From contig NZ_CP077091.1 of the NCBI RefSeq assembly GCF_014268595.2, positions 4,012,001 through 4,076,000 on the forward strand: a stretch of DNA of 64,000 nt, given 5' to 3'. Shown one piece after another: positions 1 through 64,000 of the stretch; the stretch's first letter is position 1; every line of letters starts with the position of its first letter. This DNA comes from Pseudomonas hamedanensis (GTDB lineage: Bacteria; Pseudomonadota; Gammaproteobacteria; Pseudomonadales; Pseudomonadaceae). Below the pieces are notes generated by a model, which saw only the letters and a list, made by a program, of their open reading frames with translations, was not told the DNA's origin and did not search any database. The translations under genes and the position numbers were made by a program.

Positions 1-725
1 ACCTGACCCGCAGCTGGCAGCATTTGCTGCCGCACACCGGGCGCTCGGGCAATCTGCAGAAGATCGGCGACCTGCTCGGCGACTTCGATCTGGTCGCCCT
101 GCAGGAAGCCGATGGCGGCAGCCTGCGTTCAGGCTACGTCAATCAGGTCGAACACCTGGCCCACCTCGGCGCCTTCCCCTACTGGTATCAACAACTCAAT
201 CGCAACCTCGGCCGGCTGGCCCAGCACAGCAATGGCGTGCTCAGCCGTCTGAAGCCGTGGGCGATCGAAGATCACCCGCTGCCCGGCCCGAAAGGACGCG
301 GCGCGATCCTGCTGCGTTTCGGCGAAGGCCCGGAAGCGTTGGTGGTGGTGATGATGCACCTGGCCCTCGGAGCGCGGACGCGCAGCCTGCAACTGGCCTA
401 CATCCGCGATTTGATCGGTGGCTATAAACACCAGGTACTGATGGGCGACATGAACACCCATGCCAGCGATCTGCTGGAACAGTCGCCGTTACGCGATCTC
501 GGCCTGCTGGCCCCGCAGGTGGAAGCGACCTTCCCCAGCTGGCGCCCACAACGTTGCCTTGATCATATTTTGCTCAGCCCGACCCTGACCCTGGAAAAGG
601 TCGAGGTGCTGGCCCACCCCATTTCCGATCACCTGCCGGTCGCGGTGGAAATTCGTCTGCCGGGTTCGCTCATGGCCGATGCATTGCCCGCGTTGAGCCC
701 TGCCCCTCGCGGAACCTGTGAATGA
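1..725 (+). CDS. Endonuclease/exonuclease/phosphatase family protein (5' end cut by window)
   Basis: The reading frame is open from base 3 and ends at 725, so the true start lies outside the window. The visible part holds the landmarks of the metal-dependent EEP fold in order: LQEADGG with the metal-binding Glu, a MMHLALG strand with a His, MGDMNTH with the Asp-x-Asn pair, and a C-terminal SDHLPV with the Asp-His pair. The substrate could be nucleic acid or a phosphoester; the sequence does not say which. The stop overlaps the start of the next gene by four bases (ATGA), so the two are probably cotranscribed. In P. aeruginosa the equivalent gene also precedes this diguanylate cyclase, as I recall. 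Confidence 0.85.
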   Translation, partial: LTRSWQHLLPHTGRSGNLQKIGDLLGDFDLVALQEADGGSLRSGYVNQVEHLAHLGAFPYWYQQLNRNLGRLAQHSNGVLSRLKPWAIEDHPLPGPKGRGAILLRFGEGPEALVVVMMHLALGARTRSLQLAYIRDLIGGYKHQVLMGDMNTHASDLLEQSPLRDLGLLAPQVEATFPSWRPQRCLDHILLSPTLTLEKVEVLAHPISDHLPVAVEIRLPGSLMADALPALSPAPRGTCE

Positions 726-2776
726 GCGACGAAGCCCAGCGCTGGAAAGAGAAGTACCTCAAAAGCATCGAACAGCAGGACAAGCTCGAACGACGCTGGG
801 CCGCCCGGCTCGATCTGCTGCGACGCGGACTGGTGCGCAGTACGCTGGCGGCCGAGGGCACCGACAAAGTCGTCGATCAGTGCATGAAGGAGATGCGCGA
901 GGTAGTACGCACCGACGACATGGACGCCGGCCTCGCCGCCCTGCTGCCACGCCTGGAAAAAGCCGTGCTCGATTCCGAGCAGCGCCGTGAAACCCGGATC
1001 GATCAGGTCAGCACCGCGCTGACGGCACTGGTCACGCAGTTGCAGTCCTTGCCGCTGCCACGCGAAGTCGCCCAGCCATTGAAGAAGTTCGCCAAGCAAC
1101 TGGACAGCCGCGTCGGTTCGGCACGGGAAATGCCACTGCTGCTCAGCGAATTGAGCGGGCTGCAAGGCAAGGCGTTGAGTCACTTGGAGACGCCAACCGA
1201 ACCGGGGCGTCCGGGGTTGCTACAACGACTGTTCGGCAGCCGCGACAGCGAGGAAATGCCCGCAGTGCCCCCAGACACCGTCGCATCGACGCACGAAGCA
1301 CCTGCGGCACCAGCGCCGGTCACGGTCGAGCCACAAGCGCAATCCACGCCAGTGGCCCCGGCGACTGGCACCGAACCACGGGGCGTAGAACCTGCGCCTG
1401 TAGATGCGGCGACTGCGCCCGTACCCGAGACTCACGCGGAACCGGACGTGGTGGCCTTCGTCCCGCCAACGGTGCCCACCGACGTGGCCCCTGTGGCGAT
1501 TACCGACGAAGCCGCCCTGCCGGCAGTCGACGCCGCCGCCGAGCCGGCTCAAACGCCCGCCACGCCGACCCCTTTCAACCCCGACGAACTGATCCATCCG
1601 GGCGATCCAGCGCCGCTGATCCTCGATAGCCTGCCGCTGCCCGAACCCATCGCCCAAGCGTTGGCGGCGATCGACCCGGAGCAATCGGAACACGACATTC
1701 TGTTCGCCCTCCCGGATTCCCCAGAGCCTTCCTACAGCTCGGTAGCCAGGCACATCGAAGAAACCTTGATCGGCCTGCTGGATGACCTGACGCTGCCCGA
1801 GCGCCATCGCCCGCAAGCCGAGGCCATGCGTGACCGCCTCCAACACGGGTTGAACTGGTACGAACTGATCCCCATCCTCGACGATCTTGCGACGTTGATG
1901 CTGGCGATCACCGACAGCGGCCAGCACGAATTCGAAGCCTATCTGCAACAACTCAACGAGCGCCTCGAAGCGTTCCAGAGCAACCTGCAGGCGGCCAGTG
2001 ACGGCCATGCCGACAACCGTTCGGCAGCGCGGGCCATGGACACGCAGATTCGTGAACAAGTCGACGGTCTTCAAACCAGCGTGCAGGAAGCGGCGGACCT
2101 GGACGACCTCAAGCAAGTGCTGGAGAACCACCTCGAAGGCCTGCTCGGCACCATGGACCAGCACCAGAAGCAACGCGACGCCCGCGAGCAGGAAGTGGCG
2201 GCCCGACTCAAGGGCCTGTCCGAACGCGTGGCTCACATGGAGCAGGAAGCCCAGGGCTTTCGCGAGCATCTGGAGGAACAACGCCAGAAGGCCCTGATCG
2301 ACCCGCTCACTGGTTTGCCCAACCGCGCGGCGTGGAGCGAACGCCTCGAACACGAGATCCGGCAGTGGCAACAACACGGCAACACCTTGAGCCTGGCAAT
2401 GCTCGACCTCGATCATTTCAAACGGATCAACGACAGCTACGGCCATCTGGCGGGTGACAAGGTTTTAAAGATCATCGCCACGGTGCTGCGCAAACGCCTG
2501 CGCGGTTCAGACTTCATTGCCCGTTTCGGCGGCGAAGAATTTGTCTTGCTACTGCCCGCAACGCCCCCGGCGGCGGGCGCCAAATTGCTCGAAACATTGC
2601 GCGCGGCGATTGAAGCCTGCCCGTTTCACTTCAAAGGCGAACGGGTGACGATCACGATTTCCATGGGGCTGGCATCGTTCAGGGTCGGAGAACATAGCGA
2701 TATGGTGCTGAAAAGAGCCGATCAGGCGCTGTATCGTGCAAAAAACGCCGGTCGCAACCGCGTGGAACTGAGCTAA
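722..2776 (+). CDS. dgcH: Diguanylate cyclase with long N-terminal region (DgcH-like)
   Basis: This cytoplasmic protein of 684 residues should make cyclic di-GMP from two GTP. The C-terminal GGDEF domain (about residues 525-684) has the active-site loop GGEEF at 603-607 and an RxxD inhibitory site (RGSD, 594-597) five residues before it, so the enzyme should be active and product-inhibited. The N-terminal 160 residues are charged and helical, residues about 175-290 are an Ala/Pro-rich low-complexity linker, and about 335-520 are helical with coiled-coil character. No membrane segment is visible. The position matches PA5487 (DgcH) of P. aeruginosa as remembered; the name rests on that and on the domain layout. 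Confidence 0.85.
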   Translation: MSDEAQRWKEKYLKSIEQQDKLERRWAARLDLLRRGLVRSTLAAEGTDKVVDQCMKEMREVVRTDDMDAGLAALLPRLEKAVLDSEQRRETRIDQVSTALTALVTQLQSLPLPREVAQPLKKFAKQLDSRVGSAREMPLLLSELSGLQGKALSHLETPTEPGRPGLLQRLFGSRDSEEMPAVPPDTVASTHEAPAAPAPVTVEPQAQSTPVAPATGTEPRGVEPAPVDAATAPVPETHAEPDVVAFVPPTVPTDVAPVAITDEAALPAVDAAAEPAQTPATPTPFNPDELIHPGDPAPLILDSLPLPEPIAQALAAIDPEQSEHDILFALPDSPEPSYSSVARHIEETLIGLLDDLTLPERHRPQAEAMRDRLQHGLNWYELIPILDDLATLMLAITDSGQHEFEAYLQQLNERLEAFQSNLQAASDGHADNRSAARAMDTQIREQVDGLQTSVQEAADLDDLKQVLENHLEGLLGTMDQHQKQRDAREQEVAARLKGLSERVAHMEQEAQGFREHLEEQRQKALIDPLTGLPNRAAWSERLEHEIRQWQQHGNTLSLAMLDLDHFKRINDSYGHLAGDKVLKIIATVLRKRLRGSDFIARFGGEEFVLLLPATPPAAGAKLLETLRAAIEACPFHFKGERVTITISMGLASFRVGEHSDMVLKRADQALYRAKNAGRNRVELS

Positions 2777-2877
2777 GGCAATTGTTCCATTTTGTTTAAA
2801 TCCGCTGGCTGACCGACTTCGGGCAAATCCGTACGTTACACTGTTGCATTATCGTCTTCTGCGTATTGCTCTCTGCC

Positions 2878-3660
2878 ATGAAATTCTTAGTCCTTGTTGC
2901 CTCATTACTCGTGCTGGCCGGTTGTGCCAGCGGTCCGCGTTTCGATACCAGCCATCCTTCGGCCAATTACGACAGCCGCATCCAGTTCGTGGTCGTGCAT
3001 TACACCTCCACATCGCTGGAGCGCTCGCTGCAGTTGCTGACTCACGGCGACGTCAGCAGTCATTACCTGATCGGCGATGACAAGGGGGGCACCATTTACA
3101 AGCTGATGGATGAAAACCAGCGCGCCTGGCACGCCGGCGAAAGCCAATGGCAGGGCCGCACCTGGCTGAACTCCAGCTCGATCGGCATCGAAATCGTCAA
3201 TCCCGGCTTCAAGGACACTCCGACCGGACGCCTCTGGTACCCGTACAGCGAAGCGCAGATTCGATCGTTGATCGTTCTGCTCAAGGACATCAGCCAGCGC
3301 AACGGCATCAGTCCTCGCCATATCATCGGTCATAGCGATATCGCGCCACTGCGCAAACTCGATCCGGGGCCGTTGTTCCCGTGGAAGCGTCTCGCGGCCG
3401 AAGGCCTTGGCCTGTGGCCCGACGAGCAAGCCGTGGCGCGCCAGCAGGCGCTGTTCAACAGCCGCGAGCTACCGGGCATCAGCTGGTTTCAGGCCCAACT
3501 GGCGCATCTGGGCTACGACACACCGCAGACCGGCGAACTGGATGTCGCCACGCGCCATGTCCTCGCCGCGTTTCAAATGCACTACCGCCCTTCGCGCTTC
3601 GACGGCACGCCGGACGCGCAAACGGCCGCGCTGTTGCTGGTACTCAACCAGACAAAATAA
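2878..3660 (+). CDS. ampDh2: Lipoprotein N-acetylmuramoyl-L-alanine amidase AmpDh2
   Basis: A 260-residue amidase_2 (AmpD-type) zinc enzyme that cleaves the bond between N-acetylmuramic acid and the peptide stem. The start at 2878 gives MKFLVLVASLLVLAGC, a lipoprotein signal with lipobox LAGC, which predicts an anchored periplasmic enzyme rather than cytoplasmic AmpD. Candidate zinc ligands are the His in VVVHYTS, and the His and Asp of IIGHSDIAP and KLDPGP near residues 150-165. The last 70 residues resemble a peptidoglycan-binding domain (AQLAHLGYDTPQTGEL). P. aeruginosa carries AmpDh2 next to kinB, as here. An upstream in-frame TTG (2866) is possible but would spoil the signal peptide. Confidence 0.9.
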   Translation: MKFLVLVASLLVLAGCASGPRFDTSHPSANYDSRIQFVVVHYTSTSLERSLQLLTHGDVSSHYLIGDDKGGTIYKLMDENQRAWHAGESQWQGRTWLNSSSIGIEIVNPGFKDTPTGRLWYPYSEAQIRSLIVLLKDISQRNGISPRHIIGHSDIAPLRKLDPGPLFPWKRLAAEGLGLWPDEQAVARQQALFNSRELPGISWFQAQLAHLGYDTPQTGELDVATRHVLAAFQMHYRPSRFDGTPDAQTAALLLVLNQTK

Positions 3661-3733
3661 TGACGCCCGCCCGACGGTCAGGGCGAAATTGCAATCAGCA
3701 GCTATAACTCATTGGTAAATCTTCGGATATTCC

Positions 3734-5350
3734 ATGATGGTTGCTACCCGAGAGACACTGCGTAGCGGACTCTATCGCCCCGGCGTTCTGGCGATGATCG
3801 CGGCTGTCCTCAGTGCCGGCCTGCTCATGGCTGGCGGCACGTTCGTCGCCATGCGCCAGCTCGAATACAACGAAAGTCAGGAAATGAACGCCCAGGGCGA
3901 GCGTTTTCTCGCGCGCCTTGAACAGTTGTTCGGTCAATTGCGTGAAAGTCTCGACGATCTCGAAGCCCAGCCTCTGCGCAGTTGTGACGACGAAATGATC
4001 GCCACCCTGCAACAAGTCACCTCCAATTACCGCTTCGTCTATGAAGCCGCGTTCATGGACGCTACGCGGGTCTGTTCCAATCGCCCTCGCCAGGACGGCT
4101 TGTCGATGGTCCGCGCACCGGACATCGAGGGTCCGACCTATAGCTACTGGCTGAACACCACCACCGAACCCGATGAAAATCGCGCCGCCTTGATGCTGGG
4201 GCGTGGCAATTTCCGTGTGGCCACCTCGCGCGGCCATTTGACTGACATGGTCGATTTGTCACCCGGTAGCAGCTTGCTCGTTGTGCTCGATCATGGCACC
4301 CGGGCAATTCCGGTGCTCGGCACGGCGCTGACGTGGCCCCCCACCGCACCCTGGCCACCGCAAACCGGCGATGCGCTGCAAGTCACCCAGACCCACCTGA
4401 TCTACCGCATGCCCACCGATAACCCCGAATATCAACTGATGCTGATCACACCGCGTAACGGTATGCACATTCCGCCCGGCTGGTGGTGGCTGGTGCCGGC
4501 CTGTCTGCTCGCCGGGGCGATTGTCGGGTTTCTGGTGTTGTTACTGGTGCGCCAACGTCAGTCGCTGGACGCCGAACTGCACGGCGCCATTCGCCGAGGC
4601 GAGTTGCAGGTGCTGTATCAACCGATCTTCGACCTCGACAGCCGCAACTGCGTCGGCGCCGAGGCCCTGCTGCGCTGGCGGCGCCCGGACGGCAGCCTGA
4701 CCAGTCCCGACCTGTTCATACCGATGGCAGAAAATACCGGACAGATTCGCCAGATGACCGACTTCGTCCTGCAGCGCTTGCTGGAGCAACTGGGCCAACT
4801 GCTGCGAGCCAATCCGCAGCTGTACATCTCGGTAAACCTCGCCGCATGCGATGTGATGGTGCCGCGCATCGGCCAGGTGATGGCGCGGCTGCTGACGCTG
4901 CACCGCGTCGCCGCGCGGCAGATCGCCTTTGAAGTTACCGAGCGCGGCCTGATCGATGTCGTGGTGGCGCGGGAAAACCTGCAGGCCCTGCGCGATGTCG
5001 GCCATCAAGTACTGATCGACGATTTCGGCACCGGCTATTGCAGCCTCGCCTACTTGCAGACGCTGCCGGTGGATTGCCTGAAGATCGATAAATCATTCAT
5101 CGATGCGCTCGGCCATGACGCGGCCAGCAGCGGCGTCGCTCCGCACATCATTCACATGGCGCAGGCGCTGGACCTGAAGGTGATCGCCGAAGGCATCGAG
5201 CTGGAATCACAAGCCCGACTGCTCAGCAGCGAGGGGGTGAAATTCGGTCAGGGCTGGCTGTTCGCCCATGCGCTGAGCGCGGTGCAGTTCATCGAACTGA
5301 TCACCCGGGGGCGCCGGCTCGTCGGGCGCAGGATGGATGACGAAGCCTAA
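3734..5350 (+). CDS. Membrane cyclic di-GMP phosphodiesterase, CSS-like periplasmic sensor plus EAL
   Basis: The protein has 538 residues. A first membrane segment (about 18-40) and a second (about 253-275) flank a periplasmic loop with cysteines (RSCDDE, RVCSNR), as in CSS-motif phosphodiesterases controlled by the thiol state of the periplasm. The cytoplasmic half is an EAL domain: EALLRW at 310-315, DDFGTGYCSL from 429, LKIDKSFI, and AEGIE. These are the metal and catalytic motifs, so it should degrade c-di-GMP. The gene sits between ampDh2 and kinB, a position where I recall no such gene in P. aeruginosa PAO1. Its stop overlaps the kinB stop on the other strand by four bases. Confidence 0.9.
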   Translation: MMVATRETLRSGLYRPGVLAMIAAVLSAGLLMAGGTFVAMRQLEYNESQEMNAQGERFLARLEQLFGQLRESLDDLEAQPLRSCDDEMIATLQQVTSNYRFVYEAAFMDATRVCSNRPRQDGLSMVRAPDIEGPTYSYWLNTTTEPDENRAALMLGRGNFRVATSRGHLTDMVDLSPGSSLLVVLDHGTRAIPVLGTALTWPPTAPWPPQTGDALQVTQTHLIYRMPTDNPEYQLMLITPRNGMHIPPGWWWLVPACLLAGAIVGFLVLLLVRQRQSLDAELHGAIRRGELQVLYQPIFDLDSRNCVGAEALLRWRRPDGSLTSPDLFIPMAENTGQIRQMTDFVLQRLLEQLGQLLRANPQLYISVNLAACDVMVPRIGQVMARLLTLHRVAARQIAFEVTERGLIDVVVARENLQALRDVGHQVLIDDFGTGYCSLAYLQTLPVDCLKIDKSFIDALGHDAASSGVAPHIIHMAQALDLKVIAEGIELESQARLLSSEGVKFGQGWLFAHALSAVQFIELITRGRRLVGRRMDDEA

Positions 5351-7134
5351 ACCGCGAGCGCCATGTAGAACTGCGTGCCCTGCCCCGGCCGCGAATAAAC
5401 GCCCATCCGCCCACCGTGCAGTTGGACGATTTCCTTGCACAGAGCCAGGCCGAGACCCGCGCCGCCCTTCTTGCGCCCGACCTGCACGAACGGCTCGAAG
5501 ATCCGCCCCTGCTGGCCATAGGGAATCCCCTCGCCGTTGTCTTCGACACTGATGATCACTCGCTCGCCATGGCGCCGCGCCTGCAAGCGGATCTGCCCGT
5601 CGCGCGTGGTATGGCGCAAGGCATTGTCGATCAGATTGTCGAGTACCCGATCAAGCTGCGCCTGGTCGGCCTGCAAACGCGGCAACGGGCCTTGCACTTC
5701 CACTGTCAACGCAATGCCTTGCGCTGCGGCGACATCGGCAAAGCGTGATTGCGCCTGCTCCAGCAAATCGTCGATGGAACACGGCGCCAGCGTCAGCTTC
5801 TGCAGACCGTTCTGATACCGCGAGAAGTTGAGCAAGTCATTGATCAACTGCATCAGGCGCTGCATTTCTTCGTTCACGGTATCAAGCAGGTCGGCTTCGC
5901 GAGACTCGGGGGCAAACTGCGTCCGCTCGCGGAACAGACCAAACGCCATGTGCATGCCAGTGACCGGCGTGCGCAGTTCATGGGAAGCACGCAAGACGAA
6001 CTCACTGCGCACGCGCTCAAAGGCGCGTTGCTCGGTAACGTCGTGCAAGACCATCACCGCGCCGAGGATATGTCCTTGCGTGTGGCTGACCGGCGTCAGG
6101 CTGTAGGTCAGCAAGCGCGACTCGCCATCGATCTCGATGTTCAAGTCTTCCGGCGCGCGCTCCAGCGTGCCGCCGCGCAACACCAGTTGCAGCTGCGCGT
6201 CGAGTTCCGGGCGCCCGAGAGCGGTCCCCAGCCCCTGCCCCAGGCGATCGTCTTCCCAGCCCAACTGGCGCTGCGCCACCGGGTTGAGGTGCTCCAGATG
6301 ACCCTGTCGATCGATCATCAATAAGCCGTCGTCGATACTGTCGAGCACCGCCTGCAAACGTTGCTGGCCGGCGAGCAGCTCATCCACGTTGGTTGCCTGG
6401 TGCTGGCGCAACGCCTCGGCCATCAGGCCGAAACGCCGAGATAACAGGTTCACTTCCATGGCCGATGAAATCGGCAAGGTCACATCGTAATTGCCCTGGC
6501 CGATACTGTCGGCGGCCTTGGCCAGCGCCTCGATGGGCGCACCGAAGCGTCGGGCGATGCCCTGGGCCGTCACGAAACCGATGATCAACACCGCCAGGCC
6601 CACCAGCCCAAGCAGTCCGGCGATGAGCAAGGCGCGCTCACGCGCGGCGTGTTGCACCGCGTTGATGTTGTCCAGGGCCTGCTTGTGCTCGGCGATCAAG
6701 CCACTGCGCAGAATATTGAAGCGCTCACGGAAGTCCGCACTGGCGCTGGCGTCTCTGGCCGCCTCTGCCGAGACATCGAAGGACGCGAGAAACTTGAGGT
6801 AATCGGCCTTGGCCTGCTTGAAGCCATAGGCCAGCTCATCGCTGCCCTGTTGGGCGATACCCTGATCAAGCAATTCGAAATAATGCTGCTTGGACGCTTC
6901 AAACGCGACCGGATCGGGCTTCTGCGCGAGCATGATGATCAATTGATCGCCCAGCGTCTGCCGCAGCTTGAGGCCCAGGTCCAGGGTGATGAAATTGCTG
7001 CGCACCAGCGCTTCCTGCGAACCGGCCATCTGCAACACGCTGACCAGCCCGAGCAGAAGCCCGAGCAAAGCCACCGTGATCAATGCAGAAATGCTCAGGA
7101 ACAGGCGCGTGCGCAGCTTCATCGCCAGTTTCAT
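5347..7134 (-). CDS. kinB: Sensor histidine kinase KinB
   Basis: A 595-residue membrane histidine kinase that partners AlgB and controls alginate and virulence genes in P. aeruginosa. The start at 7134 (MKLAMKLRTRL) gives the known KinB length; an open frame continues upstream into algB but is not used. A first membrane segment (about 12-34), a periplasmic helical domain and a second segment are followed by HAMP, a PAS region, and the dimerisation box with ASHELRTP. The phospho-acceptor is His385. The ATPase domain has DNALRH, DNGEGIP and GGAGLGLALCK. It lies ten bases downstream of algB in the same operon. Confidence 0.95.
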   Translation of the reverse strand: MKLAMKLRTRLFLSISALITVALLGLLLGLVSVLQMAGSQEALVRSNFITLDLGLKLRQTLGDQLIIMLAQKPDPVAFEASKQHYFELLDQGIAQQGSDELAYGFKQAKADYLKFLASFDVSAEAARDASASADFRERFNILRSGLIAEHKQALDNINAVQHAARERALLIAGLLGLVGLAVLIIGFVTAQGIARRFGAPIEALAKAADSIGQGNYDVTLPISSAMEVNLLSRRFGLMAEALRQHQATNVDELLAGQQRLQAVLDSIDDGLLMIDRQGHLEHLNPVAQRQLGWEDDRLGQGLGTALGRPELDAQLQLVLRGGTLERAPEDLNIEIDGESRLLTYSLTPVSHTQGHILGAVMVLHDVTEQRAFERVRSEFVLRASHELRTPVTGMHMAFGLFRERTQFAPESREADLLDTVNEEMQRLMQLINDLLNFSRYQNGLQKLTLAPCSIDDLLEQAQSRFADVAAAQGIALTVEVQGPLPRLQADQAQLDRVLDNLIDNALRHTTRDGQIRLQARRHGERVIISVEDNGEGIPYGQQGRIFEPFVQVGRKKGGAGLGLALCKEIVQLHGGRMGVYSRPGQGTQFYMALAV

Positions 7135-7144
7135 CGCGCGGCGC

Positions 7145-8491
7145 TCACAGGTTGTACTGCTTGCGCTTGCGATACAGGGTCGAAGCGTCGATACCCAAGG
7201 TTTTGGCCGCCTGATCGAGGGTGCCGGCAGTGGCGAGCACGGCGCCGATATGCGCTTTCTCCAATTCATCGAGGCTCAGCGCTGCGCCGACACGAGGCGC
7301 ATTGTTGGCCGGTTGCTCGGCCATGCCGAGGTGGCTGATCTCCACGCGTTCCTGTGGGCAGATAATGCTCGCCCGCTCGACCACGTTGCGCAATTCACGA
7401 ATATTGCCCGGCCAGCGATAGCCGAGCAGTGCTTCGCGGGCTTCATCGCTGAACCCCCGCGCTGGCCGCGCGTACTCTTTGACGAAACGCGCAAGAAAGC
7501 GGTCTGCCAGGGTCAGGATGTCCTCGGCGCGCTCGCGCAACGGCGGCAGGTGCAGCGTAATAACGTTCAGGCGATACAACAGGTCTTCCCGGAAGCGCCC
7601 ATCGCGGACCATGTCTTCAAGGTTGAGGTTGGTCGCCGCGAGAATTCGAACATCAGCCCGGCGCGTGACCGGATCGCCGACCCGCTCATATTCCTTGTCT
7701 TGAATGAAACGCAGCAACTTGGGTTGCAACGTCAAAGGAAAATCGCCGATCTCGTCGAGAAACAACGTGCCGCCGTCGGCCTGATTGACTCGCCCCAAAG
7801 TGCTTTCGCTGGCGCCGGTAAAAGCGCCGCGGCTGTGACCGAACAATTCGCTTTCCATCAATTCGGCGGTCAGCGACGGGCAGTTGATGGTCACACAGGA
7901 CTTCTTCTCGCGCTTACTCCAGCCGTGAATGGCCCGGGCGAGTTCGCCTTTACCGGTACCGGACTCGCCAAGAATCAGAATGTTGGCGTCAGTACTCGCC
8001 ACTTGCCGCGCCGTCTCCAGTACGACTTTCATCGCCGGGCTGTGGGAATCGAGACCGTCCTTGGGCTTGCGCATCTCTCCTTCGAGGGCTTCGAGGCGCG
8101 CCGAGAGCTGGCGCACTTCCAGCTGCTTGGCAGTCGCCAGACGCAATTGGTCGGGGCTGCACGGCTTGACCAGATAATCGGCGGCGCCCGCCTGAATGGC
8201 ATCCACAGCGGTGTCGACCGCCGAGTGTGCGGTGACGATCACCACGCGCATCCACGGCGCCTGGATACGCATTTGCGCGAGAACGTCGAGACCGTTGTCC
8301 TCGCCCAGGCGTAAATCGAGAAAGCACAGATCAAAGACCTGGCGTTGCAGCAATGCTTCGGCCTGTGCCGCGCTGTTGGCGGTGGCCACCGTATAGCCTT
8401 CATCTTCCAGGCAATAACGGAACGTACGCAGGATGGCGGATTCGTCGTCCACCAGCAGAATGCGGCCTTGATGCTCAGTGGCAGATTCCAT
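7145..8491 (-). CDS. algB: NtrC-family response regulator AlgB
   Basis: A 448-residue transcription activator with three domains: a receiver with phospho-acceptor Asp59 (CFLDL), a sigma-54 AAA+ domain (Walker A GESGTGKG, the GAFTGA loop near residue 210, a Walker B-like LFLDEIG), and a C-terminal Fis-type helix-turn-helix (TLGIDASTLYRKRKQY). In P. aeruginosa AlgB activates alginate genes, reportedly without needing KinB phosphorylation. The intact GAFTGA loop means sigma-54 contact remains possible. It is the first gene of algB-kinB and is transcribed away from a small-protein operon that has a sigma-54-like promoter. Confidence 0.95.
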   Translation of the reverse strand: MESATEHQGRILLVDDESAILRTFRYCLEDEGYTVATANSAAQAEALLQRQVFDLCFLDLRLGEDNGLDVLAQMRIQAPWMRVVIVTAHSAVDTAVDAIQAGAADYLVKPCSPDQLRLATAKQLEVRQLSARLEALEGEMRKPKDGLDSHSPAMKVVLETARQVASTDANILILGESGTGKGELARAIHGWSKREKKSCVTINCPSLTAELMESELFGHSRGAFTGASESTLGRVNQADGGTLFLDEIGDFPLTLQPKLLRFIQDKEYERVGDPVTRRADVRILAATNLNLEDMVRDGRFREDLLYRLNVITLHLPPLRERAEDILTLADRFLARFVKEYARPARGFSDEAREALLGYRWPGNIRELRNVVERASIICPQERVEISHLGMAEQPANNAPRVGAALSLDELEKAHIGAVLATAGTLDQAAKTLGIDASTLYRKRKQYNL

Positions 8492-8919
8492 TTTTCCTAC
8501 GCTCCATAGTGATTAGTCTTGGGTTAGTCCCGGAAAAATCGGGCAAGTTGCATGGTTGATTCTGAACGAAGCCAGTCATGGGAGGGTAGCCCTCTCCTGC
8601 CTTTACGGCCAATCCTTTGATTTTGTTGAATTTTTAAACAAAGCGAGATTTTCCCGACGCGCCTTACGTCCTGTTCTGACATCTGCATCCTGCCATCAAT
8701 TCCATAACTATGAATTCTCCTACGAAATAATCGTGCATTGCGCACGACCGCAGATGAGCCATCGTGCAGGATGCGTCGTAGCCTTTTTCTATATCAATTA
8801 TAACTTATTGATTTTATTGCATTTTTTTCAATGAAAAAACTGGCATGCAGACTGCAATACCTCTGGTAGCCCCGGGCAGACATGAACTGCCCCAACCGAA
8901 TAAGAGTGAGGAACCCAGG
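8492..8919. other. Divergent intergenic region between algB and the small-membrane-protein operon
   Basis: This 428-base spacer is AT-rich for the chromosome. It holds three copies of TCGTGC (8731 direct, 8742 inverted, 8762 direct) and, 75-110 bases further right, a sigma-54-like promoter. No credible coding frame fills it; the open frame from 8845 starts upstream of any ribosome site and is better trimmed to 8920. Confidence 0.6.
8840..8857 (+). promoter_or_regulatory. Sigma-54-type promoter (-24/-12)
   Basis: The sequence CTGGCATGCAGACTGCAA carries the invariant GG (8842-8843) and GC (8854-8855) separated by ten bases, and TGGCAT matches the -24 consensus TGGCAC in five of six positions. 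It lies 62 bases before the start at 8920, with NtrC-family algB divergent from it. That it is used by RpoN is inference. Confidence 0.5.
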
Positions 8920-9204
8920 ATGACTCGCCAACGTGCCGCCCAACCGCGTATTTCGCCACTGCACATTCAGCAAGCTCTGTTTGGCGCACTTGCCCTGTTG
9001 ATCACCCTGATTGCCTGTCAGCAGTACCTGCGCTGGGAAAGCAGCCAGCAGCGTGAGCCGCTGATCTCGGTCCAGCACACGACGCAAACGCACTTCAGTG
9101 CCGTCAGCAACAGCCAGGCCGAGAGCGCCTCGATGCGCATGATGGATGTCGACCAGGCGCAGCCACTGGACGAGCTACCACGGCAGGAACGCTGGGTGTT
9201 CTGA
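8920..9204 (+). CDS. Small single-pass membrane protein of unknown function
   Basis: The start at 8920 follows a GAGTGAGGAA ribosome site and gives 94 residues. A basic N-terminus (MTRQRAAQPR) precedes one hydrophobic segment (about 18-37), then a Gln/Ser/Glu-rich tail that should lie in the periplasm. I recognise no family. It is the first gene of a cluster with the DUF1328 protein and the Ivy lysozyme inhibitor, a group that in P. aeruginosa lies beside algB and follows alginate control. An envelope-stress role is therefore plausible but unproven. Confidence 0.65.
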   Translation: MTRQRAAQPRISPLHIQQALFGALALLITLIACQQYLRWESSQQREPLISVQHTTQTHFSAVSNSQAESASMRMMDVDQAQPLDELPRQERWVF

Positions 9205-9216
9205 ACGATTGAATGA

Positions 9217-9444
<228 letters not shown>

Positions 9445-9446
9445 CG

Positions 9447-9911
9447 ATGAGTGCGTTAAAGACATTGGCAGCCGCCCTGCTCCTGGGCGGCAGTGCCATG
9501 GCGATGGCGGCCAACGACGGCCAGACCCGGGTCAACGAATTGCTCGCCGCAGACGAGCAGTACCGCGAAACCTGGGAAGGCGTGATCAAAAAGGAAGAGC
9601 GTGTACCGGAGTGGGTGATCAACCTGTCGGGTACCTCCGAGCAACAGATGCATGCCGTCACTGAAGATGGCGACAAATATCTGGTCGGCCCGCTCTGCGA
9701 AAATCAGGACAAGTGCCTGAACCATCGCTTGATCGTCGCCTTCAGCTTCGACAAGGACGACGCTTACGCCATGCTGGTCGATGTGCCTGAAGGCCTGCCG
9801 CAGGACAAGTCGCCGACGCGACACGCCACCTACCGCTTCTTCGGCAAACCCGACCAGGGCATGCAGGATCTGTTGATGGAAACCCTCAAGAAAGATCCGA
9901 AGTGGTATTGA
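9447..9911 (+). CDS. ivy: Ivy-family inhibitor of C-type lysozyme (periplasmic)
   Basis: A protein of 154 residues with a cleavable signal peptide (about 1-21, ending AMAA). The mature protein has the Ivy layout: a helical start, VPEWVINLSGT, and a loop bounded by two cysteines (CENQDKC) where E. coli Ivy has the lysozyme-plugging CKPHDC loop. It should protect periplasmic peptidoglycan against host or phage lysozyme and may restrain the cell's own lytic transglycosylases. Position suggests the Ivyp2 type (PA5481). The start follows the DUF1328 stop by two bases, implying translational coupling. Confidence 0.85.
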   Translation: MSALKTLAAALLLGGSAMAMAANDGQTRVNELLAADEQYRETWEGVIKKEERVPEWVINLSGTSEQQMHAVTEDGDKYLVGPLCENQDKCLNHRLIVAFSFDKDDAYAMLVDVPEGLPQDKSPTRHATYRFFGKPDQGMQDLLMETLKKDPKWY

Positions 9912-10024
9912 ATTGATTCGCACATGAAGGCAGCAGCCCTGCTGCTTTCCACTGCCCGACCCACCCAGGGTCGAGGCATGACCAGGGGGCCGGGACGCTC
10001 TGACTGTTGCAAGGTCGGAGTGAC

Positions 10025-10234
10025 CTACGGGTACAGGGAGTGCCTGCGCGAGGGCCGGGTCAGGGTCAGTAAAAGCTGCAACGCAGGTTCGCCAGCCCAC
10101 CGCGGCTCGACGGACTTGCGCTGAGCTTCCCATTCAGCAAAACGTTGATCCAGAGCGCCCAGCTCAGCGTTGGAAGCGACAATACTGCGCGGGAAAACAT
10201 TTCGTAGTGTTTCCTGGCGACCGTATATCGACAA
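10025..10234 (-). CDS. Possible short protein of unknown function
   Basis: A 69-codon minus-strand frame encodes a charged peptide with a helical middle (about 24-47, LGALDQRFAEWEAQRK). Codon choice in the C-terminal two thirds is not unlike real genes here, but no convincing ribosome site precedes it. A longer frame in another register (10066-10314) and a plus-strand frame (9924-10124) overlap it. P. aeruginosa has a small hypothetical gene (PA5480) before gltP; whether this is its equivalent cannot be judged by eye. Confidence 0.22.
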   Translation of the reverse strand: MSIYGRQETLRNVFPRSIVASNAELGALDQRFAEWEAQRKSVEPRWAGEPALQLLLTLTRPSRRHSLYP

Positions 10235-10416
10235 AGAGACCGTCCAAACAGTAAGACTTCTAGTCTCCCTACGTAGGCTTTTTCCGAGAATTTTCGCCGA
10301 TTTTTTTCGCTCAAAAAATAATCAATCTACGCTGCAATGGCCGGTTCACGGCACTTTTGCCGGCTGAAATGTCACAATCGAACCGGTTGGGACGCCAGTT
10401 TCATTTAAAAAAGCTC

Positions 10417-10431
10417 ATGCCGATTCGGCAT
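10417..10431. promoter_or_regulatory. 15-base perfect palindrome upstream of gltP
   Basis: ATGCCGATTCGGCAT has seven-base arms around one central base. It lies between two hairpins, 190 bases before gltP. It may be an operator for a dimeric regulator or part of the RNA fold. Confidence 0.4.
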
Positions 10432-10456
10432 AGGGTAGGCGTTTACGGCATTAGAC

Positions 10457-10492
10457 GGCGCAACCTTGCATCGGAATAGTTGCGCCTTTTTT
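10457..10492 (+). terminator. Intrinsic terminator, possibly an attenuator, before gltP
   Basis: The arms GGCGCAAC (10457-10464) and GTTGCGCC (10479-10486) are followed at once by six T. It ends 130 bases before the gltP start on the same strand, so it either ends a separate small RNA or attenuates gltP. Confidence 0.7.
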
Positions 10493-10621
10493 CGCCTGCC
10501 GAAGAGCCGTAAATACGCGCTTCGGGGCACCTTATACGGAGGCAGATGCACAGACTTTTCCGCTGATGAGCGTTCCAGTTCCTGCATGTGCCTGAGTCAA
10601 ACGCAAGTAAGGGTAAAGATA

Positions 10622-11953
10622 ATGAAGAAGGCAAAGCTTAGCCTCGCCTGGCAGATCCTCATCGGTCTGGTATTGGGGATTGCAATTGGTGCGTTGCTCA
10701 ACCACTTCAGTGCCGAGAAGGCCTGGTGGATCAGCAACGTCCTGCAACCGGCAGGCGATATCTTTATCCGTCTGATCAAGATGATCGTGATTCCGATCGT
10801 CATCTCTTCCCTGATCGTCGGCATTGCCGGCGTCGGCGACGCCAAGAAGCTGGGGCGGATCGGCCTGAAGACGATCATCTACTTCGAAATTGTGACGACC
10901 ATCGCGATCGTCGTCGGTCTGGTGCTGGCCAATGTGTTCCACCCGGGCACCGGCATCGATATGAGCACCCTGGGCACGGTCGATATCTCGAAGTACCAGG
11001 CGACCGCCGCCGAAGTGCAGCATGAGCATGCGTTCATCGAGACCATCCTCAACCTGATCCCGTCGAACATCTTCGCGGCCATGGCCCGCGGCGAAATGCT
11101 GCCGATCATCTTCTTCTCGGTGCTGTTCGGTCTCGGTCTGTCGAGCCTGCAGTCGGACCTGCGCGAGCCGCTGGTGAAGATGTTCCAGGGCGTCTCGGAA
11201 AGCATGTTCAAAGTCACCCACATGATCATGAACTACGCCCCGATCGGCGTGTTTGCACTGATCGCGGTGACCGTCGCCAACTTCGGTTTCGCCTCGCTGG
11301 TGCCGCTGGCGAAACTGGTGATTCTGGTTTACGTCGCCATCGCCTTCTTCGCCTTCGTGGTGCTGGGCCTGATCGCCAAACTGTTCGGTTTCTCGGTGAT
11401 CAAGCTGATGCGCATCTTCAAGGATGAGCTGGTGCTGGCCTACTCCACCGCTTCTTCGGAAACCGTGCTGCCGCGGGTCATCGAGAAGATGGAAGCCTAC
11501 GGCGCGCCGAAAGCCATCTGCAGCTTCGTGGTGCCGACCGGCTACTCCTTCAACCTCGACGGCTCGACCCTGTACCAGTCCATCGCCGCCATCTTCATCG
11601 CCCAGCTGTACGGCATCGACTTGTCGATCAGCCAGCAACTGCTGCTGGTACTGACGCTGATGGTCACCTCCAAAGGCATCGCCGGCGTACCGGGCGTGTC
11701 CTTCGTCGTGCTGCTGGCGACGCTGGGCAGTGTTGGCATTCCGCTGGAGGGCCTGGCGTTCATCGCCGGTGTCGACCGCGTCATGGACATGGCCCGTACC
11801 GCATTGAACGTCATCGGCAACGCCTTGGCAGTGCTGGTCATCGCACGCTGGGAAGGTATGTACGACGACGCCAAGGGCCAGCGCTACTGGAACTCCCTGC
11901 CGCACTGGCGCAGCAAGGAAAAACTGCCGGCGGGTGAGACCTCCAAGAACTGA
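10622..11953 (+). CDS. gltP: Glutamate/aspartate:proton symporter GltP
   Basis: A 443-residue member of the dicarboxylate/amino acid:cation symporter family. The ATG at 10622 begins MKKAKLSLAWQI and matches GltP N-termini; the longer open frame from 10466 runs through the terminator hairpin and is not coding. Eight membrane helices and two re-entrant loops are expected. The serine-rich AYSTASSETVLP loop and the VPTGYSFNLDGS motif that bind substrate and cation are both present. The protein imports glutamate and aspartate across the inner membrane. A REP element and an intrinsic terminator follow. Confidence 0.95.
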   Translation: MKKAKLSLAWQILIGLVLGIAIGALLNHFSAEKAWWISNVLQPAGDIFIRLIKMIVIPIVISSLIVGIAGVGDAKKLGRIGLKTIIYFEIVTTIAIVVGLVLANVFHPGTGIDMSTLGTVDISKYQATAAEVQHEHAFIETILNLIPSNIFAAMARGEMLPIIFFSVLFGLGLSSLQSDLREPLVKMFQGVSESMFKVTHMIMNYAPIGVFALIAVTVANFGFASLVPLAKLVILVYVAIAFFAFVVLGLIAKLFGFSVIKLMRIFKDELVLAYSTASSETVLPRVIEKMEAYGAPKAICSFVVPTGYSFNLDGSTLYQSIAAIFIAQLYGIDLSISQQLLLVLTLMVTSKGIAGVPGVSFVVLLATLGSVGIPLEGLAFIAGVDRVMDMARTALNVIGNALAVLVIARWEGMYDDAKGQRYWNSLPHWRSKEKLPAGETSKN

Positions 11954-11963
11954 TACAAAACCT

Positions 11964-12053
11964 TGTAGGAGTGAGCCTGCTCGCGATAGCGGTGTGCCAG
12001 ACAACAGAGATGTTGAATGTGCTGCCCTCATCGCGAGCAGGCTCACTCCTACA
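11964..12053. repeat. REP pair (TGTAGGAGTGAGCC family)
   Basis: Two inverted arms, TGTAGGAGTGAGCCTGCTCG and its complement, flank about 30 unrelated bases. The same arms recur at seven other places in the window. It lies between the gltP stop and its terminator. Confidence 0.95.
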
Positions 12054-12074
12054 GGGGACCGAGTCGAACACACG

Positions 12075-12105
12075 AACCCCGGAGCAATCCGGGGTTTGTC
12101 GTTTC
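12075..12105 (+). terminator. gltP intrinsic terminator
   Basis: The arms AACCCCGG (12075-12082) and CCGGGGTT (12089-12096) surround a six-base loop and are followed by TGTCGTTT. It lies 120 bases after the gltP stop, beyond the REP pair. Confidence 0.75.
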
Positions 12106-12151
12106 TGGCGACCCCGCTATCATTCGCCGCATTCTTCGGGGGATTTGACTG

Positions 12152-13381
12152 ATGCTTAATGGCCTGTGGCTTGGCTTCTTCATCGTGGCAGCCGTGTCGG
12201 CGCTGGCTCAGTGGCTGATTGGCGGCAACGCCGAAATTTTCGCGGCAATGGTGGAAAGCATTTTTGCCATGGCCAAGCTGTCGGTCGAAGTCATGGTGCT
12301 GCTGTTCGGCACCCTCACCCTGTGGCTGGGCTTTCTGCGCATCGCCGAGAAGGCCGGGATCGTCGAATGGCTGGCGAAAGTCCTTGGGCCGCTGTTCCTG
12401 CGGCTGATGCCGGAAGTGCCGGCCGGCCACCCTGCCCTTGGCCTGATCACCCTGAACTTCGCCGCCAACGGCCTGGGCCTGGACAACGCCGCCACGCCCA
12501 TCGGCCTGAAAGCCATGAAGGCGCTGCAAGAGCTCAATCCCAGCGCCACCATCGCCAGCAACGCGCAAATCCTGTTTCTGGTGCTCAACGCCTCCTCCCT
12601 GACTCTGCTGCCGGTGACCATCTTCATGTACCGCGCGCAGCAAGGTGCGCCGGATCCCACCCTGGTGTTCCTGCCGATTCTGCTGGCAACCAGTTGCTCG
12701 ACGATCGTCGGCTTTCTCTCAGTGGCGTTCATGCAGCGCCTGCGCATCTGGGACCCGGTGGTGCTGGCCTATCTGGTGCCCGGTGCGCTGATTCTCGGCG
12801 GTTTCATGGCCCTGCTCGGCACCCTTTCGGCCACCGCTCTGGCGGGATTGTCGTCGATCCTCGGCAATCTCACGCTGTTCGGGCTGATCATGCTGTTTTT
12901 GATCATCGGCGCTTTACGCAAAGTGAAGGTCTATGAGGCGTTCGTCGAGGGCGCGAAAGAAGGCTTCGACGTGGCAAAAAATCTGTTGCCGTATCTGGTG
13001 GCGATGCTCTGCGCGGTTGGCGTGTTGCGTGCGTCAGGTGCTCTGGATTTCGGCCTGGACGGTATTCGTCATCTGGTCGAATGGGCTGGCTGGGACACGC
13101 GCTTTGTCGATGCGCTGCCGACGGCGATGGTCAAACCGTTTTCCGGCAGCGCGGCGCGGGCGATGCTGATCGAAACCATGAAAACTTCGGGCGTCGACAG
13201 CTTCCCGGCCCTGGTCGCGGCGACGATTCAAGGCAGTACCGAGACGACGTTTTATGTGCTGGCGGTGTATTTCGGTGCGGTGGGGATTCAGCGCGCGAGA
13301 CATGCGGTGGGCTGTGCGTTGCTGGCGGAGTTTGCCGGGGTCGTGGGTGCTATCGCCGTCTGCTACTGGTTCTTCGGCTGA
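12152..13381 (+). CDS. Nucleoside recognition (Gate) domain membrane protein, fused SpmA/SpmB type
   Basis: A 409-residue polytopic inner-membrane protein. The N-terminal half (about 1-200) resembles SpmA, with the ITLNFAANGLGLDNAATP motif near residues 98-115. The C-terminal half (about 215-409) resembles SpmB, with MVKPFSGSAARAM and the IQGSTETTFYVLAVY segment. In spore formers these are two adjacent proteins for spore-core dehydration; in Gram-negative non-spore-formers the fused form is common and its substrate is unknown. A transport role for a nucleoside-like or small ligand is a family-level guess. REP pairs lie on both sides. Confidence 0.8.
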   Translation: MLNGLWLGFFIVAAVSALAQWLIGGNAEIFAAMVESIFAMAKLSVEVMVLLFGTLTLWLGFLRIAEKAGIVEWLAKVLGPLFLRLMPEVPAGHPALGLITLNFAANGLGLDNAATPIGLKAMKALQELNPSATIASNAQILFLVLNASSLTLLPVTIFMYRAQQGAPDPTLVFLPILLATSCSTIVGFLSVAFMQRLRIWDPVVLAYLVPGALILGGFMALLGTLSATALAGLSSILGNLTLFGLIMLFLIIGALRKVKVYEAFVEGAKEGFDVAKNLLPYLVAMLCAVGVLRASGALDFGLDGIRHLVEWAGWDTRFVDALPTAMVKPFSGSAARAMLIETMKTSGVDSFPALVAATIQGSTETTFYVLAVYFGAVGIQRARHAVGCALLAEFAGVVGAIAVCYWFFG

Positions 13382-13393
13382 TCATAGATCCAT

Positions 13394-13483
13394 TGTAGGA
13401 GTGAGCCTGCTCGCGATAGCGGCGTAGCAGTCACCGATGATGGCGACTGACACACCGCTATCGCGAGCAGGCTCACTCCTACA
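13394..13483. repeat. REP pair (TGTAGGAGTGAGCC family)
   Basis: Same inverted arms as at 11964, in the convergent space between the SpmA/B-type gene and the lipoprotein gene. It may act as a bidirectional end signal. Confidence 0.95.
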
Positions 13484-13497
13484 GGGGTTGTGGTGTG

Positions 13498-14124
13498 TCA
13501 GCGGGGTTGTGGAGCTAATTTCTGGCCTTGTTCGACGGCCCAGGCCACGACTTTCGCGGTAAGCCGATCACTGGCCTGGCCAAACCCGGCCACCACCGCC
13601 GGGACCTGCACATCGTTCAGCGGCTGGCGCTCTTCAAAGCGGCGGCTGGCGAGGATTCGTTGGTCATAACCGCGCACCAGCACTGCGTCGACCCGCACCA
13701 CGACACCGGCCTGCGTGCCCTGATACTCCGTCTGAAACGCCTGCAAGCTGCCGCCCAGTTCCAGATCCGCCTGGAAGTTGCTGTCATCAGTGCTCAGCAA
13801 CGTCACCCGACCATCACGCGCAAAGCCGTCGAGCAAGCGGTTACGCAGCAATACCGGCGCCGGATCGCTCCAGCGCGAGCCCTTGTAGCTGCTGATCATG
13901 TCGCCCTGGGGGATCACCGCAATACTCGGCCGATTCAATGCTTCGCTCGCCTGCCATTTATTCAAGCGCAGCGACCACGACTGAGCCGCCGCCGGACTGG
14001 CCGAGGCGGGCGCCTGCGCGGCGGGCAAGCGGTAGACATCCGAAGGCTCCGACTGGGGCAAAATCGAGCACGCGCCGAGCAGGCTCAACCCAGCGACGAG
14101 CAGGGCGATTCGAGTCAGTTTCAT
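13498..14124 (-). CDS. ABC transport auxiliary lipoprotein (PqiC/YmbA-like)
   Basis: A 208-residue protein with a lipoprotein signal (MKLTRIALLVAGLSLLGAC, lipobox LGAC). The pattern matches the ABC-type transport auxiliary family found with MCE-domain lipid transporters: a short linker after the lipid anchor, a folded domain with GDMISSYKGSRWSDPAPV, then a long strand region ending in ERQPLND. It probably sits at the outer membrane and receives or stabilises the MCE tunnel. It is the last gene of a four-gene minus-strand operon, with its start overlapping the MlaD-like stop by four bases. Confidence 0.85.
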   Translation of the reverse strand: MKLTRIALLVAGLSLLGACSILPQSEPSDVYRLPAAQAPASASPAAAQSWSLRLNKWQASEALNRPSIAVIPQGDMISSYKGSRWSDPAPVLLRNRLLDGFARDGRVTLLSTDDSNFQADLELGGSLQAFQTEYQGTQAGVVVRVDAVLVRGYDQRILASRRFEERQPLNDVQVPAVVAGFGQASDRLTAKVVAWAVEQGQKLAPQPR

Positions 14125-15059
14125 GGGGTGAATTCCTTGTTCTTGTCGCTGCCCAGCAGGTAACCGCTGGGGTTGGCCTCGAGGCGTTGGGAAATGGCGC
14201 GCAGCGAGGTCAGCGTCTCGCGCAGTTCGCGAATCGCCGGGGCCAGGCCGTTGAGGCCCTGCATGCCGTTGTCCAGCGAATTCTGGTTTTTGCTGAGCAA
14301 GCCGTTGATGGTCACGCTGCTTTGCTCCAGCGACTTCATCGCCTGTTCGGCACTGCCCAAGGCCTGTTTGCCCTGATCGTTGAGCAAGCCATTGGCGTTG
14401 CGCATCAGCAGCGAGGTCTGTTCGAGCATGCTGCCGGCCTGTTTGCCGACAGTCGCCAATTGCTGCATGGCCTGTTTGATGTCGCCGCGCTGGTCGTTGA
14501 TCGTCCCGGTGGTCTGCTCGAGATGGGCGAGGGTGCTGCTGACGCGTTCGACGTTCTCGGCGGAAAACATCTGGTTGGCGTTGTGCAGCAGCGCGCTGAT
14601 GCCTGTCATCAAGTCGCTGCTGTCGTTGAGCAGGCGCGAAATAGGCGAGGGCGAGGCGATGAGGGTCGGCAACTGACCGTCGTGACCGCGCAGTTTCGGA
14701 CTCTCGGGCGTGCCGCCGCTGAGCTGGATGATCGAGGTGCCGGTGATGCCGGTCAGCGCCAGTTTGGCCTGAGTGTCTTCCTTGACCGGCGTGTCGCCAG
14801 CGAGGCGAATCCGCGCCAGGACTCGCCGTGGATCCTGCGGGTCGAGGCGCAGGCTGACCACGTCACCGACCTTGATCCCGCTGTACTGCACCGAACTGCC
14901 CTTGGACAGACCGCTGACCGCCTCGTTGAAGACCACTTCGTAATCCTTGAACTCGGTGTCGACGCTGGATTTGGCCAGAAACAGGCCGAAGAGCAGGGCG
15001 CCCGCCACGACGATTACCGTGAACAGGCCAATCAACACATGATGGGCTCGGGTTTCCAT
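14121..15059 (-). CDS. MlaD-family (MCE domain) lipid-binding protein
   Basis: A 312-residue protein with an N-terminal membrane anchor (about 9-30, LIGLFTVIVVAGALLFGLFL) and one MCE domain (about 38-120, with GSSVQYSGIKVGDV). A long helical C-terminal region follows, rich in Asn/Gln and coiled-coil-like. This is the plan of periplasmic MCE proteins that carry phospholipids between membranes. The start was set at METRAHHV (15059) because it directly follows the ATPase stop and matches family N-termini; the longer frame to 15128 runs back into the ATPase gene. Confidence 0.88.
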   Translation of the reverse strand: METRAHHVLIGLFTVIVVAGALLFGLFLAKSSVDTEFKDYEVVFNEAVSGLSKGSSVQYSGIKVGDVVSLRLDPQDPRRVLARIRLAGDTPVKEDTQAKLALTGITGTSIIQLSGGTPESPKLRGHDGQLPTLIASPSPISRLLNDSSDLMTGISALLHNANQMFSAENVERVSSTLAHLEQTTGTINDQRGDIKQAMQQLATVGKQAGSMLEQTSLLMRNANGLLNDQGKQALGSAEQAMKSLEQSSVTINGLLSKNQNSLDNGMQGLNGLAPAIRELRETLTSLRAISQRLEANPSGYLLGSDKNKEFTP

Positions 15060-15060
15060 G

Positions 15061-15864
15061 TCAGACCTCGTTGAGCAGTTTGGCGGCGTCCAGCGCCGAG
15101 CGGCCGCGCGGGCCGTGGAAGTATCCATGAATCCAGGCGTCGTCGGTTTCCGAGACGACGTCGATGGGGCCGGCGACCAGCACCTTCTTCTGCGCCAGCA
15201 CCGCCACGCGATCAGTGATGGTATAGAGCGTGTCGAGGTCGTGGGTCACCAGAAATACGCTCAGGCCCAGCGCGTCACGCAGGGTCAGGATCAATTGATC
15301 GAACTGCGCAGCGCCAATCGGATCGAGTCCGGCGGTGGGTTCGTCGAGAAACAGGATGTCCGGATCCAGCGCCAGGGCCCGCGCCAGTGCCGCGCGCTTG
15401 ATCATGCCGCCGGACAGCGACGCCGGGTATTTATCCGCCGCAGACAGCGGCAGCCCGGCCAGTGCCAGTTTTACCGCCGCCAAGTGCTCGGCGTCATGGC
15501 GGCTGAGGCCGGCGTGTTCGATAAGGGGCAGGGCGACGTTCTCGGTCACGGTCAGCGAAGAGAACAGCGCGCCTTTCTGGAACAGCACGCCGAAGCGCCG
15601 TTCGATCAGCGAACGTTCATGTTCAGCCAGGCTCGGCAGGTTCTGGCCGAAGACTTTGACGCTGCCTTCGCTGGGCCGGTTCAGCCCGACAATGCTGCGC
15701 AGCAGCACCGATTTACCAGTGCCGGAGCCGCCGACCACGGCGAGAATTTCGCCTTTGTACACGTCCAGATCAAGGTTCTCGTGCACGCTCTGGCTGCCGA
15801 AGCGATTGCACAGGTCACGGACTTCAATCACCGCCTCGGAGGGCGCGCGGGGTAAACGACTCAC
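15061..15864 (-). CDS. Mla-like lipid ABC transporter ATPase
   Basis: A 267-residue ABC ATPase of the MlaF type. It shows Walker A GGSGTGKS (about 45-52), a Q-loop at VLFQKGALFSSLTV, the signature LSGGM near residue 148, and Walker B ILFLDEPTAGLDP with the switch His in LVTHDL. It should power the MCE system by hydrolysing ATP on the cytoplasmic face of the permease. It overlaps the permease stop by four bases and is followed after one base by the MlaD-like gene, so production is coupled. Confidence 0.92.
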   Translation of the reverse strand: MSRLPRAPSEAVIEVRDLCNRFGSQSVHENLDLDVYKGEILAVVGGSGTGKSVLLRSIVGLNRPSEGSVKVFGQNLPSLAEHERSLIERRFGVLFQKGALFSSLTVTENVALPLIEHAGLSRHDAEHLAAVKLALAGLPLSAADKYPASLSGGMIKRAALARALALDPDILFLDEPTAGLDPIGAAQFDQLILTLRDALGLSVFLVTHDLDTLYTITDRVAVLAQKKVLVAGPIDVVSETDDAWIHGYFHGPRGRSALDAAKLLNEV

Positions 15865-17009
15865 CAGCCCATCTCCATGAAGAACAACGCGGCCACCGCG
15901 TCGAGCACGATCACCACGAAAATCGACTGGACCACGCTGGACGTGGTGTGAGCACCAACCGATTCGGCGCTGCCGCTGACCTTGAAGCCTTCCAGGCAGC
16001 CAATCGCCGCGATCAGGAAGGCGAAGATCGGCGCCTTCACCAGGCCCACCAGAAAATGCTGAATACCGATGTCCGATTGCAGCAGCGAGAGGAACATCGC
16101 CGGCGAAATATCCAGCGACACCGCGCAGACCACGCCGCCGCCAACAATCCCCGAGAGCATCGCCAGAAACGTCAGCATCGGCAGCGCCACCAGTAGCGCC
16201 AGCACGCGCGGCACCACCAGCAATTCGATCGGGTCGAGGCCGAGGGTGCGGATCGCGTCGATTTCTTCGTTGGCCTTCATCGAGCCGATTTGCGCGGTGA
16301 AGGCACTGGCGGTGCGCCCGGCCATCAGGATCGCGGTGAGCAGCACGCCAAATTCACGCAGGAACGAAAAGCCGACCAGATCCACGGTAAAAATCGTCGC
16401 ACCGAAACTGGCCAACACCGTCGCACCGAGAAAGGCCACCACGGCGCCGACCAGAAAGGTCAGCAGCGCCACGATGGGCGCGGCGTCAAGGCCGGTCTGC
16501 TCGATGTGCGCAATCATCGGCGTAATGCGCCAGCGTCTGGGCCGAAACAGGCCACGGGCGATGACTTCCAGAATCAGCCCGACGAAGCCGAGCAACTGCA
16601 TCGTGTCCTTCCACACCGTATCCACCGCACGGCCGATGCGCGTGAGCAGTTGCACGCTGACGCTGATTTCCGGCTCTTTGATCGGCACGCAAAAATCGTT
16701 CAGAGAGCAATACACCGTTTGCAGCAGCGCGCGGTCGGCGGTGGACAGGGTGCAATCAGGGTGTTCGGCGGATTTGCCCAGGCGCTCGGCACCGAGCAAT
16801 TCGACCAGCAACGAGGCGCCGGCGGTATCGAGGGCGCCGAGGCCGTTCAGATCAATCGAGGTACTGCCGTCGTATTCGCCGTGCAGCTGTTCGCTCAGGC
16901 GTTTGAGTGCGGCGTAATGGGCGAGTGTCCAGTCGCCGGTGACCCGCAGGCGGGCGGGGCTGAGCGAGGTGTCCAGGTGGGCACTGCCGGGCGTTGGGCT
17001 GGTGGTCAT
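15861..17009 (-). CDS. MlaE-family permease with N-terminal STAS-like domain
   Basis: A 382-residue protein. The first 110 residues form a soluble STAS-like domain (LRVTGDWTLAHYAALKRL, then GLGALDTAGASLLVEL), followed by the MlaE permease with five or so helices. Permease motifs include GAVVAFLGATVLASFG and the cytoplasmic TAQIGSMKANEEIDAIRTLG loop, which contacts the ATPase. In E. coli the STAS protein MlaB is separate; here it is fused, as in several other MCE systems. It is the first gene of the four-gene operon. Confidence 0.9.
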   Translation of the reverse strand: MTTSPTPGSAHLDTSLSPARLRVTGDWTLAHYAALKRLSEQLHGEYDGSTSIDLNGLGALDTAGASLLVELLGAERLGKSAEHPDCTLSTADRALLQTVYCSLNDFCVPIKEPEISVSVQLLTRIGRAVDTVWKDTMQLLGFVGLILEVIARGLFRPRRWRITPMIAHIEQTGLDAAPIVALLTFLVGAVVAFLGATVLASFGATIFTVDLVGFSFLREFGVLLTAILMAGRTASAFTAQIGSMKANEEIDAIRTLGLDPIELLVVPRVLALLVALPMLTFLAMLSGIVGGGVVCAVSLDISPAMFLSLLQSDIGIQHFLVGLVKAPIFAFLIAAIGCLEGFKVSGSAESVGAHTTSSVVQSIFVVIVLDAVAALFFMEMGW

Positions 17010-17063
17010 AAGCTCCGTGCTTATACGGCTGTTACAAGAACCTACGTAATAGCACGAACCGGA

Positions 17064-18092
17064 TTACTTTTCTTTGGCCGGTGTGCTGTCCGTGATGGCG
17101 AAGCGCAGCACGCCGATCAACTGGCCATCCTCGGTCAACACCCGCACCTGCCATTTGCCCGCCGGGTTGCCGGGGAAGTTCTGCTTGTGCGTCCACGCCC
17201 GGTAGCCTTCCTTGCGCCCGCCATGGATATCGAGGGCGATGCGATCGACCTCTTTGCCGTTGAATTGCCAGACGTGATAAATCCGCTCGTCGAGGCCACG
17301 CGGTGCGTTGATCGCGGTGTAGGCATAGAGCCCGCCGTTGCGGATCTGCTCGGCGCTGACGGTATCCAGGCTGGCGCCCGGGGTGCGGTCCTGCAGTTGC
17401 GTACTGATCGCCACGTCAGTCATCCACAGCGTCGCCGGCGGCACCCACGACCGCAGCGCCCAACCGACGCCGCCGATGCCGACGGTGATAAACAGAATGG
17501 CCAGGGCGTTACGCACGGTGCGGATCGGGAAGATCGACGCCAGGCTCGGGAACGACAGCAGCACGGCAATCCCCAGCGCCCATTTGAAACTCTGCGCGGT
17601 GGTCAGGTGCATGATCACCGGCAGCGCCGTGAGCAGGGCGGCGAACAGGGTCAGGGTGTGCAGCGCCAGAAACGCCCAGCGCCGTGGCGCCAGCCATTTG
17701 TAATAAAGCGGATCGACGATGGAGATCAGCGCGGCGACGCTGAGCAGGCCGGTGAAGATCAACTGGCCGCTGTTCCACGTCGTGGTGATAAAGAAAAACG
17801 GCAGAACGAAAAACAGGCTTTCCTGATGGATCATCTGCGTCGCGTAACGTAGCAACGGCTGGGGAATTTCGCGTTTGAAGATCCGCGTGAACAACCCGGT
17901 CAGGGTGTTCTCCAGCATCAGCCAGATCCAGCTGAGCAGCATGATCACGGTGATCCAGCTCGCCAGCCCCTGTTGGCGATCGACCAGAATGAAACTGCCG
18001 ACCCCGGAGATGAAACCACCCGCCGCAATGACCCCGGGATAGCGCTTCATCAGTTCGAGAAGGCGCTGGATCAGGAGGGTAATTTTCGACAT
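17064..18092 (-). CDS. DUF5924/DUF2914-like membrane protein of unknown function
   Basis: A 342-residue protein. Residues about 15-225 hold six or seven membrane helices. After about residue 245 comes a soluble beta-rich domain (IYHVWQFNGKEVDRI, GYRAWTHKQNFPGNPAGKWQV) that resembles the DUF2914 domain in predicted extracytoplasmic parts. The role is unknown. It stands alone, between the Mla-like operon and the M16 peptidase, with a REP pair upstream. Pseudomonas genomes keep it near the M16 gene, as I recall. Confidence 0.7.
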   Translation of the reverse strand: MSKITLLIQRLLELMKRYPGVIAAGGFISGVGSFILVDRQQGLASWITVIMLLSWIWLMLENTLTGLFTRIFKREIPQPLLRYATQMIHQESLFFVLPFFFITTTWNSGQLIFTGLLSVAALISIVDPLYYKWLAPRRWAFLALHTLTLFAALLTALPVIMHLTTAQSFKWALGIAVLLSFPSLASIFPIRTVRNALAILFITVGIGGVGWALRSWVPPATLWMTDVAISTQLQDRTPGASLDTVSAEQIRNGGLYAYTAINAPRGLDERIYHVWQFNGKEVDRIALDIHGGRKEGYRAWTHKQNFPGNPAGKWQVRVLTEDGQLIGVLRFAITDSTPAKEK

Positions 18093-18190
18093 GGGGGCGA
18101 TTCACGACAAGGTAGGGAAATACTCCGACAGAGTAGCGTCCGCCGGGCGTTGTGGCGAGGTTGCGGTCGCGGAAACCAACACATACCTCC

Positions 18191-18279
18191 TGTAGGAGTG
18201 AGCCTGCTCGCGATAGCGGTCTCATTCTCAAACTGATATCGACTGACACACCGCTATCGCGAGCAGGCTCACTCCTACA
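18191..18279. repeat. REP pair (TGTAGGAGTGAGCC family)
   Basis: Same inverted arms as at 11964. It lies between the DUF5924-like gene and the M16 peptidase gene and ends five bases before the peptidase stop codon. Confidence 0.95.
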
Positions 18280-18283
18280 GGGG

Positions 18284-19672
18284 TTAGTGTTCGGCGGGTT
18301 TTCGGCGGTGAAGGCGCCAGCCGATCACGATCAGCAGCAACACACCGACGCCACCCGCCACCAGCCACAGCACCTGATCATCACTGATCAACGGCTTTTC
18401 GATCCTGAAATACCCCGGCTGCAACAGCAGCTCGCGCATGGCCTTGTTCGCTTCTTCCAACGTCACGCCTTGCAGCTCCCGTGCCGGGTTGGCGAAGCGG
18501 CCGTCCTCGTAGTCGTTCAGCGCACTCCAGTAAAAATCCGCCAGGGCGCTGTTGCCCTGCACGGCCCAGGCCTGGTGGGCGATGGCGGCTTGTTTGATGC
18601 GGGCGAAGGTGGTCGGGTCGAGGCCGTTTTTCAGCAGGTCGGCCTTGAGATCCTCGAGCACCTGGATGGCTTCGTCGACGTCATCGCGATCCAGGTCGGC
18701 ATTGAGGCTCATGAAGCCGACGCCGCCAAACACTTCGCGCTCGGCCCACGGCCCGTAAGACAACCCATGGTTGAGGCGAATCTGCCGGTACAGCGCCCAG
18801 TCGAGGTAATCCTTGAGAATATCGAACGTCTCGTCGTGCTGATCGTCCAGCACCGGCTCCGGCACCAGCCAGTGCAGCTTGGCGCCATCGCCCATGAAAC
18901 CACGGGTGAGGGTGCGCTCATGCGCGGCGCTGACGCGCAGGTCCGGCAGCGGACGATGTTCGCTCGGCTCGACGGCTTGCAACGCGCCCCAGGTGCGCTC
19001 CAGATACGCCGGCAGCAACTTGTCGAGCTCGCCGACGACGATCAGCGTCATGTTGTTCGGCGCGTACCAGGCTTGGCGCACTTTCTCCAGTTGCGCTTGG
19101 GTCAGGTGGCCGACTTCGGCGCGCTGCGGGCATTTCAGGCCCAGCTCGACCGCCAGTTGATTGCTCGCGGAGTGGCCCAGGTCCTGACGATCGAGGAAGC
19201 GGCGCAGGCGCGTGTAATGGCCGCCGTCCTCACGCTCGACCACGCGTTTGGCGGCGTTGATCGCGTTCTCGTCGATGCGTGTCTGGGTCAACAGCGCGAG
19301 CAGCAGGTCGAGGACCTTGCGCTGGTTTTTCGCCGGAGCCTCGATAACAAACGTGGTGTCGGCGTTACTGGTGAACGCGTTCCAGTCGCCACCGAGCGCC
19401 TGCATGCGTTCTTCCAGGCCGCCTTCGCCCGTGGCGTCGATGCCGCTGAACAGCAAGTGTTCGAGCAAGTGCGGCAGCTCTTTGTCTGCGCAATCGAAGT
19501 CATCGAGACCGACGCCGACCACCAGACGAATCGCCACGTGGCCGCGCTCGGTGCCGGGTTTGAGCAGCAACTGCAAACCGTTGGGCAACGCATAGCCTTC
19601 AACCTGAAAACGATCCAGGGCAAAAGCGGGCAGGGAACCGAGCAACAGACAGGCGAACAACAGGCAACGCAT
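18284..19672 (-). CDS. M16-family zinc metallopeptidase, membrane-anchored
   Basis: A 462-residue protein with a signal peptide (1-18, ending AFA), an M16 catalytic half with the inverted zinc motif H68-L-L-E71-H72, a downstream glutamate region (VVEREDGG), and a second M16-like half (about 210-420). A membrane segment near residues 430-450 with a basic tail anchors it at the C-terminus. It should be a periplasmic protease of the inner membrane. Substrates are unknown. The layout fits PA5474-type 'probable metalloproteases'. Confidence 0.85.
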   Translation of the reverse strand: MRCLLFACLLLGSLPAFALDRFQVEGYALPNGLQLLLKPGTERGHVAIRLVVGVGLDDFDCADKELPHLLEHLLFSGIDATGEGGLEERMQALGGDWNAFTSNADTTFVIEAPAKNQRKVLDLLLALLTQTRIDENAINAAKRVVEREDGGHYTRLRRFLDRQDLGHSASNQLAVELGLKCPQRAEVGHLTQAQLEKVRQAWYAPNNMTLIVVGELDKLLPAYLERTWGALQAVEPSEHRPLPDLRVSAAHERTLTRGFMGDGAKLHWLVPEPVLDDQHDETFDILKDYLDWALYRQIRLNHGLSYGPWAEREVFGGVGFMSLNADLDRDDVDEAIQVLEDLKADLLKNGLDPTTFARIKQAAIAHQAWAVQGNSALADFYWSALNDYEDGRFANPARELQGVTLEEANKAMRELLLQPGYFRIEKPLISDDQVLWLVAGGVGVLLLIVIGWRLHRRKPAEH

Positions 19673-19719
19673 AACAGGCTTCCATACGGCTGATTTGGAG
19701 ATCCGTGTCGTCAGTCAGA

Positions 19720-19795
19720 CCGCTATCGCGAGCAGGCTCACTCCTACATTTGAAATACGCTCCCCTGTAGGAGTGAGCCTGCTCGCGATAGCGGT
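19720..19795. repeat. REP pair in the reversed arrangement
   Basis: The two arms point outward here (complementary arm first at 19720-19748, direct arm at 19766-19795) with only 17 bases between. All other pairs in the window have the direct arm first and about 30 bases between. Confidence 0.9.
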
Positions 19796-19841
19796 CTCAA
19801 GGGCTGAATCACTGTAACTGACTGACCCCAGCCCCAGACGT

Positions 19842-21500
19842 TCAAGGCGAATGCGTAATGTCGGCGATATCATCCACGGCCAGCGCCCCGGTATCCGCCG
19901 TTTCCAGCACCACATAGGCACTGCCGCAAAACAGCGAGTTCAGACGTTTCATATCGGCAATCAACTCCAGGTGCAGCGAACTGGTCTCAATACTCTGCAC
20001 GACCTTGCGTTGCAAGCGGCTGACGTGGGCATGGGCCAAGCGTCGTTCTTGTGCGCGAAAGCGGCGTTTCTCGCGCAGCAACTGCCGGGCACTCTCCTTG
20101 TCGCCACTGAGAAACACCGACAGCCCCAGCCGCAGATTGGCGATCAGTTGCTGCTGCAGCCCGGCCAGATCTTCCAGGCCTTCCTCAGAGAACGAACGCC
20201 GTTGCGAGGTTTTCTGCTGCTGGATTTTGCGCAACATGCGCTCGATCAAATCAGCGCCCAGTTTCAGGTTGATCGCCAGTTCGATGATCTCGGCCCAACG
20301 CCGGCTGTCCTGCTCGCCGAGGTCCTCGCGCGGCATCTGCGCCAGGTAGAGCTTGATTGCGCTGTACAGCGACTCGATGTCGTCCGTCATCCGGCGAATT
20401 TCCTGAGTCACTGCCGTTTGCTTGCCGCGCAGGACATCAAGGCTGGCGTCGAGCATGTTGTCGAGCAGATCGCCCATGCGCAGGGTTTCTCGCGCGGCGT
20501 TGGCCAGCGCCAGACTCGGTGTCGACAGCGCCGTCGCATCGAGGTGACGGGGCTTGGCCGTGCCATTGACCTCCGGGCGCTCCGGCAACAGCCAGGCACA
20601 CAGCCGCGCCATCGGCCCGACGCTTGGCAGCAGAATCAGGCAGCGCGCGGTGTTGTACAGCAGGTGAAAGCCGATGACCATTTCCTGCGGGCTGAAATCG
20701 AGGCTGTCGATCCAGTGCACCAGTGGATCAAGCACCGGGATGATCAGCAGCAGGCCGATCAGTTTGTACAACAGGCTGCCCAGCGCCACCTGGCGGCCGG
20801 CGGCGTTCTGCATGCTGGTGCTCATGAACGCAAGTATGCCGCTGCCGATGTTGGCGCCGATCACCAGACCGATCGCCACCGGTAAGCTGATCACCGCAGC
20901 GCCAGCCAGCGTGGCGGTGAGCAGCACGGCGGCGAGACTGGAGTAGGAAATCATCGCGAACAGCGCGCCGACCAGGGCGTCGAGCAGGATGTCGCCGGTC
21001 AGCGAGGCGAAGATCACCTTCACCCCTTGCGCATGGGTAATCGGCGCGGCGGCCTCGACGATCAATTGCAGCGCGAGAATGATCAGCCCCAGGCCGATCG
21101 ACACCCGGCCCATCTGCCCGAGCCGCGTCTGCTTGCGCGAGAGAAAGAAAATCACCCCGAGGAAAATCAGCAGCGGCGACAGCCACGACAGATCGAAAGT
21201 CAGCACGCGCGCCATCAACGCCGTACCGACGTCGGCGCCGAGCATGGTCGCCAGTGCCGGGGTCAGCGCCATCAGGCCCTGGCCGACAAACGAGGTGACG
21301 AGCATGGCGGTAGCGTTGCTGCTTTGCACCATCGCCGTGACCAGAATGCCGGCGACAAACGCCAGCCATTTCTTCGACATGTTCTGGCCGATCACATGTC
21401 GCAGGTTGGTGCCGTAGACCCGCAAAATGCCGGTTCGGACGATGTGCGTACCCCAGATCAGCAGGGCGACGGCGGAGAGCAGATTGAGCAGGGTGAGCAT
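19842..21500 (-). CDS. Na/Pi cotransporter family protein with PhoU-like C-terminal domain
   Basis: A 552-residue protein started at 21500 (MLTLLNLLSAVALLIWG), where a GTG/ATG-rich leader ends; the frame to 21548 lacks a better start. Two repeated NptA-type units hold the QSSNAT segment near residue 70 and an SSLAAVLL segment in the second repeat. Residues about 330-540 form a PhoU-like helical domain. It probably imports phosphate with sodium, or exports it; substrate is inferred from family. It stands alone, with REP pairs on both sides. Confidence 0.88.
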   Translation of the reverse strand: MLTLLNLLSAVALLIWGTHIVRTGILRVYGTNLRHVIGQNMSKKWLAFVAGILVTAMVQSSNATAMLVTSFVGQGLMALTPALATMLGADVGTALMARVLTFDLSWLSPLLIFLGVIFFLSRKQTRLGQMGRVSIGLGLIILALQLIVEAAAPITHAQGVKVIFASLTGDILLDALVGALFAMISYSSLAAVLLTATLAGAAVISLPVAIGLVIGANIGSGILAFMSTSMQNAAGRQVALGSLLYKLIGLLLIIPVLDPLVHWIDSLDFSPQEMVIGFHLLYNTARCLILLPSVGPMARLCAWLLPERPEVNGTAKPRHLDATALSTPSLALANAARETLRMGDLLDNMLDASLDVLRGKQTAVTQEIRRMTDDIESLYSAIKLYLAQMPREDLGEQDSRRWAEIIELAINLKLGADLIERMLRKIQQQKTSQRRSFSEEGLEDLAGLQQQLIANLRLGLSVFLSGDKESARQLLREKRRFRAQERRLAHAHVSRLQRKVVQSIETSSLHLELIADMKRLNSLFCGSAYVVLETADTGALAVDDIADITHSP

Positions 21501-21689
21501 GCAGACCCCCTGTAGTAGCAGCGCCCCAGAGGGGCAAGTGGACGGCACCGCGCGGTTTCTACGTGTTGGATACTTAAGCTGTAGTTGGCGAACGGTCTCG
21601 GCGCCAGCATTGCACAGCTAAAGCGTGGATTGAAACAAAAGTGTCATGGAAACAGGTGCACCCACCTCGCTGAAACGAACACAAATCCC

Positions 21690-21779
21690 TGTAGGAGTGA
21701 GCCTGCTCGCGATAGCGGTCTGTCAGCCGACATCAATTTTGAAGCATATGGCCCTATCGCGAGCAGGCTCACTCCTACA
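21690..21779. repeat. REP pair (TGTAGGAGTGAGCC family)
   Basis: Same inverted arms as at 11964. It abuts the left end of the immunity-gene remnant, 20 bases from its stop codon. Confidence 0.95.
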
Positions 21780-21798
21780 GGTTTGTGGTTTTGCAGGA

Positions 21799-21915
21799 TC
21801 AATCGCTGAAGTGGTCTCTGCTCAGGCCAACGTCAATTAAATACCTGGCCGTCTTCACATTCCGCTCATCACATCGCCAATACGAACAACCAGAAAATCC
21901 ATTGGAAAGTGAAAA
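21799..21915 (-). pseudogene. Truncated duplicate of the candidate immunity protein C-terminus
   Basis: A minus-strand reading ending at 21799 encodes YWRCDERNVKTARYLIDV followed by GLSRDHFSD and a stop. The end of the neighbouring gene reads YARCNERDPETAKYLIDV followed by SVGKDYYSE and a stop at the same place. Of the last 27 residues, 14 are identical, with no gaps. Similarity weakens upstream (a shared short FSL/YSL stretch) and no full-length gene is present. It is best read as the remnant of a second immunity gene, not a functional one. The open frame reaches 21993, but its first third shows no resemblance. Confidence 0.65.
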
Positions 21916-22027
21916 GACGTCAGGCACACGAACAACAAGCAGAACACTGCTGTGCGCCAGCATCGACTGTGCCCCCCCGTAGCAATTTTTCACTTGCGAC
22001 TTCGGTTATGAGCCGTATATCGCTTGC

Positions 22028-22663
22028 TCATTCGCTGTAGTAATCCTTTCCTACGCTGACATCGATCAGATACTTAGCTGTCTCCGGATCGCGCTCATTA
22101 CAGCGGGCGTAACATTTGACGTTGAGCGCGAGACTGTACTTATGAGGGATCAAGAGCACTGCCACCTTGACGTGATCAAACAACTCGACCTGAAGCGCCT
22201 TTCGACTGGTTTCATCAGCCGTATTCACCCAAGGATTTGTCTCACTGTTCCACTCTACCCATCCGGCGCTTTTAAGATGGCTCTGAAGTTGATCAAGCAC
22301 CGCCATGAGTTGGTCGAAGGGCAACGTTTCGAGCATCGGAGAGGTCGTCATATTCGAAACCTTTCCCTCGTCAAATCCGATTGAGGCGAATTTGGTGGCA
22401 GGCAACGTAAAGCCGTGCTCCGGGTCATCGAAATGGATAATAACTGGTGTGGAAATCCAGGCTGAGCTCGGATGCGGAGGGTTTCCAGGGTAAATCACAG
22501 TGTGAGCTGCCACGCTAAATGTGGAATCGGCAACTGTCGCATCGTAAGTCTTTCCGATATGAACTCGCAGGGTGTCCGTACCCCAAGTGGAATACGCGAT
22601 TCCCGCCCCAATTAAAACAGCAGCGAGAATTATCACGAAGCGCTTTCTCGACAGCTGGATCAC
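22028..22663 (-). CDS. Candidate membrane-anchored immunity protein
   Basis: A 211-residue protein with one N-terminal membrane segment (about 8-25, after MIQLSRKR) and a soluble domain predicted to face the periplasm. Paired cysteines occur near the C-terminus (KCYARC). I recognise no family. Its start overlaps the stop of the candidate effector by four bases, a coupling typical of toxin-immunity pairs. Periplasmic placement would fit an effector that acts on the periplasm or inner membrane. Composition is low in GC (about 47% in 22021-22080 by hand count), and a broken copy of its tail lies just downstream. An alternative is an accessory or adaptor protein. Confidence 0.6.
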   Translation of the reverse strand: MIQLSRKRFVIILAAVLIGAGIAYSTWGTDTLRVHIGKTYDATVADSTFSVAAHTVIYPGNPPHPSSAWISTPVIIHFDDPEHGFTLPATKFASIGFDEGKVSNMTTSPMLETLPFDQLMAVLDQLQSHLKSAGWVEWNSETNPWVNTADETSRKALQVELFDHVKVAVLLIPHKYSLALNVKCYARCNERDPETAKYLIDVSVGKDYYSE

Positions 22664-23817
22664 TGCACTCCCCCACCCTTAGAAATTTCTGTTATGGACT
22701 GCGTGAGTTTTGCTCGTGAAGCAGGGTCTTTGAGCAATGCATCGAACTGACTAGCCGCTCGGATGACGAACTCCATCCGTTGATCTTTGTCAGCCAAATT
22801 AGCCAGTGGGTTGCTACCAAATGCGACTTTTCTTTCGTCCGGAGCTTTGCATTGACTTGCAAGGGTCAACTGAATTTCCTCAGCGGCTCCTGACATAATT
22901 CCGGTAACCACGGATACCGCGTTGCCTGCGTGTGTCCCGCGCATCAGGTAGGAAAAGTGTGCATCGTCGTACATCGCTGGCTGCAAAATATTGATTTGTT
23001 CGTGCTGAGCCATGAACTCAACACTTTTCGAAATCCTTCCTTCATCAATGGCTTTGAACGTGTCACTGACTTGTGATTGCACCAGCCCAAATTCAACTTT
23101 ACTGGAAATAGGCCACAGCACTTCGTTTTTAAGTTTATTGCGCAGCGGGAGACACGCTTGCATCTCTTTGAATCCCCGCACCATAAAAAATCGATGCAAC
23201 GGATAAACGTCCAGAAACAGCGATGTATTACCCAGCGCCAACATCTCATACACATAGTCCAGCTGTTGCTGAACCACTGAACGTGGGTTGTCACCGAAGG
23301 TGATGTCCTCCGTCGGCATCGGATTGGCCGCCCGAGCCTTTTCCAGTTCCTGCTCTGCCTCGGGATTGGTCCTGCTGAATTTGAAGCCGAAACCTTCGAA
23401 CAGCGTTTCAGATGGTGCGGTTCGGAGCTTTTCCTGTGCCGCCTTCTGTGCAGCGATGGCGGTTTGCAGTTTAGTGGCGTGGATCAGCCCACACCCCACC
23501 TGCTTCGAAGCAAACGCCGCCAACCCTGCCCACTGAAAACGGTTATCCGCCAACCACAACTGCGCGTACGCGGCGTTGATCTTACGGTTGCGAGCCTGGG
23601 GGTCAGCGATGAGGACGCCGCCGGGGGCGACCCAGTCTTCGGCTTCTTTCTGGAAGCGGCGCCACAGGCAGTTGCAGGTCAGCAGCGGGACTTCGACGCG
23701 GGTTTTCGGGTTGGGGCCGGCGGTGCTGGTTTCCCGTTTGCAGGCGGGCAGCTCACAGGTGCCGTCCCAGAGTTTTTTCATGTCCAGGTCGTCTGGCGCG
23801 ATGCATTGTGCAGTCAT
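22660..23817 (-). CDS. Candidate type VI secretion cargo effector (DUF2515-like)
   Basis: A 385-residue protein. The N-terminal part contains several cysteines (CIAPDD, CELPACKRE, LLTCNCLW) and a WVAPGGVLIADPQARNRK segment. Next comes AYAQLWLADNRFQWAGLAAF, which resembles DUF2515 proteins. The rest has no motif I can assign, and no membrane segment is obvious. It lies 17 bases after a PAAR protein and overlaps the candidate immunity gene, the usual order for a cargo effector. GC falls sharply within the gene at about residue 80-90 (near 23560): one line in the 3' part counts to 40%. Effector status is inference from context. Confidence 0.55.
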   Translation of the reverse strand: MTAQCIAPDDLDMKKLWDGTCELPACKRETSTAGPNPKTRVEVPLLTCNCLWRRFQKEAEDWVAPGGVLIADPQARNRKINAAYAQLWLADNRFQWAGLAAFASKQVGCGLIHATKLQTAIAAQKAAQEKLRTAPSETLFEGFGFKFSRTNPEAEQELEKARAANPMPTEDITFGDNPRSVVQQQLDYVYEMLALGNTSLFLDVYPLHRFFMVRGFKEMQACLPLRNKLKNEVLWPISSKVEFGLVQSQVSDTFKAIDEGRISKSVEFMAQHEQINILQPAMYDDAHFSYLMRGTHAGNAVSVVTGIMSGAAEEIQLTLASQCKAPDERKVAFGSNPLANLADKDQRMEFVIRAASQFDALLKDPASRAKLTQSITEISKGGGVQ

Positions 23818-23834
23818 TGTTTCTTCCTTGAAGC

Positions 23835-24332
23835 TCAGGCAGTCCAGCGTACGACGGCGAGATCGGGCTGCAGGGTCGCGACGCTCCGGGTCATGCCCTG
23901 CGCATTGGTCAGGCCTTTGACGATACGGCCTTCAGCAGTTTCGATTTCATAGCCCTGTTCAGCGATGGGTTCGCCGTTGCCGGCGCTGATCGCTTTGAAT
24001 TCGACCAAGGGCTGGCCGATGATCGGCAACGGTGGAACGAACGGCGCAGGGGTGTGCGAGCTGCCGATAATCACATTACCGGAACCGCCAATCACGACGC
24101 CGCCATGGCTGGCGGTGCTGTCGATAGTCATGGCGTTCTTGCCGTTGATGAACACAGTCGACGAAAAGGCGCCGCTGAGCGCCTGGCCGCAGGTGCACTT
24201 GTCGCCGAGGCGGGCGGCGGCGAGGCCGTTGAAGAAGACGTTGCCGGAACCGCTGGCAATCGGGTTGGTGCCGTGGCCGGGAATTGGGCAAGTGGTCGGG
24301 TCCGTGACGCGCGCGGCGGGTTTTCCAGACAT
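23835..24332 (-). CDS. PAAR-repeat protein with C-terminal extension (T6SS spike tip)
   Basis: A 165-residue protein beginning MSGKPAARVTDPTTCPIPGH, the standard start of PAAR proteins. Residues about 1-95 hold the PAAR repeats with GSGNVFFNGLAAARLGDKC and a second VFINGKNAM unit, plus the His and Cys that bind zinc at the tip. Residues about 100-165 (EPIAEQGYEIETAEGRIV) resemble the transthyretin-like extensions that bind effectors. It should cap a VgrG spike and carry cargo. No vgrG or structural T6SS gene lies in the window. The longer frame to 24614 runs into a REP element and is not used. Confidence 0.88.
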   Translation of the reverse strand: MSGKPAARVTDPTTCPIPGHGTNPIASGSGNVFFNGLAAARLGDKCTCGQALSGAFSSTVFINGKNAMTIDSTASHGGVVIGGSGNVIIGSSHTPAPFVPPLPIIGQPLVEFKAISAGNGEPIAEQGYEIETAEGRIVKGLTNAQGMTRSVATLQPDLAVVRWTA

Positions 24333-24432
24333 GAACGTTCCTTGTTTGTCGCTGAGGCGAGCAGGGACGCTAACGAGCGAAGGTCGGTGAGTCAACCTTT
24401 TCGGCCCGTTTCGAATGGATGCGATATGCCGC

Positions 24433-24522
24433 TGTGGGAGCGAGCCTGCTCGCGAATGCGTTGGGTCAGACAGCCTCTTCTTCGACCGATATGGCGCCTT
24501 CGCGAGCAGGCTCGCTCCCACA
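24433..24522. repeat. REP pair, variant arm TGTGGGAGCGAGCC
   Basis: The arms differ from the common type at several bases (TGTGGGAGCGAGCCTGCTCG) but keep the same length and spacing. It is the only copy of this subtype in the window and lies upstream of the PAAR module. Confidence 0.9.
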
Positions 24523-24646
24523 GGTTTGGTGTCTGATCTGGAGCGAAATTCGTTGTTGGGGATCCAGCAAGTCATCATGTTGGGTGAACTCGCCGTCAAC
24601 CGCGTCCTCGACAACCTCGTGCCGCCAGCCTGAACACAGAAACAAA

Positions 24647-24736
24647 TGTAGGAGTGAGCCTGCTCGCGATAGGGCCATCAGCTTCAACATCATTGTTGAC
24701 TGACAGACCGCTATCGCGAGCAAGCTCACTCCTACA
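24647..24736. repeat. REP pair (TGTAGGAGTGAGCC family)
   Basis: Same arms as at 11964 with a few substitutions (GATAGGGCC in the left arm, GAGCAAGC in the right arm). Confidence 0.95.
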
Positions 24737-24762
24737 AGGGGTGTTGCCTGAAGACTACCGGG

Positions 24763-25530
24763 TTATTGGCCCGGCATATCCTTGCGCAGTTTCACCGGGT
24801 CCTGCTGCTTCTTTTTCCGGTCCATCGCGCCGCGCAACTTGATGTTGATCGCTTCCACCGCCAGCGAGAACGCCATGGCGAAGTAGACGTAGCCCTTTGG
24901 TACGTGCACGTCGAACGACTCGGCGATCAGCACGGTACCGACCACCAGCAGGAACGACAGCGCGAGCATTTTCAGCGACGGGTGCTTGTCGATGAATTCG
25001 CTGATCTTGCCCGACGCCAGCATCATCACCAGCACCGCAACGATAATCGCCGCAACCATGACCGGGACGTGGGACACCATGCCCACGGCGGTGATCACCG
25101 AGTCCAGCGAGAAGACGATGTCGATGATCGCGATCTGGATGATCGTGTAGAGGAAGTTGCCGCCCTTGCCCGAAGGCGCGTCGTCGCTTTCGTCTTCGCC
25201 TTCCAGCGCGTGGTACATCTCCTGCGAGCTTTTCCACAGCAGGAACAGGCCACCGAAGAACAGAATCAGGTCGCGGCCGGAGATGCCCTGGCCGAACACT
25301 TCGAACAGGTCGGCGGTGAGGCGCATGACCCAGGTGATCGAGAGCAGCAACAGGATCCGCGTGATCATTGCCAGGGCAAGACCGAAGATCCGCGTGCGCG
25401 CCTGCATGTGCTTGGGCATGCGGCTGACCAGGATCGAAATCATGATGATGTTATCGATACCGAGGACGATTTCCAGGGCGGTCAGGGTAAAGAAGGCAAC
25501 CCAGATTTCGGGGTTGGTCAGCCATTCCAT
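24763..25530 (-). CDS. TerC-family membrane protein
   Basis: A 255-residue protein of seven to nine membrane helices. It shows the family's paired Asp-rich motifs: LEIVLGIDNIIMISIL near residue 20 and IDIVFSLDSVITAVG near residue 140, which form a metal-binding path. The cytoplasmic loop between halves is acidic (GEDESDDAPSGKGG). Members export metals such as manganese, or load metals onto secreted proteins; which applies here is unknown. It is alone in its transcription unit, upstream of REP pairs. Confidence 0.9.
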   Translation of the reverse strand: MEWLTNPEIWVAFFTLTALEIVLGIDNIIMISILVSRMPKHMQARTRIFGLALAMITRILLLLSITWVMRLTADLFEVFGQGISGRDLILFFGGLFLLWKSSQEMYHALEGEDESDDAPSGKGGNFLYTIIQIAIIDIVFSLDSVITAVGMVSHVPVMVAAIIVAVLVMMLASGKISEFIDKHPSLKMLALSFLLVVGTVLIAESFDVHVPKGYVYFAMAFSLAVEAINIKLRGAMDRKKKQQDPVKLRKDMPGQ

Positions 25531-25597
25531 GTGTATTCCTTTGATGTGTTAAACCAAGACGCCAGCGGGCAGCTGGCGTGTTGGTGAGTTGATGCCG

Positions 25598-26905
25598 TTA
25601 CAAAGTGCTGAACAGCGGGAAAGTTCCCAACAGCAGGGCGGCCACCAGTATGCACAGGCAGACCAGAACTGCCCACTTCAGGGTGAAACGTTGATGGTCA
25701 CCGAACTCGATACCGGCCAGGGCCACCAGCAGGTACGTCGACGGAACCAGCGGGCTGAGCAAGTGGACGGGCTGACCGACGATCGAGGCACGTGCCATTT
25801 CCACAGCGGTGATGCCGTAGTGGCTGGCCGCTTCGGAAAGCACCGGCAACACGCCGTAGTAGAACGCGTCGTTCGACATGAAAAACGTGAACGGCATGCT
25901 CACCAGCGCCGTGATCACCGCCAGGTACGGGCCGAGGAAGTCCGGAATCACTGCCAGCAAACTTTTCGACATGGCGTCGACCATCCCGGTTCCCGACAGG
26001 ATACCGGTGAAAATGCCCGCTGCGAAAATCAGACTGACCACCGACAGCACGCTGCCGGCGTGGGCCGCCACACGATCCTTCTGCATTTGCAGGCACGGGT
26101 AGTTGACGATCATCGCGATACTGAACGCCACCATGAACAGCACCGGCAACGGCAGCAGTCCGGCGATCAGGGTGCACATCAACACCAGGGTCAAGAGGCC
26201 GTTGAACCAGATCAGCTTCGGACGGCGGGCGTCGGGGAACTGCGACACGCTGATTTCGCTGTGATCGAGGTCATCGCCGATCAGGTGCAGTTCGCCCAGG
26301 CGCGCACGTTCACGCTTGCCGTAGAAGTAGGCAATGATCAGGATCGCCACCACACCGGCGCACATTGCCGGAATCATCGGCACGAAAATATCCGAAGGGT
26401 CGACATGCAGCGCACTCGCCGCACGGGCAGTCGGGCCGCCCCACGGGGTCATGTTCATTACGCCGCCGGCGAGGATGATCAGACCGGCCATGATCCGCGG
26501 GCTCATGCCGATGCGGCTGTACAGCGGCAGCATGGCGGCCACGCAGATCATGTAAGTGGTCGCGCCGTCACCGTCCAGGGAAACGACGAGCGCCAGCACG
26601 GCGGTGCCGACCGACACTTTCAGCGGGTCGCCCTTGACCAGCTTGAGGATCTTGCGCACCGCCGGGTCGAACAGGCCGGAGTCGATCATCAGGGCGAAAT
26701 AGAGAATGGCAAACATCAGCATCACGCCGGTCGGCGCGAGCTTGGTGATGCCTTCGAGCATCATCGGGCCGATCTTCGGCGCGAAACCACCGAACAGGGC
26801 AAACAGGATCGGGATAATGATCAGAGCGATCAGCGCGGACAGGCGCTTGGTCATGATCAGGAACATGAACGTGATGACCATGGCAAAGCCAAGGAAAGTC
26901 AGCAT
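25598..26905 (-). CDS. CitMHS-family citrate-Mg transporter
   Basis: A 435-residue secondary transporter with about 12 membrane helices. The family signs include SLDGDGATTYMICVAAML (near residue 108), TPWGGPTARAASAL (near 155), and MSNDAFYYGVLPVL in the second half. CitM-type proteins take up citrate in complex with divalent metals and protons. The gene corresponds in position to citA (PA5476) of P. aeruginosa as I recall, but the substrate was not tested. It is divergent from the GFA gene; a 322-base spacer separates them. Confidence 0.9.
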   Translation of the reverse strand: MLTFLGFAMVITFMFLIMTKRLSALIALIIIPILFALFGGFAPKIGPMMLEGITKLAPTGVMLMFAILYFALMIDSGLFDPAVRKILKLVKGDPLKVSVGTAVLALVVSLDGDGATTYMICVAAMLPLYSRIGMSPRIMAGLIILAGGVMNMTPWGGPTARAASALHVDPSDIFVPMIPAMCAGVVAILIIAYFYGKRERARLGELHLIGDDLDHSEISVSQFPDARRPKLIWFNGLLTLVLMCTLIAGLLPLPVLFMVAFSIAMIVNYPCLQMQKDRVAAHAGSVLSVVSLIFAAGIFTGILSGTGMVDAMSKSLLAVIPDFLGPYLAVITALVSMPFTFFMSNDAFYYGVLPVLSEAASHYGITAVEMARASIVGQPVHLLSPLVPSTYLLVALAGIEFGDHQRFTLKWAVLVCLCILVAALLLGTFPLFSTL

Positions 26906-27227
26906 GGGAATACTCCAGGCGTAGCGCGGCGAATGAAATGAGCGGATCGGGCGCGATCAGCGCAGAGCAGCAAGCACAAGGCGTACGGGCGGAGTGACAG
27001 CGAAGAGGCGGGTTACAGAGAACATCAGAATCACCATTGTTGTTGTTAATTGGGCCGGGCGTGCAAGCCATCACACGCGTTGGGCCAACCGGTCTGTTGC
27101 CGGAGGTGGGGCGATCCTAATCGCGGAAGCTTTCAGCTACCTTTCGGTAGCGAAAGCGTCGAATGAACGGTCAACCGGCTGTCGGTTGCGGCCAAAGTCA
27201 ATGAATACGGAAACGGGAGCTTTCGGA
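26906..27227. other. Intergenic region between citrate transporter and GFA gene
   Basis: The 322-base divergent spacer carries a hairpin at 27129-27157 and a run of GTTGTTGTTAATTG. The upstream extension of the GFA frame (from 26994) has no ribosome site and is not counted as coding. Confidence 0.5.
27129..27157. promoter_or_regulatory. Long hairpin upstream of the GFA gene
   Basis: GCTTTCAGCTACC pairs with GGTAGCGAAAGC around a TTTC loop, with one bulged A. There is no T-run, so a terminator is unlikely. It lies 70 bases before the GFA start and could be an operator or leader fold. Confidence 0.4.
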
Positions 27228-27632
27228 ATGAGCCAATTGCACAGCGGTGGTTGCCATTGCGGACATATCCGCTATCAGTTCAGCGGGGCGTTGCAGGACA
27301 TCGCTCATTGTCATTGCTCGATCTGCCGCAAGGTCAGTGGCGGGATCGTCACGACGTGGATCACCGTGCCCTCAGCGAATTTTCGTTGGCTGGCCGGTAC
27401 GCCGGCGCGTTACGACTCGTCGTCCAGTTGCAGGCGGTTTTTCTGCCCGAACTGCGGCGCACATCTGGCGCTGGTGACATCGCTCAGCCCGGACAGCATC
27501 GATGTGACCATCGCTACCCTGGAACACGCGGAGCGGGCTGCCGCCGAGCGGCATATCTGGACCGACAGCCAATTGCCGTGGCTGCACCTGGATGAGCACC
27601 TGCCCGGCGAAGCCGAAGAAACGCTTGATTAG
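27228..27632 (+). CDS. GFA-family (glutathione-dependent formaldehyde-activating-like) protein
   Basis: A 134-residue zinc protein. The CENP-V/GFA motif set is complete: GGCHCGHIRYQF, then HCHCSICRKVSGG, then FCPNCGAHL, supplying about seven Cys ligands for two zinc ions. The start at 27228 follows GGGAG; an in-frame ATG at 27201 is possible. The original formaldehyde-glutathione enzyme is one member of a large family, and most others have unknown substrates. The 3' end overlaps the convergent DOPA-dioxygenase-like gene by four bases. Confidence 0.85.
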   Translation: MSQLHSGGCHCGHIRYQFSGALQDIAHCHCSICRKVSGGIVTTWITVPSANFRWLAGTPARYDSSSSCRRFFCPNCGAHLALVTSLSPDSIDVTIATLEHAERAAAERHIWTDSQLPWLHLDEHLPGEAEETLD

Positions 27633-27955
27633 AAAACCGACAAATCCAACCGCCGGACCGCGCCCATCCAGATCGCATGCTCGGTGTGATCAAGCAAATC
27701 ATTGCCCGTGTCCGGGTGCAGGAACACCACCAGGCCTTTGCGGTGGAGCGCAAGCCACGGCAATACCTCGCCAAGGAGCTCTGGACCGAAGGCCAGTTGG
27801 CAGCTCCAGTCGGGGTGCGGTCCCACCGGACGCTCATGTACACGGCCCATTTTCACGGCGAACAACTGCACAGCCTGTTCGCACAAGGCGCGCGCCTGCT
27901 CGATGGTTTGTGCATCGAAATAGACATGGGCGTGGTAGCCCTTGATCGCTTGCAT
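27629..27955 (-). CDS. DOPA 4,5-dioxygenase-like protein
   Basis: A 108-residue protein that fits the DOPA_dioxygen family in length and in histidines: GYHAHVYFD near the start, GRVHERPVGPHPDW in the middle, and LHPDTGNDLLDHTEHAIWMG near the end. The plant and fungal relatives open catechol rings with iron. Bacterial members are little studied and the substrate here is unknown. It is divergent from the Rossmann-fold gene and shares its 3' end with the GFA gene. Confidence 0.85.
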   Translation of the reverse strand: MQAIKGYHAHVYFDAQTIEQARALCEQAVQLFAVKMGRVHERPVGPHPDWSCQLAFGPELLGEVLPWLALHRKGLVVFLHPDTGNDLLDHTEHAIWMGAVRRLDLSVF

Positions 27956-28037
27956 GTGTACCTCTTCTGAATCGGTTCGAACCCTTGGCGGTTTCCACCG
28001 TCACAGGCCATATAGGACAACGATAAGGAAAACAGCC

Positions 28038-28706
28038 ATGAAAAATGCCGAAACCCCGGCGATGAAAGTGGCGCTCTATGGTGCCATGGCCAGCCTGGGC
28101 GGTGCGTTGATGGCTGAATTGCTGCGTCGCCAGCACGAAGTCATCGCCATTCTCGACGATCTCACCGCGCTCGCGCCGCGCCCTGGGCTGCGCACTAAAA
28201 CCGGCGATCTGTTCGACGCCGAGCGGGTCAATCAGAGTGTCGCCGGCAGTTCGGCAGTGATCTGCCTGCTGGACGCGCCGGGTTTGCCCTTCAATAGTGA
28301 CCACGTTGAGCGTTCGGTAACGCTCGGGCCGGTCGAACAAGTGCTGGCCGTCGACGCGTTGGTTGAAGGCTTGCAACTGGCCAGCGTGCCGCGCTTGTTT
28401 CTGATCGGCAATTTCGGCGTACTCGACGAGCCGGACAGCGACGAGCGCCTGCAACGCCATGCTGCCGAAGAAATGCTCGAGGCCGTACAAAGCAGCTCAC
28501 TGCGCTGGACTTTGGTCAATGCGCCGCATGGCGTGGCCGGATTGACGATTGAGCATTTCAGCCAGGTCGGCGGCAATCTTGAGCCGGGTCTGACCGAACC
28601 GCTGGAGCGCTTGAATCGCGTCGCGGTGGGGATTGCCGATGAGCTGCGGCTGAATCTGCATGTGGGGGAGCATGTGAATTTCGTGGCGGCTTCAGCGATC
28701 TCTTGA
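28038..28706 (+). CDS. NAD(P)-binding Rossmann-fold protein (atypical SDR)
   Basis: A 222-residue protein. MKVALYGAMASLGGALMAEL at the N-terminus is a modified glycine-rich dinucleotide motif: the usual GxxGxxG is replaced by GAMASLGG. GDLFDAERVNQSV and the LFLIGNFGVL strand fit NmrA-like or NAD(P)H-binding atypical SDRs. The active-site Tyr-Lys pair of classical SDRs is not evident, so it may be a redox sensor or a non-catalytic form. The start at 28038 follows AAGGAAAACAGCC. Function unknown. Confidence 0.75.
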   Translation: MKNAETPAMKVALYGAMASLGGALMAELLRRQHEVIAILDDLTALAPRPGLRTKTGDLFDAERVNQSVAGSSAVICLLDAPGLPFNSDHVERSVTLGPVEQVLAVDALVEGLQLASVPRLFLIGNFGVLDEPDSDERLQRHAAEEMLEAVQSSSLRWTLVNAPHGVAGLTIEHFSQVGGNLEPGLTEPLERLNRVAVGIADELRLNLHVGEHVNFVAASAIS

Positions 28707-28709
28707 TCT

Positions 28710-29660
28710 TCATACCGCAATCGAGGGCAAGGCCAGACCGTTGAGCGATTCGGCGCTGCTGGCCTGCTCGGACATCAACCAGTCGACAAACTGCTGGATC
28801 AGCGCCCCGCGGCGTTTGCGTTGCGGCAGCACCACGTAATACCCGAGTCGCGACAACGTGGTTTGCGCCAGCGGCCGGCACAGCAGACCCTGGACCAGCA
28901 AGTTATCCACAAGGTGGCGCCAGCCGATCGCCACGCCCTGACCACCAATCGCCGCTTGAATCAGCAAGGTGTAATTGTCGAAACGCAACTGCCCCGGTGC
29001 CGGCGGCGTGGTGATGCCCAGTTCGCGAAACAGACCACTCCAGTCAAACCAGTTGCTGCTGTTTTCCCCGCGCAAGTGCAGCAGCGGAAACTCCAGCAGC
29101 GCCTGGGCGGGCAGGGGCAATGGACGATCCTTGAGTAATTGCGGACTGCACACCGGGAAGACCTCCTCGCTGAAGAGCCAATGGCTTTCGCCTTGCTTGA
29201 ATCGACCGTCGCCAAACAGGATGGCCACATCGATATCGGTGCGCAGCATGTTGTGGTTGCGCTCGCTGGTGACCAGGCTGACGTCGACCTGAGGATTGGC
29301 GGCATGGAAGCGGTGCAAACGCGGCATCAGCCAATACGCGGCGAAGGCAAAATCCGTGGCGACCTGCAGCACTTCGTGCTGCTGCTGTGCGCTGATCGCG
29401 CTTAATCCGGCGTCGATATGGTGCAAACCGAGGGCCACTTGCTCAAACAGCAGGGCGCCGACCTCGGTCACTTCGATCCCCCGATAAATCCGATCGAACA
29501 GCCGCGCGCCGAGCTGCTCTTCCAACCGCTTGATTTGCTGGCTGATCGCCGGTTGTGTGGTGCCCAGCTCCACCGCTGCCGCCGTGAAGCTGCGATGGCG
29601 AGCGGCGGCTTCGAAGGCGCGCAGCAGGTCGAGGGACAGGCTTCCCAAGGCTTCATACAT
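28710..29660 (-). CDS. LysR-family regulator of choline-sulfate use
   Basis: A 316-residue LysR regulator: winged helix-turn-helix (residues about 8-66, LRAFEAAARHRSFTAAAVEL and TTQPAISQQIKRLEEQLGARLF) and a C-terminal effector-binding domain. It is divergent from betC with a 114-base spacer holding a 29-base palindrome, the usual plan for LysR control of the neighbour. In P. aeruginosa the equivalent gene (PA0032) also adjoins betC, as recalled. The inducer is probably choline sulfate or choline. Identification as the betC regulator is from position. Confidence 0.88.
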   Translation of the reverse strand: MYEALGSLSLDLLRAFEAAARHRSFTAAAVELGTTQPAISQQIKRLEEQLGARLFDRIYRGIEVTEVGALLFEQVALGLHHIDAGLSAISAQQQHEVLQVATDFAFAAYWLMPRLHRFHAANPQVDVSLVTSERNHNMLRTDIDVAILFGDGRFKQGESHWLFSEEVFPVCSPQLLKDRPLPLPAQALLEFPLLHLRGENSSNWFDWSGLFRELGITTPPAPGQLRFDNYTLLIQAAIGGQGVAIGWRHLVDNLLVQGLLCRPLAQTTLSRLGYYVVLPQRKRRGALIQQFVDWLMSEQASSAESLNGLALPSIAV

Positions 29661-29702
29661 AAGCTGTGCTTATCCTAGTCATTGCCCGGCGCGGGCTTTA
29701 CC

Positions 29703-29731
29703 CGATCCAGCATGGACTCCATGCTGGATCG
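29703..29731. promoter_or_regulatory. 29-base palindromic operator between LysR gene and betC
   Basis: CGATCCAGCATGGA and TCCATGCTGGATCG are perfect 14-base arms around one central C. The site lies 42 bases before the LysR start and 43 bases before the betC start, so it could serve both promoters. It is more symmetric than the usual T-N11-A site. Confidence 0.7.
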
Positions 29732-29774
29732 CAGCAATGTCGCATAAATATTCACTATGGAATGCCGCGATCAG

Positions 29775-31289
29775 ATGAAGCGCAAGAATATCCTGTTCAT
29801 CATGGCCGATCAGATGGCCGCGCCCCTGTTGCCTTTCTACGGCCCGTCGCCGATCAAATTGCCAAACCTTTCGCGCCTCGCCGCGCAGGGCGTGGTGTTC
29901 GACGCGGCGTATTGCAACAGCCCGTTGTGTGCGCCGTCGCGCTTCACCCTGGTCAGCGGCCAATTGCCAAGCAAAATCGGCGCCTACGACAACGCCGCCG
30001 ATTTTCCCGCTGACATCCCGACCTACGCTCACTATCTGCGTCGCCTCGGCTATCGCACCGCGCTGTCGGGCAAGATGCATTTCTGCGGCCCCGATCAACT
30101 GCACGGCTATGAAGAACGCCTGACCAGCGACATTTATCCGGCCGATTACGGTTGGGCTGTGAACTGGGACGAACCGGATGTGCGGCCGAGTTGGTATCAC
30201 AACATGTCGTCGGTCTTGCAGGCAGGGCCGTGCGTGCGTACCAACCAGCTCGACTTCGACGAAGAGGTGGTGTTCAAGGCGCAGCAGTATCTGTTCGATC
30301 ACATTCGCGAGGAGGGCGATCAGCCGTTCTGCCTGACCGTGTCGATGACGCACCCCCACGATCCGTACACGATTCCCAAGGCATTCTGGGATTTGTATGA
30401 CGACAGCGATATTCCGCTGCCGACAACGCCGGATCAGCACGAACTCGATCCGCACTCGCAACGCCTGCTCAAGGTCTACGACCTGTGGGACAAGCCGCTG
30501 CCTGTGGATAAGATTCGCGACGCACGCCGGGCCTACTTCGGTGCCTGCAGCTACATCGACGCCAATGTCGGCAAACTTCTGCAGACCCTCGAAGAAACCG
30601 GGCTGATCAACGACACCATCATTGTTTTCTCCGGCGATCACGGCGACATGCTTGGCGAGAAAGGCCTCTGGTACAAAATGCACTGGTACGAAATGGCCGC
30701 GCGGGTACCGCTGCTGATCAGTGCGCCCGGGCAGTTTGGCGCCGGTCGCGTCAGCGCTGCGGTTTCCACCGCCGATTTGCTTCCGACCTTCGTCGAACTG
30801 GCCGGCGGCACGCTGCAGCCGGGCCTGCCACTGGACGGCCGTTCACTGGTGCCGCACCTGCAAGGGCAGGGCGGCCATGACGAGGTGTTCGGCGAATACA
30901 TGGCCGAAGGCACCGTCAGTCCGCTGATGATGATCCGCCGTGGCGCCTACAAATTTATCTACAGCGAAAGCGACCCGTGCCTACTCTTCGATGTGCATAA
31001 CGATCCGCACGAAAGGGAAGAGCTGAGCCAGTCACCGCAACATCGTCAGCTGTTTGAAGACTTTCTCGCGCAAGCGCGGGCCAAATGGGACATTCCGGCG
31101 ATCCATCGGGACGTACTTGCCAGCCAGCGCCGACGCCGTTTCGTCGCCGACGCCTTGACCATCGGCAAGCTGAAGAGCTGGGACCACCAGCCGCTGGTCG
31201 ATGCCAGTCAGCAATACATGCGCAACCACATCGACCTTGATGATCTGGAGCGCAAAGCCCGTTATCCACAACCCTGCCAAAACCAATAA
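29775..31289 (+). CDS. betC: Choline-sulfatase BetC
   Basis: A 504-residue type I sulfatase that hydrolyses choline-O-sulfate to choline and sulfate. The Cys of C52-A-P-S-R56 is matured to formylglycine; metal ligands appear at residues 11-13 (ADQ) and in GDHGDMLGE near residue 285. The start at 29775 (MKRKNILFIMADQM) matches family N-termini; an earlier ATG (29757) is possible. The enzyme lacks a signal peptide, so it acts in the cytoplasm. It is followed within 20 bases by choX. Choline would pass on to glycine betaine. Confidence 0.95.
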   Translation: MKRKNILFIMADQMAAPLLPFYGPSPIKLPNLSRLAAQGVVFDAAYCNSPLCAPSRFTLVSGQLPSKIGAYDNAADFPADIPTYAHYLRRLGYRTALSGKMHFCGPDQLHGYEERLTSDIYPADYGWAVNWDEPDVRPSWYHNMSSVLQAGPCVRTNQLDFDEEVVFKAQQYLFDHIREEGDQPFCLTVSMTHPHDPYTIPKAFWDLYDDSDIPLPTTPDQHELDPHSQRLLKVYDLWDKPLPVDKIRDARRAYFGACSYIDANVGKLLQTLEETGLINDTIIVFSGDHGDMLGEKGLWYKMHWYEMAARVPLLISAPGQFGAGRVSAAVSTADLLPTFVELAGGTLQPGLPLDGRSLVPHLQGQGGHDEVFGEYMAEGTVSPLMMIRRGAYKFIYSESDPCLLFDVHNDPHEREELSQSPQHRQLFEDFLAQARAKWDIPAIHRDVLASQRRRRFVADALTIGKLKSWDHQPLVDASQQYMRNHIDLDDLERKARYPQPCQNQ

Positions 31290-31305
31290 TCTCAAGGGGA
31301 AGTCC

Positions 31306-32226
31306 ATGCGCAAGTTATCCACAGCAGTGACCGTCGGCCTGATCGCGTTGAGCAGCGCCTCGGCCTTCGCCGAGCAAGGCTGCGAAACCGTGAAAATGGC
31401 CGATCCGGGCTGGAGCGACATCGCCGCGACCAATGCCATCACCGGGTTTCTGCTGGACGGCATGGGCTACAAGGCCAAGGTCGATACCCTCGCGGTGCCG
31501 ATCACCTTCGGCGGCTTGAAGGACGGCCAGGTCGATGTGTTCCTCGGCAACTGGATGCCGGCGCAACAGGGTTTCTACGACAAATTCGTCGCCACCGGCG
31601 ATGTCACGCAACTGGCGAAGAACCTCGAAGGCACCGAATTTACCCTCGCCGTACCCGATTATGTCTGGGAGGCGGGTGTGCATGATTTCGCCGATCTGAA
31701 CAAGTTCGCCGACAAGTTCGACAAGAAGATCTATGGCATCGGTTCGGGCGCACCGGCGAACATCTCGTTGCAGGACATCATCAAGAAAAACGACTTCAAC
31801 ATGGGCCAGTGGAAACTGATCGAATCCAGCGAGCAGGCGATGCTCGCCGAAGTATCGAGGGCGGTGAAAAAGCAGAAATTCGTCACCTTCCTCGGCTGGA
31901 CGCCGCACCCGATGAACGTGCAACTGAAGATGCGTTACTTGAAGGGTGGCGAAAAGTACTTCGGTGACACCGGCAGCGTATTCACCCTGACCCGCAAGGG
32001 CTACGCGGAGGCTTGCCCGAATGTGGGTAAATTGCTGACCAATCTTTCGTTCACTCAGGAAATGGAGAACAGCATCATGGCCGAGGTGGTGAACAAGAAG
32101 ATCAGCAATGCCGAAGCCGCCAAGGCGTGGATAAAGGCCAATCCCGCGGTGTTGGATAAGTGGCTGGATGGCGTGAAGACTGTGGATGGCAAGGATGCGT
32201 TGGCGGCGGTGAAAGCCAAACTGTAA
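31306..32226 (+). CDS. choX: Choline/choline-sulfate ABC transporter substrate-binding protein
   Basis: A 306-residue periplasmic binding protein with a signal peptide (1-22, ending AFA). The GlyBetaine-binding (OpuAC) fold is seen in VKMADPGWSDIAATNAI, DVFLGNWMPAQ and the LGWTPHPMNV region. Aromatic residues in these segments usually make the cation-binding box for a quaternary ammonium. It follows betC and so should bind choline or choline-O-sulfate. No permease or ATPase follows; these must lie elsewhere. The ATG at 31306 is preceded by AAGGGGA. Confidence 0.88.
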   Translation: MRKLSTAVTVGLIALSSASAFAEQGCETVKMADPGWSDIAATNAITGFLLDGMGYKAKVDTLAVPITFGGLKDGQVDVFLGNWMPAQQGFYDKFVATGDVTQLAKNLEGTEFTLAVPDYVWEAGVHDFADLNKFADKFDKKIYGIGSGAPANISLQDIIKKNDFNMGQWKLIESSEQAMLAEVSRAVKKQKFVTFLGWTPHPMNVQLKMRYLKGGEKYFGDTGSVFTLTRKGYAEACPNVGKLLTNLSFTQEMENSIMAEVVNKKISNAEAAKAWIKANPAVLDKWLDGVKTVDGKDALAAVKAKL

Positions 32227-32252
32227 TGCTATCTGACTGTCGACCACTTGCC

Positions 32253-32385
32253 TGTGGCGAGGGGATTTATCCCCGATCGGCTGCGAAGCAGTCGCAAGCC
32301 CCATGAACTCGATATACCTGACTCACCGAGAACTCTGGGTTTGGGGCCGCTTCGCGGCCCATCGGGGATAAATCCCCTCGCCACA
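32253..32385. repeat. Inverted repeat of the GTGGCGAGGGGATTTATCCC type
   Basis: TGTGGCGAGGGGATTTATCC at 32253 has its complement ending at 32385, and nested arms (CTGCGAAGCAGTCG, GGCCGCTTCGCGGCC) lie inside. It resembles a second REP family of fluorescent pseudomonads. It separates choX from the SulP gene. Confidence 0.85.
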
Positions 32386-32437
32386 ATGATTGCTGTGTCC
32401 TGATAGGCTTGCCTGAAAACCCCAACCGCGAGGACCC

Positions 32438-34006
32438 ATGGCCTTCCCCAGCCGTCACTCACTGTTCCCCTTCCTCGCCTGGCTGCCCCGGCAAACCCGT
32501 GCCAGCGTCGGACGGGATCTGGTCGTCGGCCTTAGCGGTGCGATTCTCGCCTTGCCCCAGTCGATTGCCTACGCGCTGATCGCCGGCCTGCCCCCCGAAT
32601 ACGGCCTGTACGCTGCGATTATTCCGGTACTGATCGCCTGCCTCTGGGGGTCGTCCTGGCACCTGATCTGTGGTCCGACGGCGGCCATTTCGATTGTGCT
32701 GTATGCCAGCATCAGTCCGCTTGCCATGCCGGCTTCCGAGGATTACATCACGTTGATTCTGTTGCTGACTTTCCTCGCCGGGATTTTTCAGTGGCTGCTG
32801 GGTTTACTGCGCTTCGGCGCGCTGGTGAATTTCGTTTCGCATTCGGTGGTGCTCGGCTTCACCCTCGGCGCAGCGGTGGTGATTGCCATCGGCCAATTGC
32901 CGAATCTGTTGGGACTTGAGTTGCCGGCCAGTGCCACGGCCCTTGCCAGCCTGATGGATCTGCTGCGCCACCTCGGCGCTGTGGATAACCCGTCGCTGAT
33001 GCTTGGCGCGGCGACGGTGGTGCTCGGCGTGGTGTTGAAACGCCTGTTGCCACGCTGGCCAACCCTGCTGATCACCTTGGTGCTGGCCAGTCTGTGGGTG
33101 TGGTTGTGGCCGGCGATGTTCGCGCATGTGCATCTGGTCAGCGCCTTTGTCGGGCGCTTGCCGCCCTTCAGTGCGCTGCCGCTGGATCTGGATCTGGTCC
33201 TGCGGTTGCTGCCCAGCGCCGTGGCCGTCGGCATGCTCGGGCTGGTCACCAGTCTGTCGATTGCCCGTTCGATTTCGGCGCGCTCGCAACAACTGCTCGA
33301 TGCCAATCAGGAAGTGCGTGCCCAAGGCTTGTCGAATATGGTCGGTGCGTTTTTTTCCGGATCGTTGTCGGCGGGGTCATTTACCCGTTCCGGTCTGAGC
33401 TACGAAGCAGGCGCCTGCTCGCCGCTGGCCGGGGTGTTTTCAGCGCTGTGGGTGGCGCTGTTCGCGCTCTTCGGTGCAGGGTTGATCGCGCAGATTCCGA
33501 TCCCGGCCATGGCCGGCAGCATTTTGTTGATCGCCTGGGGCCTGGTGGACCATCGGGGCATTCGCGCCTTGTGGCGGGTCAGCCGCGCCGAATTCGTGGT
33601 GATGGGCCTGACGTGTCTGGCGACACTGCTGCTGGAATTGCAGACGGCCATTTACGCCGGGGTGCTGGCCTCGTTGTTCTTCTACCTCAAACGTACCTCG
33701 CAACCGCGGGTGCAGCATTGGCGCGATGGTGAAGACGATGTGCTGCGGGTCGGGGGGTCAATTTTTTTCGGCGCCAGCCATTACTTGCAGGTGCGCCTGC
33801 AACGCCTGCACGGCACGCGGGTAGTGATCGAGGCGCAGCAGATCAACTTCATCGACTATTCAGGGGTGGAAATGCTGCATCAGGAGGCACGGCGCCTGCT
33901 GCGCCAGAATCGCAGCCTGACCTTGCGCCGCGCGCGGCCGCAGGTGGTGGAGGAGTTGCGGAAACTGGAAGGGGCAGAGAAATGCCCGATCCGCTTTGAA
34001 GACTGA
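32438..34006 (+). CDS. SulP-family anion permease with C-terminal STAS domain
   Basis: A 522-residue transporter. The N-terminal two-thirds hold about 12 membrane helices with the SulP features (SIAYALIAGLPPEYGLYAAI near residue 45). The cytoplasmic tail (about 425-515) is a STAS domain with INFIDYSGVEML, the segment that corresponds to the phospho-Ser site of anti-sigma antagonists. It probably moves sulfate, or bicarbonate as in many bacteria. It comes right after the choline-sulfatase operon, whose product is sulfate; export or re-uptake of that sulfate is a reasonable guess. Confidence 0.88.
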   Translation: MAFPSRHSLFPFLAWLPRQTRASVGRDLVVGLSGAILALPQSIAYALIAGLPPEYGLYAAIIPVLIACLWGSSWHLICGPTAAISIVLYASISPLAMPASEDYITLILLLTFLAGIFQWLLGLLRFGALVNFVSHSVVLGFTLGAAVVIAIGQLPNLLGLELPASATALASLMDLLRHLGAVDNPSLMLGAATVVLGVVLKRLLPRWPTLLITLVLASLWVWLWPAMFAHVHLVSAFVGRLPPFSALPLDLDLVLRLLPSAVAVGMLGLVTSLSIARSISARSQQLLDANQEVRAQGLSNMVGAFFSGSLSAGSFTRSGLSYEAGACSPLAGVFSALWVALFALFGAGLIAQIPIPAMAGSILLIAWGLVDHRGIRALWRVSRAEFVVMGLTCLATLLLELQTAIYAGVLASLFFYLKRTSQPRVQHWRDGEDDVLRVGGSIFFGASHYLQVRLQRLHGTRVVIEAQQINFIDYSGVEMLHQEARRLLRQNRSLTLRRARPQVVEELRKLEGAEKCPIRFED

Positions 34007-34020
34007 ACATCACATACCCC

Positions 34021-34109
34021 TGTAGGAGTGAGCCTGCTCGCGATAGCGGTGTATCAGTTGAAACATTTATATCTGACCCACCGCTATCGCGAGCAGGCGA
34101 AGGCCTACA
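34021..34109. repeat. Degenerate REP pair
   Basis: The left arm is the common type; the right arm ends GAAGGCCTACA instead of TCACTCCTACA. It is the copy nearest to the origin block; none of this family occurs from here to 64000. Confidence 0.9.
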
Positions 34110-34114
34110 GGGAA

Positions 34115-34936
34115 TTATTGCGCTAGCTGGCGGCGTAGCTCGGCCAGTACCGGCGCCGTATCCGGGCGCACCCCGCGCCACAGGAAAAACGCCTCGGCCG
34201 CTTGCTCCGCCAGCATTCCCAGGCCATCCATCGAGACCGCCGCGCCGTGCTCACGGGCCCAGCGGCAGAACGCGGTCGGCTCCTTGCCGTACATCATGTC
34301 GTAGCACAAGGTTTTACCTGCTTCGATCAGACTCGGCGCGATGGGCGGCACATCACCGGTAAGGCTGGCCGACGTGGCGTTGATGATGACGTCCACCGGC
34401 TCGCGCAACCAGTCAAAGCCACTGGCCGACACCGGTCCCAGGTCGCTGAACAATTCAGCCAGCAACTCCGCCTTGTCCACTGTACGGTTGGCGATGATGA
34501 CCGATGCCGGTCGCTCCGCCAGCAACGGCTCCAGCGCCCCACGCACTGCACCACCGGCGCCAAGCAACAGGATGCGCTTGCCAGTCAGGCTGAACCCGGC
34601 ATTCACCGTCAGATCGCGCACCAGCCCGGCGCCATCGGTGTTGTCGCCGAGCAGTGACCCGTCGTCCAGTTTGCTCAAGGTATTCACCGCACCGGCTCGC
34701 TGCGCGCGCGCGGTCAGGCTGTTGGCCAGACGGTAAGCGTCTTCCTTGAACGGCACGGTGACATTGGCGCCGCGGCCTTCCTGAAAGAATGCCGTGGCGC
34801 AACCGGAAAAATCATCCAGCGGCGCCAGCAGCGTGCTGTAGTCCAGCTGCTGGCCGGTCTGTTCGGCGAACAGCTTGTGAATCATCGGCGATTTGCTGTG
34901 GCCGATCGGGTTACCGAAAACGACGTAACGATCCAT
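34115..34936 (-). CDS. aroE: Shikimate 5-dehydrogenase AroE
   Basis: A 273-residue NADP enzyme that reduces 3-dehydroshikimate to shikimate in aromatic amino acid synthesis. NPIGHSKSP (residues 9-17) and [11 protein letters not shown] with the catalytic Lys are present. [12 protein letters not shown] is the NADP-binding loop, and [13 protein letters not shown] ends the protein. It is followed on the same strand by hemF upstream with a nine-base gap, so hemF-aroE are one operon as in P. aeruginosa. Confidence 0.95.
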
Positions 34937-34945
34937 CGAAGGTCC

Positions 34946-36989
<2,044 letters not shown>

Positions 36990-37002
36990 ACCAGTTGCTG
37001 AC

Positions 37003-37028
37003 CCGACCCGTCACGCTAGGCGGGTCGG
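37003..37028. terminator. Candidate bidirectional stem-loop between qor and the unknown operon
   Basis: CCGACCCG (37003-37010) pairs with CGGGTCGG (37021-37028). The loop contains the stop codon of the minus-strand ligase gene. No T-run follows on either side, so it may be a weak terminator or mRNA end protection. Confidence 0.5.
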
Positions 37029-38333
37029 CGCCTGTTGCAACTCGACAAAGAACGGCGTCTTGCCGGCCGTGGTGGTCGCGAAGGCTCCACGGGGCAGCCG
37101 CCGCACCTGCAACCCAAGCACGCCGGGCAATTTGAGCAAGGCACTGGCCTGCGCCTCGGCGTGCAAAGCCTGCTCAAGGCCACCCTGCGCAGCAGCGGGG
37201 AGTTTGTCCTCGGCGATGACCAGACGCATGCACGCGCCGTTCACCTGTCGATCAATCTGCACCTGAATATCCGCCGCATGCAGATCAGGAATTGCTTGTG
37301 CGAGCACACTCAGAATCTGCCGCTGGGTAATGATCGCACCGCCCAGCTTGATCGTCGTCTCTACTCGCCCCACAAGCTCCAGCACTGGCAGGGCACTGCC
37401 ACAGGCGCACTTGGGCAAGTTGGGCACGATTCGCCCGCAGTCACCAATGCGGTAACGCAGCAACGGCACATGGTCCGGCAGCAATGGCGTCAGCAGAAAC
37501 TCGCCGCACTCACCCTCGGGCAGCGCTTGCAGGGTCAACGGATTGACCACTTCGACCAGCATCGCGTCGGCATGCAGATGATAGAAACCCGGCTCCAGAT
37601 GGGCGCACTGAAAACCGATCGGGCCGGTCTCCGTCGCGCTGTAGCCCAGTGATCGCAAGGTCAGGCCCGGCCAGTCTCGGGTCAGTTGCTCACGCAGCAG
37701 CGCGCTGCACGGTTCTCCGATGTAGTAGAGCCACTTCAGGCTACCCAGCTGTCTTCTGTCGACAGCGACATCATTGAACAGCGCCGCCGCGAAGGAGGGC
37801 GTGCAGATCAGGGCATCGGCCTTTTGTGACTGGACCAGTTCGGCAATGCGTTGAAGGCCCATCAGTGAGCCGGCGGGTAACAAGCGCGCGCCGAGGCGCT
37901 GAACGATGGCCGCCGCGTATTGAAACGCGCCCTGCATTTCGCCGGCAGTGAGGCAATTGATCACCACAGAGGGGGTCTGGCCCGTCGCAAACATCCGTAC
38001 GCCCAAGCGCACGATGCTGTCGTTGAAGGCCCAGGAGTGGGTGATGTGCTTGCGGTTGCCGGTGCTACCGCCCGATGTCAGGGTCAACCCACCACCCGGC
38101 GCCAGGTGCGATGCCTCGCCCAGCAGAGAAAACAGCAATCCGCCCTGTTCGTCCTCTACGGCCTGAACCGGCAGCAGGTGCAGATCCTCCGCGCTCTGCA
38201 CGCGCCGTATCGGCGGACACACCGTACAGAACCAGGACAACGAACGCGCATGGGCGAACTTGCGCGCAAGGGCTTCGGTCGCTGCCGCGTAAACCGTGGC
38301 AGCGCTGGCAAACAGCAGCGGATCATCGGTCAT
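37011..38333 (-). CDS. PaaK-like adenylate-forming enzyme (last gene of unknown operon)
   Basis: A 440-residue enzyme of the phenylacetate-CoA ligase/coenzyme F390 synthetase branch of ANL enzymes. The ATP-binding loop is LTSGGSTGNRKHITHS (near residue 82), then YSATETGPIGF (A5), RYRIGDCG (A7), and a CxC pair (KCACGS) found in PaaK relatives. RVETTIKLGGAIITQRQI leads to the C-terminal lid. It should activate a carboxylic acid as the adenylate, then pass it to CoA, an amine or another acceptor. Substrate is unknown. Its start overlaps the oxoamine synthase gene by 11 bases. Confidence 0.8.
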   Translation of the reverse strand: MTDDPLLFASAATVYAAATEALARKFAHARSLSWFCTVCPPIRRVQSAEDLHLLPVQAVEDEQGGLLFSLLGEASHLAPGGGLTLTSGGSTGNRKHITHSWAFNDSIVRLGVRMFATGQTPSVVINCLTAGEMQGAFQYAAAIVQRLGARLLPAGSLMGLQRIAELVQSQKADALICTPSFAAALFNDVAVDRRQLGSLKWLYYIGEPCSALLREQLTRDWPGLTLRSLGYSATETGPIGFQCAHLEPGFYHLHADAMLVEVVNPLTLQALPEGECGEFLLTPLLPDHVPLLRYRIGDCGRIVPNLPKCACGSALPVLELVGRVETTIKLGGAIITQRQILSVLAQAIPDLHAADIQVQIDRQVNGACMRLVIAEDKLPAAAQGGLEQALHAEAQASALLKLPGVLGLQVRRLPRGAFATTTAGKTPFFVELQQAPTRLA

Positions 38334-39591
38334 GGGTGCGTTCTCCCTGACGGATGCACAACTCGTCGAAGCCAGTGCTCACGGCTGTCGCCAGGTGTTC
38401 GAGCTGGGCCTGGCTGTGATTCGCGCTGATTGCCAGACGCAGCATCGCCTCGCCTTTGGCCACCACCGGAAACAGCGCAGTGGTGACCGCAATGGCCTGC
38501 CGGCGCAGATGCAGCGCCAGACTCACTGCATCACGCTCGGCGCCGACCCGGACGAAGCGTATGGGCGATGCGATTCGGTGATTGCCCAGTCGCGCTCCCA
38601 GCAAGTCATCGATCAGCGCGACATTGCGCCACAACGCGGCCTGAAGCGGACCCAACTGCGGTGAAAGATGAATGTTCGCAGAGGCGACCGCAGCACCGAC
38701 ACCGCCCATGGACAGAGGGCCGCCGAAGGTATAGGTCGAGGCGTGGCGCCGTATCAGTTCGGCATCGGCCACCGCCCGCACGGTAATTGCCCCACCGGTT
38801 GCGCCAAAGGCCTTGGACAGGGAAGACAACACAATCATGCGATCGCGCAGTGACTCCGTGGCGGCGACAAGCGCATATCCGCCGCCTGCCAGCCCGTGGA
38901 TCGAGGTGCCATGGGCGTCATCTGCATACAGGTAACCGTCAAAGCGCTCGGCCAGTTGCAGCAAGCGATTGACCGGATACACCCCGCGCATCGAACCGAT
39001 GCTGTCGGTCAGGATGATTGGCGTATTGCCTGCCGCGACGGCTGTTGTACAGGCATCTTCGACTTGCTGCACATCGCTGCAATCACAGCGCAGCACGGGT
39101 CCGAACTGGCACAGGATGCCTTGCAATACCTGCATTGAGGCATGGGCAGCCCGGTCGACGATCCAGCCGGGACCTCGACGCAAGGGATACGAGGGCAACT
39201 CGCCGGAGCCGAGCAGCGGCAGGCAACCGAGGTGCGCGCTACCGACGGAGTTGAAGGTGACCGTATGCCCCTGGAAAATTTGGTTCAGCCGCTCATCAAG
39301 TTCGCGCATCGGCGGCAACAGTGCCCGGGTGCGCGCGGCAGCGAACTGCACGCCGAACATTTCCACGGCCTGCACCGCGCCTTCAATCAAGCGCGGATCG
39401 CATTCGAGTCCCAGATAAGAGCAGGAAAGAAATTCAGTCAGGCATTCGCCACTGTCCAACTCGATGTTCTTGCCGTCGCGCGTCATGACCTTGAGACCGT
39501 TGAGGCCGGCATCGAACAGTTGCTGTTGGTCGTCACGGGCCTGGCGAACGCGATTGCTGACCCAGTTGACGGTCGGATGAGGTGTATTCAT
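38323..39591 (-). CDS. PLP-dependent alpha-oxoamine synthase-like enzyme (CqsA/KBL/SPT fold)
   Basis: A 422-residue aminotransferase fold-type I enzyme. The pyridoxal Lys is K260 in SSLSKAFGATGG. H150 (RAAHAS) stacks on the ring, and D224 with H227 in YADDAHGTS hold it, as in AonS, KBL and CqsA. Such enzymes join an acyl-CoA and an amino acid with loss of CO2, or in CqsA take S-adenosylmethionine or aminobutyrate as the amino donor. It lies fourth of five genes, with a four-base overlap with the DUF3419 gene upstream. The acyl and amino substrates cannot be told from sequence alone. Confidence 0.82.
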   Translation of the reverse strand: MNTPHPTVNWVSNRVRQARDDQQQLFDAGLNGLKVMTRDGKNIELDSGECLTEFLSCSYLGLECDPRLIEGAVQAVEMFGVQFAAARTRALLPPMRELDERLNQIFQGHTVTFNSVGSAHLGCLPLLGSGELPSYPLRRGPGWIVDRAAHASMQVLQGILCQFGPVLRCDCSDVQQVEDACTTAVAAGNTPIILTDSIGSMRGVYPVNRLLQLAERFDGYLYADDAHGTSIHGLAGGGYALVAATESLRDRMIVLSSLSKAFGATGGAITVRAVADAELIRRHASTYTFGGPLSMGGVGAAVASANIHLSPQLGPLQAALWRNVALIDDLLGARLGNHRIASPIRFVRVGAERDAVSLALHLRRQAIAVTTALFPVVAKGEAMLRLAISANHSQAQLEHLATAVSTGFDELCIRQGERTHDR

Positions 39592-40682
39592 CGGGATACC
39601 TGCACAGGTGAGGTCTGGCGATAGACCTGTACGCGCCAGAGCTGGGTTTTTTCACGCGCAATCGCTTCGTGAAACTGCGAGCTGACATCACGGAAGCCTT
39701 CGCAGTCGGGCCGGACCACGCGCAAATGGCCGCGCATCACCGTGAGGGCATGCTCGGCCAGGGCCGGTCGCAGCCGCTGTAGAACCGTCGCGGCAGTAGC
39801 ATCGGGCAAAAATGAAGGCACATCCGACAGCGAGACGAAATCCACTTCAGTGCACGCGGCCACGCAATCAACGATGTCGCCCTGTACCACGCTCACTCGG
39901 CACTGCTTCAACGCTTCACGAGCACTTTGAAAAATCTGTGGATCACACTCCAGCGGGTAGCCTTGCGGATACCGCAGCTCACCGAAGAACAGCATCTGCA
40001 GAAAGAAGCTTTCGCGCACGACCTGTGTCGTGAACAAGGCATGGAAAATGTCGAGGTAGACCTTGCGCGAACTGATTCCCAGGTTATTCGCCGGAAACGC
40101 ACCGCGGTACAGCAACGAGTTGAGTACGGCGGCATTGCCCAGCAACCCGATGACGGCTTTCCAGCGCCGAAGTGGAAAATGGCGGCGGTAATAGTCCGAT
40201 TGCTCGCCAAGGTCGCAACACTGGAAAATCCCACGGCCGGCCTTTCCAGTGACCAGACCGTTGATCCTCGCCAGGCGCCGCAAGGTCTGCTCGAACGCGC
40301 CCAGATAGATCGGCGCGTGCCAGTGACTGGACTGGAACAGGTCCGCCAGCCAGCGGCGATCCACCAGGGGCAGGTCCAGTTGCCGGAAAACCGACTGGCG
40401 CCGCGTGATCGAGGTGTCTGGGCGATACCCCATGAAGTCCATGAACGACTCATGGTCGGTCTGCTCCAGCAGGGCCAGGCGCAACCGGGTGAACGCCAGT
40501 TGCGGTGCACTGATATCAGCACAGGTCAGGCGTGCCGGGAATCGGGCGAGCAAGGGCAAAAGCCGGCTGCCACATCCGGCGACGTCCACCACATGCCGGG
40601 CATGCTCGGGCACAATCCTGTGCTCGAGCGCGGCGTCTTCATCACCCAGCGAATAATTCAGCCGCTCGAAGTAATCAGCCAT
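39588..40682 (-). CDS. BtaA/DUF3419-like SAM-dependent 3-amino-3-carboxypropyl transferase
   Basis: A 364-residue protein. ADYFERLNYSLGDEDAALEH at the start, VVDVAGCGSRLLPLLARF, TCADISAPQLAFTRLRLALL and ESFMDFMGYR are features of DUF3419 proteins. That family includes BtaA, which transfers the aminocarboxypropyl group of S-adenosylmethionine to diacylglycerol. The start at 40682 follows a perfect GGGAGG; the frame opening at 40721 lacks one. The C-terminal part (from about residue 270) is methyltransferase-like. Whether it moves an aminocarboxypropyl or a methyl group is open. No BtaB partner gene is nearby, so betaine lipid synthesis is less likely. Confidence 0.75.
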   Translation of the reverse strand: MADYFERLNYSLGDEDAALEHRIVPEHARHVVDVAGCGSRLLPLLARFPARLTCADISAPQLAFTRLRLALLEQTDHESFMDFMGYRPDTSITRRQSVFRQLDLPLVDRRWLADLFQSSHWHAPIYLGAFEQTLRRLARINGLVTGKAGRGIFQCCDLGEQSDYYRRHFPLRRWKAVIGLLGNAAVLNSLLYRGAFPANNLGISSRKVYLDIFHALFTTQVVRESFFLQMLFFGELRYPQGYPLECDPQIFQSAREALKQCRVSVVQGDIVDCVAACTEVDFVSLSDVPSFLPDATAATVLQRLRPALAEHALTVMRGHLRVVRPDCEGFRDVSSQFHEAIAREKTQLWRVQVYRQTSPVQVSR

Positions 40683-40724
40683 GCCGGCCTCCCTGCGTCC
40701 GCTGCGAAAATGAACAGGCACGCG

Positions 40725-41459
40725 TCATGATTGATCCAGGGCATGCAGAAAGTCGTAGCGGGGCGCCTGGCCGCTTTGCCAGGCTTCGTACTGCTCATAC
40801 ACCGCTTCGAGCATGTTGCCGGTCAGGCGCAGACTGGTTTCCATCACCACCGTAATGGCGTCCCAGTCAGCCTGACTTTTGCAGGTTCGCTGCAGGATGA
40901 GTTTGATTTCGTTGAAGTGCTCGATATCGATATCGGAGTGCGCAATAAAAAACGTCAACTGGGCAGGTTTCAGTGCCAGAACTTCGCTTATCCGGGTGAT
41001 CAATGGCGTGATGAACTGATAGGCGTTTTCTGCCCAATAACTGTAGCCAAGTCGCTGTAATGGATTCCCGGTGAAAGAAATCCAGTACAAATAAGCGATC
41101 AGTACTTCTGTGGCCGGAAGTGCAGGCGGCATATCGAAAACTTCGCTTTTGAGGCCCAGACTCATGACATCGTGCAGGGCCATTTTTTCATGGCCGACTT
41201 CCTGGGCGGCATGTTCGAAGCAGAACTTTGCATAGACCGGATTATCGGCGTGACGCACGCCCACCAATCCCTGATTACGGGCATTGTGCGCGGTGTAGTG
41301 AAATGTTTCGATCATATAGAGGGCATATAACGCTTTGCTCACGCTTCCCTCGCGGATGGCCCTGACCAACCGTGAGTTGTCGAGAATATCGGCCCATGTT
41401 TTTTCGATTCGCTGGTCAAGCAGAATCAACTGCTGTTCAAAACTGACGGACGTGTTCAT
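40725..41459 (-). CDS. Haem-oxygenase-like di-iron oxidase (HDO)
   Basis: A 244-residue all-helical protein. The metal ligands expected for the HDO fold are in place: E51 and H58 (ETFHYTAH, E-x6-H), a glutamate near 144 (YWAENAYQF), and H174, D178 and H181 (HSDIDIEH), spaced as in Chlamydia CADD. A second EVGHEKM segment (E87, H90) is also conserved-looking. Related enzymes oxidise or cleave amines and fatty acids, hydroxylate nitrogen or make alkenes, with two irons and oxygen. It is second in the operon, overlapping the acyltransferase gene by 23 bases. GC is lower than in neighbours (about 47% in 40981-41040). Confidence 0.82.
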   Translation of the reverse strand: MNTSVSFEQQLILLDQRIEKTWADILDNSRLVRAIREGSVSKALYALYMIETFHYTAHNARNQGLVGVRHADNPVYAKFCFEHAAQEVGHEKMALHDVMSLGLKSEVFDMPPALPATEVLIAYLYWISFTGNPLQRLGYSYWAENAYQFITPLITRISEVLALKPAQLTFFIAHSDIDIEHFNEIKLILQRTCKSQADWDAITVVMETSLRLTGNMLEAVYEQYEAWQSGQAPRYDFLHALDQS

Positions 41460-42105
41460 CGCAATTCTCCGAAGGGTTGGCGTTGAGGGCGACGGGTTGC
41501 TGCAGGGCCGCAAGGATTTCCCGCCATTGCGCCGCGAGCAGCCAGTAATCGCCACGCGCGCGTTGCTCGATATGAAGGGCGGTGGAGGGAAGCGGGGTCA
41601 GGCCGAAACGCTGGAACATGCGCCGCTGTGGCGACCGGCACAAGGCGGTGATCCCTTGATAGCCACGGTTGATCGCCCACTCGGTAGCAACCGCCAGCAG
41701 GCCATTGATCGGTACGGACCGGTGCTGTTGCGAATGGGTGATCAGGCGACTGAACTCGACATGACGCGCCAGCGCCACCGTCGGTGAAAGATACTGTTGC
41801 GCCAGGGAGGCCCATTCGAAAGGCGAGGGCGTTACCCTCAATACGCCCACCAGTTGGTCACGCTGGTACATCAGAAAATGAGTACTGCGCGCCACAATCG
41901 CCAGGCTGGTTTCCAGCGCCCGGGCTCTGGAGGTCAGCATGTAATGTTGTAAGCGCAAACGAAACTGCCGCCCGACAAATCGCTCAAATTCGCGAGCATC
42001 CGATCCGGCTTCAAGAATAACGACACGATAACCGCCTTGCTGATTAATCAATGCCACTTGCAGTCGTTGCAGATAGTCCCTGAGTTGTAAATCCGTAGTA
42101 TCCAT
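41437..42105 (-). CDS. FeeM-like N-acyl amino acid synthase (GNAT-fold acyltransferase)
   Basis: A 222-residue protein, first in the operon. The GNAT core shows RSVPINGLLAVATEWAINRG (near residue 140) then GITALCRSPQRRMFQRFG, the pattern of the FeeM/autoinducer-synthase branch. It should transfer an acyl chain, perhaps from acyl-ACP, to an amino acid or amine. No acyl-carrier gene is in the operon. The start at 42105 follows GGAGAAGGA and lies downstream of a -35/-10-like promoter. Its 3' end overlaps the di-iron oxidase gene. Alternative: a plain N-acetyltransferase. Confidence 0.72.
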   Translation of the reverse strand: MDTTDLQLRDYLQRLQVALINQQGGYRVVILEAGSDAREFERFVGRQFRLRLQHYMLTSRARALETSLAIVARSTHFLMYQRDQLVGVLRVTPSPFEWASLAQQYLSPTVALARHVEFSRLITHSQQHRSVPINGLLAVATEWAINRGYQGITALCRSPQRRMFQRFGLTPLPSTALHIEQRARGDYWLLAAQWREILAALQQPVALNANPSENCDEHVRQF

Positions 42106-42223
42106 TCCTTCTCCGCAAACGTTAACTTATCGAAGTTTTCTGCGCGCATTTGAATAATGGATGCTTTTGGAAATATCGCCACTGCGCGACTTCTGATAAT
42201 CACGTGGGAAAAATTACTGGATT

Positions 42224-42253
42224 TTTATAGTTATCGATTCGTCTGACACACAA
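42224..42253 (-). promoter_or_regulatory. Candidate sigma-70 promoter of the unknown operon
   Basis: On the minus strand, TTGTGT (42253-42248) and TATAAA (42229-42224) are 18 bases apart. The leader to the first start codon at 42105 would be about 110 bases. Confidence 0.45.
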
Positions 42254-42321
42254 AGAAACAGCACAACAAACAAGTTGTTTAAATTACGAGCGAGATTGAA
42301 AGACGAATAACCAATGGGTGT

Positions 42322-42353
42322 AGTACTCCTCGTCTGGACGATCGAGGAGTACT
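42322..42353. terminator. 11-base perfect hairpin after tsaC (terminator or operator)
   Basis: AGTACTCCTCG and CGAGGAGTACT are exact arms around a ten-base loop. It begins 25 bases beyond the tsaC stop, in the direction of transcription. No T-run follows on the minus strand, so an operator or a stalling/attenuation site for the operon is as likely as a terminator. Confidence 0.5.
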
Positions 42354-42377
42354 CAAGGATTGCGGGAAAAAATGCTG

Positions 42378-42935
42378 TCAGTCGGGGCGAATGACGTTGC
42401 CGGTGACCAGATCGCGGATGACGCTGGGGTTCTTGCGCCCTCCCAACTGCCCGCCCAGCACGCGGTCGATCTGTCCGCGGAAATATTGCTCGACCCGCAG
42501 GCGAGTACGCGCCGCCGGGCGCCCTTGTGGGTTGGCCGAGGTGGAGATCAGCGGCCCGACCATCGAGCACAGATCGCGCACCTGTGGATGATCGCTGACG
42601 CGCAGCGCCACGGTGTCATGCACCCCGGTAACCCATTCCGGCAACAGGTTCTGGTGCGGTACCAGCCAGGTGTTTGGCCCCGGCCAGGTGCTGGCCATGC
42701 GGTCGAGCCACTCTTGCGGGAAGTCTTCAAACAAAAAGTCGAACTGGCGGATGTTGTCTGCCACCAGAATCAGGCCTTTATTGACCGAGCGATTTTTGAT
42801 CGCCAGCAGCCGATCCACCGCTTCCTCGTTCCACGGGTCGCACCCCAGCCCCCAGACGGCTTCGGTTGGATAGGCAATCACCGCGCCGGCGCGAATATCT
42901 CGTGCGGCTTGCTGCACACGCCAACTGTTGACCAT
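42378..42935 (-). CDS. tsaC: Threonylcarbamoyl-AMP synthase TsaC
   Basis: A 185-residue YrdC-fold enzyme that makes threonylcarbamoyl-AMP from threonine, bicarbonate and ATP for the t6A tRNA modification. The KxR-SxN pattern is present: [13 protein letters not shown], with RVSDHPQV and [12 protein letters not shown] further on. Length fits TsaC rather than the longer Sua5. It is the last conserved gene of the block before the inserted operon. In P. aeruginosa it (PA0022) precedes qor, as recalled. Confidence 0.92.
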
Positions 42936-42989
42936 GAAAAAATCTCCGCAAACAGGTTTCGCGCAGTTTACCGATCTTCCCCGTAAAAC

Positions 42990-44090
42990 CTAGCTTGTCC
43001 TGGCCAACCAGCGACCGTTTTCGCACACGGCGCGGCCGTCCATTTCCAGTTCGGTCAGCGCTGCCAGCACTTTGGGCAAGGCCCAGCCACTGCTGTTGGC
43101 CAGCGCCTCGCTGGTATGAGGCGCCGCGTGGAGCAACATGAGCAGCGGGTGATCGGCCTCAGCTATATCGGTGGATAAAGGCAGATGTTGCCAGCCACGC
43201 AGGGCTTCGAGGATATGTTCTATGGTTTCCACCAGGACTGCGCCGTCACGGATCAACTGGTGACAGCCACGCGCACCCGGATGGTGGATCGACCCCGGAA
43301 TCGCATACACCTCGCGCCCCTGTTCCGCCGCCAGCCTGGCGGTGATCAGCGAACCGCTGGCGACACTCGCTTCGACCACCAGCACGCCGAGGGACAAGCC
43401 GCTGATAATCCGGTTGCGCCGGGGGAAGTTGCTGGCGCTCGGCCCGGCATCCAGCACCAGCTCCGACAGCACGGCACTGCCTGACTCGATCATGGCGTCG
43501 GCCAACCGCCGATTGCGCTGTGGATAAAACTTTTCAAGCCCGGTGCCAAGGACGCCAACGGTCTGCCCGCCGATGTCCAGTGCAGCTTGATGGGCCGCCG
43601 CATCAATGCCCAGCGCCAGACCACTGGTGATGACGAAACCGGCCCCGGCGAGACTGCGGGCGAACGCGGCCGCGGTGTCCATTCCCGGGCGCGATGCGCG
43701 GCGGCTGCCAACCATGGCCAGTTGCGGCTTTTCCAGAATCAGCGGATCCCCGGCCACGAACAGCAGCGGCGGCGGGTCGGGAATCTGCGCCAGCAGCGCC
43801 GGGTAATCCGGCTGGTCCCACATCAACAGATGTTGGCCCGGACGCTCTAGCCAGCGCAGTGCATGGCTGGCGCCATCACGAACTTCAGGGCTGCGCCGGG
43901 CCTCGGCGCACGTCGCTGGCAACCCCAGCGAGCGCCAGGCGCTGGCCGGTGCGCTGAGGGCTTTGGACGCCGAGCCGAAGGCTTCGAACAATTTTGCAAA
44001 ACGCTTGGGACCGATGTCCGGCAAGCGGTGCAAGCGCAGGCGCGCTTCCAGTTCTGCCGGCGAGACCGGCGTACAGACAGACGACATCAT
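42990..44090 (-). CDS. dprA: DNA processing protein DprA
   Basis: A 366-residue protein that loads RecA on single-stranded DNA during natural transformation. An N-terminal helical region (LRLHRLPDIGPKRFAKLFEA) is followed by the Rossmann-like core with AMVGSRRASRPGMDTA, SGLALGIDAAAHQAAL and NRIISGLSLGVLVVEA. A winged helix ends the protein (EALANSSGWALPKVLAALTEL). The gene is upstream of tsaC on the same strand, 54 bases away. Naturally competent function in this organism is not shown by the window. Confidence 0.93.
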   Translation of the reverse strand: MMSSVCTPVSPAELEARLRLHRLPDIGPKRFAKLFEAFGSASKALSAPASAWRSLGLPATCAEARRSPEVRDGASHALRWLERPGQHLLMWDQPDYPALLAQIPDPPPLLFVAGDPLILEKPQLAMVGSRRASRPGMDTAAAFARSLAGAGFVITSGLALGIDAAAHQAALDIGGQTVGVLGTGLEKFYPQRNRRLADAMIESGSAVLSELVLDAGPSASNFPRRNRIISGLSLGVLVVEASVASGSLITARLAAEQGREVYAIPGSIHHPGARGCHQLIRDGAVLVETIEHILEALRGWQHLPLSTDIAEADHPLLMLLHAAPHTSEALANSSGWALPKVLAALTELEMDGRAVCENGRWLARTS

Positions 44091-44171
44091 GGATCATCCT
44101 TGATCATGGACAAGCCCCGAACCCTTCGGGACAAGTTGTGGATAACTCTGTTTATAACTTGTTGAGCAAGC

Positions 44172-45197
44172 TTACGGATTGCGTACCTTGTCGAGCACCG
44201 CCAGCGAGCGCGATGCGTTGAGGACGAGGCCATAGCTGAGCTTTTCGTACGTACGAAACACCATCAGCAAACCGGCGCGTTCGTCGGGAATTTTCACCGG
44301 CTGGCCGGTGATCCGGTCGCGCACGGTTTCGCCGGTTTTCATCACCGCCAGCACGTTTCCTTCGGCCAGACCGTCGCGCCTGCCCTTGTTCAGGGTAACG
44401 ACATCCATCACGCCGATCTGCGTGACGCCGCGAGGCACGTCGATGATCACGCCGTTAATGGCGGTAGTGGGCGCGCCGGGCATAAAGGTCGAGTTGATCG
44501 AGCGCTCCTCGCCGCTGAACAAGCGGTCACCCAAACGGACTTCCTGGGTGGTGCGTTGCAGCGCGAGCGTGGCGACGTCGCCTTCGGTGGCGATAATCTC
44601 GCCGCCGCCGATGTCGTCGGCATTGATGCCGAGGAATTCCTGGGTCTGCGGGTCGGTGTAGACCTTGCCTTGGCGGAAGATCCCGTAGACCGGCTGATCC
44701 GGGTCGAAGTGACCACGGGCAAAGATGCGATCGCCGGTGCCGCTGAGGACGCGTTCGGCATCACCGGCAACGATGTAGGGCGCCTTGTCGAAATCTTCCG
44801 CCGTGTCGACGATACGGTTGCTCAGCAGAAAGCTGTTGATCGACTTCAGTGGAATGCTCGGAATCGCCTCGGCCACCGGGCTGGTGCGGATCCGTGGCGA
44901 CAGTTTGATGGTGCCGCGTGATTCGCCGCGCTTGACCGTCAGTTGTGGCTGGCCGTTGACGTAGCTGAGCGTCAGCGTGTCGCCGGGGTAGATCAGATTG
45001 GGGTTTTCGATCTGCGAGTTGGCCCGCCACAGTTGCGGCCACTGCCAGGGCTCGCGCAGGTATTTGCCGGAAATGTCCCAGAGGGTATCCCCTGTCACCA
45101 CCGTGTATTGCTGCGGAAAACCATCCCTGAGTTGCACCTGCCCTTGTGCCACGCCGGCCGAAGCCAGCAACAGCAGGGCGAGTAGTGTTTTCCTCAT
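44172..45197 (-). CDS. tsaP: LysM-domain protein TsaP (type IV pilus secretin-associated)
   Basis: A 341-residue periplasmic protein with a signal peptide (1-19, ending VAQG). The LysM domain (about 33-82) shows YTVVTGDTLWDISGKYL, then LWRANSQIENPNLIYPGDTL. The C-terminal half has a FlgT_C-like beta domain (VITLNKGRRDGLAEGNVLAV). TsaP holds the PilQ secretin to peptidoglycan, and P. aeruginosa PA0020 is located beside dprA and def as here. It is divergent from def. Confidence 0.88.
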   Translation of the reverse strand: MRKTLLALLLLASAGVAQGQVQLRDGFPQQYTVVTGDTLWDISGKYLREPWQWPQLWRANSQIENPNLIYPGDTLTLSYVNGQPQLTVKRGESRGTIKLSPRIRTSPVAEAIPSIPLKSINSFLLSNRIVDTAEDFDKAPYIVAGDAERVLSGTGDRIFARGHFDPDQPVYGIFRQGKVYTDPQTQEFLGINADDIGGGEIIATEGDVATLALQRTTQEVRLGDRLFSGEERSINSTFMPGAPTTAINGVIIDVPRGVTQIGVMDVVTLNKGRRDGLAEGNVLAVMKTGETVRDRITGQPVKIPDERAGLLMVFRTYEKLSYGLVLNASRSLAVLDKVRNP

Positions 45198-45357
45198 GCA
45201 GTGAATCCCTTTATCATGTGCGTTCGCGTGAATCGTCAGAGCCCCCGTGGCTCGCTTCTGATTTTGTAGAAGCTACGCTTCACAACGGTAGCCTGCATCC
45301 TCGGACCTGCCAGGCCATCGACCCGACTTTACTCAACGTGTGCAGCAATCAAAGCCT

Positions 45358-45864
45358 ATGGCCATTTTAAACATCCTCGAATTTCCGGACCCGCGTCTGC
45401 GCACTATCGCCAAACCAGTGGCTGTAGTGGACGACGAAGTGCGTCAGTTGGTCGACGACATGTTTGAAACAATGTATGAAGCGCCGGGCATCGGCCTCGC
45501 CGCGACCCAGGTCAACGTGCACAAACGTATCGTCGTGATGGACCTTTCCGAAGACCGTACCGAGCCACGGGTGTTCATCAACCCCGAGTTCGAACCGCTG
45601 ACCGAAGAGATGGACCAGTATCAGGAAGGCTGCCTCTCGGTACCGGGCTTCTACGAAAACGTCGACCGCCCGCAGAAGGTCAGAATCAAGGCGCTGGACC
45701 GCGACGGCAAGCCCTATGAACTGATCGCCGAGGGCCTGCTCGCGGTGTGCATCCAGCACGAATGCGACCACCTCAATGGCAAATTGTTCGTCGATTACCT
45801 GTCCACGCTCAAACGCGACCGGATCAAGAAGAAGCTGGAAAAGCTGCACCGCCAGAACGCTTGA
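45358..45864 (+). CDS. def: Peptide deformylase Def
   Basis: A 168-residue metallohydrolase that removes the formyl group from new proteins. The three motifs are complete: [16 protein letters not shown] with the metal Cys, and QHECDHLNG with the two metal His and the catalytic Glu. The start at 45358 ([11 protein letters not shown]) matches the family; the frame opening at 45340 would add six residues. It is followed by a terminator-like hairpin and then fmt. Confidence 0.97.
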
Positions 45865-45875
45865 TGCCCCTCTTC

Positions 45876-45905
45876 AAAGGCTTGCTGCGGCAAGCCTTTT
45901 TCTTT
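45876..45905 (+). terminator. Hairpin between def and fmt
   Basis: AAGGCTTG (45877-45884) pairs with CAAGCCTT (45891-45898), followed by a T-rich run (TTTTTCTTTTT). It would act on def transcripts, although fmt follows only 17 bases on; it may set a lower fmt level. Confidence 0.7.
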
Positions 45906-45921
45906 TTGTGAGACGCCTTTC

Positions 45922-46881
45922 ATGACTGAGCCATTGCGCATCGTATTTGCCGGCACCCCGGAATTCGCCGCCGAACACCTCAAGGCCCTGCTGAGCAGCC
46001 CTTACGAGATCGTTGCGGTCTACACCCAACCGGATCGCCCGGCCGGTCGTGGACAAAAACTGATGCCGAGCCCGGTCAAACAGCTGGCCCTGGAAAACCA
46101 TATCCAGGTGTTGCAGCCACCGACGCTGCGCAACGCTGACGCTCAGGCTGAACTGGCCGCGCTGAAACCAGACCTTATGGTGGTGGTCGCCTACGGCCTG
46201 ATCCTGCCGCAAGCGGTGCTGGATATTCCGCGTCTGGGCTGCATCAACAGCCATGCGTCCCTGCTGCCGCGCTGGCGCGGTGCGGCACCGATCCAGCGCG
46301 CCGTCGAACACGGCGATGCCGAAAGCGGCGTGACCGTGATGCGCATGGAGGCCGGTCTCGATACCGGTCCGATGCTGCTCAAGGTCGTCACCCCGATCAG
46401 CGCCGAAGACACCGGCGGCACCTTGCATGACCGCCTCGCCGAGATGGGTCCGCCCGCCGTGGTGCAAGCGATCGCCGGTCTGGTGGCCGGCACGCTGGAA
46501 GGTGAGGTGCAGAACGACGAACTCGCCACCTATGCGCACAAACTGAACAAAGACGAAGCGCGGATCGACTGGAGCCGTCCGGCGGTTGAACTGGAGCGTC
46601 TGGTGCGCGCCTTCAACCCTTGGCCGATCACCCACAGCACCCTCGACGGTGAAGCGTTGAAAGTGCTGGCAGCGACGCTCGCCGAGGGCAAAGGCGCACC
46701 GGGTGAAATACTCGGCGCCAGCAAGGACGGCCTGATCGTCGCTTGCGGCGAACAGGCGCTGTGCCTGACCCGTCTGCAATTGCCCGGCGGCAAGGCACTG
46801 AACTTCAGTGACCTGTTCAACAGCCGCCGCGAGAAATTTGCCGTCGGCACCGTGCTGGGTAAAGCGGTGGACGCACAATGA
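45922..46881 (+). CDS. fmt: Methionyl-tRNA formyltransferase Fmt
   Basis: A 319-residue enzyme that formylates initiator Met-tRNA with 10-formyl-THF. The N-terminal domain shows [15 protein letters not shown]. The catalytic region has [20 protein letters not shown] with the Asn-His pair, and METGLDTGP-like [10 protein letters not shown] follows. The C-terminal OB domain starts near residue 210. It overlaps rsmB by four bases. Confidence 0.97.
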
Positions 46882-48188
46882 ATCCGCGTCTGGCTGCCGC
46901 CAAGGCACTCGCCGCCGTGCTCAGTGGCAAAGCTTCGCTGAACAGCTCCCTGCCGACGCAACTGGACAAGGTTGAAGATCGTGACCGCGGCTTCACTCAG
47001 GACCTGGCCTTCGGCACTGCGCGCTGGCAGCCACGGTTGTCGGCGCTGGCGGAAAAGCTTTTGCAAAAGCCGTTCAAAGCCGCCGACGCCGATGTCGAGG
47101 CGCTGCTGCTGGTCGGTCTCTACCAACTGCTCTACACCCGCGTCCCGGCCCACGCCGCCATCGGCGAAACCGTCGGTTGCGCCGACAAGTTGAAGAAGCC
47201 TTGGGCAAAAGGGCTGCTCAACGCGGTGCTGCGCAATGCCCAACGCGAAAGCGAAACTATATTCGCCGAGCTGGAACGCGACCCGGTGGTGCGCACTGCC
47301 CATCCTCGTTGGCTGCAAAAATCGCTAAAAGCATTCTGGCCGGAGCAGTGGGAAGCCATCTGCGAGGCCAACAACGCGCATCCGCCGATGATCCTGCGGG
47401 TCAACCGCCGTCATCACAGCCGCGACGCCTACCTCGCCCTGCTGGGCGAAGCCGGGATCGCCGCAGCGCCGTGCGTGTACAGCCGCGACGGCATCGTACT
47501 TGAAGCCGCCGCCGACGTGCGCAGCCTGCCGGGCTTCGCCGAAGGCTGGCTCAGCGTGCAGGACGAAGCCGCGCAACTGGCTGCCGATCTGCTCGACCTG
47601 GCGCCGGGCCAGCGGGTGCTCGACGCCTGCTGCGCGCCCGGCGGCAAGACTTGCCACATCCTCGAAGCCGAACCGGCGCTGGCCGGCGTGGTGGCGGTGG
47701 ACCTGGAAGCCAAGCGCCTGGTGCGCGTGAAGGAGAACCTTGAACGCCTCGGCCTCAGCGCTGAACTGATCGCCGCCGACGGTCGTGATATCGATAAATG
47801 GTGGGACGGCAAACCGTTCCAGCGCATCCTGCTCGATGCGCCTTGCTCGGCCACCGGCGTGATCCGTCGGCATCCGGACATCAAGCTGACCCGTCAGCCC
47901 GACGACATCGTCGCGCTCGCGCAACTGCAAGGCGAACTGCTCGACGCGATGTGGAAAACCCTTGAAGTCGGCGGCGTCCTGCTCTACGCCACTTGCTCGA
48001 CGTTGCCGACCGAGAACACCGAAGTGATTGCCGCGTTCCTTGAACGCACGCCGGGCGCCCGCGAACTCGATCTGGCGACGGCGGCGGGCATCAAGCAGCC
48101 CCACGGTCGCCAATTGCTGGCCCAGCAGGGCGGGCATGACGGGTTCTACTACGCCAAGCTGATCAAGATCGCTGCCGCGCGCGGCTAA
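46878..48188 (+). CDS. rsmB: 16S rRNA m5C967 methyltransferase RsmB
   Basis: A 436-residue protein with a NusB-like N-terminal domain (about 1-140) and a SAM methyltransferase. The SAM site is [15 protein letters not shown]. The two cysteines are in [17 protein letters not shown] and [11 protein letters not shown], the general and catalytic residues of m5C methyltransferases. It follows fmt with a four-base overlap and precedes trkA by 22 bases. Confidence 0.96.
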
Positions 48189-48210
48189 ACAGATTCGATG
48201 GAGTGACTGG

Positions 48211-49587
48211 ATGAAAATCATCATCCTCGGTGCGGGACAGGTCGGCGGTTCGCTGGCCGAACATTTGGCCAGCGAGGCCAACGACATCACCGTGGTCGAC
48301 ACTGACGGCGAACGCCTGCGCGACCTTGGCGACCGTCTCGACATCCGCACGGTGCAGGGCCGCGGCTCACTGCCGTCGGTGCTGCGCCAGGCCGGTGCCG
48401 ACGACGCCGACATGCTGGTGGCCGTGACCAACAGCGACGAGACCAACATGGTCGCCTGCCAGGTCGCCCACACGCTCTTCCACACGCCAACCAAGATCGC
48501 CCGGGTGCGCGAGGCTTCGTACCTCAATCGCGAGGAACAACTGTTCCAGAACGAGGCGATTCCGGTCGATGTGCTGATCAGCCCCGAGCAGGTCGTGACC
48601 AATTACATCAAGCGCCTGATCCAGCATCCCGGCGCCTTGCAGGTGATCGACTTCGCTGAAGGCGCGGCGCAACTGGTGGCGGTGCGGGCCTATTACGGCG
48701 GGCCGCTGGTGGGTCAGCAACTGCGCCAGTTGCGCGAACACATGCCGAACGTCGAAACCCGCGTGGCAGCGATTTTCCGTCGCGACCGGCCGATCCTGCC
48801 GCAGGGCGACACGGTGATCGAGGCCGACGACGAAGTGTTCTTCATCGCCGCCCGTGAGGACATTCGAGCGGTAATGAGCGAGATGCGCCGCCTCGATGAA
48901 ACCTATAAACGCATTGTCATTGCCGGCGGTGGGCAAATCGGTGAGCGCCTGGCCGAAGCCATCGAAAGCCGCTATCAGGTGAAAATCATCGAGATGAGCC
49001 CGGCGCGCTGTCGCTACCTCTCCGACACCCTCGACAGCACCGTGGTGTTGCAGGGCAGCGCCTCGGACCGTGATTTGCTGCTGGAAGAAAACATCGCCGA
49101 CGCCGATATTTTCCTCGCCCTGACCAACGATGACGAAGCCAACATCATGTCGTCGCTGCTGGCCAAACGGCTGGGGGCGAAGAAGGTCATGACGATCATC
49201 AACAACCCGGCCTATGTCGATCTGATCCAGGGCGGCGACATCGACATCGCCATCAGCCCGCAATTGGCGACCATCGGCACCTTGCTCGCCCACGTCCGTC
49301 GCGGCGACATCGTCAGCGTGCACTCATTGCGCCGCGGTGCGGCGGAAGCCATCGAGGCGATTGCCCACGGTGATTCGAAATCGAGCAAGGTCATCGGCAA
49401 ACCGATCGAGAAGATCGGCCTGCCGCCAGGCACGACCATCGGCGCCGTGATCCGCAACGAACAAGTGATCATCGCCCACGACGACACGGTGATCGAAGCG
49501 GGCGACCATGTGATTTTGTTCCTTGTGGATAAAAAGCATATCCGCGATGTGGAGAAGCTGTTTCATGTGGGGTTGAGCTTTTTCTGA
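48211..49587 (+). CDS. trkA: Trk potassium uptake regulatory subunit TrkA
   Basis: A 458-residue peripheral protein that controls the TrkH/TrkG potassium channel. It has two tandem RCK halves. Each begins with a NAD-binding Rossmann motif ([17 protein letters not shown] at residue 3 and [17 protein letters not shown] near 235), and each ends in a TrkA-C domain. It is last in the fmt-rsmB-trkA run. A repeat follows. Confidence 0.96.
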
Positions 49588-49594
49588 TCCCCCT

Positions 49595-49704
49595 GATCGT
49601 TCCCACGCTCTGCGTGGGAGGCCTCAACGGACGCTCCGCGTTCGGCTGTTGAAGGGACGCGGAGCGTCCCGAGCTGCATTCCCACGCGGAGCGTGGGAAC
49701 GATC
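49595..49704. repeat. Inverted repeat of the GATCGTTCCCACGC type
   Basis: GATCGTTCCCACGCTCTGCG at the left pairs with CGCGGAGCGTGGGAACGATC at the right, with nested arms (GGACGCTCCGCG, GACGCGGAGCGTCC). This is a third repeat family in the window and occurs once. It lies between trkA and the TPR gene. Confidence 0.85.
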
Positions 49705-49721
49705 ATGCGAGGGTAAATAAG

Positions 49722-50036
49722 ATGCTCGAATCTTTGGAAAAAATGCTCGCCAAGGGTGCGGATAACTCACTGCTGCGCTTCGGCCTGGGCAAGGGCTATC
49801 TGGATCAGGGCGAGCACGCCAAGGCTGCCGAACATTTCCAGCGCTGCGTCACGTTCGATCCGAAATACTCGGCGGCGTGGAAATTGTTGGGCAAGGCGTA
49901 CTTGGCGCTGGGCGACCACGCGGCGGCGCGTCAGGCCTGGGAGCACGGACTGGAAGCGGCCCGCGCCCATGGCGACAAGCAGGCCGAGAAAGAAATGACG
50001 GTGTTTCTGAAGAAGCTCGAGCGTCAGGCGCCTTGA
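49722..50036 (+). CDS. Tetratricopeptide-repeat protein
   Basis: A 104-residue helical protein with three TPR-like units: NSLLRFGLGKGYLDQGEHAK, then AEHFQRCVTFDPKYSAAWKL, then GKAYLALGDHAAARQAWEHG. It should bind partner proteins in the cytoplasm. No signal or membrane segment. Its partner is unknown. The C-terminal end is one base from the stop of the convergent PilZ gene. Confidence 0.85.
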   Translation: MLESLEKMLAKGADNSLLRFGLGKGYLDQGEHAKAAEHFQRCVTFDPKYSAAWKLLGKAYLALGDHAAARQAWEHGLEAARAHGDKQAEKEMTVFLKKLERQAP

Positions 50037-50037
50037 T

Positions 50038-50277
50038 CTACAAATAGCGCAGGCCGATGCCCTCAGCGTCTACGCTGATCACTTCCATGCGCACGCTCGG
50101 CGCGCCTGTGGGTAAGTCCTGAACCTGACCATAGACCACCGCACCTTTGGGCAATGACGCCAGTTTCGGATGCTGAACGTAGACCCCGGTCGGTGACAGG
50201 TTGCGCGTCTGCCCCAGGCACTCGCCGAAGCTGTCGTGGGTGATCTTGATGCGAAACGACTTGCGGTGTTCGGACAT
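50038..50277 (-). CDS. Single PilZ-domain protein
   Basis: A 79-residue protein whose PilZ signs for cyclic di-GMP are partly visible: HRKSFRIKI (the RxxxR-like start) and NLSPTGVYVQHPK (the N/DxSxxG loop). The start at 50277 gives MSEHRKSFR; the long open frame upstream runs across a non-coding stretch. A lone PilZ is usually an adaptor. The P. aeruginosa gene at this place (PA0012) is also of this type, as recalled. Confidence 0.8.
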   Translation of the reverse strand: MSEHRKSFRIKITHDSFGECLGQTRNLSPTGVYVQHPKLASLPKGAVVYGQVQDLPTGAPSVRMEVISVDAEGIGLRYL

Positions 50278-50359
50278 CTGCTGCGCCCTTGAATGAACGA
50301 TTGTGGATAACCTCGCCAATGAGGTTATCCACAGACCATGCCAATCCCGTCGAATCTGT

Positions 50360-51247
50360 TCAGTACCAGCGTGCCTCACCCGGCGGACGTTTCTTGAAGC
50401 GCTTCATGCTCCACATGTACTGGCTCGGGTACGCCGCCACGTAACGCTCCACGACCTTACTCATGGCCGCGCAGGATTCAGCGGTATCCGTGCTGTACAT
50501 GGCTTCGGGGGCCGCTTCGAGAATCACTTTGTAGCCTGAACCGTCCGGCAGGCGCAGGGCATGCAGAAACACACCGACCGCTTTGCCGCCGGCCAACATG
50601 TTCGGGACGAATTTGCTGGTCAGCGCTTGCGTGGCAAAGAACGGCACGAAGATCCCGGCGGATTCGGCCGGTTCCGGGTCGGCGGGAATACCCACCGCAC
50701 CACCTTTGCGCACTTCCTTGATGACACTGAGAATGCCTTCCTTGGTGGAGGCGGCGACCTTGTTGCCCAGTTGCACGCGCTGCTTGCGCAGCAATTCATC
50801 CACAGCCTTGAGCTTGGGCGGCCGATAGAAAATGATCGGTTTGCACTGGCTGCAATAGAAGTGGTTGAGCACTTCCCAGTTGCCCAGATGGCTGGTGATG
50901 CCAACCACGCCTTTGCCCGAAGCCAGCGCATCCTTGAGGATGTCGAGGCCTTCGACTTCGCGCACCAGATCGATCGAACGCTGCGCCGGCCAGATCCATG
51001 CGCAGGCGCTTTCGGTCAGGGACTTGCCGATATCCTTCAGGCTCTGACCGACCAGACGCTCGCGTTCGGCCGGGTCCATCTGGGGAAAACATTTGGCGAG
51101 GTTGATCCGCACCACGTCGCGGGAACGGTTGGGGGTTTTCCACATGATCCAGCCGATCGCCGAACCCACGGCTTGCACGGCCCGCCATGGCAGCAGGGCA
51201 AACAGCCGCAGAGCGCCTACCAGCAAGGCGCCTTTAAACTTTTCCAC
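50360..51247 (-). CDS. Lipid A late acyltransferase (HtrB/LpxL type)
   Basis: A 295-residue LPLAT enzyme that adds a laurate-type chain to lipid A precursors at the inner membrane. A hydrophobic N-terminus (about 5-35) is followed by the catalytic GITSHLGNWEVL (HX4E-like HLGNWE, near residue 120), a second IFYRPPK block and a GIPADPEPAESAGIFVPF block. P. aeruginosa has two HtrB proteins and PA0011 lies here; which chain this one transfers is not known from sequence. It is upstream of the PilZ gene and downstream of tag. Confidence 0.9.
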   Translation of the reverse strand: MEKFKGALLVGALRLFALLPWRAVQAVGSAIGWIMWKTPNRSRDVVRINLAKCFPQMDPAERERLVGQSLKDIGKSLTESACAWIWPAQRSIDLVREVEGLDILKDALASGKGVVGITSHLGNWEVLNHFYCSQCKPIIFYRPPKLKAVDELLRKQRVQLGNKVAASTKEGILSVIKEVRKGGAVGIPADPEPAESAGIFVPFFATQALTSKFVPNMLAGGKAVGVFLHALRLPDGSGYKVILEAAPEAMYSTDTAESCAAMSKVVERYVAAYPSQYMWSMKRFKKRPPGEARWY

Positions 51248-51287
51248 AGGTCACTCCTGATCTTGTGCGGTGCGCGAGGCGGCCATT

Positions 51288-51845
51288 CTAACCGCCGTTG
51301 GCGAGCTGCGCGTAGCGGTCGCAGTCTTGCGTGTGGTCCATGACCATGCCGGAGGCCTGCATCAGCGCGTAGCAAATGGTCGGGCCGACGAAGGTGAAAC
51401 CGGCTTTTTTCAGCGCTTTGCTCATCGCCAGCGCTTCAGCGGTGATCGCCGGAACTTCGCTGCGATCCTTGAAATGATTGATGATCGGTCGGTCGCCAGT
51501 GAACGACCAGAGCAACGCCACCGGATCCTCCAGCGCCAGCCACGCCTGGGCATTGCGCCGGGCGGCGTTGAGTTTCAGGCGATTGCGGATGATGCCCGGA
51601 TCGAGCATCAGTTCGTCGATCTCGGCGTCGCTCATCTGCGCCACGCGCTGCACGTCGAAGCCGAACAGCACTTCACGATAACGCTCGCGTTTGCGCAGCA
51701 CCGTGATCCACGACAGCCCGGCCTGGAACCCTTCGAGCAAAAGCAACTCGAACAAACCCTGCGCATCGCGTAGCGGCGTGCCCCACTCCTGATCGTGATA
51801 AGCCATGTACAGCGGATCTTCGGTACACCAAAAGCAGCGTGGCAT
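51288..51845 (-). CDS. tag: DNA-3-methyladenine glycosylase I (Tag)
   Basis: A 185-residue base-excision enzyme that removes 3-methyladenine. The zinc-binding N-terminus is MPRCFWC; the C-terminal partners are the His in [10 protein letters not shown] and its Cys. [25 protein letters not shown] and [13 protein letters not shown] are family motifs. The start at 51845 was chosen because the longer frame runs through the glyQ gene on the other strand. It is divergent from glyQ. Confidence 0.95.
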
Positions 51846-51926
51846 AAGGCTCCAGGGGGCGTGCGCAGCAACGAATCGGGTATACTCCCGCTCTTTAAAT
51901 CGCAGCCCAAGAAACAGGTGAATTTC

Positions 51927-52880
51927 GTGAGCCAGCCTACGCCAGCCGTGCGTACCTTCCAAGACTTGATCCTCGCGCTCCAGCAATACTGGGCCGAGCA
52001 AGGTTGTGTGGTACTTCAGCCCTACGATATGGAAGTAGGCGCCGGCACTTTCCACACCGCGACCTTCCTGCGCGCCATCGGCCCGGAAACCTGGAACGCC
52101 GCCTACGTGCAGCCAAGCCGCCGTCCGACTGACGGCCGTTATGGTGAAAACCCGAACCGTCTGCAGCACTACTATCAGTTTCAGGTCGTGCTCAAGCCCA
52201 ACCCGGACAACTTCCAGGAACTGTACCTGGGCTCGCTCAAGCATGTCGGCCTCGACCCGCTGGTCCACGACATCCGCTTCGTTGAAGACAACTGGGAATC
52301 GCCGACCCTCGGCGCCTGGGGTCTGGGCTGGGAAGTCTGGCTCAATGGCATGGAAGTCACTCAGTTCACTTACTTCCAGCAGGCCGGCGGCATCGAGTGC
52401 TACCCGGTAACCGGCGAGATCACCTACGGTCTCGAGCGTCTGGCCATGTACCTGCAAGGCGTGGACTCGGTCTACGACCTGGTCTGGGCTGACGGTCCGT
52501 TCGGCAAGGTCACCTACGGCGACGTGTTCCACCAGAACGAAGTGGAGCAGTCCACTTACAACTTCGAACACGCCAACGTCGACAAACTGTTCGAGTTATT
52601 CGACTTCTATGAAAGCGAAGCCAAGCGCCTGATCGAACTCGACCAGCCGCTGCCGTTGCCGAGCTATGAAATGGTTCTGAAGGCCTCGCACACCTTCAAC
52701 CTGCTGGATGCGCGCCGGGCGATCTCGGTGACTGCGCGTCAGCAATACATTCTGCGCGTACGCACCCTGGCGCGTTCCGTTGCGCAAGCCTACCTGCTGG
52801 CGCGCGCCAAGCTGGGCTTCCCGATGGCGACCCCGGACCTGCGTGACGAAGTACTGGCCAAGCTGGAGGCTGCACAATGA
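51927..52880 (+). CDS. glyQ: Glycyl-tRNA synthetase alpha subunit GlyQ
   Basis: A 317-residue subunit of the tetrameric glycyl-tRNA synthetase; it holds the ATP and glycine sites. The start is GTG at 51927 (protein begins [18 protein letters not shown]), with AGGTG six bases before; the open frame to 51795 overlaps tag and is not used. Class II motifs are seen in [17 protein letters not shown] and the [13 protein letters not shown] segment. A TATACT -10-like box lies about 40 bases upstream. It overlaps glyS by four bases. Confidence 0.96.
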
Positions 52881-54931
52881 GTGCGCAAGATTTTCTGGTT
52901 GAACTGGGCACCGAAGAACTGCCACCCAAAGCCCTGAACACTTTGGCTGAAGCGTTCCTCGCCGGTATCGACAAGGGCCTGCAAGCCGCCGGCCTGAGCT
53001 ACGAAAGCAAAACCGTCTACGCCGCGCCGCGTCGTCTGGCCGTGCTGATCACAGCGCTGGCCACCCAGCAGCCGGATCGCAGCATCAACCTCGACGGCCC
53101 ACCACGTCAGGCCGCGTTCGACGCCGAAGGCAATCCGACCCAGGCCGCCCTGGGCTTTGCCAAAAAGTGCGGCGTCGAGCTGAGCGAAATCGACCAGAGC
53201 GGGCCAAAACTGCGCTACAGCCAGAACATCGCCGGCAAGCCGACCGCGAGCCTGCTGCCGACCATCGTCGAAGATTCGCTGAACGACCTGCCGATCCCGA
53301 AACGCATGCGTTGGGGTGCGCGCAAGGAAGAGTTCGTGCGTCCGACCCAGTGGCTGGTAATGCTGCTTGGCGACCAGGTCATCGACTGCACGATCCTCGC
53401 GCAGAAGGCTGGTCGTGATTCCCGGGGCCACCGCTTCCACCATCCGGAATCCGTGCGTATCGGTTCGCCGTCGAGCTACCTCGCCGATCTGCGTGCCGCC
53501 TACGTGCTGGCCGACGCCAACGAGCGTCGCGAGATCATCAGCAAGCGCACCGAAGAACTGGCCACGCGCCAGGAAGGCACCGCGATCGTGCCGCCGGCGC
53601 TGCTCGATGAAGTGACCGCACTGGTTGAATGGCCGGTGCCGCTGGTGTGCTCGTTTGAGGAACGTTTCCTCGACGTGCCGCAGGAAGCGCTGATCACCAC
53701 CATGCAGGACAACCAGAAGTACTTCTGCCTGCTGGATGCCGACGGCAAATTGCTGCCACGTTTCATCACTGTGGCCAACATCGAAAGCAAAGACCCGCAG
53801 CAGATCATCGCCGGTAACGAGAAAGTGGTGCGCCCACGCCTGACCGACGCTGAGTTCTTCTTCAAGCAAGACAAGAAGCAGAAGCTCGAAGACTTCAACC
53901 TGCGCCTGCAGAACGTGGTGTTCCAGGAAAAACTCGGCAGCGTCTACGACAAGGCCGAGCGCGTGTCGAAACTGGCGGCGTACATTGCCGCACGCATTGG
54001 CGGCAACGCTTCCTGGGCCGCCCGCGCGGGCCTGCTGTCGAAGTGCGACCTGGCCACCGAAATGGTCGGCGAGTTCCCGGAGATGCAAGGTGTCGCCGGC
54101 TACTACTACGCGCTGAATGACAACGAGCCGCAAGACGTTGCGCTGGCGCTGAACGAGCAGTACATGCCACGCGGCGCCGGTGCTGAACTGCCGGCAACGC
54201 TGACCGGTGCGGCCGTCGCGATCGCCGACAAGCTCGATACCCTGGTCGGCATCTTCGGTATCGGCATGTTGCCAACCGGCAGCAAAGACCCGTATGCCCT
54301 GCGCCGTGCCGCCCTCGGCGTGCTGCGCATCCTGATCGAGAAACAACTGGATCTGGACCTGAACGACGCCGTCGCCTTCGCCGTGAATGCGTTCGGCAGC
54401 AAGGTCAAGGCTGCCGGCCTCAACGAGTCCGTGCTGGAATTCATCTTCGACCGTCTGCGTGCGCGTTACGAAGACGAAGGCGTCGATGTTGCCACCTACC
54501 TGTCGGTACGTGCCCTGAAGCCGGGCTCGGCGCTGGACTTCGACCAGCGCGTGCAAGCGGTGCAAGCCTTCCGCAAACTGCCGGAAGCGGCAGCGTTGGC
54601 GGCGGTGAACAAGCGCGTGTCGAACCTGTTGAGCAAAGTCGAAGGCTCGGTACCGACCGTGGTCGAGGCCAAGTATTTCGACAACGCCAACGAGTTCTCG
54701 CTGTATTCGGCAATCCAGCAAGCGGATCAAGCGGTGCAGCCAATGGCCGCGGCGCGTCAGTACAACGAATCGCTGGCACGCCTGGCGGCACTGCGCGAGC
54801 CGGTCGATGCGTTCTTCGACGCGGTGATGGTCAATGCCGACGATGCCAATGTGCGGGCCAACCGTTACGCGCTGCTGGCGCGTCTGCGTGGCCTGTTCCT
54901 CGGTGTTGCCGACATTTCGCTGCTGGGTTGA
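52877..54931 (+). CDS. glyS: Glycyl-tRNA synthetase beta subunit GlyS
   Basis: A 684-residue subunit that binds the anticodon and acceptor stem. It starts [20 protein letters not shown] conserved [19 protein letters not shown] block follows, then an HD-like region ([17 protein letters not shown]) and the C-terminal DALR-like helices. Length is normal. A long open frame on the reverse strand is a codon-bias shadow. It follows glyQ in an operon that may continue into gmhB, ten bases downstream. Confidence 0.96.
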
Positions 54932-54941
54932 GGGATTGCTG

Positions 54942-55475
54942 TTGAAACTGCTGATTCTTGATCGTGACGGCGTGATCAATTACGACTCCGATGCCTACAT
55001 CAAGTCGGTGGAGGAGTGGATTCCGCTGCCCGGTTCGATCGAAGCGATTGCGCAGTTGAGCAAGGCCGGCTGGACGGTGGCGGTGGCCACCAACCAGTCG
55101 GGCATTGCTCGCGGCTACTACGACCTCGCCACCCTCGAGGCCATGCACGCGCGCCTGCGCGAGCTGGTCGCGGCGCAGGGCGGCGAACTCGGTCTGATCG
55201 TGTATTGCCCGCATGGCCCGGACGAAGGTTGCGATTGCCGCAAACCGAAACCGGGAATGCTGAAAGCCATTGCCGAGCATTACACGGTGCCGTTGACCAA
55301 CGTCTGGTTCGTCGGCGACAGCCTTGGTGACCTGGAGGCCGCCAAAGCCGTCGATTCACAGCCAGTTTTGGTGAAGACCGGGAAAGGCGAAAAGACTCAG
55401 GGCAACCCCCTGCCGGTTGGCACTCTGATTTTTGACGATCTGGCGGCGGTTGCCGCAGAACTTATCCACAAATAG
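54942..55475 (+). CDS. gmhB: D-glycero-beta-D-manno-heptose-1,7-bisphosphate 7-phosphatase GmhB
   Basis: A 177-residue HAD phosphatase of the heptose part of LPS core synthesis. DRDGVIN (residues 7-13 from this start) is the nucleophile motif, ATNQSGIARG follows, and CPHGPDEGCDCRKPKPGM carries the zinc cysteines. The start is TTG at 54942, six bases after AGGGA; an in-frame TTG at 54936 would also serve. It is followed by plsC 82 bases on. Confidence 0.93.
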   Translation: MKLLILDRDGVINYDSDAYIKSVEEWIPLPGSIEAIAQLSKAGWTVAVATNQSGIARGYYDLATLEAMHARLRELVAAQGGELGLIVYCPHGPDEGCDCRKPKPGMLKAIAEHYTVPLTNVWFVGDSLGDLEAAKAVDSQPVLVKTGKGEKTQGNPLPVGTLIFDDLAAVAAELIHK

Positions 55476-55557
55476 AGTATTTCCGATTTCCTGACCAGGG
55501 ATTGATCGGGAGTGCGCTTGAACAGTCGGGCATTGCCCCGTAACGGTAAACGTCACT

Positions 55558-56337
55558 ATGTCGATACTGCGGGCCATCAGGATTTTTCTCTTTTACCTGC
55601 TGCTGGGCACCACTTCCCTGCTGTGGTGCACTTTGAGTTTTTTTATCGCGCCTTTTCTTTCGTTCAAGGCGCGTTATCGTTTTATCAACGTGTACTGGTG
55701 CCGCTGCGCCTTGTGGTTGACCAAGGTATTTCTCGGTATCCGCTACGAAATCAAAGGCGCGGAAAACGTGCCAGACCGGCCCTGCGTGATTCAATCGAAC
55801 CACCAGAGCACCTGGGAGACTTTTTTTCTCTCCGCTTATTTCTCGCCATTGAGCCAGGTGCTCAAGCGTGAACTGCTTTACGTGCCGTTCTTCGGCTGGG
55901 CCATGGCCATGCTGCGACCGATTGCGATCGACCGGGACAACCCGAAAGCCGCGCTCAAGCAAGTGGCGGCCAAGGGTGACGAGCTGCTCAAGGACAATGT
56001 CTGGGTGTTGATCTTCCCTGAAGGCACGCGCGTTCCTTTTGGCACTGTCGGCAAATTCTCACGCAGTGGCAGCGCATTGGCGGTGAATGCGGCGCTTCCG
56101 GTACTGCCGATTGCACACAATGCCGGCAAGTTCTGGCCGAAAATCGGTTGGGGCAAGAAGTCCGGCGTGATTACCGTGGTCATCGGTGAGCCGATGTACG
56201 CCGAAGGCACGGGTCCTCGTGCCATCGCCGAGTTGAACGACCGTGTGCAAGCGTGGAACGAAAAAACCCAGCGCGAAATGGGCTCGTTGCCAGCGGCCCC
56301 ACAAGCCCCGGCTGCAACCGACCAGTTGGCTGTCTGA
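55558..56337 (+). CDS. plsC: 1-acyl-sn-glycerol-3-phosphate acyltransferase (PlsC type)
   Basis: A 259-residue membrane enzyme that turns lysophosphatidate to phosphatidate. Two hydrophobic segments (about 5-45) come first. The catalytic box is SNHQSTWETFF, an HX4E form of the usual HX4D, found in this subfamily. FPEGTRVPFGTVGKFSRSG is the second substrate box. In P. aeruginosa this is lptA (PA0005) next to gyrB; here a two-component pair lies between. A terminator follows at 56466. Confidence 0.92.
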   Translation: MSILRAIRIFLFYLLLGTTSLLWCTLSFFIAPFLSFKARYRFINVYWCRCALWLTKVFLGIRYEIKGAENVPDRPCVIQSNHQSTWETFFLSAYFSPLSQVLKRELLYVPFFGWAMAMLRPIAIDRDNPKAALKQVAAKGDELLKDNVWVLIFPEGTRVPFGTVGKFSRSGSALAVNAALPVLPIAHNAGKFWPKIGWGKKSGVITVVIGEPMYAEGTGPRAIAELNDRVQAWNEKTQREMGSLPAAPQAPAATDQLAV

Positions 56338-56465
56338 GATTTGTGGATAACCTGTGTACGGTTTTCTCGATAACGTCCTTGATACAGGCTTAACTAGTTG
56401 ATTTTCATATATATTTCTTGAACGACTAAACCACCGTAAAAGGTGCATAAGTTTTTTTCGGAAGT

Positions 56466-56497
56466 AAAAAAACCGGCTGATATAGCCGGTTTTTTTG
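56466..56497. terminator. Bidirectional terminator between plsC and the histidine kinase
   Basis: ACCGGCT and AGCCGGT pair around a short loop, with A-run before and T-run after (AAAAAA...TTTTTTT), so it works on both strands for the convergent genes. Confidence 0.9.
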
Positions 56498-56503
56498 CGC
56501 TCG

Positions 56504-58036
56504 TCATTCGGCGACCAATGGCAGGCCGAGTCGAAACGTCGTCCCATGATTAACCATGCTATGGCATTCAATCGTGCCGCCATGGTGATCGACCACAGCC
56601 TTGACCATCGACAGGCCCAAGCCGACGCCGTCGATGCCCTGCGCGGAAGAGAAACGCCGATACTGGCTGAACAGATCCGGCAACTCGTCGGCGGCGATGC
56701 CTTTGCCCTGATCCATCAATTCGCAACACAGCCAGTCCTTTTCGCAACTGACGCGCAATTCAATCGATGTATCTGCCGGACTGTACTTGATCGCGTTTTC
56801 CAGCAGGTTAAACAACGCCCGGGTCAATAAGCCTTGATCCGCCATGATCAGCCGCTCCTGGCAGGCCTCATCAAGATCATGAAGCAGTTCGATGCGTTTC
56901 TGCCGAGCGATGGGCATCGCCTGGTCGAATACATCCAGCACCAGCATGGCGAACAGACTTGGCTGGAATTGATAGGCCTCGGACTCGGCCCTCGCCAGCA
57001 AGACAAAGCCATCGGTGAGTTCCAGCGCCCGGCGCACTTGACGCTCAATCTGCTCGAACAGCGGGGCGTCGGTGCCGGCCTCATGCCGATGCACATCCAG
57101 CAGCGCAAGAATCGCTGAATGCGGGGCACGCAAATCATGGGAAAGAAAGCGCAACAAAACCCCACGCTGCTCTTCGGCTGCGCGCTCGGCGCTCAGGTCG
57201 GTGAGGCTGAGCAACCAGCCGATCGGGGTGTCGCCGTCCACCGGCAGCAATGCTGCACGTTCCAGGCGCAGGCTTCGTTCGCGCAGGTCACGAAATTCAA
57301 GCAGGGGCAGGGCCGACAAGGCAGGGCGCGCACCTGTGGACAAGTCGGGATAGCCGAGCCGCGCGAGTTGTTCGAGAATGCCATCGCCCACCAATTCGCT
57401 GTCGAAGAGCTGCCGGGCCTTGCGATTGCCCAAAAGGATCTGCCCCTTCGGGTCACTGATCAGCGTCGCCACGGGCAAGTACTCCAGGCCATCGGCGATG
57501 AAGCGACGCGTATCGCGCGTGCGGCTCATGGCTTGTTCAAGGGCCATGATCTGTCCTTGCAACCGATCAGCGCCAGTGAATTGTGTGCGTCGGCGCTCGG
57601 GAAACACTTTGGGCTCGCTGTCCAGACGCGCCAGTTCCCAACCAAAGTAGGTCAGTACGACGCTCAGGCGCCGCCAGTTCCAGATCAGATAACCGAACAA
57701 CATCCCCAGCACAGCCGGTGTCGGCGACCACCAGCGCTGTATTTCGGCCAGACCGGCGCTGGCCGCCAGCGCACCGGCCATGCCGGTCAGCGTGATCCAA
57801 AACGCCAATCGTGGACGCCACAGCAACAGCCCAAGCACACAGGCGACCAGCCCTGCCGAGAACAACGCTCCGATGATGGGCGCTATATCCCGCAGGTTGA
57901 CCTGTGTGCGATACGACAACAGTGCAGTCAGCGGCAACAGCACTAGACTTATCCACAACCACTCGCGCACCAATTGCCGAAACAATCGCTGCACTTGGCT
58001 GGGCTCGCGGCTTTCACGTCGGCGCGGGTTAGACAT
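56504..58036 (-). CDS. Membrane sensor histidine kinase
   Basis: A 510-residue kinase. Five or six membrane helices (about 24-145) form a membrane sensor with no large periplasmic domain. A PAS-like region (about 185-270, LPVATLISDPKGQILLGNRK) comes next. The HisKA box is RFLSHDLRAPHSAILAL with the phospho-acceptor His. The ATPase domain has LFNLLENAIKYSP, DQGKGI and GIDGVGLGLSMVKAVVDHHGG. Its response regulator is divergent, 167 bases away. I know of no such pair between plsC and gyrB in P. aeruginosa. Signal unknown. Confidence 0.9.
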   Translation of the reverse strand: MSNPRRRESREPSQVQRLFRQLVREWLWISLVLLPLTALLSYRTQVNLRDIAPIIGALFSAGLVACVLGLLLWRPRLAFWITLTGMAGALAASAGLAEIQRWWSPTPAVLGMLFGYLIWNWRRLSVVLTYFGWELARLDSEPKVFPERRRTQFTGADRLQGQIMALEQAMSRTRDTRRFIADGLEYLPVATLISDPKGQILLGNRKARQLFDSELVGDGILEQLARLGYPDLSTGARPALSALPLLEFRDLRERSLRLERAALLPVDGDTPIGWLLSLTDLSAERAAEEQRGVLLRFLSHDLRAPHSAILALLDVHRHEAGTDAPLFEQIERQVRRALELTDGFVLLARAESEAYQFQPSLFAMLVLDVFDQAMPIARQKRIELLHDLDEACQERLIMADQGLLTRALFNLLENAIKYSPADTSIELRVSCEKDWLCCELMDQGKGIAADELPDLFSQYRRFSSAQGIDGVGLGLSMVKAVVDHHGGTIECHSMVNHGTTFRLGLPLVAE

Positions 58037-58203
58037 GGCAAACAGGGCAGGGCAGTGGGAATGGTTTCATGGGCCACAGGTCAGAGACGTAGACCCAGGA
58101 ATCATAGCGGACGTCGACCAATATCGGGCTGCTGACTTTCATCGCGTTGATCGAAGCACTATCGTGCGAGACTCACCGCCCAAGCAACAAGGAATCGTCA
58201 CCC

Positions 58204-58923
58204 ATGCGCGTTGCCATTCTGGACGACGAGCCCGCCGAGTTACGGCGGGTCGAGCAAACCCTGCAGCAAATTGCCGATGCCGACGGACAGGTCTGGTCGC
58301 TGCACAGTTTCGAACGCGGCGAAGACCTGCTGCGTCAGCTGCGCAGGGAGACCTTCGACTTGCTGATCCTCGACTGGCAACTGCCTGACCTCACCGGCTT
58401 GGCGCTGCTGCGCTGGACTCGCGAACACATGGAAGCGCCCCCGGCGGCAATCATGCTCACCAGTCGCGATGGCGAAAACGATATCGTCCAGGCGTTGAAT
58501 GCAGGTGCCGATGATTACGTCAGCAAGCCGTTTCGACCCAATGAACTGAAGGCCCGGGTGGCTGCCGTTTTGCGTCGGCACAGCCAGCAACGCACCGCCA
58601 GCAACGAAGTGCTGAGCATTAATGACCTGACGTTTGACGATGCCGAGCTGACCGTAACCCGCGAGGGCAAGCCGATCGTCATGACCGAACGCGAGTACCG
58701 ACTGGCCCGCTGCCTGTTCAGTAATCTGGGGCGGCCGTTGTCGCGGGATTATCTGTATGAGCGGTTCTGGCCGCACGAAGAAATGGCGTCGTCGAGACCG
58801 CTGGATACGCATATCTACCGCTTGCGCAACAAGCTGGGGCTGACCGCTGATCGCGGTTGGCAGTTATTGACGATCTATGGGTATGGGTATCGGTTGGAGA
58901 GTGTGGCGGGAGCTGCCGAATAA
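58204..58923 (+). CDS. OmpR-family response regulator
   Basis: A 239-residue regulator with a receiver domain (about 1-122; acidic pocket LDDEP at 6-10, phospho-acceptor D57 in LILDWQLPD, and the conserved Lys in VSKPF). A winged-helix domain (about 135-232, MTEREYRLARCLFSNLGRPLS, ending TIYGYGYRLE) binds DNA. The start at 58204 (MRVAILDDEP) is family-like; the frame opening at 58147 is not needed. It is divergent from its kinase, so one spacer may hold both promoters and allow autoregulation. Confidence 0.92.
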   Translation: MRVAILDDEPAELRRVEQTLQQIADADGQVWSLHSFERGEDLLRQLRRETFDLLILDWQLPDLTGLALLRWTREHMEAPPAAIMLTSRDGENDIVQALNAGADDYVSKPFRPNELKARVAAVLRRHSQQRTASNEVLSINDLTFDDAELTVTREGKPIVMTEREYRLARCLFSNLGRPLSRDYLYERFWPHEEMASSRPLDTHIYRLRNKLGLTADRGWQLLTIYGYGYRLESVAGAAE

Positions 58924-58983
58924 CCCGCGACAGGACGCAGGCCGGGCAACGCTGGCACGACTGCGATCTTTTGATCCGCCAAC

Positions 58984-59017
58984 AAAAAGGCCAACGCGAT
59001 GCGTTGGCCTTTTTTTA
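58984..59017. terminator. Bidirectional terminator between the response regulator and gyrB
   Basis: AAAAAGGCCAACGC pairs exactly with GCGTTGGCCTTTTT around GAT, with a further T-run. It serves both convergent genes. Confidence 0.95.
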
Positions 59018-59028
59018 TGCAACCCCGA

Positions 59029-62555
<3,527 letters not shown>

Positions 62556-62569
62556 CCAGATTCAGCTGA

Positions 62570-63673
62570 TTACAGACGCATCGGCATGACAACGTAAGCC
62601 GAGTCGTCATTGTCGGACTCTTGCACCAGCGCACTGCTGTTGGAGTCGGACAGGATCAGGCGAACCTGCTCGGTGGTCATCACGCCCAGCACGTCGAGCA
62701 GGTAGCTGACGTTGAAGCCGATTTCCAGGGAACCGCCGTTGTATTCCACGCCCACTTCTTCTTCCGCTTCTTCCTGCTCCGGGTTGTTCGCCTGGATTTT
62801 CAACTGACCGCTGGCCAGTTGCAGACGGATGCCGCGGTACTTCTCGTTAGACAGGATCGCGGTGCGGCTGAACGCTTCGCGCAGCGCCTGACGATCGCCC
62901 AGCACCAGCTTGTCGCCGCCCTTCGGCAGTACGCGCTCGTAGTCCGGGAATTTGCCGTCGACCAGTTTCGAGGTGAAGGTGAATTCACCCGTGGTCGCGC
63001 GGATGTGGTGCTGACCCAGGACAATGCTGACATTGCCGTCCGGTTCGGTGAGCAAACGCGCCAGTTCGAGGATACCCTTGCGTGGCACGATGACCTGGTG
63101 GCGATCCGGCTGACCGATATCGGCCTGCATCGAGCACATGGCCAGACGGTGACCGTCGGTGGCCACAGCGCGGATGATGCCGGCGGAAACCTCCAGCAAC
63201 ATGCCGTTGAGGTAATAACGCACGTCCTGCTGGGCCATGGCGAAACTGGTGCGCTCGATCAGGCGGCGCAGCTTGCTCTGCTCCAGGCTGCAGGTCAGCG
63301 AACCCGGGCCTTCCTCGACAGTAGGGAAATCGTTGGCCGGCAAGGTCGACAGAGTGAAACGACTGCGACCAGCCTTCACCACCAGCTTCTGCTCGTCGAC
63401 CTTGATGTCGATCAGCGCATCGTTGGGCAGGCTTTTGCAGATGTCCATCAGCTTGCGAGCAGGCACGGTGATGGAACCTGTTTCAGCCGGCTCTTCAAGT
63501 TGCACACGACCGACCAGTTCGACTTCAAGGTCGGTACCGGTCAGCGACAGTTGCTGGCCTTCGACAACCAGCAGCACGTTGGAGAGTACCGGCAAGGTCT
63601 GTCGGCGCTCGACAACGCCTGCGACCAGTTGCAGGGGTTTCAACAGGGCTTCGCGTTGAATGGTGAAATGCAT
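62570..63673 (-). CDS. dnaN: DNA polymerase III sliding clamp DnaN
   Basis: The beta clamp, 367 residues in three similar domains. It begins MHFTIQREALLKPLQLVAGV and ends in VMPMRL, where the typical C-terminus of Pseudomonas clamps is kept. It holds the polymerase on DNA as a dimer ring. It follows dnaA by about 39 bases. Confidence 0.97.
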   Translation of the reverse strand: MHFTIQREALLKPLQLVAGVVERRQTLPVLSNVLLVVEGQQLSLTGTDLEVELVGRVQLEEPAETGSITVPARKLMDICKSLPNDALIDIKVDEQKLVVKAGRSRFTLSTLPANDFPTVEEGPGSLTCSLEQSKLRRLIERTSFAMAQQDVRYYLNGMLLEVSAGIIRAVATDGHRLAMCSMQADIGQPDRHQVIVPRKGILELARLLTEPDGNVSIVLGQHHIRATTGEFTFTSKLVDGKFPDYERVLPKGGDKLVLGDRQALREAFSRTAILSNEKYRGIRLQLASGQLKIQANNPEQEEAEEEVGVEYNGGSLEIGFNVSYLLDVLGVMTTEQVRLILSDSNSSALVQESDNDDSAYVVMPMRL

Positions 63674-63712
63674 GGTCTAGTCCCTTGCCTTAATAAGCTG
63701 CGCTGGTGTTCA

Positions 63713-64000
63713 TCAAGTGGTCAGTGTACGCAGCAGGTTCTTGTAGTCCTCGCGGATGTCCGCGTCGGATTCCTTAAGTTCGTTGATCTTGCGGCAGGCG
63801 TGCAACACGGTGGTGTGATCGCGGCCGCCAAACACATCGCCGATTTCCGGCAGGCTGTGGTTGGTCAGCTCCTTGGACAAGGCCATGGCCACCTGACGTG
63901 GACGAGCCACCGAGCGCGAACGACGCTTGGACAGCAGGTCGGAGATCTTGATTTTGTAGTATTCGGCGACCGTGCGCTGAATGTTATCCACAGAGACCAG
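63713..64000 (-). CDS. dnaA: Chromosomal replication initiator DnaA (C-terminal part, cut by window)
   Basis: Only the last 95 or so residues are in the window; the frame stays open to base 64000. This is domain IV, the DNA-binding part, with the DnaA signature [15 protein letters not shown] and the [14 protein letters not shown] helix that contacts the DnaA box. It ends at LLRTLTT. The gene's start and the origin lie to the right of the window or beyond. Confidence 0.95.

Follow-up and report, generated by a model that had tools for sequence, protein, structure and literature searches.

What do five adjoining minus-strand genes, here called A to E, make between tsaC and qor in Pseudomonas hamedanensis? 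The question arose from a 64,000-nucleotide stretch of its DNA (the window), for which an earlier note had proposed a five-gene operon for a small molecule without a described pathway. The encoded enzymes appear suited to assembling a small molecule from S-adenosylmethionine (SAM), an acyl group and an amino acid, and the locus is probably an overlooked biosynthetic module, because genes A, B and C also occur together in very distant bacteria. The enzyme classes are known, and their combination is new. The candidacy of a known pathway was rejected, since no paper describing this set was found in one open-access library by titles and abstract openings (most subscription journals are outside this scope); within that scope, the claim of the earlier note stands.

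Organization and Distribution of the Locus

Table 1. Position of the genes A–E, their borders and the upstream region in the window.
Feature	Position	Strand	Description
Gene A	41437-42105	-	222 aa ORF
Gene B	40725-41459	-	244 aa counted from ATG; longest ORF from GTG at 41555
Gene C	39588-40682	-	364 aa counted from ATG; longest ORF from GTG at 40721
Gene D	38323-39591	-	422 aa ORF
Gene E	37011-38333	-	440 aa ORF
tsaC	42378-42935	-	upstream border of the insertion
qor	36012-36989	+	convergent; downstream border of the insertion
AT-rich upstream region	42106-42380	-	conserved block TTTTCC.ACGT.ATT.TCAGA

The five-gene layout and the junctions described earlier were reproduced from open reading frames with ATG starts: A and B overlap by 23 bases, B and C are separated by 42, and the C/D and D/E overlaps are 4 and 11 bases. 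Of nine further carriers that were measured, seven have identical values at all four junctions; the exceptions are L015, in which the start of E was placed differently by the script, and L026, which has a stop in B. The block given in Table 1 is conserved in an alignment of 25 upstream regions from full and A-only loci, with L119 deviating within it. A hairpin, AACTT-CGAT-AAGTT, was read by eye shortly upstream of A in the window and is missing in L121; no match to a sigma-70-type promoter was found in 36900-42500.

Median dN/dS values in 21 Pseudomonas copies (199–202 of 210 pairs used, dS 0.2–2) were 0.169, 0.058, 0.153, 0.079 and 0.175 for A, B, C, D and E, respectively. All five genes are under purifying selection, and these low values exclude a chance packing of open reading frames.

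The cluster is present in 9 of 149 Pseudomonas genomes, and the order tsaC-A-B-C-D-E-qor was found in all 22 full loci. When the 30 closest qor loci were compared, tsaC and qor, adjacent in PAO1 according to the earlier note, were 47–180 bp apart in 19, and the proposed insertion between these two genes therefore holds. Comparison of genome neighbourhoods across Pseudomonas, which the earlier note had suggested, thus characterizes the genes as accessory ones occupying one fixed site, and a housekeeping role, named there as a possible refutation, is ruled out by their rarity. The earlier note was right about the lower GC content of B (0.516, against 0.605 for the window) and of the upstream region, but all 21 copies of B have this trait in common (0.474–0.527); because of this and of the same site in every full locus there is no sign of recent import, and recent transfer into the window strain is ruled out. 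Phage defence was rejected as well, since none of the five proteins matches a PADLOC model at E ≤ 0.01.

Four of 30 loci have A but lack B–E; they fall on two separate branches in a FastTree tree, and A evolves there under constraint, so A may have its own product, separate from that of the operon.

Enzyme Classes

Protein C is predicted, with good support, to be a DUF3419/BtaA-like SAM-dependent transferase. Pfam DUF3419, which we take to be the BtaA family, covers most of C with 68.7 bits (curated cut-off 28.2) and matches all 28 aligned homologues at E ≤ 0.01. From the AlphaFold2 model (mean pLDDT 90.5), C is predicted to adopt a class I SAM fold into which a long helical segment is inserted. 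Foldseek gave no match for C at E ≤ 0.001, and BtaA structures are missing from the 50 rows listed by each of two fold comparisons. With BtaA (SAM:diacylglycerol 3-amino-3-carboxypropyl transferase) C shares the DUF3419 family, and relatives of C bear the BtaA database name; unlike the BtaA case, C has 364 aa and no headgroup N-methyltransferase among its four companions, and the likeness is at the level of the Pfam profile.

The assignment of B to heme-oxygenase-like dimetal oxidases (HDO) is likewise well supported by its match to Pfam Haem_oxygenas_2 (56.4 bits, cut-off 28.9) and to structure 3dde (E = 5.8e-75). These enzymes are defined by three His and three carboxylate metal ligands in a heme-oxygenase fold (PMC13108848), and B has such a set when positions are matched through a weak alignment to MboA (16.3 bits) and known HDO motifs: E87, H90, E144, H174, D178 and H181 are found in 36 of 37 full-length rows, including all six in the window B. 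There were 39 rows in all, a few of them the same genome twice; L026 (stop) and L041 (contig end) are incomplete, and L027 has Gln at position 90. In L026 and L027, C is still full-length, and this observation speaks against the pathway proposed below. The family match and complete ligand set place B with the HDO superfamily (UndA, BesC, SznF, PolF, MboA), whereas its nearest solved relative, 3dde, is functionally unassigned, in contrast to the characterized members. An HDO profile found 23 of 293 genomes of the class at E ≤ 1e-15; the matches other than that of the window have ≤33% identity to B and no C match in their 1.5-kb flanks.

Protein A appears to be a LuxI/FeeM-like acyltransferase of the GNAT type, a class that is well supported at the profile level. 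A profile of 11 homologues matches the AHL synthase structure 3p2f (E = 1.2e-4) with the E-L-S-R segment of the latter aligned; six of these homologues match Pfam FeeM and four match Autoind_synth at E ≤ 1, and R90 and E117-x2-R120 are invariant in all 11. The R / E-x2-R motif and the profile similarity are shared with LuxI AHL synthases and the FeeM N-acyl amino acid synthase, for both of which acyl-ACP is the acyl donor. Unlike them, A has B and C as partners, and the window A lies below the curated FeeM cut-off (18.2 against 27 bits), with no Autoind_synth match at E ≤ 1.

There is good support for D as a putative alpha-oxoamine synthase of NCBIfam subfamily PRK07505 (NF005697, 397.5 bits, cut-off 342). 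Its nearest solved structure, 8xha (E = 2e-42), is Alb29, which forms an aminoketone from L-Glu and acyl-CoA (PMC11906848). Alb29, SxtA and other alpha-oxoamine synthases belong to the same enzyme family, but the only name of the PRK07505 subfamily is 'hypothetical protein'.

Protein E is, with equally good support, a predicted PaaK-like adenylate-forming ligase, matching Pfam AMP-binding (41.1 bits, cut-off 29.9) and structure 4r1l (E = 1.6e-24). It scores 101 bits against the DVU_1553 family, far under the cut-off of 300, and 56.9 bits against the PaaK equivalog TIGR02155 (cut-off 646.3); judged by these profiles, it is a PaaK-like AMP-binding protein and not PaaK. All five family calls of the earlier note (FeeM-like acyltransferase, di-iron HDO, DUF3419/BtaA-like SAM transferase, alpha-oxoamine synthase and PaaK-like ligase) were thus supported.

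Genes A–C in Other Bacteria

Adjacent B and C genes were found in 16 loci of 15 genomes outside Pseudomonas, belonging to Myxococcota, Bacteroidota and other Pseudomonadota; the carriers are Myxococcota, Trinickia, a Deefgea plasmid, two Flavobacteriaceae, Zooshikella, Aestuariibacter and a Lysobacterales MAG. Gene A accompanies them in 10 of the 16 loci (tblastn), and an acyltransferase-like ORF was read by eye at its position in three more. Neither D nor E was found in any of the 16. The conserved unit is therefore A-B-C, joined to D-E only in Pseudomonas among the loci found. The operon layout given in the earlier note is borne out, but the set is not indivisible: other phyla have A-B-C while D and E are missing, and some relatives keep A alone.

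Genome searches with the C profile gave the following matches: 30 of 369 genomes of the class at E ≤ 0.001, with only the window genome above 114 bits; the window genome as the single match among 398 of the phylum at E ≤ 1e-25; and, at E ≤ 1e-20, 1 of 200 genomes in the family of Trinickia and 1 of 199 in that of Flavobacterium, each being the starting genome. In Myxococcota 12 of 193 genomes matched at E ≤ 1e-20, three of them weakly (87–128 bits).

Possible Biosynthetic Pathway and Alternatives

We tentatively favour, at somewhat less than even confidence, the reading of the operon as a source of a specialized metabolite independent of NRPS and PKS. Protein C would bind SAM and transfer its 3-amino-3-carboxypropyl group, not methyl, to a small nucleophile as BtaA does, giving a new alpha-amino acid; SAM may be a carbon or nitrogen source for the product, as suggested earlier. 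In a possible order of steps, A would then N-acylate the amine in the LuxI/FeeM manner, and B would oxidize this amino acid, acylated or not, by desaturation, N-oxygenation or C-C cleavage. As the Pseudomonas extension, E would convert a carboxylic acid into an acyl-AMP or acyl-CoA, and D would join this acyl product, by a decarboxylative condensation, to an alpha-amino acid, which may be the one made by C, and so form an alpha-aminoketone. In favour of this reading are the fixed junctions, the purifying selection on the five genes, the recurrence of A-B-C outside Pseudomonas, the class I SAM fold of C, the nearness of D to Alb29 and, described below, the SpeD linkage and the Flavobacterium neighbours; the lone A genes and the methyltransferase matches of C count against it. 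As described in PMC10491745, BtaA, a betaine-lipid enzyme, and MccD, which is not its homologue, are precedents for 3-amino-3-carboxypropyl transfer. Small-molecule use of the 3-amino-3-carboxypropyl/aminopropyl half of SAM is also known from microcin C MccD/MccE (PMC10491745) and azetidine-2-carboxylate synthases (PMC11794875), although the Pseudomonas operon has other gene neighbours.

An acylated aminolipid similar to ornithine or betaine lipids is an unlikely alternative. Here C would make the headgroup, A would N-acylate, other acyltransferases would finish the molecule, and D would give a sphingoid-like aminoketone backbone in Pseudomonas. Besides the presumed BtaA kinship of C, the neighbours elsewhere are consistent with it: genes of a PlsC-type acyltransferase (Acyltransf_2) and FA_desaturase follow A-B-C in Flavobacterium, which fits an acylated product, and C-only loci of a Bdellovibrionales and a Nomurabacteria MAG lie beside AMP ligase, formyltransferase and UbiA-like genes. 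However, betaine-lipid contexts have a linked headgroup N-methyltransferase, BtaB, and a search of the five operon genes revealed no BtaB-like second methyltransferase; nor is there a second acyltransferase among them, and the PaaK family, to which E is similar, is better known for aromatic acids.

It is improbable, in our opinion, that C uses decarboxylated SAM for an aminopropyl, polyamine-like product, with a chromosomal SpeD (SAM decarboxylase) as the supplier in Pseudomonas. Of 51 C rows, three (Trinickia, Corallococcus exercitus and Deefgea) have a SpeD gene next to A-B-C, and exactly these three carry Asp in place of the first Gly in the SAM-binding loop. Asp-loop C proteins also occur in, for example, Burkholderia gladioli, Chitiniphilus and Glaciimonas. 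In Trinickia the adjacent gene is the sole SpeD match in the genome, near the Corallococcus module there is an FMN_bind_2 gene (presumably of the PaiB type), and a single SpeD, not linked to the operon, is present in the window genome. The linkage of SpeD to A-B-C suggests that the aminopropyl half of SAM is used. Against this alternative, Pseudomonas C keeps Gly, no linked SpeD was found in 22 Pseudomonas loci, and the Aestuariibacter genome, with B and the Gly form of C, has no SpeD match anywhere. Moreover, a homologue of SpeD may act on ornithine or arginine as a decarboxylase (PMC10407285). The SpeD-linked loci form one clade with weak support (86/77), so the association with Asp may be a single event.

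Equally improbable is A as the key enzyme of a LuxI-like diffusible signal that B–E modify in some strains. The match of A to 3p2f, its invariant motif and the lone A genes on two branches agree with it, as does a plasmid of P. coronafaciens (NZ_CP046442.1) carrying genes of LuxR, anthranilate synthase I/II, PaaK-like ligase, GNAT, HDO and flavodoxin. The ligase, A-like GNAT and B-like HDO are consecutive there, next to the LuxR-family gene (37% between this HDO and B; 26% over 216 residues between the ligase and E); in contrast to the Pseudomonas operon, the annotated genes shown include anthranilate synthase but neither C nor D. On the other hand, the neighbours of the operon, read as ORFs only, included no identified LuxR gene, and the scores of the window A against FeeM and Autoind_synth are unfavourable.

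Finally, C as an ordinary methyltransferase, giving a methylated N-acyl aminoketone without 3-amino-3-carboxypropyl transfer, seems hardly probable: most of the best 50 fold-match rows for C are methyltransferases and Methyltransf_25 matches 20 of 28 homologues at E ≤ 0.01, but DUF3419 matches them all, and the SpeD linkage argues for the aminopropyl half of SAM.

Significance

An extension of the favoured SAM-to-aminoketone pathway is possible, though doubtful: A-B-C might be a phylum-crossing module in which a BtaA-type C supplies the amine of a LuxI-type A from SAM (decarboxylated SAM in the SpeD clade) and, together with the di-iron oxidase, leads to a new class of acylated, oxidized SAM-derived metabolites or signals, extended to aminoketones in Pseudomonas.

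If the proposed pathway is true, it would represent a non-NRPS, non-PKS route starting from the aminocarboxypropyl half of SAM, a type of chemistry for which few examples are known; HDO, LuxI-like and DUF3419 enzymes would gain a shared context in which to look for what they act on. Nature's own variants (A alone, A-B-C, A-B-C with SpeD, and A-B-C-D-E) offer a ready series in which genes can be matched to compounds. Should the product be a signal, the LuxI superfamily would be widened beyond homoserine lactones.

Organization and Distribution in Pseudomonas

Five adjoining minus-strand genes, encoding a LuxI/FeeM-like GNAT acyltransferase (A), a di-iron HDO (B), a DUF3419/BtaA-like SAM enzyme (C), an alpha-oxoamine synthase (D) and a PaaK-like ligase (E), occupy the positions between tsaC and qor proposed in the earlier note. 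The junctions described there (A/B −23, B/C +42, C/D −4, D/E −11) were also confirmed, with the ATG starts of genes B and C listed in the table. Identical values were found in 7 of 9 other carriers measured; the exceptions are L015, for which a different start of gene E was taken, and L026, whose gene B carries a stop. In 21 Pseudomonas copies, median dN/dS of the five genes was 0.06 to 0.18. A stop codon breaks gene B in P. anatoliensis (L026); in P. iridis, its ligand H90 is replaced by Gln.

Coordinates of the features considered
Feature	Sequence	Positions
Genes A–E	window, minus strand	37011–42105
ATG start, gene C	window	40682
ATG start, gene B	window	41459
Inverted repeat	window	42322–42354
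Interrupted gene B	L026, P. anatoliensis	9239–9973
Gene B, H90 to Gln	L027, P. iridis	9236–9985
Cluster with LuxR gene	L180, P. coronafaciens NZ_CP046442.1	490–9132
Distant C homologue	L045, Nomurabacteria MAG (with neighbouring genes)	6164–10551
Distant C homologue	L047, Bdellovibrionales MAG (with neighbouring genes)	9974–15128

Gene C was found in 9/149 Pseudomonas genomes and qor in 146/149 (E<=1e-100). The order dprA-tsaC-A-B-C-D-E-qor-hemF was found by tblastn in all 22 full loci (L010–L030 and L034; L014 and L023 share one genome, as do L015 and L028), although dprA is incomplete in L017 and split into two parts in L027. Among the best 30 qor loci, a sample biased toward close relatives, the full set or its flank was present in 7 and gene A only in 4, and tsaC and qor were separated by merely 47–180 bp in 19. 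In a midpoint-rooted FastTree tree of qor and hemF (45 rows, topology taken without support values), full loci are located in two parts, interspersed with empty ones, and A-only loci on two separate branches. The simplest reading of these sequence data would be a single old gain of A–E between tsaC and qor with several later losses.

After tsaC, the window contains an inverted repeat, GAGTACTCCTCG...CGAGGAGTACT, perhaps the tsaC terminator; related repeats occur in full and A-only strains.

Strains with Gene A Alone

In L119, L121, L122 and L124, gene A and its upstream region are retained, and B–E were not found in the tsaC-qor interval. Pairwise dN/dS of gene A among these loci is 0.03–0.16, so it is constrained even without B–E. 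A 48-codon ORF, beginning within the 3' end of gene A in L121, L122 and L124, showed dN of 0–0.009 and dS of 0.15–0.39 between strains (dN/dS near zero); its 17-base start string was absent from all other loci examined. Its product is possibly a small protein partnered with gene A.

The A-B-C Core in Other Bacteria

When one genome was scanned for each species, at least 41 loci encoding a C relative emerged, all totals being lower bounds. The matches listed comprise 14 loci from Pseudomonas, 15 from elsewhere in which B lies upstream of C, and 12 in which B had no match. Adding a Deefgea plasmid brings the B-C loci outside Pseudomonas to at least 16, from 15 genomes, with L037 and L040 both belonging to Corallococcus exercitus. 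Among the 16 listed, gene A was detected in 10 (tblastn, E<=1e-3). Reading by eye, an acyltransferase-like ORF occupies its position in L033, L044 and L046, and an ORF similar to the Asp_Arg_Hydrox gene found there in L031 occupies it in L032; L041 ends at a contig edge. D and E were found in none of these 16 loci in the stretches searched (9.7 to 25 kb). Core-adjacent genes are variable and include those of aspartyl/asparaginyl hydroxylase, FemAB-like/Acetyltransf_6, FMN_bind_2, Pyridox_ox_2, PlsC-type acyltransferase and fatty acid desaturase. Distant C homologues of two MAGs (L045, L047) are accompanied by formyltransferase, AMP-ligase and UbiA-like genes, and no A or B match was found in these loci.

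Linkage to SAM Decarboxylase

A SAM decarboxylase gene adjoins A-B-C in Deefgea (annotated speD), Trinickia and C. exercitus. Using a profile of five SpeD segments, including the three linked ones, SpeD was detected only there when the window and 50 loci, all carrying C, were scanned (51 sequences). In precisely these three loci, the first SAM-binding loop of C reads A-D-C-G-S-R; Gly occupies the position of this Asp in 47/51, and L057 did not match the pattern. Loop Asp was present in 8/28 C proteins of alignment A1, among them P0093 (Trinickia) and P0082 (Deefgea). The linked SpeD is the sole match in the Trinickia genome, two matches were found in that of C. exercitus, and none in that of Aestuariibacter, which has B and a C of the Gly form. 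C. exercitus AB043A has two A-B-C copies (L037/L152 and L040), SpeD and the Asp loop being found in one only. Since the three SpeD-linked C proteins form one weakly supported clade (86/77), sister to those of Pseudomonas and Lysobacterales (97/94), the association of SpeD with Asp may be one evolutionary event. Ornithine or arginine decarboxylase activity is also possible for SpeD homologues, according to a passage in PMC10407285.

Related Clusters

Relatives of B (~37%) occur on plasmids of the P. syringae group. In P. coronafaciens, LuxR and anthranilate synthase genes share one strand, and those of a PaaK-like ligase, acetyltransferase, HDO and flavodoxin follow in order on the opposite one. 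The GNAT of this cluster is recognised by the A profile (E 2.7e-6 in a set of nine proteins), and the ligase shows 26% to E over 216 residues. To our knowledge, no product of this cluster has been described. Agarilytica also has a GNAT-HDO gene pair; therefore, this pairing seems to be a theme wider than the A–E operon. Relatives of D were noted on plasmids of Rhizobium, Sinorhizobium, Klebsiella and others (160 plasmid records); in L177 and L178, they adjoin asnB, or genes for MFS and aromatic amino acid transporters.

Proposed Biosynthesis and Conclusions

Judging by the enzyme classes, C would form a SAM-derived amino compound, A would acylate an amine, B would carry out an oxidation step, and E together with D would give an aminoketone. 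Products of 3-amino-3-carboxypropyl transfer would be alpha-amino acids and could thus be substrates of D. BtaA, MccD, nicotianamine synthase and azetidine-2-carboxylate are precedents of such SAM chemistry (in passages of PMC10491745). No published description of the A–E combination was found among the papers listed in searches of an open-access library. In our opinion, A–E should be rated as a small biosynthetic operon, itself a known kind; each of its enzyme classes is already known, and it is their combination that would be new.
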